Under the pieces are notes generated by a model, which was not told where the DNA came from, did no database searches, and was given only the letters and a program-made list of their open reading frames with translations. Both the position numbers and the translations under genes were made by a program. 64,000 nucleotides of DNA from Mixia osmundae IAM 14324 (Eukaryota; Basidiomycota; Mixiomycetes; Mixiales; Mixiaceae). The stretch lies in the NCBI RefSeq assembly GCF_000708205.1, contig NW_014575559.1, positions 398,575 through 462,574 on the forward strand, read 5' to 3'. This document shows positions 1 through 64,000 of this stretch, one piece after another. Every line of letters begins with the position of its first letter. The stretch's first letter is position 1.

Positions 1-792
1 TGGCTGTGCTCGCTCTTGGCGCGTGCAAGCCTGACACAGTGCCATTAGCAGAGGTTGAGGCGTATTCGCTCGTACTCTCGTCAAAGACTGATCCGGAAGC
101 AGGCGACAGGGGCGTCGAAGTAGCGGGCACCGCGTTGTTGTGCATTTCATCATGTAGCATTGCTGCTGTGATGGACATGGGTCGCGTTGGGTCCGAGCGA
201 GGGGGATTGAGGCCATCTGCATCTGTGGGACTCATGCGCATGGTACTGCCGGGTAGGGTCACGCCGCTGTGGATCTTGCTCAAACTCGGCCGTGGTGCCA
301 CGCTGGGCGAATGCAAGCTAGGTGGCGCGGTCGAGCGGTCGCCTAGATTGATGGCAAGCGCAGAAACTCGCTCGAGCAAGTGATCGGTCTCTGTTCGTGG
401 TCGAAGCTGACAGCTGTATGGCATCGTGTGACAAGCCAGACTGTTTGCATGGCCCTGCTGTGAGCTGAGGAGCCATAAAGGGGGGCATAGACCGACATGA
501 TCCGGCCGGTGAGCTTGAGCTGATTGACTTGACCGCCCTCCTTATGTGTTGCATTGTTGCGTTCATCTTCTAATTGCTTGATGCGATCCTGTATGGCTAC
601 CAAACTCGGTCTGCTCCTCGTCAGCAACTCTTTGAGCGGCGACCACGCTGCCTACATCTCTCCTTCCTCTGTTGGCTCCCATTCATCTTCGTCTGCATCT
701 GTCCAGATCCTGCTGAGCTCTGAGCTCGTGCTGCTCGCTGCTATGGGTCCTTGTTGCAAGATAGGCGAGGTCCGCATAGTGGGCGAGCGCAT
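1..792 (-). CDS. Unidentified coiled-coil / Ser-Pro-rich protein (3' end outside window)
   Basis: I do not recognise this protein. The first in-frame ATG is at 792 and opens a short Ser/Thr- and Asp/Glu-rich N-terminus. A 45-bp GT-AG intron (611-655) with a CTGAC branch motif leads into a charged helical stretch around IKQLEDERNN that looks coiled-coil. A second, less certain junction near 455-492 joins a long open frame that runs to the window edge. That frame is rich in Ser, Pro and Thr and looks disordered. The reading frame stays open across the splices, which is the main reason to call a gene. The second junction would be only about 38 bp, shorter than typical here, so its boundaries are tentative. 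No domain gives a function. The C-terminus lies outside the window. Confidence 0.5.
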
Positions 793-1352
793 GCTCCCCT
801 GTAGCAGCTCCCTGCCGTAGCCAAAGCGCTGACGCGCTGACGATGGGGTCGCAAATATGCGCAAATCGCAGTCAATCGCGTCACATTCGAGCTCATGCAA
901 TCAATCAATCACTCGGAGGCGCGCCCAACTTTTGCGATTCTCTCCTCCCCGCGCTTGCCCGCAAATCTGGCGAAACCGGGATGCCAGACTGTAAATGCTC
1001 CTGCGTAGTGCGGGTGCATCTCTCTACTGGGAAGTGCGGACGTCTTCGTCAGTACGTATAACTCGAAGCATTGCTCAAAGTACATTTGGCATGCATCATG
1101 TATGACTGTCACACTGGCGATTCTAATATGATAAATCGATCGTGATATTGTAAAGGTTTTCTAACGTCTGCGCACCAGTACGGAACGATCTTGAGCCATC
1201 GTTCCGCTCCTGATGTTACATCTCACGAGCGCGGTATCGGATGAAGCACAAGCTTGATGTGACACAGAAATGCATGCTACATCCCAGCTCGATGAGCAAA
1301 GCGTAAAGCGCTGGGTAGCTCGAGCGTCAACGACAGCCGCCGGATCTGACAA
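793..1352. other. Intergenic stretch, 560 bp
   Basis: This lies between the 5' end of the unidentified minus-strand gene and the stop codon of SDH2. It contains only short overlapping frames without conserved residues. I see no tRNA-like, repeat or other recognisable element. It probably holds the promoter of the first gene and the SDH2 terminator. Confidence 0.5.
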
Positions 1353-2554
1353 TCATGGCGAAGAGCTCGCAAGCTCTTGCTTGAGATGTGCGATCGCTTT
1401 GGCAGGGTTGAGGCCCTTGGGACACGTCTTGGAACAGTTGAAGATGCTGCAATAGTCAGAAGATCAGCATGATCAAAGCACAAAAGGAGAGCGGCTTACG
1501 TGTGGCACCGGTAAAGCGAGAACGGATTCTGCAGTCGCTGCAGTCGCTCCGCCTTTGCCGAGTCTCGTGAGTCTGCTACCCATCGGTATGCCTGCATGAG
1601 CACGGCCGGTCCGAGGTATTCGTCCTGGTTCCACCAGTAGGACGGGCAGGCGGTGCTGCAGCAAGCGCAGAGAATACACTCGTACATGCCGTCCAGCTTC
1701 TGCCTGTCCTCGCGCGACTGCAAGTGCTCCTCTGTCACGACTAGGTTTAGCGGCAACGGGTTGTGAAGGCGAGTGGGACGTACTGCCATCGGCGGGCTCC
1801 GAGTCGGCCTTGAGGAACGGCTCGATCGACTTGTATTGCTTGTAGAACTGTGTCATGTCGGGCACGATGTCCTTGATGATGTACACTGCGCGATCGAGCA
1901 TCAGTATTGATCGTCAAGCGAGATGAAGCTCCGCCACATACTGTGCGGGAGAGGGTAGATCTTGACGTCTTTGCCCTCTGCATTGATGCGCTTGAGGCAA
2001 GCGAGGGTCTGTCACTGGACGTCAGCGAGCTTCCAAAGGTCGCATGGACGATACTGACGTTGACGCCGTCGATGTTCATAGCACACGATCCGCAGATGCC
2101 CTCGCGGCAAGATCGCCTGAATGTAAGTGTCGGATCGATCTCATTCTTGATCTTGATCAAGGCGTCCAGCACCATCGGTCCGCACTGCGCTAGATCGAGC
2201 GTGTACGTTTGCAGGTAAGGCTTCTCTGCTGGCTTGTCCGGGTTCCATCGGTAGATCTGGAATTGCTTGGGCTTGCTGGGTTTCTTATTCGGCGCAGCAG
2301 CCATTGAAGATCCCTTGTCTTGAGATGCCTCACTAGCAGGGGTCGCCAGACGTGCTACCGGGCTCGTTGCGAACGTTCGCATGCCATACTATTCAAGCAG
2401 CAGTCAGCATCGGCACGAAAGCTCGCTGCGATCGGGTCGGTGCAGGAGCAAGAGCCGCGCGCTCTGACACCCTGACCACCGGCGATCTACGTACCTTGGC
2501 AATGCCATTTTGGCCCAACGGTCTTAGCATTCTGATTGTGCTCGTGCTCGCCAT
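1353..2554 (-). CDS. SDH2: Succinate dehydrogenase iron-sulfur subunit, mitochondrial
   Basis: This is the Fe-S subunit of respiratory complex II, which passes electrons from FAD to ubiquinone at the mitochondrial inner membrane. The ATG at 2554 opens a basic presequence-like N-terminus. The plant-type ferredoxin half carries [13 protein letters not shown] (2Fe-2S). The C-terminal half carries [16 protein letters not shown], and [11 protein letters not shown] follows near the end (4Fe-4S and 3Fe-4S). Five introns fit (2389-2494, 2009-2058, 1886-1941, 1732-1783, 1447-1499) and give a 294-residue product, normal for the family. The first intron (106 bp) is about twice the local norm. The gene is head-to-head with the acid phosphatase gene, with 225 bp between start codons. 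Identification is secure; exact splice sites are inferred from conservation. Confidence 0.95.
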
Positions 2555-2779
2555 GACTTGATGGGCACACTGTGAGCGGCGGAGCAGTTGAACGGCACCG
2601 GCGCGCTCCAGCCAATCAATTTCTCGCATATTCGCCACATCTTTTGACGCGCAAACGATTGCGGCCGAGACCGGCCTTTATTAGCTTCTGGCTCGCGAGA
2701 CAGCTTGTGCAACGAACGTGCTTGCTGCCAGCATCCTCTTATAGCTCCCTTCCTTCCCTTCCTCTCCTCCTCGCAAAAT

Positions 2780-4533
2780 ATGCTGCTGTTGAGTACTATC
2801 GCAGCGAGTGCGCTTCTGAGCGTTCAGGCTCTGCCATCGAGCTCCAAAGAGGCATGGGCGCTCGAAAGACGCCAGATGAGCGGGAACTCGACCCTCGTCT
2901 CTGACTTCAACCTCATCTCACAATACTGGGGTCAGATCTCACCCTACCGCGACTTGGCAGAGAATCACTTTGGCGTCAACAACACCGGCGTTCCGGCGGG
3001 ATGCGGCCTCGTGCAAGCTCACTCGCTCCAACGTCACGGTCAAAGGTGACTCCCGAGCGTTCACGGGGTATCAGCGCTGACGAGATGGCAGATACCCGAC
3101 CGGCTCGCCCTGGGATGGCATCGGTGATGCTGCTTTTGCTCAGACAGTCACGAATTACACGGCCGCAAATGGCACCAATGGCTTCAGCGGACCACTCTCT
3201 TTTCTCAACCACTACAGCTACCAGCTCGGCTCCAGCTTGCTCACCTCGCCGGGTACCACGACCGAGTTCTACAAAGGCACCCTGTTCTGGAATCGTTACG
3301 GCCGTTTGATCTATAACGCTACTGCTGGTCAGCCGCTCTACAATGCCACTTTTGCCAATGGCACGGCGAGACCTTTGCCCGTCATCGGCACGACATCTCA
3401 GTCTCGCATTCTCAACAGCGCGCTTGACTGGGCCGCAGGCTTCTTTGGCACGAACGCGACGACTAAGTACACTCTCGTCGTTCAGCCTGAAGGCGGTACT
3501 GAGACGAATCCGCTGGCGTCTTACGATGGCTGCAACAACGACAACGTGGACTCCATCGGCTACATCGGCGACTCCCAGATCTACCAGCTCATCCCGCAGT
3601 ACCTCAAAGATGCCACGTCTCGTTTGCAGCCTTACAGTCCCATCCCGCTGACGACGAACGATACCTTTGCAATGCAGTCTATCGCTGCTTACGAGTATGC
3701 TGCTCTTGGTTCGAGTGACTTTGGCGGTCTGTTCACGGAAGAGGAATGGCAAGGCTTCGAGTACTGTCTCGATCAGCTCTACTACTACGACTACTCCTTT
3801 GGCAACCCCACCGGCAGAGCTCAAGGCATTGGTTACCTTTCGATGCTATACGCACGACTCAATCACACGCTCATCACTGCCTCTGATGCTGCCATGACCA
3901 TCGGCGTCAACACGACTTTTACGAATTCGGAGTCTGTCTTCCCAACGAACCAGCCTATCTACTTTGATGCCAGTCACGACGATATCCTCTATTCTGTCGT
4001 CACTGCGCTCGGCATTGACTACTTTAAAGAGGATCTGCCACTTTCTTTCCCGCCCAACCCTGACCGTCATACGGTGCGTACTGTGTCTCATCGGATCAAA
4101 CCATACTTATAGACAATGTGCAGATTCTGTCGCAACTGACGCCCTTTGGCACTGCACTCGTCACGGAAGTCTACACTTGCTCGTCTGCCTCGCCCGCGGA
4201 AGTGTCCTACTCCGAAACACACTATACCCGCGAGCAGAACGGGTGGACAGAGACCAATGCTACACACACTTTCGTTCGCATGCGCTGGAACAATGCTATC
4301 TTGCCTCTTGCCACCATGGACACCGGCGTCTGCTCAGATCGTTCTGATGGCTTCTGCTCGGTTAGAAAGTTCCTCTCGGCTCAAGCGAGCAATGTTGCTA
4401 AGGTGAGCCTTTGCCAAGATCGAGCAGATCAGTTGGGCTTACGGGAAAGCAGGCCAATTACAATTACACATGCTTTGCAAACTACACTTTCCCTTCGAGC
4501 AACTTTACCGGCGACGGCACGATTGGCATCTGA
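2780..4533 (+). CDS. Secreted histidine acid phosphatase (phytase-like)
   Basis: The product should hydrolyse phosphomonoesters, possibly phytate, outside the cell through a phospho-histidine intermediate. It has a hydrophobic signal peptide from the ATG at 2780, then the catalytic signature QRHGQRYP. That motif is completed only after removing intron 3046-3091. The C-terminal proton-donor motif is ASHDD. Many N-x-S/T sites and several cysteines fit an extracellular glycoprotein. Introns at 3046-3091, 4074-4123 and 4403-4452 give 535 residues, within the range of fungal histidine acid phosphatases and a little longer than classical PhyA. Substrate preference (phytate versus general) cannot be read from the sequence. 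It shares a 225-bp divergent promoter region with SDH2. Confidence 0.9.
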
Positions 4534-4768
4534 TCTACGTCGATCGCCTACAAAAGCCAAAAGGCAGCGCTTCCTTAATCTTGTCCCCAATGCAATAGAG
4601 CTATAGATCAATCTTTTGCCAATCTACCGCAATTTGAGCGCTCGAGCGGAGAGTGGCGCAGCAAAGACGCGTGCGGAGCTTGGCGCCACGGTCGTGAGCG
4701 TTGTGAGCGGAAGCAGCGTGGCAGATGCACTGAGAACTAGGCACGATTGAGGGCAAGCAAGCGAACAA

Positions 4769-4787
4769 GAGAGAGAGAGAGAGAGAG
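4769..4787 (+). repeat. (GA)n microsatellite in 5' leader
   Basis: An uninterrupted GA dinucleotide tract ends one base before the ATG (4789) of the downstream membrane-protein gene. It therefore lies in that transcript's 5' leader or core promoter and could vary in length between strains. Confidence 0.9.
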
Positions 4788-4788
4788 C

Positions 4789-5447
4789 ATGTCGGCAGTG
4801 TTGCAGCATGTGCTGCACCCCTTTGATCTGCCACCCGCGCTCGCCCTGCTGCCGCCGCTCTTTCGAGTGCTTGCTTGGGCTTCCGTCCTGCCCATCCTCA
4901 TCCTAGCAGCCGTCGACTTGCTCGGCTACGTTGCATTCAGAATTGTCTATCAGCCTGTAGGCATGCCGAGGACGTGCGTGCTTGGCAAATTGGCACCCAA
5001 TGATAAGCACTCATGCTATCGGCTTGCAGGATGTTCTACAAAGCGCCCGGCGGTCGAACAAGCAGAGGCAAAGGAGCTCAGGTGGCAGTTCCCGTTCCAG
5101 TGAGCGCAGATGCAACGGGTAGGGAGACGTCTGGCCTCAAGAAGCGACAATCCGTCAAGAAAGCTGCTCCAGTGCCGCTCATCGTTGCCTCGAGTGATTC
5201 TGACGGCAACGAGGATCCTCATGCGGCGCTGTCGACGTCTCCTACAGATGAATCCGACAGCGGACTGTCTCCCATCTCGACTGCGCCTCGTAGGGAGCGT
5301 CAGCTTTCTATGGGACCCAACAGAGCACGCGCAGGCTCGATTGGTTTCGACGGGCCAATGCTCGGATTTGATCCCCTGCGATCTCCATCACCCGAACTGA
5401 GGCAGCTGCCGGACGAAGAGGACGATAAGCAATTCCATCCGTCGTGA
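4789..5447 (+). CDS. Small membrane protein with acidic, Ser-rich tail (function unknown)
   Basis: I do not recognise the family. The 200-residue product has one long hydrophobic stretch near the N-terminus (about residues 20-50), which could form one or two membrane helices. A hydrophilic tail follows, with runs such as SSDSDGNEDP and phosphosite-like SPSPELR. One intron (4974-5029, donor GTGCGT) joins the membrane part to the tail. The alternative donor at the preceding GTAGGC would shift the frame into a stop. The ATG at 4789 is the first in frame and directly follows a GA repeat. A membrane-anchored protein with a regulatory cytosolic tail is all that can be inferred. Confidence 0.65.
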
Positions 5448-5648
5448 CGCCTTGGCACGGCGAGATAAGGAATCACGACCCACGAGCATGTGCTGCCAGA
5501 GCATACACGAAAACCTCATAACCAGTTTAGAGTCGAATCTGCAAGTTTCAGTGTCATGTACGATTGGCTGTTGACATCTATCGACCCGGGCTCGATGCAT
5601 ACGTTTCGCTCGGCTTGCCAGGGTTTGCATTTGCGCGGTTTCACACAT

Positions 5649-8600
5649 CTAGTTTGCTGCACGCAGGAGATGCAGCGTAAAGCGATGCTCGCCACATTCG
5701 TTGATGTCCGTGGCGTCCGACTCCCAGAACGGTTGAGCTCCGTGAGGTAGCTGGCTGAAAGGCATGGGTACAGATTTGAGCGTCTTGAGGATATTGTCCG
5801 TCTGAGCCTGGATGAGCGCTTCGAGCGATGCCTCGTCAGCAGATTCGACTGTCTTGAAGTAGACATCGAGTACATCCGTCGCAATGCAGCCTGCTGCCTT
5901 GCGCGCTTTCTGGACTCGATTGACCAGCTCGCGAGCAAGTCCAGCTTGCTCGTCTTCGGCTCTGACAAGTGTGTCCAGCAAGGCCACGGCATCAAAGTCG
6001 GTATCGCTCAGGAATTTGCCATCGCCGCCTGTCTTTGCAGCTGAGAGCTCCACATAGCGGCTTGCCTTGAGATCTTCTCGCGTGAGAGCAATGCCGGCAA
6101 CCTCGATCGATCCCGTATCGACGAACTTCTTGACCTCTTGCGAAGTCACATCAGGCAAAGCCTTCTTGACTTTAGCCATATCCTTGCGCAGCTTCTTGCC
6201 CAAAGTAGCCCAATCTGCTTGCACGGACCATCGAACCCCACATTTGTCCTCGTCGGTCGTCGTTGTCAGAAAGCGCAGATTGAGTTCGCCTGTGATGAAG
6301 CCAGACAGCTCTTGTAGATCATCAAGATATTGCTGTTCTGGGTGGTACACGATGAGCTCCCGCAAGGGCGTCCGCAGGCTGACGCGACAGGTATCACGCA
6401 TTCGCCTGCCGAGCTCGATGACGGCTTGCAATCGCTTGACTTTGCGCTCGATGACCGGATCAAAGTACTCTTGACGAACTGTCGGGAACGGCAGAAAGTG
6501 GACCGAGCGGATGTCTTTGCCCATACCGAGCTCGTCTGTCGAAGTCGGCAAGAATTTGCGCAGCGACTGGTAAATGTTCTCTGTAATGAAAGGTGTAAAG
6601 GCAGACATGGTCCTGGACAGTGTCAGCAGAACTTCAAACAGTGTGTTGAGAGCATCGAGAGCGTCTTCGATCGACTCCGCGCCTTTCAGTCGTGACCTAT
6701 TGAATTTGATGTACCAATTGGTCATCTCGTCGACAAGATCGAGCAATCGTGGCGTGACTGTATACAAGCGATAGGCTGCCATCTCTTCCGATACAAGCTG
6801 GATGAGCGACTGACATCGAGCAAGGATCCAGCGGTCCATGATGTTGGTGATCTTGCGATGAGGCTCGTAGACAAAATCGACGGATGACTCCACTTTGAGC
6901 AGATGGGTCTGTTGCAAGAAGAATCTGAACGAGTTGAGCCATGGAAGCTGCACGCGAGTGAGGACATCCTTGACGCCCGCTTCTCTGAATCGCAAGCTCT
7001 CGCCCCGAACGACAGGCGAGTTGATGAGGAATAACCTGACAGCATCCGCCCCGTACATGTTGATGAGCAGCGTCGGATCGGGATAGTTCCGCAGCTTCTT
7101 GCTCATCTTCTTGCCATCCTCTGCCAAGACGTGGCCACAAACGATGAGGTTCTGCCACGGCGCCGTGTCAAAGAGATGCGTTGCCAGCACGAGCAAGGTA
7201 TAGAACCAGCCTCTCGTCTGATCTATTGCCTCTGAGATGAACTGCGCAGGGAAACTGGCTTCGAAGCGCTCCTTGTTTTCGAAAGGGTAGTGAACCTGCG
7301 CGTACGGCATACTTCCGCTCTCGAACCAGCAGTCAAAGACTTCTTCGATACGACGCAGACGTCCCTTGCCTTGCTTTGATGGTATCGTGATGTCGTCAAT
7401 TTTGTCTCGATGGATGTCTGCCAACTGTCCGCAGCCAGATAACTCGTTGAGCTCGTCGATGGAGCCTACGCAGACCATCTCCTCGAGATCATCGCTGACC
7501 CAGATAGGCAACGGTGTGCCCCAGTATCGATTGCGAGAGACGTTCCAGTCGCGTGCATTTGCAAGCCAGCTCGAGAATCGTGCATCGCCAACGGACTGCG
7601 GCACCCTTCCTCAACGCCCTTTGATCAGCTCAATGTGTGCTCATTAAACTTGGCCGACTGACCATCGCGTGGCGTTGTTGTTGGCCAGCAGCTTGTCCTT
7701 GACTGGTTCTACGCTGACGAACCAGACTGGAATTGCTTTGTAGATCAGCGGAGTCCCGGATCTGTCCGTCTTTGATCAGCTCAGAAGAACTGCACGCATG
7801 GCAGACACAGCGTACCTCCAGCAAAACGGATAAGAGTGATTGATGGAGGATTGCACGATGAGACGCCCTCGTTCTTTGAGCAATTTCATAATGGCTTTGT
7901 CTGCCGCCTGCGGCAGTCATGACAATAAGCGATATCCTCACGTATTGCCATCCATGCGCACCTTTACATGCTGACCCTTGAAATCAGGCACTTCGTCCGT
8001 AAAGAGACCGCTACCATCGACAGGACACGGCGGCATCTCGTCTTTGCTGACGATGCCCTCGCGGATGCCGATACGGTGATCCTCATCACCGAATGCAGGC
8101 GCTTGGTGGACGATGCCCGTGCCGCTCGTCGCGGTGACGTACGTATCTGCGACGACCTTGAAACCTCTATCGCGGAACTGTACGGTCGTCACAAAACTAT
8201 ACAGGAGAGACCAAGATGCTGACTGACCTTGTCTACAAAATAGTCGAAGATGGGCTCGTACCTCCATCCGACCATTTCGGAGCCTTTGTAGACGCCAAGC
8301 TTGGTGAATTTCGCCTTTTTGGGATCTTTGTAGAGCGTCGTCAAGAGCTGATCACATAGTACAAAGGTCTGATCTTTCTCTGTGTCGTGGATCTTGATGT
8401 ACGTCAGGTCGGGGTGGACACAAAGCGCAACATTGGACGGTAATGTCCAAGGGGTGGTAGTCCAAGCGAGCAGAAGCGTCTTTGGATCATCCACGAGCGG
8501 GAACGACACCGTCACTGCGGGATCGTCGACATCGCGATAATCTGAGCCGGCCTCAAAATTGGACAGCGGGGTGGTACAGGCGGTCGAATAGGGCATGACG

Positions 8601-9191
8601 CGCAGACCGCGATAGACGAGCTTCTTCTCCCAGAGCTGCTTGAAGACCCACCAGACAGACTCCATGAAAGTAGGCTGAAGTGTCTTGTAGTCATTGTCAA
8701 AGTCGATCCATCTGCCCATCCGTTCGACGGTCTGCCTCCATTCTGCAGAGTAGCGCATGACGATAGCGCGACATTCTGCGTTGTATCGATCGATACCCAT
8801 GGCCATCACGTCTTCTTTGCCCGTGATGCCGAGCTTCTTGTCAATCTCGTGCTCGACAGGCAAGCCATGGCAATCCCATCCAAACCGTCGTTCTACATGG
8901 AAACCGTTCGAATGCGCAAAGCGAGTGACGACGTCTTTGACGGTGCCCATGAGCAGATGGCCATAGTGTGGCAGACCGGTTGCAAACGGTGGACCGTCGT
9001 AGAAGCTGAAGTCCGGCTTGCCCTCGCTCTGCCTCAGCGACTCTGCAAACGCATCAATTTCTTGCCAGTATGCCAGCACCTTTTCCTCCTCAGCTGTCGT
9101 GTCGAGTCAGCTGCCTACTCGGCTGTTTGGCAAGACGATGCATACCCGGGAAGGAGAATTGGGCCTGCGTATCATGTTCGGGCAACGGCAT
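5649..9191 (-). CDS. ILS1: Isoleucyl-tRNA synthetase, cytosolic
   Basis: This class I aminoacyl-tRNA synthetase charges tRNA-Ile. The ATP-binding signature is PHYGH near residue 50 (HIGH equivalent), and KKMSKKLRNYPDP is the KMSKS equivalent. The WVSDDLEE region, the anticodon-binding helical domain and a long C-terminal extension match the eukaryotic cytosolic form. There is no targeting peptide. Five introns (9094-9145, 8178-8227, 7908-7961, 7762-7815, 7606-7662) give 1091 residues, the usual size. The first intron follows a short exon starting MPLPEHDTQAQFSF. The third starts with GTGCGC at 7961, which restores the conserved GQ-V-ADK segment. Introns 4 and 5 share a 14-base stretch around the branch site. 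It is divergent from the JTB-like gene, 153 bp apart. Confidence 0.95.
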
Positions 9192-9344
9192 CGCAACGCT
9201 GACTCGGCGGCTGCTCGAAGCACGAACGAGAGCGCAATAAAATCCAGCGCGTCAAGTCTATTTGGATCGTGCCACGCAGCATCAGCGCATCAGCGCTTCA
9301 GCTGTCAACCGCTGCTCTTGCTCTCGACACTCAGCCGGCCGCCA

Positions 9345-10165
9345 ATGGCCCGCAGACGACCACGCGCTCGCAAGAACGCGATCGGTCGAGCAGCGTGCTC
9401 CTTCGCGGCCCTGTGCGTGCATCAACCGAGCAACGCGTCCGGCCTATGCTGAGACGAGGATCTACACAGATCTACACTCTTTGCTGCCACAAGCCAAGCC
9501 TCGCCAGTCGCTACTCCCCACGACCGGAGAGCCTACTTGCCTAGCTTTGGCATGGGGTATGGCGCCAGCACGAGCGCGAACGCGACGGAAACCTATGTTT
9601 GCAAGCCGCTCAGTGCCTGTCAGACCTGTACGCCAGACGAGCTCGTATGCCCTTGCTCGATACCACCGTTGGACACGGTGCTGATCTACGAGAGACAGCA
9701 TAATGACCCTGCGTGCGCACCCTATGGCAACAAGATCAGCCTGTCCTGTTTGTACGTGCCCGCCGATGCAGACTCGACTTTAGCACGCAAGAGACGAAGG
9801 AAGCGAGATGCGCAAGGACTCGCGGATGAATCCGTAGACGGAGAAGAGACAGAGAGTGATACGAGCATAGACGGAGAGGCAGACGAAGCGAGCAAAGCGA
9901 TAGAACAGGGTCTGCTCGGCCAAGTCGAGTTAGACCGACCTTGCGCTCGCGTTGTAGCCAAAGAACGCGCAGACTTTGGCGAGTTCGTTGTAAGCAAGCC
10001 GCTTACAAACAAGGCCAATCTTCTGATGTCCGAACGCGCGCGCAGCTATGCAACGTCGCGTTTGCCTTGCTAGGATTGGGCGTACTGTCGTTCAGACAGA
10101 GAAGTCTAGCGGCTCAGCAGTATCTCCGTCTGGCGGCACGCATTGGCATTCCTGTCTCTGTCTGA
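9345..10165 (+). CDS. JTB-like single-pass membrane protein
   Basis: The product is a type I membrane protein of 235 residues. It has a basic N-terminus and a signal sequence completed across intron 9413-9469. The Cys-rich ectodomain has the spacing CKPLSACQTC, then CAPYGNKISLSC. An acidic Arg/Lys-rich insertion and LDRPCARVV follow, then a membrane helix (VAFALLGLGVLSF) and RQR. Intron 9990-10045 (GTAAGC donor) joins the ectodomain to the helix. This order (three Cys clusters, a short E/F-rich linker, one helix, a basic RQR tail) resembles the animal JTB family. JTB is a single-pass protein linked to mitochondria and cytokinesis. That match is by pattern only. The luminal insertion is longer than in animal JTB. 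Confidence 0.6.
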
Positions 10166-10237
10166 TCGTTGTTGTCGTATGCAGTCCAGGTTCGCACAGA
10201 AGAGATGCAAGCGAGTACATGAGGAGCATAAAGTGAT

Positions 10238-10829
<592 letters not shown>

Positions 10830-10970
10830 ACTGACAACGATACAGAACTTGGCTCGATGGTCAGTGAGGTGGCTGCCCTACAGCAGAATATTCATCTGAA
10901 AATGTTGTCAACTGAATTTACAACGCGGCAGCCACACCAGCAAGCCCAGGGAAGTCAGCGATCAATCACC

Positions 10971-11586
10971 ATGAGCGCAAGCGAGCCAAAGTCGTTCAAG
11001 GTATGTCAGAGCCAGTCGGCATTCGACGCTTGCTAGGGCCAACCAGAGACCGGTCGCAACCCTAGCATGCTCGTCTTGCTCGACCTGGCGCACTCTCACT
11101 GGCCGAGCGAGTGCTGACTTGCCTGTCCGTCTTTTGCACAGAGGTTCGTCGAAGTCGGACGGGTCGTCCTACTCAATGCCGGTCCGCTCGAAGGCAAGCT
11201 AGCCGTCATCGTCGAGATCATCGACCACAACCGAGTCAGCCTCTTCGTGCAAACCTCCGATCAATGAACATGGGTGCTGATGCTTGGGGAGTGAGCAGGC
11301 ACTCATCGACGGACCCACAACGGGCGTAGCCCGACAAGCGTTCCCCTACAGACGCATGGTCCTCACCCCCTTTGTGCTCAACAAGCTCACCCGTGCTGCC
11401 GGTTCGCCCATCGTCAAGAAAGTCTGGGAGGCCTCCGGTGTCGATGAGAAGTGGAACCAGTCTGCCTGGGCCAAGAAACGTGCTGCCATTCAGAAGAGGC
11501 GGCAAGCGGGCGACTTTGAGCGCTTCGAGCTCATGCTCCTCCGCAAGGCGCGCTCGAGAGCCGTCGGCAAAGGCAAGCGCCACTGA
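10971..11586 (+). CDS. RPL14: 60S ribosomal protein eL14
   Basis: This is a large-subunit ribosomal protein with an N-terminal KOW/SH3-like fold ([20 protein letters not shown]) and a basic helical C-terminus. Two introns, 11001-11141 and 11235-11298, give 136 residues, as expected. The first intron (141 bp) is among the longest here. I looked for C/D or H/ACA snoRNA boxes in it and saw none. It pairs head-to-head with RPL42. Confidence 0.95.
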
Positions 11587-11780
11587 GCATCACGCGGGTG
11601 CCAAGCTGAGCCTCTCATCTGATTGCAGAGATCAAGACGAAAGCATGATCTGATGTCTGTTGCCATACCGTCCGATTGTTCATGTCACAGTCTCCGAGAC
11701 ATTGCAATCGTGCTTCCGCTGTACTGCAATGGTTCTTACAAGAATGCTACACACAACATCTCTCATCTTTGGACTGATAT

Positions 11781-13755
11781 CTATGACTGCAGCTTGAATG
11801 CCTCCGTGGTAGGCTGCCAGATCACCTGGATCATCTCGCCAAGTTGGTTGTGATGTCTCATCAGGAGTGAAGGAAGTGCAAAGCTAGGATCTCGGATTTG
11901 CTTGATCATCGTCAATAGGTAGGAAGACTTGTCGGTAGCTTCCAAGGGGGGTCGCACAGGATCATATAGCTCTCGATCAGGTGCCCATGTCCATTCGATC
12001 TTCTCTAGATCCGATGCCGTGAGCGGCTCCTTGTAGAGCGTGACCGAGTAGCCCAGCGTGATCATCGTTCGATTTTCGTCGAACAAGTATCGTCTGCCCC
12101 AGTTATGACCACCGAGCTGACGAGCGGTAGAGAGCATGAGGAGCACAGACTGTAGCCGATCGCGTCGGTAGTGCTCTGTATCTTGCCAAATCGAGAACCT
12201 GGCGCGCAATCTCATATATAAGCATCGAGCAAGTGAGGGATAGGAGGACATACCACGCAAGCCAGTGATGCAGCGTTGTGATCGCGAGACCAGCCTCGAA
12301 GTAACCCGTGTTATCTGGACCGAAATCCATCTGGCGCATTGTGCTCTCGACTTGCATGAACGAGGTAATGGGCTTGCCGATCATGTACTCTGCGCAAGCT
12401 GCAACGATGCCATCGCCTCCGAAGATTGTCTTTCCGCGGCTCAGGCATTCTGCGGCAATGTCAGGCTTGTTCATCGCCTCGACCATCGCCTGACTGAGCG
12501 CAATACCTGCCCCGCCATAGCCGAACACGCCCCAGCCATGCAAGGCTTCTTTCGATTCACTTAGCCCGCCCACAAAGTGCTTCTCTGCAGGGTCGTACTG
12601 GCTCAAGATACTGAGCAGGCCGGAGAAGTTGATGATGGCTGTATCGTCGTCAAGAAGGATGAACCATTTTTTGCCGTGTCCTCTAGCTCTGTCCTGCTCG
12701 TCGTTCTCCCAAGCGCGCAGGACGAGCTGGAAGAACCGCTCCTCGTATCGATCTGCAAGTTGGTCGTTGTAGACTAGATCTAGACCGATTCTACTCGCAA
12801 GTGCAAGCGTGCGATTGCCGATCACGTCCTGCTCTGAAATCTCGGCGAGCACATTTGCATGATCGCCTCTGACCTGTCGGTTTTGCCGCTTATGCGCTTC
12901 TTGGAAGGGCGACTCATCAGCTTGGGCCAGCTCCTCAAGTTCGACCCCATCGTCTTCAAAGGGCTCATCCGTCAAATCACTGTCCCATCCTTCTGATGGA
13001 ACTGCTATTGGCTGCTTGAGAATCAGAATCCTTGGCGTCGGGCCTTGTGCTAATGTGCCATTCGAGGTATGATCGACAGCTGAGAGAGCTACATCTACGC
13101 TCGAAGCCGGGGGCAATGACGCTGCCCAGACATTGAGGAAAGTCTCGACTCTATGTGGCTGTGTGGCGAGGCAGAGCATGACTTCGTCTGGCTGAACAGT
13201 CGCCTTCAGGGCAGCTGCATCCGTGTCTATGCTGGGTATATAGTGCGCTTGACATGCGGCGTCATCGGCAAAGTCTACCGAAAGCGGTTTGTCAGGCTGG
13301 TCAATGAGCGAGAGGCCAGATCTATTGCGGGAGATGAAGGTACGCTCTGATGGCTCGGAAAGCAAGTCCTCGGTCGTATTGAGAGCGATGAGTACAACGG
13401 TGGGTATCCTGCCATCGCTCGATGTATGCCCTTGTGGCACATCGACCGAACTCTGACCGCGACCGCAAGCGAGATGAGTGGTGGCATGAGTCCTGCCGAG
13501 CGCTTGCTTGGCTTTGTTCGTTGCAGGTGGAGCATAGACAGACTGTATGCTCGTCTTGATCGAGTCGTGATGTGCGCCCGCAGCAAAAGCGAGCACTACG
13601 ACGAAGCTCAGAACAGCGAAACCGATGAGTTTGCGGAATCGAGCTTGATGGTGTACCACCGGTGTTGCGTTAGACGATGCTGAGCTCCTGTGACTCTGGC
13701 GCAGCAAGTTGACTGCCTCATCCCGAATGGAGTCCTCTTCCTCATACGAGCTCAT
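11781..13755 (-). CDS. Golgi-type glycosyltransferase, Fringe/GT31-like
   Basis: A type II membrane topology is visible: a short acidic cytosolic N-terminus (MSSYEEEDSIRDE), one membrane helix (LIGFAVLSFVVVLAF) and a long luminal part. The luminal domain has WFILLDDDTAI, a DxD-type metal/nucleotide-sugar motif, then GWGVFGYGGAG and GDGIV, as in Fringe-like and GT31-related transferases. One intron (12199-12253) joins the last luminal exon, giving 639 residues. An in-frame upstream ATG at 13977 would add 74 basic residues before the membrane helix. I chose 13755 because short tails are usual for Golgi enzymes and because the upstream part lies in the promoter shared with RNase T2. Donor sugar and acceptor are unknown. 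Confidence 0.75.
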
Positions 13756-14025
13756 CGTCTTCCGTCGGCCATCCTCGCAGATCGTGTGACGAGATTCGTT
13801 CGGATCTCTGAACAGAGTATAGAGCCAGCCGCCGCGCTTATTATTGGCAATGGATCGAACAATGGGGCGAACCAGCTGATCTCCAAACTTTCTGTCTGCT
13901 CTGCGCTCGTGCGCGCGTGTTAGCGTCGGCCGAACGTGCAGGTCCACCCCCTTTCGACCTCGTGCTTCTACATCCATGTTTCCGGTCCATCTTCTCAGAC
14001 ACGTAACTTGAGCCAGCCAACGACA

Positions 14026-14888
14026 ATGTGGGTTCTCGTCACCGCGCTCACACTAGGCTTGTACGTCTCAACAAGCTCGGCGTCGGTCTACCTACCCATC
14101 AGAGAGCCCGCGGTTTGCCCTATCGCTGCTAGCTGCCCGGGAGGTAATGCCGGCGTGAACACATGCTGTACCCCTCTGCGCTCCTCTGGCGGCGTGCTCG
14201 CCCTGTCTACTCAGTTCTGGTCCGCCCAAGGACCGAGCGATGCCGCAACATTGCACGGTCTCTGGCCGGATTTCTGCAACGGCAGCTACCCTCAGTACTG
14301 CGACGACGGTCGAGACGTTTCCGGTTCTGCCATCCGATCGATCTTGCAGAAGTACAATCAGGTCGCTTTGCTGGCTTTCATGGACAAGTACTGGCTCGGT
14401 GAACCGACGGCAGGTCAGAGTGCCATTTCTGCCAATGATGATTTTTATAGCCACGAGTTCGAGAAGCATGCGACGTGTACGCCATCGTTCGATCTGCAAT
14501 GCTATGGCAATGCCAATAGGACGGAGACGAGCATCGTGGACTTTTTCAACACCGCGGTGGGGTACTACCAGCGCTTCCCGACTTACCACTTCCTTACGAG
14601 CAGAGGTATCAGTCCCTCCACCACGGAGAACTACACACTCGGTCAAGTACAGTCTGTCCTGAGAAGCTACACGTTTGTTTGCTCAGAGTTTATAGAGTCA
14701 CCAAAGCTGACACTTGCGATAGGGGTGGCAATGCAACGCTGAACTGCGTCAACGGCGCACTGTCGGAGATCTGGTACTCGTTCTATTTCTACGGTCGCAT
14801 ACAAGACTATGCCTACAGAGGCGTCGACGCAACTTACGCCGGCTCGTGCCCAGCCTCATTCAAGTGGCTACCCAAAAGCGCTCTATGA
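14026..14888 (+). CDS. Secreted ribonuclease T2
   Basis: This is an extracellular or vacuolar endoribonuclease of the T2 family. It has a signal peptide at the N-terminus (MWVLVTALTLGLYVSTSSAS), then catalytic segment CAS I as LHGLWPD and CAS II as HEFEKHATC. Both catalytic histidines and the Glu/Lys pair are present, so it should be active. Multiple cysteines fit the family's disulfides. One intron (14673-14722) gives 270 residues, a standard length. It shares a 270-bp intergenic region with the divergent glycosyltransferase gene. With the nearby acid phosphatase and a Cys-rich secreted protein it is part of a locally frequent set of exported proteins. Confidence 0.93.
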
Positions 14889-14936
14889 ATGACGTTGCGC
14901 ATATTTGTACATCGACACAACACGGATGCACACTGA

Positions 14937-16062
14937 TTATAGCTGATTGCGTTTGCTTGCTGTCCGTTGATACGGCCTGAGAACCCACTCTATATCTGCG
15001 TCCGCCTGCTCGATCGTGCCTTGCCGGATCTCATATGCTAGAGATCGCTCAACACGATGAAAAGCAGGTCTCGCAAGAGACTTACCACGCATTTCGAAAC
15101 GAGGCCCCACTTCGGCTAGTTGCACCTCTTTGTGCGACGATTTGACAAAGATGTGATGTCTGAACGAGATGAAGTCGCCTTCGTTCGCAAAGGTCATTGT
15201 CCGGGTTGCGTCTGGCTTGGGCACAGGGAAGAGATGTTTGAGCACACTCTGTATGCGGTTGCCGAGCTTGGAAGAGAAATTGTCGAAAATCAGATGAGGG
15301 TATTGCTCCGAGACGGTCGAAGTGCTGAACGAGGTCGTATCGTGACGCAAGACGACATTGTGTAGAGTGAACAGCGTCGTAGGTCCATGCGGGAAGTGGG
15401 ACACGATCATCGCATCTGCGTTCCCTGACGCGTGAGTTGCTGCAAGGTAGCAAAGAAGCAAGCAGACTAGCCTGGCACGCCTCGATGCTCGTGCAAGACG
15501 ACGAGATCGGTGACATTGTTCGCGCGGCAGGCTTCTGCCAGCTCTCGCATGACCGCATTGCCTCTGTTGAGTCGGTGAGCATTGGGCAAGACCAATCGCA
15601 TTTCCTGCCATCCACATCTGTCAGCGTGGGCGTGCCCGTCTGCAGGACAGGCCGGACCTTTGCGAACTGGGCAAGCCGACTACTAGGATCTCGGGAAGTT
15701 GTGACGACGATGTTGGGATCGTACAAGCCCGCCTGAGAGTACTCGTCATCAATGTGCGTACTGGGCTCTGTCGAGTGATGTCAGCTTGATTGCGAAGGTA
15801 TGGGGCTGTCGTGCTTGCCTGCCTGACTGTTGTCATACTTGAGATCCTTCTCTAGACCTTCCTGGTCCTTGCGCAGATCTGAGGGCACAGCTTTCCCCCT
15901 GGCAAGTGCATCTTTGACTTTTTGCTTCCTCTCCCAGATCTGCCGCTCTTGCGTCTCTAGCGCTTTCTTGTACAGATACTCTCTGCGCTGGCGAGTCTGC
16001 CGCCGGATCTGTAGTGAACATACGTCAGATGTGAGCACTGTGACAGCTCTGCCACTGACCAT
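14937..16062 (-). CDS. IMP4: U3 snoRNP protein Imp4 (Brix domain)
   Basis: This component of the small-subunit processome binds U3 snoRNA and acts in early pre-18S rRNA cleavage in the nucleolus. The Brix-domain segments [37 protein letters not shown] and [10 protein letters not shown] are clear. The start codon is an isolated ATG exon (16060-16062) followed by intron 16009-16059, then [15 protein letters not shown]. Further introns are 15768-15827, 15605-15657, 15416-15471 and 15038-15085, giving 285 residues, near the usual 290. Intron 15416-15471 needs a GC donor (GCTAGT) to keep [13 protein letters not shown] intact. Only 85 bp separate its start codon from that of the divergent secreted Cys-rich protein. 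Confidence 0.93.
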
Positions 16063-16147
16063 CTCACTCCGAGCCTGTCCCTCCCAGATCGCGTCAATTT
16101 TTCGACGGCGAGACTCTCTGCTGGACGTCATCACGACCCCAGCGGTG

Positions 16148-16682
16148 ATGCCCTCCATACGTCTCCTCTCTGCCTCATTGCTCGCGATCGCACCCTTTGT
16201 CGTCGCACCGGGAGAGCCGAGCGCGTACTACTCACTCAAATGGTCCCAGTGTGTCATGAAATGCCCAGTCTTGCCCGGCTACTCTGAACGAACTGTCTAC
16301 GACGTCGTCGCACCGGGCTTCACTCAAGTCAGAGTAGAGCCCAGCCATTATCCCTCGACGGGTTGTGGGATCACTAGAGTCGGGCAGGATTGGCAAAGGT
16401 CCGACCATGTTTGGCTTATCCTTGTTGACAGTGGAGCAACGAACGAGCCGAGTACGTCAAGACGCCGACATGCTCCATCGAAGGCTCAAGCTATGGCCTG
16501 AGAGGAATCGACAAGACCTGCGAAGTTTGCTGGCCAATTGCACAGAGCTCACACGGTGGGCCGCCGGTCATACGTCAGAGCCGCCACCGCTGACAGGCTG
16601 CCCATCAGATACCTTTGTCGATGCCTGCTGCACGCGTTCTCTTTGCAGTATGGCTCTCGTTCGCCGACTGCCCGTATGCTGA
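16148..16682 (+). CDS. Small secreted cysteine-rich protein (unknown)
   Basis: I recognise no family. The ATG at 16148 opens a clear signal peptide (MPSIRLLSASLLAIAPFVV). Two 53-bp introns (donor GTCGGG ending at the CAG before TGGAGC; donor GTGGGC with a CTGAC branch ending at CATCAG) leave a 142-residue product. The mature part has ten cysteines, an even number, including CVMKC, CEVC and ACC. Small size, export signal and high Cys content match the profile of fungal small secreted proteins, including plant-associated effectors, but that is inference. The intron choices are supported by standard length and by the extra cysteines they bring into frame. An alternative 3' splice site 12 bases upstream in the second intron would add four residues. 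The flanks are IMP4 (divergent, 85 bp) and AFG1. Confidence 0.6.
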
Positions 16683-17070
16683 CGTGATCACAGTGAAGTC
16701 AATTATGGGCTTCGCGCCTAAGCAGAACCGTAAGCCGTCCTTCGTTACTTCGCTGTCAGGATGGCCTACTCGTAAGCCCGCAGGTCATTTCGACCCACCA
16801 AATGTCTTTGCACGAGTCAGGTGTATGATCGGTGCTCCGCCATGCCATCGCGTACCCGAAAGAGGTCTCGAGTCAGCACACCACCGGAGCTCTAAGTGAA
16901 CGGGCTGATGGTCGACGCCTGCAGGATTCCGTGCCAATTTGTGTCACCCGAAGACAGAGAAGTCCCCTTTTGCAGCGTCAGGGACTTCTATACATGACCG
17001 AGCTCGTGTGATCGCATGCATGTCGAAATCTCGCGGGCAATGCGTTGAGATCTGCATTGCATGATTGTGA
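16683..17070. other. Intergenic stretch, 388 bp, between convergent genes
   Basis: This lies between the 3' ends of the secreted Cys-rich gene and AFG1. A 95-codon plus-strand frame overlaps it but has no ATG context or recognisable residues. I see no structured RNA or repeat. It probably holds two terminators. Confidence 0.45.
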
Positions 17071-19407
17071 CTAGCGTTCTCCCTTTGGCTCTTTCGCGCT
17101 CGCTCCCTTGCCCCATTTCCCGCTACCTTTGCCCCAATCTGCCACTCCCCAAGCATGCACAGGCGACAAGACTGGTTTCTCGAGCGCGTGCGTATCGCGC
17201 ATATCCGTCAGCGTCGGATCGGGCCCATCGGACTTTCGCCGTCTGACCTGTACTGTTGGATGGTCAGGCATGCCATCTGGGAAGCGTAGCTTGATGCTAT
17301 CGGGCGTGAGGTGATCTGCAGAAGCAGGCAGCTGATACTTCCCCGTGCCTACTTCGACAACGGGCCCAATCGACCCGATCGGCTCCATAGGCTTGCGTGT
17401 GGGCTTGGTCAGCAACGCGTCGACTTCTTTTTCCCAGCTGCGAGCGCTCGGCGGCATGGGTGCATGTACAGCCGATCGCAGATATTCCGGCGAGGTGAGC
17501 TCGTGGAGTCTACTGACCGCTCGCTGGAAGCTAAAGCGTTCGTCCTGACCGGTGAAGATACTCAGGTCTTGGAATGCCGGCGCAGCCGCAGAAGGATGCG
17601 GCACTTGGGGCTGACTGAATTGCAATGCTGGTCTGAGCGTCTCTGCCAGTACTTGCGCTTTGTCATAAGACCTCGTCTGCGCTGTCTGATCGTATGAGGC
17701 GACATTGGGTCGGTAGGGCGCCTCGAGATCTTGAGCGACTTCTGATATCATTTCCTGTGTTACGGAATCGAGCGTGCGCTGGGCTTCTTCTGCTTGCGTG
17801 TCGCCTTCGTAAATGCGATCAGAGGAGAAAGGGTGGTCATTACCCGAGGAAGTCAACACATCATCTAGCCCGAGCAAATCCGCCTGCCTCTTGCGCCCCT
17901 GATACTTTTGCGCATCAGGAAAGAAGAGACTGTCGATCTCCGCGGCTGCACTACAGATCAAGCGCACTTTGGTCTCGTAGAGCGAATCGAGGAGCGTGAT
18001 GAATCTTCTGGCTTCATTCTTTGCTGCTACTGGGATGGTGGGCACCTCGTCGATGATAAAAGTGTGATAGCGGCTCGCAAGCGACAGATAATCGGCGGGT
18101 CCGAGAGCGCGCAGGCAAAGATCTGCCCATGTGAATCGAGCAACGCCTTCATGCGCCCAGGGAACGACGACTCGGCGACCGTAGACTTTGAAGACGTCCT
18201 CGCCGCCTCGCGATGGATCGTGCACGACTGTTCTGACGGCTGTCTCGAAATGGTCCCTCTCGGCAGGCAGATACCACGTCTTTTCCTGCCAGACACTCTC
18301 TTTGGCAGCTTCAGCATCTTCCTCTGTTCGCCTTTCTCGCCGCCAGTCTGTGGAGGATCGGAGCTCGATGACGGGACACTTGATCTGTAGTGCAGATAGG
18401 AATGCTTGTATCTGATCGCGCTGTACGCCCTGTTGGTAAAGATCTTCTGGCAGTCGATTGGATGTGCCGACGACGACGCCGCCGAGACGCCAGTAGTAGT
18501 CTATCACTCGTCGCAGTAGACCTGCGCCTGCTACATCTACCAGCTGTACTTCATCGAATGCTAAAACTGCCCATCATATCCATCAGCTCGTATTCTCCAC
18601 TGCGACAGTCGACTTACTGAAACCTTCATCCCGGATGAGATCGCGGGCTATGGTGGCCAGCACGAACTCGCGCTGCAGGCGGGGATCGTTGGGATCGAGA
18701 CCGCCTGCGAAGACGGATCGCCAGCCTTTGGTGATGGCGAGCGCCTTCATCTCCTCCCGTCTTGACCAAGGATAGCCTCCCTCGGCTGTTGCGGTTTCGT
18801 TCATTCGCGCTTCCTCAACATCCATCGAGAGCTGCTTCTTCTGCAGATCCTGGAACACGCGATGGTAGAGCGAGAGCAAGAAGTGGTGGTAGTGTCGTCT
18901 TATTTTATGAGGTGTAGGTAGGGAGGCGAAGAAAAGGTCCAACATCATCGATTTGCCCGTTCCTGGTGGACCGGTGAGCAGGAAGCCTTTGGGCGTCTCG
19001 TCGTCGTCCGATTCGTGCGCGTTGAAGACCTTGACGAGCGCTCTCTGCCGCTGCTTGAGACTCATGCTCTCTATCAGACGGGACTCAGTCTGGGTCTCCT
19101 CGTCGGACAAACCCCAGAATGCGCCAGATCGGTCGCTGGGTGCTTTCGAAGTCGTCGGCATAGAGTCGAGCAACATGAGCAGATGCAACGGCGGCCGATA
19201 GTCCATCAGCCGCTGCGTGACTTTCCTGATCTCGGCCAGCGCCCTGATCTGCTGCTCATCTTGCCGCAGCTTTCCTGATCGGACCATCTGCTGATAGATG
19301 ACCAGAGGATCGGTCACCTGAAGCGCCGTCGAGAGCTCGCGGGCGCCTGTGAGCTTCGTGGCGCATGCTCGACGAGATAGCGCAGCGCCACAGGTGCATC
19401 TGAGCAT
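17071..19407 (-). CDS. AFG1: AFG1/LACE1-family mitochondrial AAA-like ATPase
   Basis: AFG1/LACE1 proteins are mitochondrial P-loop ATPases that help remove or translocate inner-membrane proteins such as cytochrome c oxidase subunits. Here the N-terminus is presequence-like (Arg-rich, MLRCTCGAALSRRA). Walker A is GPPGTGKS, and Walker B (LAFDEVQLVDV) is rebuilt by removing intron 18567-18617. Further conserved blocks are GGVVVGTSNRLPEDLY and FTWADLC. The product is 761 residues, whereas family members are usually 400-550. The excess is a C-terminal tail of about 250 residues rich in Pro, Ser and charged residues, ending with a Gly/Lys/Trp-rich stretch. The single intron carries a 19-base sequence also present in an intron of the neighbouring Fun30-type gene. 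It is divergent from EMC3, 128 bp apart. Confidence 0.9.
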
Positions 19408-19535
19408 GTTGTCGGTGAATTAGCGATAGAGCTCCGGCTGGTGACGACACGAGTGCGATCGAAGTGATCGACCGCGTTCTGCTGCGACGTCGTCGACCAC
19501 CACGCACGACGGCCAGAGGGTCAACGCCAGCGAGC

Positions 19536-20586
19536 ATGTCGGGGCAAGCAGTCACCCCCTCATCTGTGAGTGCCTACTGACAGTCATGAGAGGCTCGCAG
19601 GCGCACGCAGCAGCTCTACTTGGACCCAGACATCAGGAATTGGTCCGTCAATCGCGCACTCGACTGTTCCTATCTTATCGTCTCTTTCACAGGGTCCTGA
19701 TACCCATCACGATTGTCATGCTACTCGTTGGCTTGCTGCGACATTATGTAGTCTCGCTGCTCAACTCACCGCCTAAGCCATTGCCGCTCAAAGCCTTACG
19801 CGAGCAGTTCGTCCACAGCAATACATGCGCCATGTGCTGACGCGATTGCCTCAGACGTCTGCTGACCCGGTCCAATCTGCTGAGAACGTATGCCAATCAG
19901 CTCAGTCCGGCAGCATTCCAAGCGCGCAAGGAAGCGCTGGGCCAAGCACTAGAATCGGGCGATTACCTCAAAGCGCCGCCTAATCCAGATGGTGCCTCTG
20001 CACCTCCCAACCCGCTCTCCGATCCTGCCATGATGGAAGGCATGATGGGCGGGCTGAAGAAGCAGATGGTCATGATGGTCCCACAAACGGTCATCATGGC
20101 CTGGATCAATTTCTTCTTCAATGGCTTCGTCCTCAGTAAGCCATTGTCGCGTCTCACTCTCCGCCCAACTTACTTTGCCTCAGTCCGACTGCCATTTCCA
20201 CTCACTATACGCTTCAAGTCGATGCTACAACGAGGTATAGATACCCAAGACATGGACGTCACTTGGGTCTCTTCGCTTTCCTGGTACTTCCTCAATCTCT
20301 TTGGCCTTAATTCGGTCTATCAGCTCATATTGGGCGAAGAGAACGGTATCAACATCCCAGGCTTTTCGAGCTCGCGCTGACCGCTCTCGCAGCTGCGGAT
20401 GGCACTCGAGACATGCAAGCGATGGGCGCAATGGGTGGAGGCATGATGGGCGGCATGCCCGGAGCGCCTGCTCAAGACTTTGTCAAGCTTTTTGCAGCAG
20501 AGCGAGAAAATTTAGATCTGGTAGACCATGTGTGGATAGGCAATGATGTCGAGCAGAGGTTGCTTGCAATGTACGGGATGCAATGA
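19536..20586 (+). CDS. EMC3: ER membrane protein complex subunit 3
   Basis: EMC3 is the Oxa1/YidC-superfamily core of the ER membrane insertase that places tail-anchored and multipass proteins in the bilayer. The product has LYLDPDIRNWVLIPI, then a first membrane helix, the charged ALREQRLLTRSN segment, a Met-rich loop (MMEGMMGGLKKQM) and the second and third helices with LRFKS-like and WVSSLSWYFLNLFGL. Five introns (19566-19610, 19643-19692, 19807-19854, 20136-20183, 20346-20392) give 270 residues, the family length. The first exon is only MSGQAVTPSS. The match is strong throughout and ends with a Met/Gly-rich tail. Confidence 0.95.
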
Positions 20587-20595
20587 TTTGACACT

Positions 20596-23500
20596 CTACT
20601 GCGTATAATCATCGTCTCCTTCATTCTCGCCGACCGCGTCTTCGTCGTCCGATTCAGACATTCTATCGACGATCTTGGAAAGCAGTGTCGCCTTCATACG
20701 CTTCTCAACGAGCTCCTCGTTGCCTTCGCCAGCGAGCGAGGCGGCTAGAGAGACTTTAGATGTGTCCCTGGTATCATCGCTCTTTGAGATCTCCTGGTCG
20801 AGTGCTAGCTTCGTCTGACCGAGACTGTGCATGTCTTCCTCGATGGTTTGCTTTGTGATGAAGCGATAGACAGTCACGTCCGAGGTTTGACCGATCCGGT
20901 ACGCTCGATCCTCAGCCTGCTTGTCGTTGTGAGGATTGAAATCTTGGTCCCATAGTATGATCGTGTTCTGCTCTTGATCCATCAGCTCGTATTCTGCGAG
21001 GCCGCCAAAAACCTACAGCAGCGACGAGATTGAGGCCGAGACCGCCAGCACGGGTGGATAACAGGAAGACGGTAATCTCGGGATCATTAGTGAAATCATC
21101 GACCATTCCTTGCCGTTCGACGACCGACGTCTGACCGGTCAGCTTGAGATACCGCATATCCATCGTGTCCATGATCGATTCGATGATGTCCAGCACCTGC
21201 GTGAATTGCGAGAAGAGCAGGACGCGGTGGCCTTTTGCCTTGAGGCCCGGCAAGAGCTGCTGTAGCTTTTTGACCTTGCCCGCCTCCATCCATTGCGTAT
21301 CGCCGAGCCGATACTTTTGCAGATGCTGCAACACCGCGATAGCATCAGCTAGCCCAATGATTTTGCACACGAGGCCTACCTTGTATGGCTCGCAGAAGCG
21401 ATGCAATTCAAAGTCGGTCATGATCTCCATATCTTCGACTATGAGTGCTTCACTGCGATCGTGGAATTCGACCTCCCGTAAGCAGTCGCGAGCCATGGCG
21501 CGAATCTTCTTGTCGGTATACAGCCGGCGAAAGAGCATCGGATGATTTGCCGCTTTGCGTAGATCCATGATAATGTTCGACGACGCATCAGATGGTCCAC
21601 CGATGCGTTTTGGCGTCGTCTTGACTGTCTTCTGCGTCTCGACAGGAGCAGCCGGAGCGGCGCCAGCTTGCGTGCCAAGTAGCTTTGCATCGGCTGCTCG
21701 CATGGACTTTTTAGACCGCCGCAAGGTCTCGCGATATACTTCCTTTTGCAAGGACGTCATATCGCAATATTCGACAATCTCAATCTTCTTTGGCAGATCT
21801 GTGAGAACCTGCAGCTTTTTCCGGCGCAGGACGAAGGGTGTCATGACGCGCTTGGCGGCTTCTATGCGCTTCTGAGACAATAAGCCTTGCGACAGCAAGC
21901 CTTGCTGAGCATCGGCAGGCAATTTGAAGATTGCTTTGAAGGCTTCAGATTTGTCAAGGAAGATGTCGGGCAAGATGAACGCAAGCAGTGACTGTATGAC
22001 GGTAAGGCCAGCAAGCATCAGATGCATCCTGCTTACCAAGAGCTCTTGAAGATTGTTTTGCAAAGGCGTGCCGGTCAGTAAGCATCTCCAATTGACATGA
22101 ATGTCCATGAGCTCTTTGTATTTCTTGCTCATGCTATTCTTGAGCTGATGCCCCTCGTCATACGTGCACGTCTCGAAGCGCATCTTCCGCAAAAATTTGC
22201 GGTCGTCCGGACCGCTAGTCGAAGTCTGATATGTCGTGATGACTACGTCGAGGTCTTTTGCCTCCCGATACTCGGCTCGTTGCACGGCGCGTTCGGCGAG
22301 TGTGCCGTAATATGTCGCGACATTTAGCTCTGGCGCAAACCTTGCAAACTCTCGAGACCAATTCTCTAGAGTCGACGAAGGCACAATGATGAGATGAGGC
22401 CCGGGCGAGCCGATGTCTTGCAGATGCGCGAGTAGCGCAATAATCTGCGCTGTCTTCCCTAAACCCATCTCATCCGCGAGAATGCAGCTTGTCTTCTTCT
22501 TGTACAGCAAATTGAGCCAATTGACGCCTAAGATCTGGTACGATTTGAGCTGTACGTCTTTGGAGAGCGATTTCGGTTGCTCGCGCATGTAGCCGTCGAA
22601 GGCCGCCTTGACATCTGCTCGGGCTGAGGCCTGGGTGCTCTGCAAGTATGCTTCCTCATTAAACGTCGTCAACTGGGTAGCACCAGAATCGGTATCGGGC
22701 GTGCTGGCGCGCGACGTGCCCGAGCTTGCAGCGACGCTTGAAAGGTATGTTTTCGGTCTGGCACTGTCTGCGCCTCTCCAGATGCGCATCGTCTTTGACA
22801 CCTGGTCGCCGATCGTTTCGCATTTTTTGAATATCTTGTCTACTGCCACGTAGCTGTTGGCAAGATCGGCATAATTCTCGTAGATCTTCGTGCTGACGCC
22901 CTTCGTAGCCTTGAGCTTGGCGAGAATGTCTTGTGTGCTCTCAAAGGGCCGCAGACTGAGCAGGATCTTGAGTGCTGCAGGTTTGATAGAGATGACGTCT
23001 GCCAATAATTCGGATGGCGAGTCGTTGAAGAATTGCAGGACTTCTGCAGCGTCGACGCCCTCCTCGGAGTCCGCTCTCGCGTCCGAGTCGCCCTCCTCAA
23101 ACTCATCTTCCTCGCTCTCGCTTTCTATCTGCCGCTTCACGAGCTTTCGCTTCGGCGCCGGCTGCTGAGGCGAGCTCCGTTGAGCCATCGATTGAGGCTG
23201 ATGGCCATTCGAGTGCAGGTTCTGCGGAGAAGGATGTCCGTTCTGTCTCGGCCGCGCAGGCGACGGGACGGCGTGTTTTCGAACCATGGTGTTGACAGTT
23301 GGGATAGGAGGCGGCGGTCTAAAGCCAGCTATCCGGCCATCGGCGGGAGGGGAATAATATGCAGCTCCGCTACGACCGAGCGGGTTGATGTATCCGCCGG
23401 GCTGCTGATACATAGCGCTAGACATGTGCGGATGCACATGTATCGGAATCGAGGGCTGGCCGAGCTGATGCTGGGTCGCACCATATTGGCCTAGCTGAGG

Positions 23501-24904
23501 TGAATAGTGATACTGCGATAGTTGCGCTTGCGGGTTTTGCTGTGCATAGGGAGGCGCGTAATTGACAAGAGGCACATTGGATTGCTGCCTCATCGCCATT
23601 TGCCTCTGATGTTCCTGTTGCTGAAGCTGCTGCCTGTGCATTTGCGCCTGCTGCGGCTGCATTGAGAATTGTTGTTGATCCCGCACCGGCTGGGTGGGTG
23701 AGGAGTGTTGCCGCTGCACCGCAGAAGTATGCGCATTAGCTATCGGCTGCAAAGGTGAGCTATCGTCGTCTATTATCTTGCGGTGCGCTACTTGAGGCCG
23801 TCTGATGGGTGGATTGCTGATCGATGGCAGGCCGCTGTCCGGAGACGACGCGGCGACTGCGGGCCTGCGCATCTGATCGCCGCTTAGCAGATTCCGTTGA
23901 AGATCTGACGAGCCGACAGGCTGAGGCGAAAGATGCTTCAGTCTGCCGTTCTGAGCTGGCACTGTCGCAGTCTGCAACATCTTGTCCCTCGAGCTCGATC
24001 GTTGTAGCTTGGTCACGCGTGCTTCAGGCAGATCTTCAGAAGTCGGACTAGTCACATGCGGTGCATCTTCCGAGACTGGCAGATCGACCTCACTGGCAGA
24101 TTGGCTTCTCGAGCGAGAAGGGCCGTTCGAATGCGATCTCGATCGTGATCGCGCTTGTAGATCGTCCTCGCGCATCAATCGCTTTCGTGGCGGCATCTTT
24201 GACGCTTGCTCAGTCTTATCGCTCGAGAGCTGAGGCTTTGCAAGACTGGCGTGCGAACGAAAACTATCGAATTCGTCCGTCAGTCCTGCGCCACGCTTGC
24301 TTGCATTCGTGCTCGCAACAGCGGGACGCATGCTCGTCGGCCTATGAGCCGAATATAGATGTTCTTCGCCTGGACGTATGAAGCCGCCCGATGCGCTGAC
24401 GTCAGGCTGGGGAGGAGGAGCTGCAAAGAAATGTGACGCGGTCGCGTTCGCAGCCGCGACTGCACTGGGATCGAGATCTTCCGGCCTGACGGCTTTGACG
24501 GTAAGATGCCGTCGTCTGGCAGGTTGCGTGCCGTCTTGCGGGTAGTCAGCAGGTCTGCTGAATGGCTGATGAGCCTGGTATTGAGCATGAACTGGCGAAG
24601 GCGAGGCGAGTGATTGCCCGGCCAATTGGCCCGATGAGCGCTGATTGATCATAGCCGAGAGCGCTGCAAGCATGCCAGACATCAGCACCGTGCCCTTTGA
24701 ACCTGTGTGGACTGCTGAAAGGCAGACGAAACTGTTGCGAAAGGCGTCGGCATCCGGGCATGACTACGCTTTACGCGTCACATGGCAGGCCGTTCGAACC
24801 CCAGCTTGGCAGCCTCTCAGATGGCAGTCATTCCTTCATAGGCGGATGGAGGCATCCTCTGACTTACCACTCGTTGGCTTCTCGCTATCTTCGCCGCGAG
24901 CCAT
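20596..24904 (-). CDS. FUN30: SNF2-family chromatin remodeler, Fun30/SMARCAD1 type
   Basis: This is an ATP-dependent remodeler implicated in heterochromatin and DNA-end resection in the family. The first 550 or so residues are disordered, Gln/Pro/Ser-rich and basic. A small helical region ([17 protein letters not shown]) precedes the ATPase. Motifs are [10 protein letters not shown] (I), DEGH (II), LTGTPLQNN (III), [11 protein letters not shown] (IV), [12 protein letters not shown] (V) and RAYRIGQ (VI). DEGH and the [23 protein letters not shown] segment point to the Fun30 clade. Exon 1 ([12 protein letters not shown]) is placed by a strong donor at 24867, with intron 24715-24867. Further introns are 21992-22036 and 20968-21016. 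The total is 1353 residues. The 45-bp intron 21992-22036 has no stop and keeps frame, so it is easily misread as coding. Confidence 0.93.
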
Positions 24905-25147
24905 GCTGGGCGCGCGATCGTGACGCTTTTGTGATGTACAAAGCAGAAGGTCGTCTGTAAGCTTGCCAGCAAGCAGATTGGCGTCTCTATAGATCTCTAT
25001 GCGCCAGAATGGTCGCTATGAAAGCTGCCGAGAAGTGTCAGGCTCGCTGCGTCGCCAATCAAGGCGATAATCAAGAAGCAGGAACGCGCCTTGCGTACGC
25101 TGGCAGGCTGACAACACAAAGGCACTCAGGTGTGCAGCCCTCTCGCC

Positions 25148-25866
25148 ATGTTGCGCAGCAGGCTGGCTTCACAGCGACTAGTATCACGGTCACAATGTCT
25201 CGGGGCGAGCTTGGTGCAGCAAAGTCGGCGACGAGCGAGCACGTCAGTAGCACACCCAGAGGAACACATCGAGCCCTCTTCGGGACGCAGCGAAGGTACG
25301 TCGGCACGCTATGAGCCAGTCTGGTCACGCATATCTCACGGGATCTGTACAGACTTCTCTGCGCCTATCTGGCGTTATACGGCGCTCGCTGCAGTTGGCG
25401 GATTCCTGTGGTATCACTACTCGCTACGTTTCTCCCCCGCCCTCAACGAGGACGACAGAGAACCTGGAGAGATCTATGAGGACGAGCGGAAGCCTTTCAT
25501 CTCCCGCTGGCTCGCCTATCACTCGCCGGACGCTAGCCAGGACGTAAAGACGAAATCTGTAGCGCGCTTGGCTTGGATTATGAACGAATCAGATCAGCAG
25601 ATCCTGCTACAATCAGCTCGTCGACCGAGGATGCGTGCTATCCGCTACCCTGCGTACGTCCAGTTCTCGCCCGTGCTGTTGCCAGAGGCTCACATGCAGG
25701 CTGCAGCGCTTTCGAACAAGCTTCGCCAAATGGACTCATCGTTGGCAATCAGGTCGACATGACGGGCATTAAATTCAGACCAGAACACGCCGTCTTTGAC
25801 CAAGCAAAGCACAAGGAGGATCTCAGTGTCGACGATGAGGGCGAACAAGAGCAGGATGACGAGTAA
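25148..25866 (+). CDS. Complex I accessory subunit (fungal 17.8-kDa-type), mitochondrial
   Basis: The product is 202 residues. It has an Arg/Ser-rich presequence-like N-terminus, one membrane helix (YTALAAVGGFLWYHYSL), an acidic linker and a conserved-looking end with RYPAAFEQASPNGL. The order of a single helix, then ...LLQSARRP...RYP..F...SP, resembles the fungal 17.8-kDa subunit of NADH:ubiquinone oxidoreductase. The assignment is from memory of that pattern and is moderate. Two introns fit: 25296-25352 and 25654-25706. The first is 57 bp, stop-free and in frame, but has a GTACGT donor and TACAG acceptor. The acidic tail ends GEQEQDDE. It is divergent from the Fun30-type gene (243 bp). Confidence 0.55.
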
Positions 25867-26199
25867 AGCTCTGTGTACCGTGCACGATGTTGCGCAACAT
25901 TGCATAACTCCTCTGTGTGCTAGCCCATGCTCCGCAGTCACATCACTGCGAGCGCCAGACCCGGCCCATCATGATGCATGCCAGCACATGACTACAATTA
26001 TGCGTCAATAGATATACTCATGCTATCAATAACGATGATCAGACTTCACGCTTAAACGCGGGAAGCTTTACTTTACGCGATCGGCTGCCTCTGACGTCTG
26101 AACCAGCCAGGCGGGCTACTGCAGCGAGGTGCTCGTATCTGACGACCAGACGATCACATCTTTACACTCAGTACGACCATCAGCGAATCATAGGTCAAG
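25867..26199. other. Intergenic stretch, 333 bp
   Basis: This lies between two plus-strand genes. It holds the terminator of the complex I subunit gene and the promoter of the next gene. I see no coding frame with support and no RNA gene. Confidence 0.45.
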
Positions 26200-26810
26200 A
26201 TGCCGACCTCGTTTGCATCGCTCGCCTCGAGCTTCCCCACACCAAGTCCCATGCCGGATGCGGAGTCGAACGCCCAAGCCAATGAGGAAGCCTTCAGTCA
26301 ATGGGAGCAGGCCGCCGGCTGGGGTCCAGACCCTACAGGAACAGTGAGTCCTTCCTCTCATGGGAGGCTTGTCCTTATGCGCGTTCTCGGCAGACTGTCG
26401 TCGCGGTAGAAGGCGGCTTCCAGACAATCCCGCTTTACCCCTCAACGACCGCTTCGACCACCTCGTCCTACGGTGCGACTTCAACAGCTGTTACATCAAT
26501 GTCTGCCGATAATGCAAAGGCCGGCTTGAGCGAGGGGGCCAAGATAGGCATTGGACTCGGCGTCGGTCTTGCCGCCCTATTCTTCATTGGCGTCAGTTCC
26601 TGCTCGTCTTAGACGTGGCTGTACTGACATGTTGCTGTGCAGGCTGTGACGGGCATTATGATCTCGAGGAAGAGACAGCGTGCAAGCTTCGCACGACGTA
26701 CCGAGCGACTGCAAGTGCGACAGATGCAGCAGCCCTCTTCCGGGTGAGTCTCCAACGAAGTACACGCATTTCATGCTCATTCGGCATTGGACAGCTCCGT
26801 AATTGTATGA
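26200..26810 (+). CDS. Single-pass membrane protein with Ser/Thr-rich ectodomain
   Basis: This 152-residue product is not one I can assign. It has a short Pro/Ser-rich N-terminus without a signal peptide, then a Ser/Thr-rich stretch. One long Gly/Ile/Leu membrane helix (IGIGLGVGLAALFFIGAVTGIMI) follows, then a basic cytosolic segment (SRKRQRASFARR). Three introns (26344-26393, then 51 bp within the helix, then 51 bp before the last five codons) fit typical donors and end in SSGSVIV-stop. The architecture recalls fungal wall-stress or Mid2-like sensors in miniature, but no Cys-rich WSC domain is present. A signal-anchor protein is the safe description. Confidence 0.6.
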
Positions 26811-26910
26811 GACCATTCTTCGACTTGATGTACAAGAGTAAGCGGATATCTACAACTGTAAAAGATTGCACGAACACACATAGGGACATGAATGTCTACT
26901 AAAGGCACAT

Positions 26911-29736
26911 CTATTGGTTTGCTGAGGGACCGGCTTGATAATCGGGTGGATTGGACTCGAGCGGCACTACGCCGCCAAGAAAGCCTTTCGAAGCAACATC
27001 GTACGAAGGAACTTGGGAAAGCAGTTGACGCGACTCTTGCTCTTCCTCGTCAGAAGTACTGACGTAGTCTTGTAGCGCTTGGTTGACGAGCGGGAGAGCT
27101 ACATGAGCGTGCACAGTCTCGGAGCGCTGAAGACCTGGCGATCTCGATCCGGGCTGATCTGGCGAGAGGCTATGCTGGGAGTGCAAATTCGAGTGCTCTC
27201 GACTCCCACTACCGCCAGTATTCGAACCAGAATGGTGCGCCGCAGGACTCGCGCCCGAAGCCGAAGGATGAGCGGATGACCCACCAGAGTGACTCCTCAA
27301 AGGATTGCGGCCATGCACGAGGTTATTGAGCGCGTCTGTAGATCGTCTTGCGACAGGCGGCACGTGCATATGCGACTGTACGGGCGAGGTGCCTGGGGTC
27401 GTCATTGGCGTCAGACCTTTGAAGGGTCGAGGGAAATGCAGTAAGCTTGAGGCAGCACTGCGCGGCACGGGCTCAGCCATTGCAACAGGCGCAAGAGTAG
27501 GCGATGTGGTCGCCGAGGCTGGCTGGCTGCCAAGTGGTGAGATATGGTGACGTCCTGTGGGGCTGGAAGGGCGACTGCTCGATCTCGAGCTGACGGATCT
27601 AGAGCCGAGCACGGGACTGGAAGGTCTAGAATTTGGACGCGAGTTCGGTCTTGAGCTGGGTCTCGAATTGGGCTGACTGACGGGTGGAGTATGAGCAGGT
27701 GTATGACTGCGGGAAGAGCTGCTAGACCGCACAGGCTGCGGTCGGCCGTCTGTCAGAGAGGAGCGCAACTCCATATCATTTGCCCAATTGACTTTACGAA
27801 AGTTGACCGCTGTCGCGTCATCGTGCGGATGTGCTACGCTCGCAGTAGGCAGCCCGCTACTCGTGCTGGCTCCCGGCAAGGGCGGCGCAGGCATTTCATT
27901 TGGGGATCTCTGCGAGCCGTGATTGGGCGTCGTCGCCCGACTGATCGGCGGACTTGTCACCGGGGTCGCAAGAGGGCTAGGAGCGGCAGAGGACCAGGCT
28001 GTGGGTATATACGCCGCGCCCTGAGGGAAGTAGGACGGCGTCTCGGCGCTAGCGATGCGATCCTGAATGTGGTTCTGATACGAAGGTAGCTGGCCTGCTT
28101 CTGTATCCGCCGATTCTGGCAGCATGGCGCCCGATGGGCCGAAAAGCAATGTGCGCGTGCCGGAAGAAGCTAGTTCTGCCTCCTGCCGCAGCGTATTCCT
28201 GCAAGGGTGTGAGCGTGCGCTCTGTATTTCTAGAGAAAAGCTTACGAGAGAATCAGAAGAGGCAGCGCAACGCGTAGCTCTGAGGTGTGGCCATCGGGAT
28301 TCTTGATGTATACGCTCCATTTGATCTTGTAGGAGACATGCACAGGCCAAAGCGGACAGGACGGCGTTGCAGAGTCGGGTATCTTGATGTTGGAGATGAC
28401 GTCGATGTCTTGAGACTGTTGTATGTCCTCTTCTAAACTATGGAGATCATCACTTCTGCTTCCTGCACTGCTTCTTCCGTTGCGAGAATCGCGACCGTTT
28501 GGTTGACTCGATGGACCTGCGAAACTCTGAGCTGGACTGGAGAACTGTCGACCCGGTGACGGCAAGACGGGTGACGATCTCGAACCGGACAAGGATCCAA
28601 AAGAAAGCGAGCGACGCGTTCGCGTTGGTACGGCTGTGGCCCCATAGCATTGAGCTGCGGCCATTTGAGCGAACGGCGAATGACTCGGGCCGAGCCCATT
28701 TTCGCGCGAGCCTCTTCTGCTGAGCGCACCTGAAGACCCGAGATGGAAGCCTGAGAAATCGAGTGAGCCTCGTCTTGAAGGCGTGGCCGATGCTGGACCC
28801 GATGGTGGGCCAGATCTCTGCCCACTTGGGGGGTCTTGTTGCATATAGCCGTTGAAGGTCTGGCGATACGTCGCAATGTCCTTTGAATCTGTCACTTGGT
28901 TGTTGCGCGAAAAGACGGTACTGCGTCGGGCGTCAGTTCCACAGGACGGGTACAGTGAGGGGGAGGATCTACATCGTCTGAAAGATACTCGTGACCATGG
29001 AGGTGACCTTGACGTTCTTCTGCAGGTGTGTAATCTTGATACTCACTGGGATCTCTGCACCTGCAGCATAGGCTTTGTGGGGCAGGACAAATTTGTAGTC
29101 GACCTTGCCTGGCCAGAGACTATCGACCTCGAGCGTTTGGGTGTACTCTGGCGCATCTGCCACCAATCCTCGCGAGACGGTGACGTTGCGCTTGATGGTC
29201 CAATTGGGCGTGGTGAGTCCGGGTCGAGTGACGACTGCCCTGAGCTGGTAGGATGATATCGCCTGACCTGACCATGCCCTCAGTGAGGGCGGCAAGTCTG
29301 GCGGCAGCTGGAGCGAGAATGGAAACGCATGTGAGCTGGTCGACAGTGTATGCGTATGCGAGGTAGCAGGCAACTGTTCGCCCCGCCTACTCTCAGCTGA
29401 ACTCAGATCAGCTGAAGGAGCCGAGACGAACAAAGCGGCAATCGTGAAAGAAGAGCGAGTGATCTGCCGTGTTCGCTTTGCTCGTCTGCACCGAGACTCG
29501 ACACCTGCTCGGCCGATCACATCAGCCTGAAGCGCTTGCTGATGAGCCAGAGTCACGAGCCTGCCGGAGAAGGTCAAGTTGATGTCCTTGATCTCATTGC
29601 GATGGCCCTGAAGGTGCATACGCACTTCGCCAGACAAGATCGCAGGCTCGGGATCATCTTGGCCCCTCGTGCGCAAGACGACCTCTGGACTGTCTAAATA
29701 GATCTCTAGCGGCGGCACCGGAGGCCCGGCTGCCAT
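26911..29736 (-). CDS. Arrestin-related trafficking adaptor (ART/ALY type)
   Basis: ART proteins bind plasma-membrane transporters and recruit the Rsp5/Nedd4 ubiquitin ligase to trigger endocytosis. Arrestin-N (about residues 10-180, with LEIYLDSPEVVLR and INLTFSGRLV) and arrestin-C (VSYKIKWSVYIKNPDGHTSELR) are visible. They are split by a disordered Ser-rich insertion. The C-terminal 450 residues are disordered and carry PPxY-like motifs QLPSYQ, QVPSYD and NPPDYQ, as needed for WW-domain ligases. Introns at 28921-28972 and 28199-28245 give 908 residues. A tandem SRPN/SRPS repeat lies in the tail. It is transcribed in the same direction as RPC31, the CAP gene and NCS1 upstream. Confidence 0.85.
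27622..27672 (-). repeat. Coding tandem repeat (SRPN/SRPS), 12-bp period
   Basis: Inside the arrestin-like gene, a short 12-base period encodes consecutive SRPx units. It lies in the disordered tail and is likely length-variable. Confidence 0.7.
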
Positions 29737-29951
29737 TCTATTCTGCCCTCGGCTCTACTGACCCTGCTATGACGTTATGAGGTATCGACGCAAAGACGGC
29801 CCCAACGAACGCGTCGCGAACGGACAAGCACCAGATCAGAAGCAGAGTCTCAGGATGATCGATCAGTGCCCAGCTTGTGACTGAAATGATTGCGATGTAT
29901 AGTAGCAACAACAGTTTACAGAGAGAAATGATGTGCAAGTCAGGCATGCAA

Positions 29952-30876
29952 TCAGTCCATGATGCCGCCCTCTGTGAAGTGGTCAGCTGAGTGCTCTACA
30001 GCGTCGGATGAGGATGGCTTACCGTAGCCTCCGTCATCGTCACCCCCGTCGTCATCATCCTCGCCCGTCTGGAAGTAGTTGTTATCATAGTCGTCCGGCT
30101 CTTCGAGGGCATCGGGATCCTCGTCCTCGTCTGATACCGCCTGAGGCTCTTCTGCCGCCTGTATGACAAAGCCCCCCTTTCAGCCAAGCGTCGGTAAACG
30201 CTAGATCAAGCCTCACCTCTTCTTCATCTGCACCTAATTCGTCTTCAGCTAGCGCTGCGTCGAGATCTAACTTGGCGCGCTTCTGTTGCGTCGGCACTGC
30301 ATTCTCAGCAGAGATGAGCTCGGTCGAGCGGGAAAGGCTCAGATGGGAGACTGACTGCGAGCTTTTGGCTTCTTCTCGTAGAGGGCATCCCATAGCTCGG
30401 CGGGGAAGAAAGCAGGGTTGAGCATTGCCTTGGTCTCTGGGTCCGTGATGGACGGTAATGCCCTATATGTGTCCAGCGCGGCATCACCCTCTATTCCACA
30501 GAGGGTCAGCTTGGCTCGCGATCAAGAAGCACTGGTGCACTGGTACCTTTGAGGTTCGCATCAGGTCGCCTGATGTACCATCGAGACTGTTGCATAATTT
30601 CGAGTTGCTCCTCGTGAATTGCTACTAACTTTTCTTCTCGTTCAGTGGGCTCTCGCAGTTGCGGATAGTGCATGGGCTGCAAGACACATGAGCACCAAGA
30701 GTGATATGAGCCAGATCACGGACGGGATAGGCAGCGAGAGAGCTGAGCATGGGTTGCGAGGAAAAATCGATGACATCTTGATATGACTGTCCGCCCATCA
30801 ATGTAGACCCCGATTGGAAAGCCGTAGCATTCCCGCGGCCTCCTCTGCCTCGGCCGCGTCCTCTGCTGCCTGCCAT
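29952..30876 (-). CDS. RPC31: RNA polymerase III subunit C31
   Basis: RPC31 is part of the Pol III-specific C82/C34/C31 subcomplex that opens the promoter with TFIIIB. The product starts MAGSRGRGRGRGGRGN, a Gly/Arg N-terminus typical of the family. Its middle has the P-Y-L-EPTEREEKL motif and FFPAELWDALYE. It ends in the characteristic acidic tail with DDYDNNYFQTGEDDDDGG. Five introns (the first 30677-30723; others 51-59 bp) are required, which is dense for 217 residues, and the frame closes exactly. The ATG at 30876 is the first that gives the Gly/Arg start. An in-frame upstream extension of the frame lacks conserved residues. Confidence 0.88.
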
Positions 30877-31114
30877 GCCGAAAGCTGCTCCGGTGCCGTG
30901 CCGACTTGCCGCGTCCAAAAGACTCCTCGAGCACGCGTTCACCACAACGCAAGCCATGATGTCATTCCTCTACTCTTCTCGCTTCGAGCACCATTGCACG
31001 CGCCATGAACAGCTACAATGAAGCGTTTGCGACCAGCGCAAGGCATATGACAAGTAGCGGCCAGCGCATTCAAGATACATTTTGGCTGTCGACTCGCTCG
31101 CATCAGTTCCACCC

Positions 31115-32095
31115 CTAGTCTGCGCGCGGGTAGACATACGCTTCCTGGCCCTCGATGTTGCCTGCTTGGGGACCGTAATGACAGCACAGATAGTTGTAGC
31201 TATCCGGACAGACTTGCTGAGCACAGCCAAGCGTCGTCGTCGCTTTCCAAACCTGCACAACCTCTGAGCCACAGCATGAATCTGACAAATAATGACTTAC
31301 CATAGCGGTATAATGGTTCAGCACGCCCGGTGGAGCGCCCTCTCGTTCCCAGAGATTCATGAGAGGCAGCGTTTGAAAACCTTGACCCTAGAACGGAAAC
31401 ATCAGACACGCTTTGACTCGGTCAGTTGACGGCCTACCCAAGCGATGTTCTCGCCGTATTGACCTGCCTCTGCTTGTGGGGAGTGCGAGTAGCTGCAAGA
31501 CGTGATCCAGGAGGCACATGCATCGGCAAGATTTTGATCCCATGTCAACGGACCTGCCTGTACATGACCATATCAGCACGCGCGCCGAATTCTATCTTTT
31601 GCGTACCTCATGCTTTGCTCGAAAATCGTTGTGCTCTTGCAAAGAGACTTGCTTGACTGTAGCCGCATCGTTGCCGCCACCAGAACCGCCGCCGCCGCCG
31701 CCGTCGCTTCCGCCGCCCGATCCACCCCTCGGACTGGCAGACAGACCATTACTGCCCATCATACTCGAGAGCGTCGGCATACCGCCCTCGCTCGAGGAAC
31801 TCTGACCAGTAGGCTTCGTGTTCCCGGGCATACCCATACCTGAGCCGAACCCTGGAAACCCACTGCCGAAGTTGGGGAAACCGCTACCGAAAGTGGGCAT
31901 ACTGCCGCTCGGCCGGGGAAAGCTCTCCTCGATCTTGCGCCAGATCGATGAAAGCGGATTGCCGGTCTGTCCTTGGCCCGATTGCGGTAGTGAGGCCGGA
32001 TTGAAGCCTTGTGCGTTGCGGGCCAGGACACGGATGAGATCTCTTGATAATGCGAACGGAAGAGCGCATGCGAGTGCGCAAAGAACTGCTCTCAT
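31115..32095 (-). CDS. Secreted CAP/PR-1 (SCP) domain protein
   Basis: CAP-superfamily proteins (PRY/PR-1) are exported and bind sterols or lipids. They are common in host-associated and wall-associated fungal secretomes. A signal peptide (MRAVLCALACALPFALS) is followed by about 130 residues of Gly/Ser/Pro-rich low complexity, including a GFGSGFPNFGSGFPGFGSG-type repeat and a polyglycine run. The CAP domain comes last: LQEHNDFRAKH, LTWDQNLADACASW, GENIAW and HYTAMVWKATTTLGC. Three introns (49, 50 and 48 bp) give 277 residues. The last acceptor is chosen at GTGCAG because it yields the invariant HYTxMVWK. An earlier AG would insert three extra residues. The His/Glu pair of the CAP cavity appears intact. 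Confidence 0.87.
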
Positions 32096-32312
32096 CTTCG
32101 CGAAGTGTGGTAGAATCAGCCATGTCGATGTTTTTAAGGCCAAGGGCAGGAAAGGACGATGGCATGCCGACTCGGGGACGACGCCGTGGCGACGCTAGGT
32201 GGGTCATCACGACGCCTTCGCAATGCGAACGAGGCTCGCTAGGTATGTCAAACACGTGCTTGCAGATTTCTATTGTAGTACAAGGTGGTTCCTGGCAGAC
32301 GAGCAAGTGCAG

Positions 32313-33120
32313 CTAGACCAGGTTGTCGTAAAGTGAGAGCGCGGAGACGATCGAAGGATCGTTCTTGCTGCCCTGCTTGAATTCGTCGTATGTCAACTTT
32401 TCGTCCTTGTTGACGTCCATCAGTCTGAAGATCTTGTCCACCCGCTATCGAACACACGATCAGCTGAGCCGGTTTGCAAAGACGAGCGAAACGCGCCTTT
32501 TGTGGGGTGTCCTCGTCTGCCGGTAGCTTGACCATCTGACCGGTCATCTTGTAGATGCTCGACACAATCTGTAGCATCTCGTCATAGGTGATATAGCCAT
32601 CCCCGTCGATATCGTATAGCTGGAAGGCCCCTTTCAAGTCGCGCCCACATTGTTAGCCTGGCGGTGTCTCGCTGAAAGGGAATTGCGCACATTTGAGCTT
32701 GTCATCCAGATCGCCTCTGCTGGTCACGCTGAGCGCACAGATGAACTCTTGAAAGTCAATGGTGCCATTCTTATCCTGCAACAAGCCCGGTCCGATGAGA
32801 TGGATATCCATCTGACAGACAGGACGCAGGCCACTTGCCTCGTCAAAGACGCTGAAGACGTATTCTGAGAACTGCGAAGGATCGCCAAAGGGGAAGAACT
32901 GCTTGTAGATCCGTCCGAACTCTGCCCTGTCGAGCTTGCCGCTGGGACAGTCACGCAGGAATCCCTTGTACCATTGCTGCAGCTCTTTCTTGTCGACTGT
33001 CCGCCCGTCAGGCCCAAGTGAGCCCGGTAGAATTCACTGAGGGAGACGTGGCGAACACTTTGTATTCCTCTGTAGCTCTTGCAGCTGCTCGTGGGACAGC
33101 TTAGACTGCGCTTTGCCCAT
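32313..33120 (-). CDS. NCS1: Neuronal calcium sensor 1 / frequenin
   Basis: This N-myristoylated EF-hand calcium sensor activates the Golgi phosphatidylinositol 4-kinase Pik1 in yeasts. The N-terminus [16 protein letters not shown] has the myristoylation glycine. EF-hand loops [24 protein letters not shown] and [13 protein letters not shown] are intact, and the first EF-hand is degenerate as in the family. Four introns give exactly 190 residues, the family length. Two of them, 32776-32838 (GCAAGT) and 32445-32496 (GCGCGT), need GC donors because no GT site keeps frame. The gene is divergent from MTD1 (351 bp). Confidence 0.95.
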
Positions 33121-33471
33121 GATTGCCTACGATGAGGCCGAGGCGAGTGTGATGTGCTTTGAATCCCGCTCAGCTGCTTCAGGTGAGCCCAACTGGGATT
33201 CGTCGAAGCACGAAGAACGGACCTCTGCCTGCTCTTTCCGCTTGTCAAGGCGGTGCACGACCTCTGGCTTTTATCTTGGCAGCAGTCCGTCGCGTCCTCG
33301 CTTGTTCTTTTGCGTGGACTGTCCATCACATTCTCTCGCGGTCTGCACAGCTTCTGAGCTCAGCGGATGAGCATCTGCCGACTCCGCTGGACCCTCACCC
33401 ATCGCCTCTTCCAGCCCGCTTGCATTCTTGAACGTCACTTCCCTTTTGGCTCAGGGAGAAAATCTTCGAGC
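33121..33471. promoter_or_regulatory. Divergent promoter region, NCS1 / MTD1
   Basis: These 351 bases separate the start codons of NCS1 and MTD1. The plus strand has a pyrimidine-rich run (CTCTGCCTGCTCTTTCCGCT). Short frames here lack support. No specific binding site is claimed. Confidence 0.4.
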
Positions 33472-34700
33472 ATGGCGACCGTGCTGTCTGGCGCAGCAGG
33501 TGGCTACGCTGCCTCTTCACCCCACGCAAACTGACGCAACGGATCACAGTGGCAAAGCCCTTCATCGCCGATCTCAAAGCGGCCACCGCGGGCTACGCGA
33601 GTACGGGCAAACGCGCTCCCAAGCTGATCGGCATCCTCGCCAATGGCTCTGCTCCCTCAGAGTCTTATGCTTCTTGGACGCGAAAAGCATGCGAAGACGT
33701 CGGCATCGAGTTTGAGCTCCGTCGATACGCAGAAGCTCTGCCTGGCTACGATCCTGAAGAAGACGGGCTAGGGATGTACGAAGTAGAGAGGGGTATCATA
33801 GAAGCCAACGCAGACGATACAGTGGATGGTATCATGGTCTACTATCCCTGTTTCGGTACACAGCATGATCAGTACCTTCAGCAAGTCGTCTCGCCCAGCA
33901 AAGACGTAGAGGGTCTCAATTTCTTGTTCCGCTTCAACCTGTATCACAACCAGCGCCAAGTCAACCCAAAGAGCCTGACTGCCAATCATTTTGCCAGCCT
34001 TGCTTCGACGTCTCGGATACCTTACTCTGACGGTGCGAAAAGGGAGCAACAACGAGTGAAGAGCATTTTGCCATGCACTCCCCTGGCTATCGTCAAGATC
34101 CTCGAGCATATCAAGGTCTACAGGGAGGCGCCTTTTGGCGAGCAAGCAGCAGGCAAAACGATCACAGTCATCAACAGGTACATCGTCAGCTGAGCCAGTG
34201 CTGAGGCTATGCTGATCAGACCGCAAGCGTAGAAGTGAAGTCGTCGGACGACCGTTGGCAGCTTTGCTGTCGAATGACGGCGCTCGTGTCTTCTCGGTCG
34301 ACTTGGACGGCGTACAAGAGTTCAACAGGCGTCGCAAATCGAAAGATCAAGCCAATGGGACCCATCCTCATCACAACGTGACAAAATCCAAGCACACGCT
34401 CGAGGAATGTCTCGCTCTGTCCGATGTCGTCGTTTCGGGTGTACCGGGAGACAAGTACCGCGTGCCGCTCGAGCACTTACGATCAGGCGTGGTCGCCATC
34501 AACTTCTCGGATGGCAAGAACTTTGGAGACGGCGAGGGAGTCAAGCAAAGGGCCAGGTACAGTTTGGTTCTCCATCCATTTCAACACACATTCTGAACCA
34601 TCGCGCGAACAGCATCTTCGTGCCCAACATCGGCAAGGCGACCATCGTGATGCTGCAGAGGAACCTGCTCAGACTGCGCTCGTACGCTGCCCTAGAATAG
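33472..34700 (+). CDS. MTD1: NAD-dependent 5,10-methylenetetrahydrofolate dehydrogenase
   Basis: This cytosolic monofunctional enzyme oxidises 5,10-methylene-THF to 5,10-methenyl-THF using NAD, feeding one-carbon units to purine synthesis. Conserved blocks are MVYYPCFGTQHDQYLQ, ILPCTPLAIVKILEH, a dinucleotide-binding SEVVGRPLAALLSNDGA, SGVPGDKYRVP and IGKATIVMLQRNLLRL. Three introns (33500-33549, 34178-34232, 34557-34612) give 355 residues, somewhat above yeast Mtd1. The extra length is partly a 15-25 residue insertion after NLYHN that may hide a 45-bp in-frame intron. One-carbon metabolism links it loosely to thymidylate synthase at the other end of the window. The identification is firm. 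Confidence 0.92.
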
Positions 34701-35024
34701 CTCTAGACCTTGCATGCTTCTTTGATCGAGACGCGCCCCTTTGAATTTGACTTGACCGCGCGGCCAGTGAGTGACCCAGCTGGAGAGTCCACTGGATCGC
34801 TCGCGAGATTCACCGGGCAGATACCCGCGCAAGCGTATGGCATGATCGCCGCACACTCGACTGCTGTGCGTTCGGTCAGTGTTGGAGCATCGATCGCGTT
34901 GCAGTCTCGAGCTGACCTGACAGCCGTCGAGCAGAGCAGCGACTTCTTCGGCATGACGATTGCGCACATCAGTCTATAAGACGAGTTCCAATCTGTCTCT
35001 GTCCAGTTCTGAGCCAACGCCAGT
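34701..35024. other. Intergenic stretch, 324 bp, with an ATG-less open frame
   Basis: This lies between MTD1 and the RIM15 gene, both on the plus strand. A 90-codon plus-strand frame (34710-34979) has no ATG start and no motif I know. An overlapping minus-strand frame also lacks an ATG. I treat both as chance, or as 5' leader of the RIM15 transcript. Confidence 0.4.
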
Positions 35025-38000
35025 ATGGCAGCGACGAATGAGCAAGCTAGCATGCCAACCAGTGCTGCCGTTAGCGAGTCCGGCAGTCCGACCAAAGAGA
35101 CCTCCAAGCCGATTGTGTCCAGCTCTCCTGCGAGCTCATCTGGAGATTCCTCGCCTCATATGAGGCAGGCGTCTGTCCAAGCGCAGGCACGAAGCGGTCT
35201 CACGAACTTGAGCGGCACGTCGCCCGAGCTACGGCACACTTCAGGCACCTTTCCTGGCCCACGAAGTCTCTCGCCCGAGCTCAACAGATCCAGCAGCAAT
35301 GCTAGCGGCTCGCCTGTGCCGCGTCGCGCCAGACCTGTCACTGTCAGTGGACCCATGGCAGGCCTGAATTTGTACGCGCGGGACTACGCAGGCGGATCGG
35401 AAGCTCGCAGGAGGCGGCATGCCTCACAATCCGGTCTGAGCAATGCCGCTTTCACATCGACGAGCTCAGAGGCGGATAGTTTCGAGGGACGCGACAGCGG
35501 GAGCGAGATGTCAAATGATGAGGCTATGGCATTCGAGATGGACGATACTGCCGCTGCTGCACCACAAGCTAGTCCAGAGCTTGTCCCGTCCCTCTGGACA
35601 TCGTCGCAGCCTTCTTATCAAGACAGACTAGCGCCATTGCCCATCTCGTCAAGTAATGCGCCCACCAACCCCGCCATGCTGAGCGCTCACAGACTCTCAA
35701 CGACGCCGCTGTTTCCTTCGCCGCTGTCCTATGCATCTCATGCAGATGATGACGATCCGCTCGAACCTCTAGATATCTCGAGTGCTTCTTCGGAAGGCGA
35801 CGACGCCAGCAAGACGCCCGTTACTGATGGCTCTACTTCTACCGGCACGACGCGAGGCAACACAAACCTGACCGGCCTTGCATTAGGCACACTTGCGGTG
35901 CCTATGCCTGCTCCTCCACCTAAGCCAGCCAAGTCAAATCGTCGTCTCTCCAGCAAACGCCCGGGTCTATCGCCAAAGACGGCTTCTTCAGCTCTGCCCA
36001 GCCTTGCGGGAGTCTACCAGCCTAGTACATCGACTGACATGCGGTCATACAGCATGAGTGGCACTCTGAATCCTGAGAGTCCTGCGCGGCCGTCGCGAGG
36101 CAGGACTTCGGAGCGAGCAGAAGAGCAACGAATCTTGCAGCAAGCGCGCCAGGATTCCTCAGATCGGCAGAGCGCTGCCTCTTCCGGACCAGCGACACCG
36201 TCTAGCACGCTTCATCTGGCCAGATCGGACGGCGGTGGTGGCCAAAGCGCTACATCTGGCGGATCCATGCCAGGCTCTCCCTCCGAAGCTACTTCGCCTC
36301 ATAGTTGGGGAACGCCATCCACTTCCCCTACGTCTGCTCGTTCGGGCTCACAACGCACGTCGGCGACCAGTCCAGGTACCGGCAAGCCTCATCGGACGTC
36401 AATCAGTGCAGGCACTCAGTCTGGATTGCCTATCGAGACTATCAAGATGCAACGTGTTCCGAGTGCTGTGCGTAGCGCGCAAAGTATACACGCGATCTCG
36501 CCGTCGTCGTCGATATCGCGCAAGAATTCGAACAGAGCATCCTCACCCGTCACAAGTGGGTTCCCCAGACGTAGCTCGAGCGGTTTCGATTCGTTAGATT
36601 ACCCCGCCGCTCCCACTCCATCCGCGACGCGAGCCGCATCCTCAAACGACGACAGCTCGAGCGATCCTGGCATCGGTGCGATAAGCAAACACAGACTGGA
36701 GAAGAAACAGAACCTGTCGCCTGTCATGGGATCACCAGATATCAATGTGGGCGCAAATCAAAGTCATTCCGCATTCGCGCCTCTTTTTCCCTTCAGCGGG
36801 TCTCCGGCAAAGCCGATCACTGGCAGGCGCGAGCGGTCCAGATCTGTGCTTGTCAAGTCAATGTCACACACGGCCACTGAGCCTAGCCTTCTGCATCCTC
36901 ACTACAATCGAAGTGTGCAGGAGGCAGCTGATGATCCTGGCATGTTAGGCTCTGCGACGGGTCAGCCTCGTATGGCGAGCGATACCTTAGACGTCCGTGG
37001 TCAGCCATCGACGCGCCGTCTGTCACATCGCCTGTCCATGACGCCAGGTGCAGCTCCTTCAACGGATGAGTACGCAAAGATCCTGTTACAGACGCGAGCC
37101 GACAAGATCAAAAAGTGGAAAGGTCGCCAGCAGACGACTCCGAATCCCGACGCTTTGCCGCTCTGGTCGCCTCCGTTAGCGGGCGACAGCTCATCGACAG
37201 CTATTCCGCAGCATTCTGCGAGCTCACAGGGCTTCGACTTTGCGTCTGCCCTATCGAAACTTGATCTGAACGAAGCGGACACCACGTCGTCGATCAGTCA
37301 GGAGCTTGAGGCGCTTGCGCAGGATCCTGGCAAAGAGATTGAATGGGTTGACTGGCTCGACGTGGGCGCCTCTCGATCTGCCAGAGTGATGCTGACATGC
37401 GCGCAGGAATATCGACTGATGAAACAGGCGAAGCTCAAAGCCGATTCGACTGACCGATCTAATCCGCAAAATCGAACAGTGCCGCAGCAACCCGAAGCGC
37501 GCATGGCGAGCGTCTCAGAAGCTGCTGCTAACCCGGAGGCCATCGTTACGCCCGCGCAGAATCACGAGACGAATCCCTTTGATTCTAGTACCGACCGGTG
37601 GTCGATGCTGACGCCAGAGATCATGCCGCGACGGCGAAGCGTAGGATCCACGCTGTCTACGCATGCGCCGGGCACGGATCAAAGCACTGTTAATTCTCCC
37701 ACTCGTTCGAGCATGATGGATGCGTTCTCTCCTGGTAGCAGGCGTCGCAAGAATCTCAACCTGGGCGCGAAGATCGACGCCTGGTGGACTTCGGTCAGGA
37801 GTAGCTTCCTACAGCATTTTGATGAGCCATCGCCATCTAGTAGTCCCAACTCCCCCTTCAGTCAGCTCCGGCCGACTGAGCCGCGACTCTTTCGCTCGCA
37901 GTCAAGAATCGAGCCAAAGACAACGAGCGCTCTCATGGGACCACCACCCGTGCCTGTGCGAGCTTCGACTTCCTTAAGTCGTCCAAGGGCCGGCAAGAAG

Positions 38001-41000
38001 CCAAGTCTGCAATCTCTGCGCGAGCCGCCGTCTCCGCGCGAACCGATCGGCGGTGCGCTTGCGCCTGCTGCCAAGATCGCTACGCATAGACCTCAGTACC
38101 ATGCAGCCAAGCCTGGTCCTTCATCATCTGCCAAACGATCTTCAGGGAGCAGCGATAACGACACGTTCAAGACGGACACGAGGCGTCGGAATCCCAATCT
38201 ATCGCTTCGCCTAGAGCCTCGCTTCAAGCCTAATCCCATGTCTCAGCGAGATCTGAGCAATGCTGATGGCTCAGTACGGTCCACATCAGACTCTTCTGCT
38301 TCTGCTGGCGTCATGACGCCGTCAAGCGCATTCTTTGGGCCTCCTAGGTTGCGACCGATTGCTCGCTCTTCCGCTTGGTCAATTGAAGCCACGCCAGCGC
38401 TCACGCCGGGACGGCCGGCTGCATGGGATGTAACACCGGGCCCTGTGCCAGTAAGTGCGACCGAGACAGCCTACTCGGTCGCGGTTGCATCAACAGGCGA
38501 AAATGACCCTAAAGCTGTGGAGCCTCAGCAACAGAATCCAGCATTTTCAGTTTCGAGCATACGACAGCACATCAGACAGCGACTGGTCGGGGCAAAGGCC
38601 AATTGCGACAAGGAGTTGAAGAAGACGATTGCTGCGATTACAAGTTTCGTCGAAGAGGAGCTGGAGCGTGAGCGCGCAGAGGCAGTTTTCCAGCATCTCA
38701 ATCTCGACGATGCAAGCTCAACAACAGGCGATGACGATATGGCCATCGAAGATTCGGGCTTGTCCGGCACTGAAGATGGCGACGAGATCAGATCGCGACC
38801 GACGTCGGCTATGAGCTCACGTCTTCACAGCAGAGCACCCTCGGTCAGTAAACCCACATTCAGGCCTGAATCGCAGGACTTGCTGCACAGTAATTCGGCT
38901 GGCAATACGATGCAGCGCAGGCCATCCATGGTAGGCCGCGGTCCTGCTCCGTCGAGACGAATTTCCACCGCTCGACGATACACGGGCGTTACTTCGAAGC
39001 CTATTGAGTCAGCGACGCTCGGTCGCAGTCTCTCGCAACAGAGTGGAAAGTCCGAGTCAGCGCTCAGCTCCCGTTCGACTTCTCGTTCGCACTCGCCGAT
39101 GCCCGGCCAGCCACGAAGACCAACCCCTTCGCGGCAGATCTCAGCCGACAAGAAGTCTCCCTTGCTCTTGCCCCGAGATGATCATGGCGTGTCTACCTCG
39201 CCATTCATATCTACGCTACAAGACATGATCACAATTGCTACTGAGATTCTCGATACGTCCGTGATCTCGCTGGCGACAAAGTCTGGCGCATGCGCTGCCT
39301 TTATCACCCGTCTGCAAAGTCTAGGCAAGAATTGGGACGACCATCCCGAATGGCCATGCCGGCGCTCGTACATCGACTTGCTACTCAGCGTTGCTGGACT
39401 CAGCCGTGTGCTCGAATGGTGGGAAGCTGAGCGAGGGTTCTGGAACTTCAACGAGATGGACGAGGCCGAAGACGAGCCCATCATGGTGCTTGCGCGCGCC
39501 ACGACTGATGAAGAGCAAGCCAATGCTCAGTTGCGCAAAGCAAAAGCGTCTCGCAGCCGCACCACCAGCACAAATTTGACGCTAGCAACAACGGACCTGC
39601 TGCCTTTGCAATCTCGCGCGCCAGAGAATTACTTCTCCGCCCCGCTCGGCGTTGATCTTGGTGCACAAGCGCCTACCGCCGGCTCACGGCCGGTCAGTCA
39701 AATTCTTTCCGATCAGCCAGCCGTACAAGACCTTCACACTGCTGTCGAAGCTGTCCGCAAGGCAACTATCCTCGTCGAGCTCAGCCTGACGGATCACGTT
39801 TTTGAGTTTCTGAGTCCTGTGTGGCGAGATGTCACTGGGCAAGTCTTCTCTTGCCATGCTCGCGGCGATAACTGACGCGTTCCGTACAGGTTGGATCCTG
39901 ATGATTGTCTCGGTCATCCAATCAGCGATCTCGTCTATCCGGACGATGCCGCCGTCTTTGTTGAGGCGACAAATCGACTGATTGAAGATAATTCTCATAC
40001 AGTCGAGGCGACATTCCGCTTGCATGTCAGCGCGGATGGCGACGACATCTTCGAAGCGATGGAAGGCAAGGGCATGCTCATGACTGATCCTCGCACAGGC
40101 CAGCCTTCTCATACTATGTGGGTCTTCAGGCCTGCCGCCGTCAGACAAGAATTGCGGGAGGCCGTCGATGAAGTCAACTCAGCTGCGCGCTTCGGCTTGG
40201 CTCAGCACCAAAGGACGTTCAGCGATCTCACTTCGTTCATGCCGCTCGCGTCTGCGTTGACTAGCGCGCCTCTGCTCTGTCGAATCTGCGAGCGCATGGT
40301 GCCTGCGTGGTTCTTCGAGAAGCACAACGAGACCTGCAACGAGACTCATCGACTAGAGAATGCCATCGGCAACTGCAACGACAGGCTGACGGAGCTGAAG
40401 CTGACCTTGAAAGCCCTGCGCGAAGGCTTAGGCTCGCCAGAGATGTCTGATAACGAGGGCAACGCCTACTCGGGTACGCTTTTCAAGGCTTCGCAAGGCA
40501 CTTCCGCCAATTCGCAGGCTTTCGCGTCCCAACGACCTGCAGAGGCACCTGTCGTCATCACCGAGTGCTTGGCCATCCTCGAACTCGCGATCCAGATCAA
40601 GTCACCAGGCGGGTCAGAAGACTCTTTGTCGCCCACTGAGCAAGGCCAGCTCACGCCCACTTCGAGCAAGAATCTGACAAGCATTGCACACTGGGCCAAG
40701 CCAAGTATCGACAGCGATGCTGCGCTTGCTTCCATAGTCACAGATACCGACAACCTTCTCAAGGAAAAGCTGACGGCCGTCAATCGTTTGCGCAACACAA
40801 TCATCTATGCCGAACGCGTGCGGATGGAATGGGATAGCCGCGCAGCTCAGATTTTGGCAGCACAACGAGGTGCATCGCTACCGAGCAGCCCGATGCGAGC
40901 AGACATCAATTTGCCTTCTTCTCCGACACGATCGGCAGCAACATCGCCCACGCGCAAACGTCCGGACGACGGTCAGCCACGGCAAAGACCACGCTCACTC

Positions 41001-42158
41001 ATCCATTCTGCCTCGATGAATCTCAACCTGATCACTCCCGCCGTAATCGCGACGCCTCCACAATCGCCTGGACTTGCTTCACGACCGTGGGGTGAAGCAC
41101 CTCGCCGAGGCTCCGGCGATTCTGGTCATAGTAGCCCTGCTCTCAATACAGTGCCAGTTTCGCCGCGCATCCCAACTTCTGTGCCCACCGGTCGATCGAA
41201 AGCATCGTCCATCAAGGACTTTGAAATCATCAAGCCGATCAGCAAAGGCGCTTTCGGGTCGGTTTATCTCGCCAAGAAGAAGACGACGGGCGATTATTAT
41301 GCGATCAAAGTGCTCAAGAAATCCGACATGATCGCCAAAAATCAGGTCACGAATGTCAAAGCAGAGCGACTGATCCTCATGACGCAAGCCGATTCCGAAT
41401 TCGTCGTGCGCCTGTATTACACTTTCCAGAGTCGCGACTACCTCTTCCTTGTGATGGAATATCTCAACGGCGGCGATTGTGCTGCTCTGCTTAAAGTCAT
41501 GGGCTCTCTGGACGAGAATTGGACGAGAGCCTATGCAGCAGAGATCATCCTTGGCCTCGAATCGCTGCATCGCAAGGACATCGTTCACAGGTCAGCCAGC
41601 TTCTATTCTGATTCGCGACGCGACTGAAGCTTTGATGCTTGTTGACAGGGATCTCAAGCCCGACAATTTGCTCATAGATCAGCGAGGCCATCTTCGCTTC
41701 TCAGACTTTGGGTTCGTTGCGCGAGCTCTGCGAATGGGGAGTTTGCTGACGCATCGTATGGTAGTCTTTCGAAGCTGGGCGCGCTAGGACGACAGGCAAA
41801 GGCACTGGGACCTTCTCCTACGCCAATATCGCGATCTCTGTACTCGTCGCCTTTGAGCAGTCAACCTGCGACTGCAGGTCTCGATTCGATCGTCTCTACC
41901 CCAGATTCGAATCCAGTCGCCTTGCCACAAGCGGCAGGCAGCAGCAGTGGTCCCTACTTCTCTGCCAAGTCACAACGGCGGCTGAGCGATCGCGGTGTGG
42001 CACAAGCCGAGGCCGCGTCTCGGCTGTTCCAAGGCACGGGCGTTACATTTGGGCAAAGGCTGGCAGAGGCCATGTCGATGCGACCGCAGCGACCTGAGTT
42101 GGCAGCGCACAAGAACATCAGCTTTGGGAGCAGCCGATCATCTGGAACGCCGCCATGA
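35025..42158 (+). CDS. RIM15: RIM15-type PAS / AGC protein kinase, truncated in the kinase domain
   Basis: Rim15/Cek1-type kinases integrate TOR and PKA nutrient signals and drive quiescence through endosulfines. About 1600 disordered Ser/Thr-rich residues come first. A PAS domain (FEFLSPVWRDVTGLDPDD), a Cys/His zinc-like motif (CRICERMVPAWFFEKHNETC) and coiled coil follow, then the kinase: GAFGSVYLA, AIKVLKK, HRDLKPDN and SDFGLSKLG. Introns are 39839-39889 (GC donor, GCAAGT), 41591-41648 and 41712-41764. The spliced frame is 2323 residues. After the DFG the frame runs through a low-complexity insert, as in other Rim15 proteins, but stops at TGA 42156-42158. The APE motif, subdomains IX-XI, the AGC tail and the receiver domain are absent. 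Only 115 bp follow before USE1, so there is no room for them. Confidence 0.9.
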
Positions 42159-42273
42159 TCGATTTCCGCCTTCTCTAGCAACACAAGCCCCTCATGCATG
42201 TACTCTGTACAACCAGGAACTGTCACGACATTGTATGCTGTATTGCTACCTGTAAGGTCTCGTAGGACTGCCA

Positions 42274-43406
42274 TCATTTTGGGGTGATGCGAATGATGGC
42301 AAAGATCATGAACCAGGCAATAGCAACCAGAGCGACTGCGGCGATGATGAAGCAAGTGGTCGTGCCACCTTTCTTCTTGTAAGCACCCAGCTTGCCGCTC
42401 TGTTGCTTCATCTTGCCGAGATTGCCTTCTAGCTTGGTCTCCGCTTCAGAGATGGCGTTCTTGTCTTTCTCGAGCACGCTGGCAAAGTTGATGGTGTTGA
42501 GCTTCAACTGCCGGGCCATCGTCGAGAGATCCTCTGTCAGGTTATCTTGAAGCTCTCTATGATGTGAGAGCAGCGTGTCGATACCGTCTGTGCTGGCAGA
42601 CTCGGCGCGACCGTATTGCGACGATTTCCTGTTTCTGGCCAGCGTCGCTCTTCGAACTGCCGTCGAGCCCGCAGGACCATCTGCTTCGGGTATAGGTACA
42701 GCATCTTCTACATGTATCAGACCTTGATCTAGCGAAGCTCTGTTGGGCGTGGTGGTGTCGCCAAAGGGACTAGCCTCTTTGAGCGTCGCGCTCGGGCTGA
42801 CGCTCACGGGCGGCGGTGGCAGAAGCTGGGGCATTGTCGGTTCTGCAGGTTTGAGGAAGTCCGGCCGTAGACGCTTGGCTTGGCCATACTCTGGCGGCTT
42901 GAGGTCGAGCTGGAGTTCTTTGATGCGTGATTCGATGAGAGCGAGTCGACGAGCAATGTCGCTCAGCTGAGGATCTCTCACTTCTCCTGATCGACTGCAG
43001 AGAACGATTCCAACTGTAAGCTTGACCCCTATTTATACTCACAGATAGGCGCGCTTGCCTGGAGACGAGCACTGGTCCAGCTTCTTGGGTAAGCCGCTCT
43101 TGAAGTGAGCGTGCATAGGCGACTGTCTACATCATCGTGTCACACACGAGACTGAGCATCAACAGCCCGACCACGACCGGCCAGACTGACCGATAGCTCA
43201 GACTGTGTCTTCCAGTACCGATCTGCAGCAGGCAAGTTGGAGATCTCCTTGAGGCGAGGTAGTGATCGCTTGGTCGATAAGTTGGTCGGCTCGCTTGCTG
43301 ATGAAGGCACATAGCCTGCTTCTAGTCGATCCACGAGGCGAACGAGATTGATACAATCTTTTGTGAACTCGCTGCTCGATGAGGTCTGCCTCAGCCTCGA
43401 TGACAT
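42274..43406 (-). CDS. USE1: Qc-type SNARE Use1 (ER retrograde transport)
   Basis: Use1 is an ER t-SNARE for Golgi-to-ER retrograde vesicles, acting with Ufe1, Sec20 and Sec22. The N-terminus has INLVRLVDRLE. The SNARE helix (RELQDNLTEDLSTMARQLKLN onward) ends in a C-terminal membrane anchor (FIIAAVALVAIAWFMIFAI). Two 64-bp introns (43127-43190, 42995-43058) give 334 residues. The second uses CAG|GCAAGC, a GC donor, which keeps a VAYARSLQERL segment. An alternative pair of splice sites with a GTGAGT donor also keeps frame but yields a less plausible segment. It is divergent from the LOA1-like gene (176 bp) and lies tail-to-tail with truncated RIM15. Confidence 0.82.
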
Positions 43407-43582
43407 GCTGGGAGCCGCCGGCTTGCTCGCTCGCAACGAGGGAGCAACATCCAACGCCAACCGCGCGCGTGACAGGTTGGGAAGGTCGACCGTCCCTGTG
43501 ACACGCCTCACTCTCCCTACCGGCCTTGTGACGCCAAGACTGTCGCAGAACACGCCCGGGAACGACTCATGAAGTCAAGAAG

Positions 43583-44629
43583 ATGGAGCGGCTCAGCAAA
43601 TGGCGAGTCAGTCTGCTCACTGTCTCACGCTTATGAGCTGCCTGACGAACAGTCACACAGGATGCTGGGACAGGCATTGCGCCGTTTGTAGGAGCTCTCG
43701 CGCCCGGCAGCGATGACGCACAAGCAAGCGTGTTGCTACGTCCTCTCCTCCTCGGCTGCGCAGCCATCAAATGTGCGCTATTGCTCGGCATGCTGGTCCA
43801 ATACGCGCTACTCGTCGAGTTGCCTCTGCTCGTCTTTGCCGATCTGGGAGTGTGGCAGACATGGCACACGAGAGTACGAGCACGGGATGCGCTCTTTCTG
43901 ATGGGATTCCTCAGGCTCGGCTCAGAGGTGGTGAGCTTGCAAAGACGACAAGGACGGCATTGGTCGAGCAAGCGGCCTGGACCAGCCGATCTGATCGCCT
44001 ACAACGCTAGCTCGCTTGTCGACTTACTCTGGCTCGCCGCTGCTTTCGCGCCCTCTTACGTCGTCCCTGTCGTCTCAACGCCCGCATCAGGCAATCAGTC
44101 AAAAGTGCTCGGCTTCCAACGCACTACCTTACTCGGCGCACTGTGGAGAACGAGCTCAGTCCCTACGAGAACACCGTCATCGCCTTTGCTTGATCTGACG
44201 TCATGTCAGACTAGCGCACGACGAGCATTGTCATTCTCGCCCGAGGCGACGACGTCGAACAATCGCTGCTTGCTACGCTTTCCCGACTTTACAGATGTGC
44301 GCGCCAAGCCCAAAACGGTCACTCATATCATCGCATTCAAGCACGATGCGCCGAGTCGATACAGCCCGACTGTCACTCTCCCCGTCAAGCTAGAAGCGTA
44401 CCAAACTGTCTCGCTCGCAAAGAGCGTCTTTCAGATCTGTCTGGCTCCCCTGCCCTGGCGGCAGGTTTCCGTCCGCCGCTTGGCGTCAGACGAGTCAATT
44501 GATCTTTCGGCAGCGAGATGGGAAGAGTTAGCAGATCGGTTGAGCACGCTCGCCAAGCTCAAGCGGGTAGGTATCAGCGTCAGAGACAAGCAAGGCTTTG
44601 TAGAGTATGCATCCAAAGCCAAGCGGTGA
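43583..44629 (+). CDS. LOA1: LOA1-like lysophospholipid acyltransferase
   Basis: The N-terminus (MERLSKWRDAGTGIAPFVG), two membrane segments, the PADLIAYNASSLVDLLWLA block and SFSPEATTSNNRCLLRF match the fungal Loa1/Vps66 acyltransferase family as I know it. That family acts in lysophosphatidic acid acylation and lipid droplet or vacuolar traffic. One intron (43607-43660) gives 330 residues. The PlsC-type HX4D position reads A-S-S-L-V-D here, so the catalytic histidine is absent. The EGT motif III reads EAT. Whether this is normal for basidiomycete members or marks an inactive protein cannot be decided from sequence alone. It is divergent from USE1. Confidence 0.72.
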
Positions 44630-44652
44630 AGCCTGCCTTTGATAAGTCAAGG

Positions 44653-46212
44653 CTATGTGAACAGCTTGCTCGTGCTCGTATTCGCATCCGCATTCTTTCG
44701 TAGCACTTTGGAAACGGCGAGTTCAAAGTCTTCTTGGGTGACGTGTTGACGTCTTTCTCTGAGTGCGTACATGCCTGCCCGCGTAAGATCGGTCAGCACC
44801 TGAACGAGCAGGAGACGAGGACGCTGACCTGCTTCGGTGCAGATACCGCGTACTTCGGCACCACTGCAAGCGCCCATCTTTTCCGCAAGCGCGCGCAAAT
44901 TGATGCCGCGCTGCAGGGACATCTTGCGCGAGTGGATTCGAAGGATCGAAACACGAGCTTCCGGGCTGGGACTGTCGAGTCAGTGCGAGCTGGAGAATGG
45001 ATGAGATCAGGCTAACCCGGGAGGTGGGAACTCGATCTTCCGATCTATACGTCCAGGGCGGAGGAGTGCAGAATCGAGGATATCGATTCGATTGGTGGCC
45101 ATGATGACCTGTAGCCTTATCGTCAGCTCCGGTACAGGACGCCTGTTCGGTATCAAGAGACTCGCCTTGATGGATTTGGTCGCTTCGAAACCGTCGAGCT
45201 GGTTGAGCAATTCGAGCATCGTCCTCTGGACTTCAGAATCGCTTCCACTGCTGCCCCCTTCTCCTCGCGACGAGCCGATCGAATCGATTTCGTCCATAAA
45301 GATGATGCTGGGCGCATGCTCTCTTGCCATGACAAACAGCTCTCGAACCATCCTCGAGCCCTCGCCGATGTACTTTTGCACGAGTTCCGAGCCGGAAACG
45401 CGAATGAAGCGACAGTCGGTATGATGTGCCACTGCGCGTGCGAGCAACGTCTTGCCCGTGCCCGGCGGTCCGTAGAGTAGCACGCCCTTGGGTTGAGCAA
45501 TACCGAGCGAATCGAATAGCTCGGGGTGCTAGGGTGGAACGCGATGGTCAGTGTGAGGATGAGGAGGAGCGCGCGAGGATGATGACGCGTACTTTGATGG
45601 GCAGCTCGATGACCTCCTTGACTTCTTTGATCTGCTTGTCCAGACCGCCCACCATCTCGTAGGTGCTGTCGGGCACCTTCTCGACCACTGCATCGCCCGT
45701 GAGTATGGTGATCTGACGTGGACAGAGGGGCAGACTGACTCATGAGCGCCACGAGGGGATCAGTCTTGTTAGGCAGAATCTGATGAAGCTGGTAGCTGTC
45801 GCTCCTGAGCGCCACCCTGAGGTTGGGCTTGAGTTCGTTGAGATCGATGTTGGGTGCAAAGTCGACGACTGTTCGGACTGCCCAGCTCAGATCGGCACCT
45901 ACAAGGCGAGTTCTACAAGCTGGACTTGCCATATTTCCCCTCTGGCTGTACTTTGACGAGCACCTTCTTCTTTCCCATCACTTTGACGACCTCGCCGACA
46001 TAGCTGCCCGGTTCCTGAAGCAGCTGGAGCTCCTCCCTGAGCAGTCTCACTCGTGCGTTGAGCGCATTCCTTTGCGCTTCCAGTCGTCTCAAGTTCTGCG
46101 CTTTCTGGTTCACCGTGAGCGAGAGTGACTCGATCTTGGCTCGGTAGTATGTCCCCAGGCTGGAATCAGATGCCTCGGGCGCAGGCGGTGCAGACAGGAC
46201 CAGGCCGGGCAT
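44653..46212 (-). CDS. RPT6: 26S proteasome regulatory ATPase subunit 8
   Basis: This AAA ATPase of the 19S base unfolds substrates for the 20S core. Features are an N-terminal coiled coil ([20 protein letters not shown]), an OB fold ([17 protein letters not shown]), Walker A GPPGTGKT, Walker B IIFMDEID, the SRH with [20 protein letters not shown], and a small helical domain. Six introns give 406 residues, within one of yeast Rpt6. Two of them, 45869-45929 (GCAAGT) and 45109-45165 (GCGAGT), require GC donors. The C-terminus ends SKLFT rather than the usual HbYX-type tail of some Rpt subunits; Rpt6 normally lacks HbYX. The first ATG (46212) sits just downstream of a GCTT repeat. Confidence 0.97.
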
Positions 46213-46232
46213 GCTTGCTTGCTTGCTTGCTT
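46213..46232. repeat. (GCTT)n microsatellite in RPT6 leader
   Basis: A short GCTT/AAGC tetranucleotide run abuts the RPT6 start codon on the minus strand. It lies within the 127-bp region shared with the divergent 5-phosphatase gene. Confidence 0.8.
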
Positions 46233-46339
46233 CCTCCTTGCGTCGTGCCACGCGTGCCAGATGACGCGCCAATCAGTGAGTGCATCAGTCGACCTGACCG
46301 AGGCCGAATGTCATCCCACTCTCGTCGCAGGACTGGCAG

Positions 46340-47945
46340 ATGACGATGGATCGAAGGATGAGCATCGATCTCATCAGCGCACTCCAGGCCAAATCGTCAG
46401 ACTACACCATCCCCGAGACCGTCAGCATCCAAATCACCTCGTTCAATGTAGCCAATGCACTCCCTCAGCCCGGCCAGCTTGATGCTCTGTTCGACAAAGC
46501 TGCGCGAGATGTAGAGCTTCACGTGCTTGGGTGCGTCCAAAGTCATAGTGACATTATCAGCTCTCATGCCGAGGCAGATTGCAAGAAATGGACACGAGCA
46601 GTGAAGCCATGTTGCGCTACACGCCGCATCGCTCGCTAGCATGGTCATCAGCCCTTCTCGCTGCGCTGAACGTCAACAATGCCACCGCCGAACAATATGA
46701 GCAGGCAAATCGGGTATCGTCATGCGCGTGCATCATCTGATGAGGCGCGTAAAGGTGTGCAGGTAGCCCAAGTACAGCTTGTCGGCCTATGGCTCGTCCT
46801 CTTTGCGAGGCCTTCCTTCGCATCTGCACTCTCCGAGATCGAGACAACCACTGTACCCACTGGCTTGCTATCTGTGGGCGGCAACAAAGGCGCGAGCGCC
46901 ATCAGATTATCGTGCGCTTGCCGCTCGACTGCTCAGTCTGAACCTGACACGCCGCATAGGATCCACAAGACGCCTGTCCTCTTTGTCAACGTGCATCTGG
47001 CGGCTGTACGTAGTATCCACCTTGGTGCTCTACTCAGATCTAAAGTTGTCAAGGTAGTTTGCCGAAGCGAAAGAGCGCCGACATCAAGATACGCTCGCGA
47101 TCATGCGCGCTCTGTCACAGCGGTGGCCCAGCACTCATCAGGATGCAAGTATAGACACAGTAACGACGTTTTACTTTGGCGACCTCAATTACCGCATCGA
47201 CTTGCCGCGTGAAGAGATCGAGCGATTGCTCGCTGCTGGCGATAACGTACTACTTGCCGGCTTTGACCAGCTCAGCATCGAAAGACGAGCTCAGAGGACG
47301 CTAGACGGATACGAAGAAGGAGAGTTCCATCGCTTCCGACCCACTTACAAGTATGATATCGCATCGAACGACTTTGACAGTAGCCTGAAGCAAAGAGCGC
47401 CTGCTTGGACCGATCGCATCCTCTGGCAATCAGCTCGCGATGTACAACTGATCAGCTATGCCAGCCGGTCAGATGTCATCTTGAGTGATCATAAACCTGT
47501 CTTTGCACGTTTCCAGCTCTCAACCGAGCGAGAAGATCCTACGAAGAGACGAGCTACGCTGGACGCACTTCTTGTCGAGATGAACAAACTGGACAACAAG
47601 ATATTGCCAGATGTGAGCATACTGCCGAGTCAGGAGGTCGAGCTTGATGTTCGCACCAAGCCAAGAATGCGAATTGCCATTCAAAATACTTCGCCCGCTC
47701 GAGCAAACGTGGCATTCAAGCCGGTAATAGAAGGCGAAACCCCTTTCCCAGACTGGCTAAAGGTGCATCCCACTAGCGCAACGCTCGAGGTGGAAGAACG
47801 AGCAGAAGTAGAGCTTGCGCTCGATGAATCGACGCTCGACTGGACAGGTCTAGATATCCAGTCAGAGGCGGTCTTGGTCTTGTCCATAGAAGGAGGAAGA
47901 GACATCTTTGTGCCTGTTGTAGCCAAACGCAGACAACGAGCATGA
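46340..47945 (+). CDS. Inositol polyphosphate 5-phosphatase with C-terminal ASH-like domain
   Basis: This enzyme removes the 5-phosphate from phosphoinositides such as PI(4,5)P2. The endonuclease-like fold is marked by ITSFNV, GLQEMDTSSEA, FVNVHLAA, YFGDLNYRID, PAWTDRILW and SDHKPV; all catalytic motifs are present. The last 120 residues form a beta-rich segment with PDWLKVHPTSATLEVEERAE. This resembles the ASH domain that follows the phosphatase in OCRL/INPP5B. The RhoGAP-like domain that normally follows is absent, and the protein ends at 469 residues. Four introns (46531-46577, then 49, 48 and 52 bp) fit. The second could use either GTATCG or an upstream GC donor; both keep frame. It is divergent from RPT6. 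Confidence 0.88.
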
Positions 47946-47964
47946 GAGTATGCATGTCTATACA

Positions 47965-48407
47965 TCACTCCTTCTTGGCCGGCTTGCCCTCCCTTGCCGC
48001 CTTGATAGAGTCCATTAGCGTTGGCCTGTTCGCAAAGCAGCATTCAGCCGATGCAAGACAGCTTAGCAAAAGATCGACGAACCCAGATGTCGCTTCGTGG
48101 GCTTGTTGCCTGATGGCTTCCATATTGGACGGATGAATGAGGTTGTCTATGCCCACAAAGGCAGCGAACGCAACGACTGCTATGCCTGTGAGAAGAGTCA
48201 GCATTGGGCTCTTCCTGACAACGTCCGGCGACGACGGCACACCGAATCCAGGGAAGAGGTTCTGCGGGTGGTCTTAGCTGTCCAGCAAGCGCACGAGAGC
48301 ATTCCGGGGCCTACTTTGAACATCTGCCGGTTGCTGAAGACAGGGTGAGTTCTCCATGCGTTCCTCCTGGCCCACGGATCTCTGTAGAGCGGACCATCAT
48401 CGACCAT
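47965..48407 (-). CDS. Complex I subunit NDUFB3/B12-like
   Basis: This is a small accessory subunit of mitochondrial NADH:ubiquinone oxidoreductase. The spliced N-terminus has DPWARRNAWRTHPVFSNRQM followed by NLFPGFG, the pattern of the B12 subunit. One membrane helix (LLTGIAVVAFAAFVGI) and a polar tail follow. Intron 48262-48314 (53 bp) joins the two conserved segments. A second, 57-bp, stop-free in-frame intron with a GTTCGT donor probably removes a Cys-rich stretch near the end, giving 110 residues. The ATG at 48407 begins MVDDGPLYRDPWA. It ends only 19 bp from the stop of the convergent 5-phosphatase gene. Confidence 0.75.
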
Positions 48408-48542
48408 TTCGCTGTCACGCCAGGCTAAGGTGCACGCGAACTTATAGCCAACCTCGCGAATAAATAGCAGATAGCCTGGCGCATCACACGGAACACGGCA
48501 AACGGACACAACCTGAGGCCTCGGGCACCATCATGCAATGAC

Positions 48543-49266
48543 TCAATCTTGCCAGATATTGAACTCATGAGGCGCATGCTCAGCCGCAAAGGTTTGTGAG
48601 TCAGCAATGATTTGATGAGTGTAAGGCGCCGATCCATCTGGTGTGCTCATGGGTAGATCGACAGTGTACGAGTCGTTTCGAGATTGCTCGAGCGCAAGGA
48701 CATTGTTCAACTCGTAGCTTGACCCTGCCGCAAAGGGCGTCCCAATGCGCAAAAAGGCAGATGCAGGTGTGGGCATTGCACGTGTGTGCTGATCTTCATA
48801 GATGGATCTGGTCTGCTGACGAGACTGCATGTTTCATCAGCTTGAGCGGCCCAAGGTATATGATGTATGGGCTATCCTACTGTGACTTGAGGCTGCTCAT
48901 CGGATTGAGACAGCGAGCCAGGTCGGGCAAATGGCAATGCTTGAGGAGGTTTTGCACGCCAGAAAGCAGTCTGATCGATCTCACGAAAAAGGGGTTCATC
49001 TGCTGGCCAAGACGGAACGATGTGTGTGGTTTGAGGTCTGGACGAAGATTGGTAGTGCGAAAGAGCGTTCGCGGAGGACGCGTTTGCATCATCTTCCCAT
49101 CGCTCGATTGTCTTCTCGATTGATTCATCGATCGACCACGACCTCGTTGCAGTCGCATGTGTAGATGGGCGAGAGCAGCACAAGCGAAGATTATCCCGAG
49201 GAGGCGGGCTGGACGGCGGCGATGACGTGGAAAGACGATAAGACGATGGCGGCGAGCACGAAGCAT
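48543..49266 (-). CDS. Unknown protein, possible type II membrane protein
   Basis: I do not recognise it. The downstream part is convincing as coding: an acidic helical segment (IERWEDDANASSANALSHYQ), then WPADEPLFREIDQTAFW. An intron with donor GTCACA and acceptor ATGCAG joins an exon ending HAPHEFNIWQD-stop at 48543. The N-terminus is uncertain. An ATG at 49266 opens an Arg-rich start followed by a membrane-like stretch (LLGIIFACAALAHLHMRL). That frame would need another splice to join the rest, and I could not place one confidently. A continuous alternative frame from an ATG at 49334 avoids the splice but reads as low-complexity Ser/Pro. No function is inferred. Confidence 0.4.
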
Positions 49267-50108
49267 GTCCGATGGGAATGAGTTCAGAGCGAGCAGTACC
49301 TCGGATGAGCTTCAGGTCGTTCTCAACCCGCATATTGTGCGTATTCAATCGTAGAGCCTTTTGTTGAGGTCGTGGTCGTGGTCGAGATAGATAACGTCAG
49401 AAACTGTTTTAGCTGTGCTTGCGCGCGTGGCAGGACCGAGCGATTTCCAATTCGATCGTTGATGACGAGAAGGGGGGTGGCCAAGCTAGTGCCTGGCCAA
49501 ATCTGTAGCGCAACAGCGGAGACCGATAGCTCACGAGAGGTCCGGAGCGTCAGGAGACGAGCATCGCCAGCTTGAACGGCACCGTCGTGCGCACTGACAG
49601 TCTATCGCCGCGAACGTGCGGAGCGGTCAGATCACTCGACTGTAAGCGAGATCAGTGACCGGCATCGTGCCTCGTTCGGCGTTAGCTTCTGTCACCGTTC
49701 ACGCTATCCATCCCCTCCCGAGCCTGTCACTTCTGATTGACGCAGTGTAGCAGCCCAAGCGTGAGTGGATTCCCTGCCATCTATCCTACGCTATCTCTAC
49801 CTGCCCATCTGCTCGCTCGCCTGATCTTGCTCGGCCATGACCCCTGTCGACTCGCTGAGTCATCGCTGGTCAAGCGAGCGCATGAAACAGCGCAACATCG
49901 GCTGCTGTCATGGGAGCTCCTCTCGGCAAGATGTCTCATCTCCCCGCCCGCGCGCGCGCCCTACCTCACATCTACAAGGACCAGAGCTGACCAGATCTTC
50001 CTCCTTGCTGCTCTTCTTCGCTCGACTTGACGACGTCACACATCACGCCGTTGCTCGTTCGTCCGTCGTCGACGACCGCTCGCCTGCTTTTGCCCCTCGC
50101 GGCGCACA
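49267..50108. other. Upstream region of the OSBP gene, about 840 bp
   Basis: This is the longest gap in the window, between the unknown minus-strand gene and the oxysterol-binding protein gene. Several plus-strand frames of 60-100 codons overlap near 49730-50130, but none has conserved residues. It likely includes both promoters and a long 5' leader, perhaps with a leader intron (GTGAGT near 49760). I found no tRNA-like B box. Confidence 0.4.
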
Positions 50109-53100
50109 ATGGCGACGAAATTGTCTACCTTGACGGCTCATCCTCATCAACCCCGTCGTCCTTCGCCCGTTCTTGCGGTCACTCCCTCTCTGCCGTCTAT
50201 ACCTGGCTCGCCGCGCGAATCGATGGATATTTACGCCGAACCCGCTCTGAATGACATCGATGGCGTAGTCACCAAACCCCAACTCGACTTGAGTCTGCTC
50301 GAACCCGACAGACCTGCCACTTCACCACCAGACAGTCCTAGAACCACATCCAGTAGGCTCAAAAAGAAGCTCTTGCGGCCTCTGCATCCTCAAGCAAAGT
50401 CAGTAGATCCAGGTCACGCTACCGACGCTGCCCCATTTGATCTGAGCAAGCCGACGATAAAGATCAGCCTGGGCAGAGCGAGGACGACTTCCCTTCGCAG
50501 ACGTTCCACTCAGCCTGATATCACAGCACTCGCTGCGCCCATTGCGCTCCGGCCTTGCTCGGAAACGCATCTGGTAGACGACTCGCTCACCCAAGAGCAA
50601 CTCTCAATGGCAAGCAAAGCAGCGACGGGCTTTTCTGCTCCAGGAGCCGGTCATGCTGCCCAACAAGTTGCAATGAATGTACCTGGCGGACCAGAAGAAT
50701 CGCTAAGGACGTTCAGGCTGTTGGAAGTCCTCAAAGATCTTGGCGAGACGCAAAAGGCATCCGACACCGCTGCTCTTCAGAACGTCCTCGCCAGCTTTCC
50801 GACCTATCGTCCCGAGGATGGCAAGACGACACCTTTGCACCTTACCGTAAGATGCGCAAAACGTCGGTTCACCTGTATCTGAGAGCCTCTTCACGAGATC
50901 TGATAGGTCTGCGCAGTGCCCGTCGTGCAGACTGTACTCGCCAAACGCGCCTCTGACCTCAATGTGAAGGATGCTTGCGGAGCCACGCCGCTACATCTCG
51001 CGGCCGGCGCAGGTCGACAGGATGTCGTCGCTGTCCTGCTTGCGCAACCTGACATAGACGATACCATCAGAGACATGACCGGCAAGACCTGTCTCGAAGT
51101 CGCCAAAGGACCAGACGAAGCGAATCTCATCCAGATGTCCCGATCCCAATTCAATGCGACTTATCTCGATCTGTTTGCGAAATATCTCGAGAATAGCTCT
51201 TCGAGCGGCCTAGCATCATCTGCCTCTTCCATACATGCTGGTCATACGGGCAACTCACACTTTCGAATGCAGAGTGCGAGCAAAGATACTGCAGAAGATC
51301 GCTCGCCTGCCCGGGAGACGTTATACGCCTTTCTAGAACGTCCTCGCGCAGCTTGCATCGATTTCAGAGCCAAGCTCGGTGGCAAGAACGGCATCACACT
51401 GCTTCATGAGGGTTCGTCCATTCCACTCTCATCCTCACTGACATCATTGACGTCGGAAGTACAGCTGCTCGTCGACGCGATCTCGAGATGCTTAGGCTGT
51501 GTCACTCACTCGGAGCAGATCTACTCGTGCGCGATGCTAAGAACAAGACACCGGCTGACAGCACCAAGGACGAAAAGATCAAGGCATGGATCAAGCAGGT
51601 CACCGCTGCCGAAGGCCGATCACTCAAGGCTGGGACGGGTGGCCTCGCCTCTGCTTCTACGGGCGGTCAGAACAGTCTCGTGGGTCAGCAAGCTCTGCCT
51701 GCAAGGAGCGACTATCTGTCCAAATGGACTAACATGGCGCGCGGCTACAAGGCACGCTGGTTTGTTCTCGACAATGGCACGCTATCCTACTATCGTCACA
51801 AGGACGATGAAGGCAAGGCTTCAAGAGGCAGCATACACATGGGTATCGCTCGCGTTGTTGGTCCTTCACCTGATGGTTTGCGATTCGAGGTCTCAAACAA
51901 AGCTGGCAAATATCCGAAATTATTCCTCAAGGCGGATCATCCTGTCCAGGCAGCTCGCTGGATTGAGGATCTGAAGCAACACGCGAGCATTGCAAGGTCA
52001 TCTACCAATGGCTCTAATGGCTTCTCGGACATGTCACGCGCAGTTTCGGGCAGCAGCTCCTATCCGCCTTCGATCGCGCCTACTATCGACGAAGGTCGCA
52101 AGGGTGATGGCAGCGATGACTCGGACAATCAGCCTGCGGGCACGCAACATTACGATGCGGACGCTGGCAGTATCCTTGCGGATGACGACACCTTCAATGG
52201 CGATGGCGATGGTACCGGCTTACCGCCTCACGAGGAGAATTTCGAGTTGCTCAAGAATTCGATTACAGCGCAAGCCGAGGCGACGCAACAGATGCTCGCT
52301 GCATTGACGGTGTCGACGGACAATCGCGAAGTGCGCGACGCCCTTGTCCAGTCTGTTCGCAAGACAAACGCTATGATTGAAGAACATTTTGATCAAGTCA
52401 AGGAGCGCGAGCGTTGGCAGACCCGCCGATTCGAGCGCGAGATTGATGCGAAGAAGCTCTGGGAAGAGAATATGCGCGAAGCTGCTGCTCAGCATGCGGT
52501 GATGGAGCAAGAACTGCAGCGCGTCGCCCTCGACAACTCACGCAAGAAGAAGGTGCTCAAGTCGGTCAGGGCGAGCGTCAACACGGGCGCACTTGTCCCG
52601 ACTGGCTCGCAGCAAGGGATATCCGATGACACGCCTGTAGCCTCGCCAGACAGCGGCGAAAGGCCCAATCTCAAGCCTTTGCAGCGAACGAGCCGTGCCC
52701 TCTCTGACGTCAGCGGTCGTCCCAGACGAGCTTCGATCATGCCTGTCATTCCAGCCGAAGACCTATCAAAGGCAGTCGATGAGGTTGTTTCGGACAGCGA
52801 CGAAGAGGATGACGATGACGAGTTCTTTGAGGCTATCGAGGCCGGTGCCGTTCAGATCAGAGCAGATCCTATCATTACGGAGAAGAAGGAGCCTGCTTGG
52901 CCTGATCAAATGAAAGCAAAGGCCGATGAGCAGTATGGTGGATACAAGCAGCTCAGATCTGCGCTTCCCATCACGAATGACAATCGTCCGCCTGTCAGTC
53001 TATGGGCCATTCTCAAGGGAAGCATTGGTAAGGACCTGACGAAGATCTGTAAGCCCGGAGCATTCAGCCCGGTTTGCGTGTGCTGAGGCTATTGTACGCT

Positions 53101-54417
53101 CGCAGCATTCCCTGTCTACTTCAACGAGCCCACTTCTATGTTGCAGCGCATGGCAGAGGATATGGAGTTTGCGGAATGTCTTGACGCCGCGGCTACAGAA
53201 CGCGAGTCGAGCAAACGCATTGCCTATGTTGCAGCCTTTGCGATGAGCAACTATTCCAGCACAATTGGCCGTATCGCCAAGCCTTTCAACCCTATGCTGT
53301 CAGAGACATTCGAATATGTTCGTCTCGAGCGGCACTATCGCTATATCAGCGAACAAGTTAGTCATCATCCGCCGATCAGCGCCTGCATTGCGGAATCCCC
53401 CGATTGGTCGTATTTCGGCGAGGTCGATGCAAAGTCGAAATTCCTGGGCAAGTCGTTTGAAATCCGACCGACAGGTACAGCGCACTGCACACTCAACCTT
53501 CCAAAGGCATGGGCGACGGGTCCAGATTGGCCAGCATCAGTGACTCAGCCGGACAAGGTGCACGAGCACTACAGCTGGCGCAAAGTGACGACGAGTGTGA
53601 GCAACTTCCTGATGGGCACGCCTCAGATCGATCACTTTGGCGATATGGAGATCACAAACCACCGAACGGGCGAAACCTGTGTTTTGACGTTCAAACCCCG
53701 TGGATGGCGAGGCAAAGATGCTTGCGAGCTCAAAGGCTGCGTCAAGACGGCATCAGGCGCTGTCGCATGGGAGATCGCTGGCCGCTGGAACAGTCAGCTC
53801 GTCGCTCGCAGATCTGGCGCAGGCCAAGGCGACCTGAAGCCTGATGACAGCATCGCAGGCGACAGCGACGAGTACATCCTGCTCTGGAAGAACTCGCCCA
53901 AGCCACCGAACATGCCTTTCAATCTCACACCTTATGCTATCACGCTCAACGATATCAATGACACGCTCAAGCCATGGCTACCACCCACCGATTGCAGACT
54001 TAGACCAGACCAGCATGAATTCGAGCAAGGTCGCTTCGAACGCGCCAATGATCTCAAGACCGAAATGGTAGGCATCGATCGTGCATTGGCATGCACATAT
54101 GCTCATGTGAACGATTTGCAGGAGAACCTCCAACGAGAGACGAAGAAGAAGCGTGAGGCAGGGCAGCTGCCGCCACATCAGCCGCGATGGTTCAAGAGGG
54201 TACGTCGATCTCGTACGCACTTTGATGCTGCTGATTCATCGGACTGCAGACCAAGGAGCCAGACACTGGAGAGGGTTACTGGCAACCTCTCCGCGGCGCC
54301 GACGGCATGCTCGAGTACTGGCAAGAGCGTGAAAAGGTCGGCGAAGCGAGAGTCAAGGGCGGCAAGTCCGAATGGCCTGATGTCACCCATATCTTCGGTC
54401 AATACGAGATCAAATAG
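50109..54417 (+). CDS. Oxysterol-binding protein homologue with ankyrin, PH, FFAT and ORD domains
   Basis: This Osh1/Osh2-type lipid transfer protein exchanges sterol and PI4P at ER contact sites. Ankyrin repeats (DGKTTPLHLT, GATPLHLAAGAGRQDVV, ITLLHEAARRRDLEML) are followed by a PH domain (YLSKWTNMARGYKARWFVL) and a coiled coil. An acidic FFAT-type motif (DDDDEFFEAIE) for VAP binding comes next, then the ORD with the EQVSHHPP fingerprint and EGYWQPLRGADG near the end. Introns 50847-50906, 51412-51464, 53049-53105 and 54200-54249 give 1362 residues. All modules of the long Osh class are present in the usual order. The leucine-rich-repeat gene follows 198 bp downstream on the same strand. Confidence 0.95.
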
Positions 54418-54614
54418 CGAGCCTATGCGATCCCGGCATGCCGACGGCCTATACCCTGTTGTTTTCTATTTCATCTTCTTGCCGTTCGTGGTCTCTGCCG
54501 GCAAGTCGCGACTCTGGCTGGGCTTGTCATGAAACGTTGACGACGACGCGCCTGACCGGCCTGACTGGTCCCCCGTCACCGCGCGTCACCACCTGGGGCA
54601 GGCGCTCCCATGTG

Positions 54615-56419
54615 ATGGAAGGTGATGTGTACGTACATCGACTGGCCGAGCACATCAAGCAGTACGAAAGGAGAGCAAAGACGAGGCAGGCAAACGCACG
54701 AGCGCCGAGCCATGGCTCCACAGTCGTCAGCTACCTTACACTCGGCGCGGTCGCAGCTGCGCCGCCTGTCCGAACGAACCGCGATGATGTACCGCCATTG
54801 AAGCTTGATCCGCATCATCTCATGTACCTCCTTCTTCGACTTGACGGTTGCGACAGTCTGCCGGGCATCGAAGACCTTGATCGGCCGTGGGAAACGACGC
54901 CGAGCCGGATGCTCAACTATTATGGCACGGAAGCACAACAAAGAGCGTCGGATCAGTCGGATAAGATGTCAATGGCTTCTGGCCTGTCCTCGTATACCTT
55001 TGGAAGTTCTTGGTTCGGCAGAGATAGCGAAAAGACGGGCAAACAAGCACTCGACGCGGATCTCAAGTATCTCTATGCTGCCTGCACAGTCTTGCCGGCA
55101 CTTGACATGGCGCCTTTTGGGTCTTCCCCATCACACAGAGTTATCACGTCGTTCGAAACATTGCCTGATGAACTCTGCGTGCCTCTTGGCTTGTTCAAGA
55201 ACTTGCAGCGCTTGACAATACGCGACCTTGATCCACGCGCTTTTGCAGGCTGGCACAGGCTTGCCGACACACTCGTTCAGCTTAGTCTCATCAGTACCGG
55301 CCTTGAGGATATCTCGGATCTGTTTATAGGCAAGGTCTTGTCGGATCAACACTCTGCTAACGTATCAAGTCAGCGTCAGCAAGCTGTCGAGAGGGAGCGT
55401 CGTTCATCTGCGCTGCCTTCTGAGCCCACTCCATTGCTTGTACCACCAGCGAGGTTGAAGCAGACTGCTTGGTCGAGTTTGCGGTATCTGTCGCTTGCGT
55501 CGAATTATCTAACGTTCGTCCCCATGGATCTGGCGCATCTCGCTTCCATTCGCCACCTCGATCTTTCTGATAACCTTCTCGTGGCAGTACCTGATGGTAT
55601 GCAGAAAGACTCTGCGGCATATCGGAAGCTGATCTTGGTGACTGCGCAGGTCTAGCCGATATGTTCTGCCTTCAGACACTCAATCTCAGTGGCAATATGA
55701 TTGACTCTTTGCTCGGTATCGCTCGTATTCTTGGCAATGTGACTACAGTCAATCTAGCGAACAATCGTCTGGATTCTCTGTGTGGCCTGGAGCGGTTGCT
55801 GGCACTCGAGCGACTCGATCTGCGCTCGAATGGCATTCAAGACTCGTCAGAAGTGGGCCGACTGGCACCTCTGCCCAACCTCGTAGAGCTCTGGGTCGAT
55901 AACAACCCACTAGTGCGGACAGAAGCTGATTGGCGATTGCGCTGCTTTGAGACCTTTGCGAGAGAAAGCCGGACCGGTGGCGCGCTGACACTCAAGCTCG
56001 ATGGTGCCGCGCCAAGCTTTACGGACAGGCAAGCATTGCGGCAGATCCGGCCCAGTCGGCCTGGTCAGTATGCGACTTCGCCTCCACAGACTGCGAGCAC
56101 GATCGATATGGCTGTCAGTCCGATGCAAGCGAACTCGCTCGGCAAGCAGAGGAGAAGGCCACCCCGCATCGTTCGACTCGAAAGTATAGGTCCGACCAGC
56201 CCGACGCGAACGGCCCCTGTCCATTCGGCTCTCGAGCCTACTGCAAAGAAAGTAGCGCCTCGCCGTGCGAACAATAAGACGGCTCGGGCTGCTGTTGCGG
56301 TCAATGAGCAACAGGGCGAAGGACCGGAAGCGCTCAGGCAGCGTATTGAGGCTCTCAAGCTCGAGTTGGGCGATCAGTGGCTCAACGTGATGGGAGATGA
56401 GGAGATGGTCCCTTCGTAG
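54615..56419 (+). CDS. Leucine-rich repeat protein (function unknown)
   Basis: The product has a distinctive start (MEGDVYVHRLAEHIKQYERR) seen, as I recall, in a conserved fungal LRR family related to nischarin-like proteins. LRR units occupy about residues 190-430 (LRYLSLASNYLTFVP, IRHLDLSDNLLVAVP, LQTLNLSGNMIDSL, TTVNLANNRLDSL, LERLDLRSNGIQD, LVELWVDNNPL). A basic, Pro-rich tail follows, and a short coiled coil (EALRQRIEALKLELGDQW) comes near the end. One intron (55597-55649) gives 583 residues. An upstream in-frame ATG at 54438 would start only 20 bp after the previous stop codon, so 54615 is preferred. Such proteins usually act as scaffolds, but the partner is unknown. Confidence 0.75.
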
Positions 56420-56828
56420 TCATCACGGGAGGAGCCATACATCAACAAGAACAGCCTTGCGAAGAGGCTTAGATTGTCGCATCTGGCGATCTGGCGATAT
56501 CGCTAGCGATGAGCGAACATCAGGATACTCGGCTTGCGCAGGCTGTCCCTACTGTTCATTGACGACGTCCCACCAAGGGACCGATCCCTGAAGGTGCCGG
56601 TCACTGGAGGATGAGCAGAGGCCCATCGAACGACTTCGAAAGAGTGGGGCGCAGGGACTCCTTGCGCATCTACTGTTGCCGCATGAGTCGATCCACGAGC
56701 GAGCGATGCAGTGCTTCTCTGCGTAATAATGCATACATACTGTCATCACATGGTCATACTCCGTTGGCGCCCGTCCATGCGGTGTGCCACGCAAGAGCAA
56801 TGACGACGACCAAGTTCTGTTAGCAACA
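56420..56828. other. Intergenic stretch, 409 bp, between convergent genes
   Basis: This lies between the stop codons of the LRR gene and the TMEM205-like gene. Short overlapping frames on both strands have no support. I see no repeat or RNA gene. Confidence 0.45.
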
Positions 56829-57419
56829 TCAGTCTCTGATTGAATCATAGGCAGAGCTGCGCACCACTATGCTCGACACACTGTGTGCGGTGATGAACCT
56901 GCTATTGAGCGTCTTCATCTCTTCCGATGGCTCGGGATCGGTGTAGGCCTTGCCCTCTCTCTTCTCGAGACGATGGCGCTCGAACATGATGCCGGTCACC
57001 CATGGCCCGATAGCAGCCCAATTGAGCAGAGACGGTAGCAGTACGCCTGCGCCTATCGTCCAAGCCTGGAAGGTGGGGCCTCTACTGAACGACCAGACCG
57101 AGGAGCGAATCTCTGGATGGATCTTGATGAATGTAGCGAGCGCGATCGCCGCCGCTGCAGAGGCCGATGCAAAGTAGACGGGGAACAGCTTGCTCTGTAG
57201 ATTGCCAAATTGCATGCGGGGAAGAGTCTTGTAGGCGATCGGTCCATTGAAGAAAGTGTGCCACACGGTGACGCCGAAGAGATAGGAATTCGCTAGCTGA
57301 TGGATGCCTGCGGCGGAGGTGAAGACGCCGAGGCTGTTGCGCAGTGAGACGCTGTCTGCTACGACGCTTTAGCCTGATCGCTTGCTGCACTCGGCAGGAG
57401 ACTCACTGTATGATGACAT
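56829..57419 (-). CDS. TMEM205-like membrane protein (DUF4149)
   Basis: The product has repeated membrane segments and the family pattern GVTVWHTFFNGPIAYKTLPR, FGNLQSKLFPVYF and the conserved NSRFITAHSVSS near the end. The first exon is five codons (MSSYN) joined by intron 57356-57406 (51 bp), giving 179 residues. Members of this family normally have a fourth helix after the HxxSS motif. Here only about a dozen polar residues follow (ends AYDSIRD). Either the protein is naturally short or a last exon is missed. The role of the family in fungi is unclear. It is divergent from ISA1, with only 99 bp between start codons. Confidence 0.72.
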
Positions 57420-57518
57420 CGTGGCAAATGCAGCGAGGACGATCGCGCGCGAACAAAGTCGATTGACATTGCGCCCTGCCCCGTTGACGACCCCTTTTGG
57501 CTTTCACGAGTCGATACA

Positions 57519-58294
57519 ATGGCGATGAGCGGCATCAGCGCATCGATGAGACGGGCGACGACGAGCAATGCGATCGCTTCGACGTCTCAGCTACCCTGGA
57601 CGGCGACTGCGAGGGCAGAGATGGTCCTTCATCATCGCTTTACGTCAGCAACAAGTCTGCCGTACCTGCGCTCGCACACAGACAGCAGCCAGGCTAGACG
57701 GACCTTCAAGGGCAAGATGAGAGCCTTGAGCATCGATCAGACAGCCTCGCTCTCTTCGATGGCCCCCTCGAATGTCGCCCCGGTGGCAGAGATCAAGCCG
57801 AGCTCAGATCCACCGAATCCGAGTCAGCCGGCCAAGCGAGAGCCAAGACAATTCAAAGCCCGCCAGGCTGCACTCACACTGGTCAGCACTGCATCCTCGG
57901 GTGTGTGTCCTGCTGTGCTGACTCGGATCGTCTGTAGACGCAGAATGCGGTGGTCAGGCTGCAGGATCTACTGTCGGATCCCTCGGCGCCCAAGTACCTG
58001 CGGATCAGCGTGAGGAACAAGGGCTGTGCAGGTATGGCATACCATCTCGAGTACGTCGACGAGGCAGGCAAGTTCGACGAGGTCGTTCAGCAAGACGGCG
58101 TCAAAGTCGTCATAGACAGCAAAGCCTTGTTCAGCATCATCGGGAGCGAGATGGATTGGGCAGAGGACAGGCTCAGCGCCAAATTCGTCTTCAACAGTGA
58201 GCGCACCATGTCTCTGACTCGCACAGAGCTGACATGTCCAACAGATCCAAACATAAAGGATTCTTGCGGATGTGGCGAAAGCTTCCTCGTCTAG
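57519..58294 (+). CDS. ISA1: Mitochondrial iron-sulfur assembly protein Isa1
   Basis: This A-type Fe-S carrier is needed for maturation of mitochondrial 4Fe-4S proteins such as aconitase and lipoate synthase. The N-terminal 100 residues are Ser/Arg-rich and presequence-like. The conserved domain reads ALTLTQNAVVRLQDLL, NKGCAGMAYHLEYVDE, KALFSIIGSEMDW and ends CGCGESFLV. All three cluster-binding cysteines (C in GCAG and the CGCG pair) are present. CGCGESF at the end favours Isa1 over Isa2. Introns are 57882-57937 and 58197-58244; the latter is 48 bp, in frame and stop-free. The product is 223 residues. It converges on ATG4 with 67 bp between stops. Confidence 0.93.
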
Positions 58295-58361
58295 GCCCCG
58301 TGCGCCCGGTTGTACAAACACAACATGATCCATTGCATCACACAACATTGAATACACATAG

Positions 58362-61300
58362 CTATGTACTCGCAGTCAACACAAAGTCGTCCAGCTCCTC
58401 ATCTCCGTCTTCGAGCAGCGATCCATCCGTGTCTGAGCTCGCCGCTGCAGAGGACGAGCTGGCCGCGCTGGCATCGGTCCCAGTCACTAATTCGCCCTTG
58501 TTGCTATGCGAGTACCGCTTGCTATGCCGTTCGGCCTTGCGTAACCGCCTCGACTCGCGTTTCGCATCTCGTCGCGCTTTGCGTTCCTGCAGCGCCGCCT
58601 TGCGTTCGTGTAATAGCGATCGCAAGGGTGGCTTGCCCTGTCGTGCAGACAGGCCAGGATGGTCCGTCTCCACCCAGTCCTCGCGTAGATCTTCTGCAGA
58701 CGCTCTCTCGGCGGACAATGTCCGATGGGGTACGCCTCGCTCCGGCGAAGCGGAACTGACAATTTCCAAGCTCGTATCGTCAGCAGTGACCGTCTCGTCG
58801 GCATGTGAGGACAGATCGGCATGAGTCGTGCTGGCAGATCTGATGGTGCCCAGCATGCTATCGTTCGAGGGGCGGACAGTCTCACTGTGCTGCAAGGGCG
58901 TCCTCGTTGGCGATTCCGACTGAGGGTGCCATGCCTCGTCTTGCACGACGCTGCCCGCGCGCGTGCGACCTTTGCTCGGTGAGACTTGTTGGGCCATCCA
59001 CTCTGCCTCGACGGTTTCCCGCGGCACAGCATTAGAAGCATCATCCCAGCCTTCTGGCTCCGAAAGACTCTCGAGGCCAGAAGGGCTAGCAGACAGCTTG
59101 CCGCTGTCGTCCGTGAGCGAGCCTGCGGATGACCGCAGCCAAGCTGGCATTTGTTCGGCAATATGGAAGATGCTCTTGTGTTCGCCTGCCCGGCTCTGGA
59201 GATCGTCCCAATCTGCCTCATCACGACAGAGAAAGCCGATGAGCATACTGGGATCGAGACCCGACAAGGGCATCTTGCGCACGCGATCGCAGTGGAAGGA
59301 CCCAAAGCAAGTCTCGTCATACTCGTTGGCGAACCATGCGCGCAGTCGAGTGGCGTCGTCACACTCGTCTGGAGCAGGCGGCTCGGCGCCAGGCGTAGGA
59401 GGCAGACTATCGCCGAGCGATCTTTGCCATGCATTGAGCGGCGAGTGAATGTCTAGAGGCAGCTCTGCCGCCAGAGCTGCGATATCTGGAGGCGGCTGTC
59501 GGAAGGGGATGGCAGGCTTTGTATGATGTGGATCGATATAGTAGACTGAGTTCTGCTGGACACCCACAAAGTAGTACGAGGAGCTTGGCCTGCCGCCGGA
59601 GATGCCGACCGATTGAGGGAACGATAGAGCAGCCTTGATGCTCTCGTAGTAGAGCGGATTGACTTTGTCAAGGCCTAAGCGAGCATTGATGAGGATGAGA
59701 ACAGGCCTCTGCCAGCTAGTGCGAACGGACGGCGCAGGATCTTGCCGCCCTGCGGTGGCAGGCTCCGAGAAGGGTGGATTGGCTGCAGCTTGAACGTCTG
59801 AGCGATACACCGTGCCGTCAACTGATACTGCTACGCCTAAATTGGCAGGCGCAAAATTGCTGGCGAGATGTCTGCCATTGCATCAGTGATCCGTCTCTTT
59901 CAAGCTGATCCAAGTTGTGCTTACTTGATCGCGCCTGCTGCTGTGCTCGGCCCAAACCATTCACCAATCTCCTTGCCGCCTTGCTCCTTGCCAACGACAG
60001 CAAAGCGATGCACAGAGAAAGGGCACAGAGGTGAAGGATCGTCGAGAAACCATGTAAGAAGCCGAGCATACGTCTCAAAGTGCTCGAGCGATCTTGACTC
60101 TTCTGGGATATCAGGCGATTCGTCGGAAGAGGAGCATGTCCTGCGCCAATCTGAATGACAACTTGATGAGTATACGGAACGTCGACATTGACAGTTGCCT
60201 CACCTCGACCGAGATGTACAAAGGCGAGCGCATTAGCGAGCAAGCTCTGACCGGTCCTGAGCATGCAGCCCCAGCCCGCATCGGTTGACAGGCCATCGTT
60301 GGCCTGCAAGGGGCTTCTGCCGGTCAGGCTACTCAACACGGCATTGAATGCCGTTGTTGCGGGTCCGTTCGATACTGTAGTAGGTATCGGAGGAAACCCA
60401 GCTCGATAAGTGAGTTGAATACGCGATGTAAAGTCCTCATAGAACGTCGGTGGCCATCCTTGCACATTTGCCGCATGTCTTGACAAGACGGGCGAGGAGG
60501 AGCCTTGTGAGGAGCTAGCAGAATTGGACGGAAGTGACGCTTCTGAGATCCTCGGCGAGACTGATTCTTGCCGACTGTCTCGCACGCTTGATTTGGCAGC
60601 GACACTGACAGTAGAGTTGGACCTGAAAGGTAGAGCAAGCGTACTGAACGTTGGCGAAAGCAGCCCAACCTTGCCAAGCTTGGGCGAATTGCGCGGATGG
60701 TCGTCTGCAGTACCTATTGATCCAGCCTTGCTCCTTCTGGTTGTCTTCCGTCTCTCCTTACGCTTCTTGGGCAACCGCGATTCGAGTCGGGCATCGGCCG
60801 TCGCACTACCCGCATCAGTCGTAGCAGTAACGTCGGTTGCTGCACTGTCGCGCCTTTGCAGAAGTCTACTGTTCGGACTTGACTCTGCGACGAGCCGGTA
60901 GCCTTGGTGTCTGACGCCCATGAGCCAGATATCGTCTTCGCACTTGTCAATGTTTGAATCGGTATCGAGGAAATACTGCAGAGCTCGATCGAACATCCTG
61001 TCGAGCCCGCCTGCACTGGGAATGAGCTGTCTTGCCGCTGCAGGTACGCTCGACGTAGACGCCTGTAATGGCGGTGACGATATGGTTGGCACCGACGAGG
61101 AGACCATCACGGCGTCTGACGAGTCTCTTCTTCGAGCAGACGACTGACGACGCGAGAAAGGCCGCGTGTCTGCCGAAGCTCTCACTGCTGGAGCCGGAGG
61201 CGATGTATTGATGCGAGGTTCTGCTTGGCATTCTACAGGAGCGCCCTGGCTCGAGAGACTAGCGAGAGATGAAATGTTGACGGCAGATAGTGAGGGCCGG

Positions 61301-62076
61301 AGCATATTGAACCAGCCGCTCATGTGTTTGGATATGCCTGTACTGGTGCCATTGATTTGGGCTACTGTACGCTGGGGAGGCGAGGCGGAATGTTGCAAGG
61401 ACTGGCTCAGTCGGTCGTTCGTGGCCTGGGGTATGTCCAGAGTACGCGCCGGATGGTGAGCAGCGTGACCGTTGAGAGACGGTGTAGGAGTGAGCTCATT
61501 GGACTCTGCATCTTCGCCTGGCCTGATCGCTTGATCGGGCATGAGGGTGCTGTTGCGAGTCGGTGGACTTGGCGAAAGAGAATTGACCTGTCCGCCAAAG
61601 AGCAAGCTGTTTGAGGCTTTACGCAGTAGGCGCCTTGTCATCGGGAAGCTCGAACTCGAGCTATTCGGACTGGGCGTCTCCGTTGCGGGCTGTAAGATCT
61701 CCAGCTCGGAGATGGACGAGTCCTGATTGGTTGCCTTGGCTTTCCCATGCGGTCTTGCGTCAGCCTGGTCTTCAGCAGACATGAGGCTCGATCGAGCGGC
61801 AGTATAAGTCGATGAAGAAGCAGCGGTCGACGCCGAAGCTGAGGATGATGTAGATGGCATCTTGATGAGCAAGTCAACGGAGGACTCGACGCTGCTCCCA
61901 TTGCTGTTGACGCTCGTTCGGCCATCCTCATTGCTCGGCGCCGCTTTACGGGTCGGAGCCGGAGAGGATGCCGATATGGTGATGGCAGGCGAGTCTGGCG
62001 CCGACTCACTCAGCTCTGGCAAGCCGCCCTTTGAGCCGTGTGCCGGATCAGCAGGACCAAGTGACATCTCGGCCAT
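58362..62076 (-). CDS. ATG4: Autophagy cysteine protease Atg4
   Basis: Atg4 cleaves Atg8 C-terminally and later removes it from phosphatidylethanolamine. The catalytic Cys lies in [14 protein letters not shown], and the Asp/His pair in [10 protein letters not shown]. Other conserved blocks are [36 protein letters not shown] and [14 protein letters not shown]. Introns 60151-60203 and 59872-59924 give 1202 residues, far above the 400-500 typical of yeasts. The excess is about 500 disordered Ser-rich residues before the protease, inserts within it, and about 250 residues after it ending in a basic helix and acidic tail. Large Atg4 proteins are known in basidiomycetes. It is divergent from thymidylate synthase (212 bp). 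Confidence 0.93.
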
Positions 62077-62288
62077 GTTCCCGCGAGGTTTGGTCAGTGA
62101 TCGTCGACGATGACGAGCTCACAAGACCAGCTCAACCTGACACGATCATCGTGAAGCCTTGCTTGCTGCCAGCTAGCCTGTCATGCACTGTCAGCTGGGC
62201 TGACTAGGACTGCGGGTGCTGTGGGGGGCACGACTGGCACGCGACTGGCCGACTACGCTCGCTCTCCAGACACGCGCCGACATTGACC

Positions 62289-63274
<986 letters not shown>

Positions 63275-63455
63275 GCATGCGTGCAATGCAGTGTTGTACA
63301 TGTACACATGTGCGCAACAACAGATATGCGTCTAGACTTGATCGTGCGTTGCAATCTCGGCTATCGAAGGGGGCGATGATCGCCCAGTGGTGATCATCAG
63401 ACGAGCCGGTCGATTTGGCTCTTGCGGTCGTGTGGGCAGAGTCGCGAGCGTCTGC

Positions 63456-63996
63456 TCAGGTGTCAGCCGAATTGCAAAGGATCGGATTATAGAGTCTCAC
63501 AACGATTTCCTCGGACGATCGACCTTGTAGGGGCGTGATCAGTTTTTGTGTTGTTGATGAGTTGCTCGAGCGCGACCGTCTGCTCCAACGCGAAGGTAGC
63601 GTAGGTCGCTGAGGGGGTCCCTCGCTCAGCATGGCAAAAACGTCGGTCTCCGCATCGAGAGATTCTGGCGATAGCACTGCTGCAGGAGGCGTGATCTGTG
63701 GCAGATTGATCGTCTGGCCCAGGGGACTAGGCGAGATCGGCGAGGGCAAGGGCGAATCGGAGAGCGAGCTCGGAGGCCTATATCGACTGCTAGAAGCTCT
63801 TGGCGGGTGCTCAGGACGCAAAGAGATCTCGCTGTCCAGATTGATCCGTGCGAGGGCGATGCTTTGATCTTGAGGTGACTGCGAATCGAGGGACGAGCCG
63901 ATATTGCCATGCGCGCCGGTCATCTGCTTCTCGAGCCATCGCTCGCCTTCCCAGACACGTCGGAAGCGACGTCTCGAATTGAGTGTAAACAAGATC
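63456..63996 (-). CDS. C-terminal exon of an unknown gene (5' part outside window)
   Basis: An open frame ends at TGA 63456-63458. Reading upstream it meets an in-frame TAG at the window edge. The bases there (TATAG) form a plausible 3' splice site, so this is probably a last exon beginning ILFTLNSRRRFRRVWEGERW. That basic helical start is followed by about 150 Ser/Pro-rich disordered residues, as in the cytosolic tail of a membrane protein. I cannot name a family. The upstream exons are outside the window. Confidence 0.5.
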
Positions 63997-64000
63997 TATA

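What the first reader, a model, noticed from the sequence alone, without database searches (positions are those of the whole stretch)
41220..42158. RIM15-type kinase stops inside the activation segment
Seen directly: the kinase N-lobe (GAFGSV, AIKVLKK), HRDLKPDN and SDFGLS are intact across two normal introns. The frame then runs through a Ser-rich insert and ends at TGA 42156-42158. The last residues read SGTP followed by Pro-stop, close to where the GTPDYLAPE motif would be expected. Subdomains VIII-XI, the AGC tail and the receiver domain are missing, and only 115 bp separate the stop from USE1. Inference: this is a pseudokinase or scaffold form of a key quiescence kinase, a gene split in two with the rest elsewhere, or a local assembly collapse. 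If genuine, losing kinase output while keeping 2300 residues of regulatory protein would be unusual.
Basis: partly seen in the sequence, partly recalled or inferred. Interest (0 to 1): 0.75.

Follow-up and report, generated by a model that had tools for sequence, protein, structure and literature searches.

The report
Fungal RIM15 kinase split into two genes
In the fern fungus Mixia osmundae the quiescence kinase RIM15 is cut in the middle of its catalytic domain, and the missing half sits intact about 481,000 bases away as its own gene, so the cell may have to assemble this enzyme from two separately made proteins.

Summary
The RIM15 frame in the window ends at TGA 42156-42158, after DFG and the activation-segment insert, 115 bp before USE1. 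The missing part exists: on the same contig, 481,214 bp away and on the opposite strand (C5:921946-920075, outside the window), lies an intact gene of 588 codons. It starts 17 residues before FAGTPDYLAPE and carries the rest of the C-lobe, the AGC tail, the hydrophobic motif and the receiver. No conserved block is lost between the halves. Both keep the catalytic landmarks; Mixia is, however, the most diverged of 50 aligned rows in both halves. Endosulfine, the Greatwall substrate, is present with its FDSGDY site. The organism is Mixia osmundae IAM 14324, where public annotation also has two proteins. The geometry fits an inversion with one break in the insert, a region replaceable in human Greatwall (PMC5342071). 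I infer, but have not shown, that the two chains assemble into one kinase. Pseudokinase is not supported by sequence, assembly collapse is unlikely, 'gene split in two' is right. Junction reads and a two-chain kinase assay would decide.

The parts
35025..42158 (+). N-half gene of RIM15 (model of 2323 codons; exons 35025-39838, 39890-41590, 41649-41711, 41765-42158)
   Evidence: Spliced by script, one terminal stop; same ends as public protein P0121, L969DRAFT_94460, which lacks 15 internal residues
41217..41711 (+). Kinase N-lobe, catalytic loop HRDLKPDN and DFG (with intron 41591-41648)
   Evidence: Pkinase positions 2-149 of 263; nearest solved structures are Greatwall
41712..41764 (+). Intron directly after the DFG codons
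   Evidence: Splicing restores DFGLS
41765..42155 (+). Activation-segment insert, ending SSRSSGTPP; one-piece relatives carry 106-183 residues here
42156..42158 (+). TGA stop of the N-half; break point of the ancestral gene at or just before here
42159..42273 (.). 115-bp spacer between the N-half stop and the USE1 stop; inferred inner junction of the inversion
   Evidence: Single-copy in the genome; no repeat of 14 bp or more nearby
42274..43032 (-). Last open frame of USE1, convergent with the N-half
   Evidence: PF09753, E=1.3e-19

Best explanation
RIM15 of Mixia osmundae has undergone gene fission inside its kinase domain. A chromosomal rearrangement, most simply an inversion of about 481 kb, broke the gene at the 3' end of the DFG-to-APE insert. 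The N-half (regulatory region, N-lobe, catalytic loop, DFG, insert) now stops just past the break. The C-half (GTPDYLAPE, the rest of the C-lobe, AGC tail, hydrophobic motif, receiver) starts at its own ATG about 140 bp from a divergent GNAT acetyltransferase gene, whose upstream region it probably uses as promoter. Shown: two intact reading frames, their positions, their domain content, and no other RIM15 match of similar strength. Inferred: both are translated and assemble in trans into one Greatwall-type kinase. Helix E of the N-half would pack on helix F of the C-half, and the AGC tail and hydrophobic motif of the C-half would strap onto the N-lobe; the pair would then phosphorylate endosulfine (Igo) and so inhibit PP2A-B55.
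For: C-half: 588 codons in three exons with intact GTPDYLAPE, DWWALG, AGC tail, FGAFNFKN and receiver. The two halves are complementary: Pkinase 2-149 and 146-263. No conserved block is lost: 128 plus 17 residues where relatives have 106-183. In a whole-genome search with a one-piece RIM15 the three best matches are these two genes, E=5e-71, 2e-47 and 2.6e-46; the next is 1.7e-39. Mixia keeps 81 of 85 and 57 of 61 columns that are invariant in the other 49 rows, with no catalytic residue among the changes. Codon usage of the two halves agrees (r=0.90). Endosulfine kept with FDSGDY. Public annotation has both proteins as separate genes. The insert is replaceable by four residues in human Greatwall (PMC5342071, passages). 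Same contig, opposite strand and the orientation expected of an inversion.
Against: No evidence of expression, translation or binding was available. Mixia is the lowest of 50 rows for invariant columns in both halves, and its N-part, tail block and hydrophobic-motif block fall slightly below the lowest of 27 Microbotryomycetes in identity to outgroups. The engineered split kinase Lyn was brought together with fused dimerising domains, and no such domain was found in the Mixia halves. The inversion was not tested by gene order, because the neighbour search found no relatives outside Mixia.
Confidence: 0.6

Rival explanations
1. The gene is truly split, but the break abolished kinase output. The N-half survives as a scaffold and the C-half as an orphan receiver protein, or the break is recent and neither has decayed yet.
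For: Mixia is the most diverged row in both halves and its AGC tail and hydrophobic-motif blocks are a little below the range of relatives. The C-half alone models poorly around APE. Age of the split and dN/dS cannot be given without a close relative.
Against: Both frames are intact with their introns, catalytic residues are kept on both sides, and endosulfine keeps its Greatwall site.
Confidence: 0.28
2. The split is an assembly misjoin; the real chromosome carries one uninterrupted RIM15.
For: No reads could be checked. The assembly is not perfect: C17 repeats the end of C8 at a constant offset.
Against: Both junctions are single-copy, share no exact match over 11 bp within about 500 bp and 15 bp within about 10 kb, and contain no Ns. 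The N-half ends in a stop and the C-half starts with an ATG preceded by an in-frame stop. Each protein is reported on two contigs, possibly including the separate BABT02 assembly, which I could not check.
Confidence: 0.08
3. The two loci are rejoined at the RNA level by trans-splicing.
For: The cut lies close to a spot where both coding parts could be joined without loss of a conserved block.
Against: The N-half has its stop inside its last exon, and the C-half has its own ATG with an in-frame stop eight codons before it. Public models show two proteins. Splice sites for such a join were not searched for.
Confidence: 0.03

Closest known systems
Rim15 / Greatwall (MASTL) AGC kinases
   Same: N-lobe, HRD, DFG, long insert between DFG and APE, C-lobe, AGC tail and, in fungi, a receiver; nearest solved structures to both halves are Greatwall
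   Different: One polypeptide in the relatives (116 of 120 rows by motif; the misses other than Mixia are pattern failures or a partial model); two distant genes here
Human Greatwall minimal kinase (PMC5342071, passages)
   Same: Shows that the DFG-to-APE insert is not needed to hold an active kinase together
   Different: An engineered single chain, not two chains
Engineered split kinases such as Lyn 393-394 (PMC6168510, passages, citing Camacho-Soto 2014, not seen)
   Same: Kinase domain made as two chains; by my recall the Lyn cut also lies in the activation segment
   Different: Artificial, and brought together with fused dimerising domains
HipBST split HipA kinases of bacteria (listing and abstracts only)
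   Same: A natural Ser/Thr kinase whose N-terminal piece is a separate gene
   Different: Unrelated kinase family, adjacent genes, and the small piece acts as an antitoxin
Drosophila CG8878 (PMC3948951, passages)
   Same: Kinase domain interrupted near the catalytic and activation loops
   Different: Interrupted by an insertion of about 194 residues within one protein

Membership tests
Rim15/Greatwall kinase family | AGC kinase N-lobe with HRD and DFG close to Greatwall | tested here: met
   Pkinase 2-149; best solved-structure matches are Greatwall; 68% to a one-piece RIM15
Rim15/Greatwall kinase family | Long insert between DFG and APE | tested here: met
   128 residues in the N-half and 17 in the C-half; 106-183 in 49 relatives
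Rim15/Greatwall kinase family | C-lobe with APE and DWW, AGC tail | tested here: met
   Present, but in the second gene
Rim15/Greatwall kinase family | C-terminal receiver with phospho-acceptor Asp (basidiomycete Rim15, PMC8510515) | tested here: met
   Response_reg 2-107 of 111 in the C-half; Asp in the column where 48 of 49 relatives have Asp
Rim15/Greatwall kinase family | PAS domain upstream of the kinase (Rim15, from recall) | tested here: inconclusive
   Pfam found only kinase-type families in P0121 at E up to 0.001; a PAS-like stretch and a Cys/His cluster were seen by eye only
Rim15/Greatwall kinase family | Kinase domain in one polypeptide | tested here: not met
   Two genes 481,214 bp apart
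Rim15/Greatwall kinase family | Endosulfine-type substrate in the genome | tested here: met
   One PF04667 match, E=9.3e-12, reading KYFDSGDY
Rim15/Greatwall kinase family | Kinase activity on endosulfine | not testable with these tools
   Needs co-expression and assay
Pseudokinase | Loss of catalytic Lys, HRD Asp or DFG Asp | tested here: not met
   All present in the N-half

The most novel reading that the evidence does not exclude
A natural two-subunit eukaryotic protein kinase: the catalytic domain of a Greatwall kinase is made as two separately regulated chains that must find each other, cut in the same DFG-to-APE insert that regulates Greatwall. The receiver now arrives with the second subunit, so two-component signals could control assembly of the kinase itself.
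Probability: 0.5. Interest if true: 0.85.

Novelty: new variant of a known kind. Interest (0 to 1): 0.68.

Why it matters
If the halves work together, this is a natural version of an engineered split kinase. It would show that the odd Greatwall insert makes the domain separable, offer a kinase controlled by subunit supply, and give a test of how an AGC tail holds two lobes together. If they do not, the fungus has lost a central quiescence kinase while keeping its substrate, which would show how that pathway can be rewired. In the open-licence library held here, a search for Mixia osmundae with Rim15 found 0 papers, and a search asking for at least two of four natural-split-kinase terms found 0. 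The listed titles showed no natural split of a eukaryotic protein kinase over two genes, but those were capped lists and most subscription papers are not held.

Tried and rejected
A hidden C-lobe exon in the window: pattern scan and genome searches gave none. A second RIM15: none of similar strength. A repeat-driven misjoin: not supported.

Synteny test of the inversion: I searched the gene next to the C-half (glycosyltransferase family 18) to compare locus tags with RIM15 tags of relatives, but only 3 proteins came back, all from Mixia. PF00590, which one relative's RIM15 model (P0139) also carries, lies on contig C7 in Mixia; this says little.

C-half-only proteins elsewhere as further splits: by a crude pattern 38 of the 120 listed rows, P0001 included, have an APE-type motif without HRD or DFG. 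Many lie on short or unnamed contigs and may be exon-level models, so nothing is claimed.

Structure models: the one-piece relative P0002 modelled poorly (mean pLDDT 44.5), so only its low values over the insert (about 25-31) agree with disorder. The C-half alone had mean pLDDT 54.7: residues 431-510 of the receiver 92-96, the C-lobe helices 68-86, the APE region 33-49. No complex could be predicted and no fold search was run.

Post hoc and not used as evidence: the N-half end and the C-half start carry mutually complementary 9-base words (window 42148-42156, L017 5936-5944); a hairpin at the break, or chance.

Row selection: searches used 49 of the 119 non-Mixia rows listed: 29 Pucciniomycotina (27 Microbotryomycetes, 2 Melampsora), 16 Agaricomycotina, 4 Ustilaginomycotina. 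Left out among Pucciniomycotina: P0131, P0138, P0139, P0203, P0237 and the unnamed rust-like P0161. In the other groups I hand-picked rows where a simple FxGTPDY pattern matched. Group labels rest on organism names and recall. P0126 has a gap over DWW, so that motif is not among the invariant columns. The lists are the best 120 of 246 and of 2952 matches.

Full report
What is in the window. Spliced, they give the N-lobe, HRDLKPDN and SDFGLS, then a Ser-rich stretch ending SSRSSGTPP-stop at 42156-42158. The USE1 frame (PF09753) follows after 115 bp on the other strand. My model of the gene has 2323 codons. The public model of the same gene, P0121, has the same two ends and lacks 15 internal residues.

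The missing half. Searching the window's own genome (13.5 Mb, 19 contigs; window = C5:398575-462574) with the kinase and receiver families showed a C-lobe piece (Pkinase 179-263) and a receiver piece in one 516-residue open frame on the minus strand of the same contig. The fetched region (L017 = C5:916000-925900) holds a three-exon gene, L017:5947-5825, 5771-4439 and 4386-4076, of 588 codons. It begins MMAASQISQQLSSTSKRFAGTPDYLAPE and contains DWWALG, the AGC tail, FGAFNFKN and a receiver. Eight codons lie between an upstream in-frame stop and its ATG. Pfam matches the N-half kinase part to Pkinase 2-149 and the C-half to 146-263 plus Response_reg 2-107. The ATG of the C-half is 481,214 bp from the stop of the N-half.

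Organism and annotation. The C-half is P0001, L969DRAFT_49072 (587 residues, starting at the second Met), and the N-half is P0121, L969DRAFT_94460, both of Mixia osmundae IAM 14324. Each is reported on two contigs, the longest of 1,194,905 bp, the length of C5. The second contig is not named. It may come from the separate 454/Newbler assembly BABT02, which was published with RNA-seq gene models and transcription start sites (PMC3376729, passages), but I could not check this.

One copy of each. A one-piece RIM15 (P0002) gives 59 matches in the genome (53 of 106 candidates scored). The best three are the N-half (68% identity, E=5e-71) and two pieces of the C-half (47 and 56%, E=2e-47 and 2.6e-46); the fourth has E=1.7e-39. 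I see no second RIM15.

Where the cut lies. Agaricomycete relatives read SGTPPGEQKFVGTPDYLAPE, and Microbotryomycetes for example ETSKQHFVGTPDYLAPE. The N-half thus ends at the tail of the insert, and the C-half starts shortly before FxGTPDY. The insert is 106-122 residues in 29 Pucciniomycotina rows, 115-137 in 16 Agaricomycotina and 109-183 in 4 Ustilaginomycotina; Mixia has 128 on one side and 17 on the other. Of the 120 rows listed, 116 have HRD and a later APE motif in one chain. The four misses are Mixia; P0214, which ends soon after GTPDYL on a 4-kb contig; and P0196 and P0240, whose C-terminal receivers show that only the pattern failed.

Constraint. In alignments of 50 rows (Mixia plus 49 of the 119 listed relatives), Mixia keeps 81 of 85 N-part columns and 57 of 61 C-part columns that are invariant in the rest. 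The changes (K65R, K141R, L142F, T143S; I13V, P46A, W106F, A240K, numbered from the start of each part) are not catalytic by my knowledge of kinases. Mixia is the lowest row in both parts. Mean identity to Agaricomycotina and Ustilaginomycotina, with the range of 27 Microbotryomycetes in brackets, is 0.767 in the N-part (0.784-0.829), 0.670 in the C-lobe (0.663-0.753), 0.581 in the tail block of 23 columns (0.586-0.762), 0.670 in the hydrophobic-motif block of 25 columns (0.684-0.792) and 0.534 in the receiver (0.386-0.526). Both halves are held, with a little extra divergence in the N-part and the two tail blocks. Without a close relative the age of the split and dN/dS cannot be given.

Pathway. 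The genome has one endosulfine match (PF04667, E=9.3e-12), and the region reads KYFDSGDY, which contains the DSG motif that Greatwall phosphorylates (PMC11961639, passages). The nearest solved structures to both halves are Greatwall. Pfam found no PAS domain in P0121 at E up to 0.001, although a PAS-like stretch is seen by eye.

How it arose. The halves are on one contig and on opposite strands, and the C-half is oriented as expected if the block between the cuts was inverted. The outer neighbour of the C-half is a GNAT gene (NAA40-like by recall, its start Met chosen by eye) beginning about 140 bp away and reading away from it. The inner neighbour of the N-half is USE1. One inversion, with one cut in the RIM15 insert and the other between USE1 and the GNAT gene, would explain the layout and give the N-half an end and the C-half a divergent promoter. 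This is inference; the gene-order test failed for lack of relatives. Both junctions are single-copy, and the longest exact match between them is 11 bp within about 500 bp and 15 bp within about 10 kb, so a repeat-driven misassembly is unlikely.

How it most likely works. In human Greatwall about 500 residues between DFG and APE can be replaced by four, and the kinase is active on its substrate (PMC5342071, passages). A split Lyn kinase cut at 393-394 was engineered earlier (PMC6168510, passages); that this lies in the activation segment is recall. AGC kinases carry a C-tail that wraps the N-lobe (recall; the tail and hydrophobic-motif pockets are described in PMC5342071). In Mixia that tail is on the C-half and could clamp the two chains. 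I judge assembly in trans the likeliest reading, at about 0.6. The main rival is a real split with lost activity. Basidiomycete Rim15 receivers keep a phospho-acceptor Asp (PMC8510515, passages); Mixia keeps it too, so the second chain may carry a two-component input.

Verdict. It is a new variant of a known kind: a Rim15/Greatwall kinase encoded by two distant genes.

Noticed in passing
RIM15 receivers of relatives, rows: 26 of 29 Pucciniomycotina rows read GR where all 20 Agaricomycotina and Ustilaginomycotina rows and Mixia read ED before NP in the receiver (2 Melampsora rows read ED, 1 row had no pattern match), while 28 of 29 keep the phospho-acceptor Asp. Microbotryomycete Rim15 receivers may have lost the acidic pair.
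   Followed up: partly
G000:C8:623141-756092 and C17 (outside the window): Three pairs of matches on C8 and C17 lie at a constant offset of 623,140 with equal scores, so C17 seems to repeat the end of C8 and extend past it: an unmerged overlap or a duplication.
   Followed up: no
window:39839-39889: GC-AG intron in the N-half. The family-18 neighbour of the C-half also needs a GC-AG intron in my by-eye model, which equals public protein P0241 over its whole length.
   Followed up: partly
window:42148-42156 and L017:5936-5944: The N-half end and the C-half start carry mutually complementary 9-base words at the break; possibly a hairpin at the break, possibly chance.
   Followed up: no
L017:556-1150: Open frames on both strands repeat a unit of some 40 residues, which points to a tandem DNA repeat.
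   Followed up: no
N-half, residues 780-794: The public model P0121 drops 15 residues from a frame that is open in the DNA, so it assumes a short extra intron there.
   Followed up: no
L017:2013-3969: The family-18 glycosyltransferase beside the C-half has two further paralogs in Mixia, on a 1,351,221-bp contig; the search returned no protein outside Mixia.
   Followed up: no
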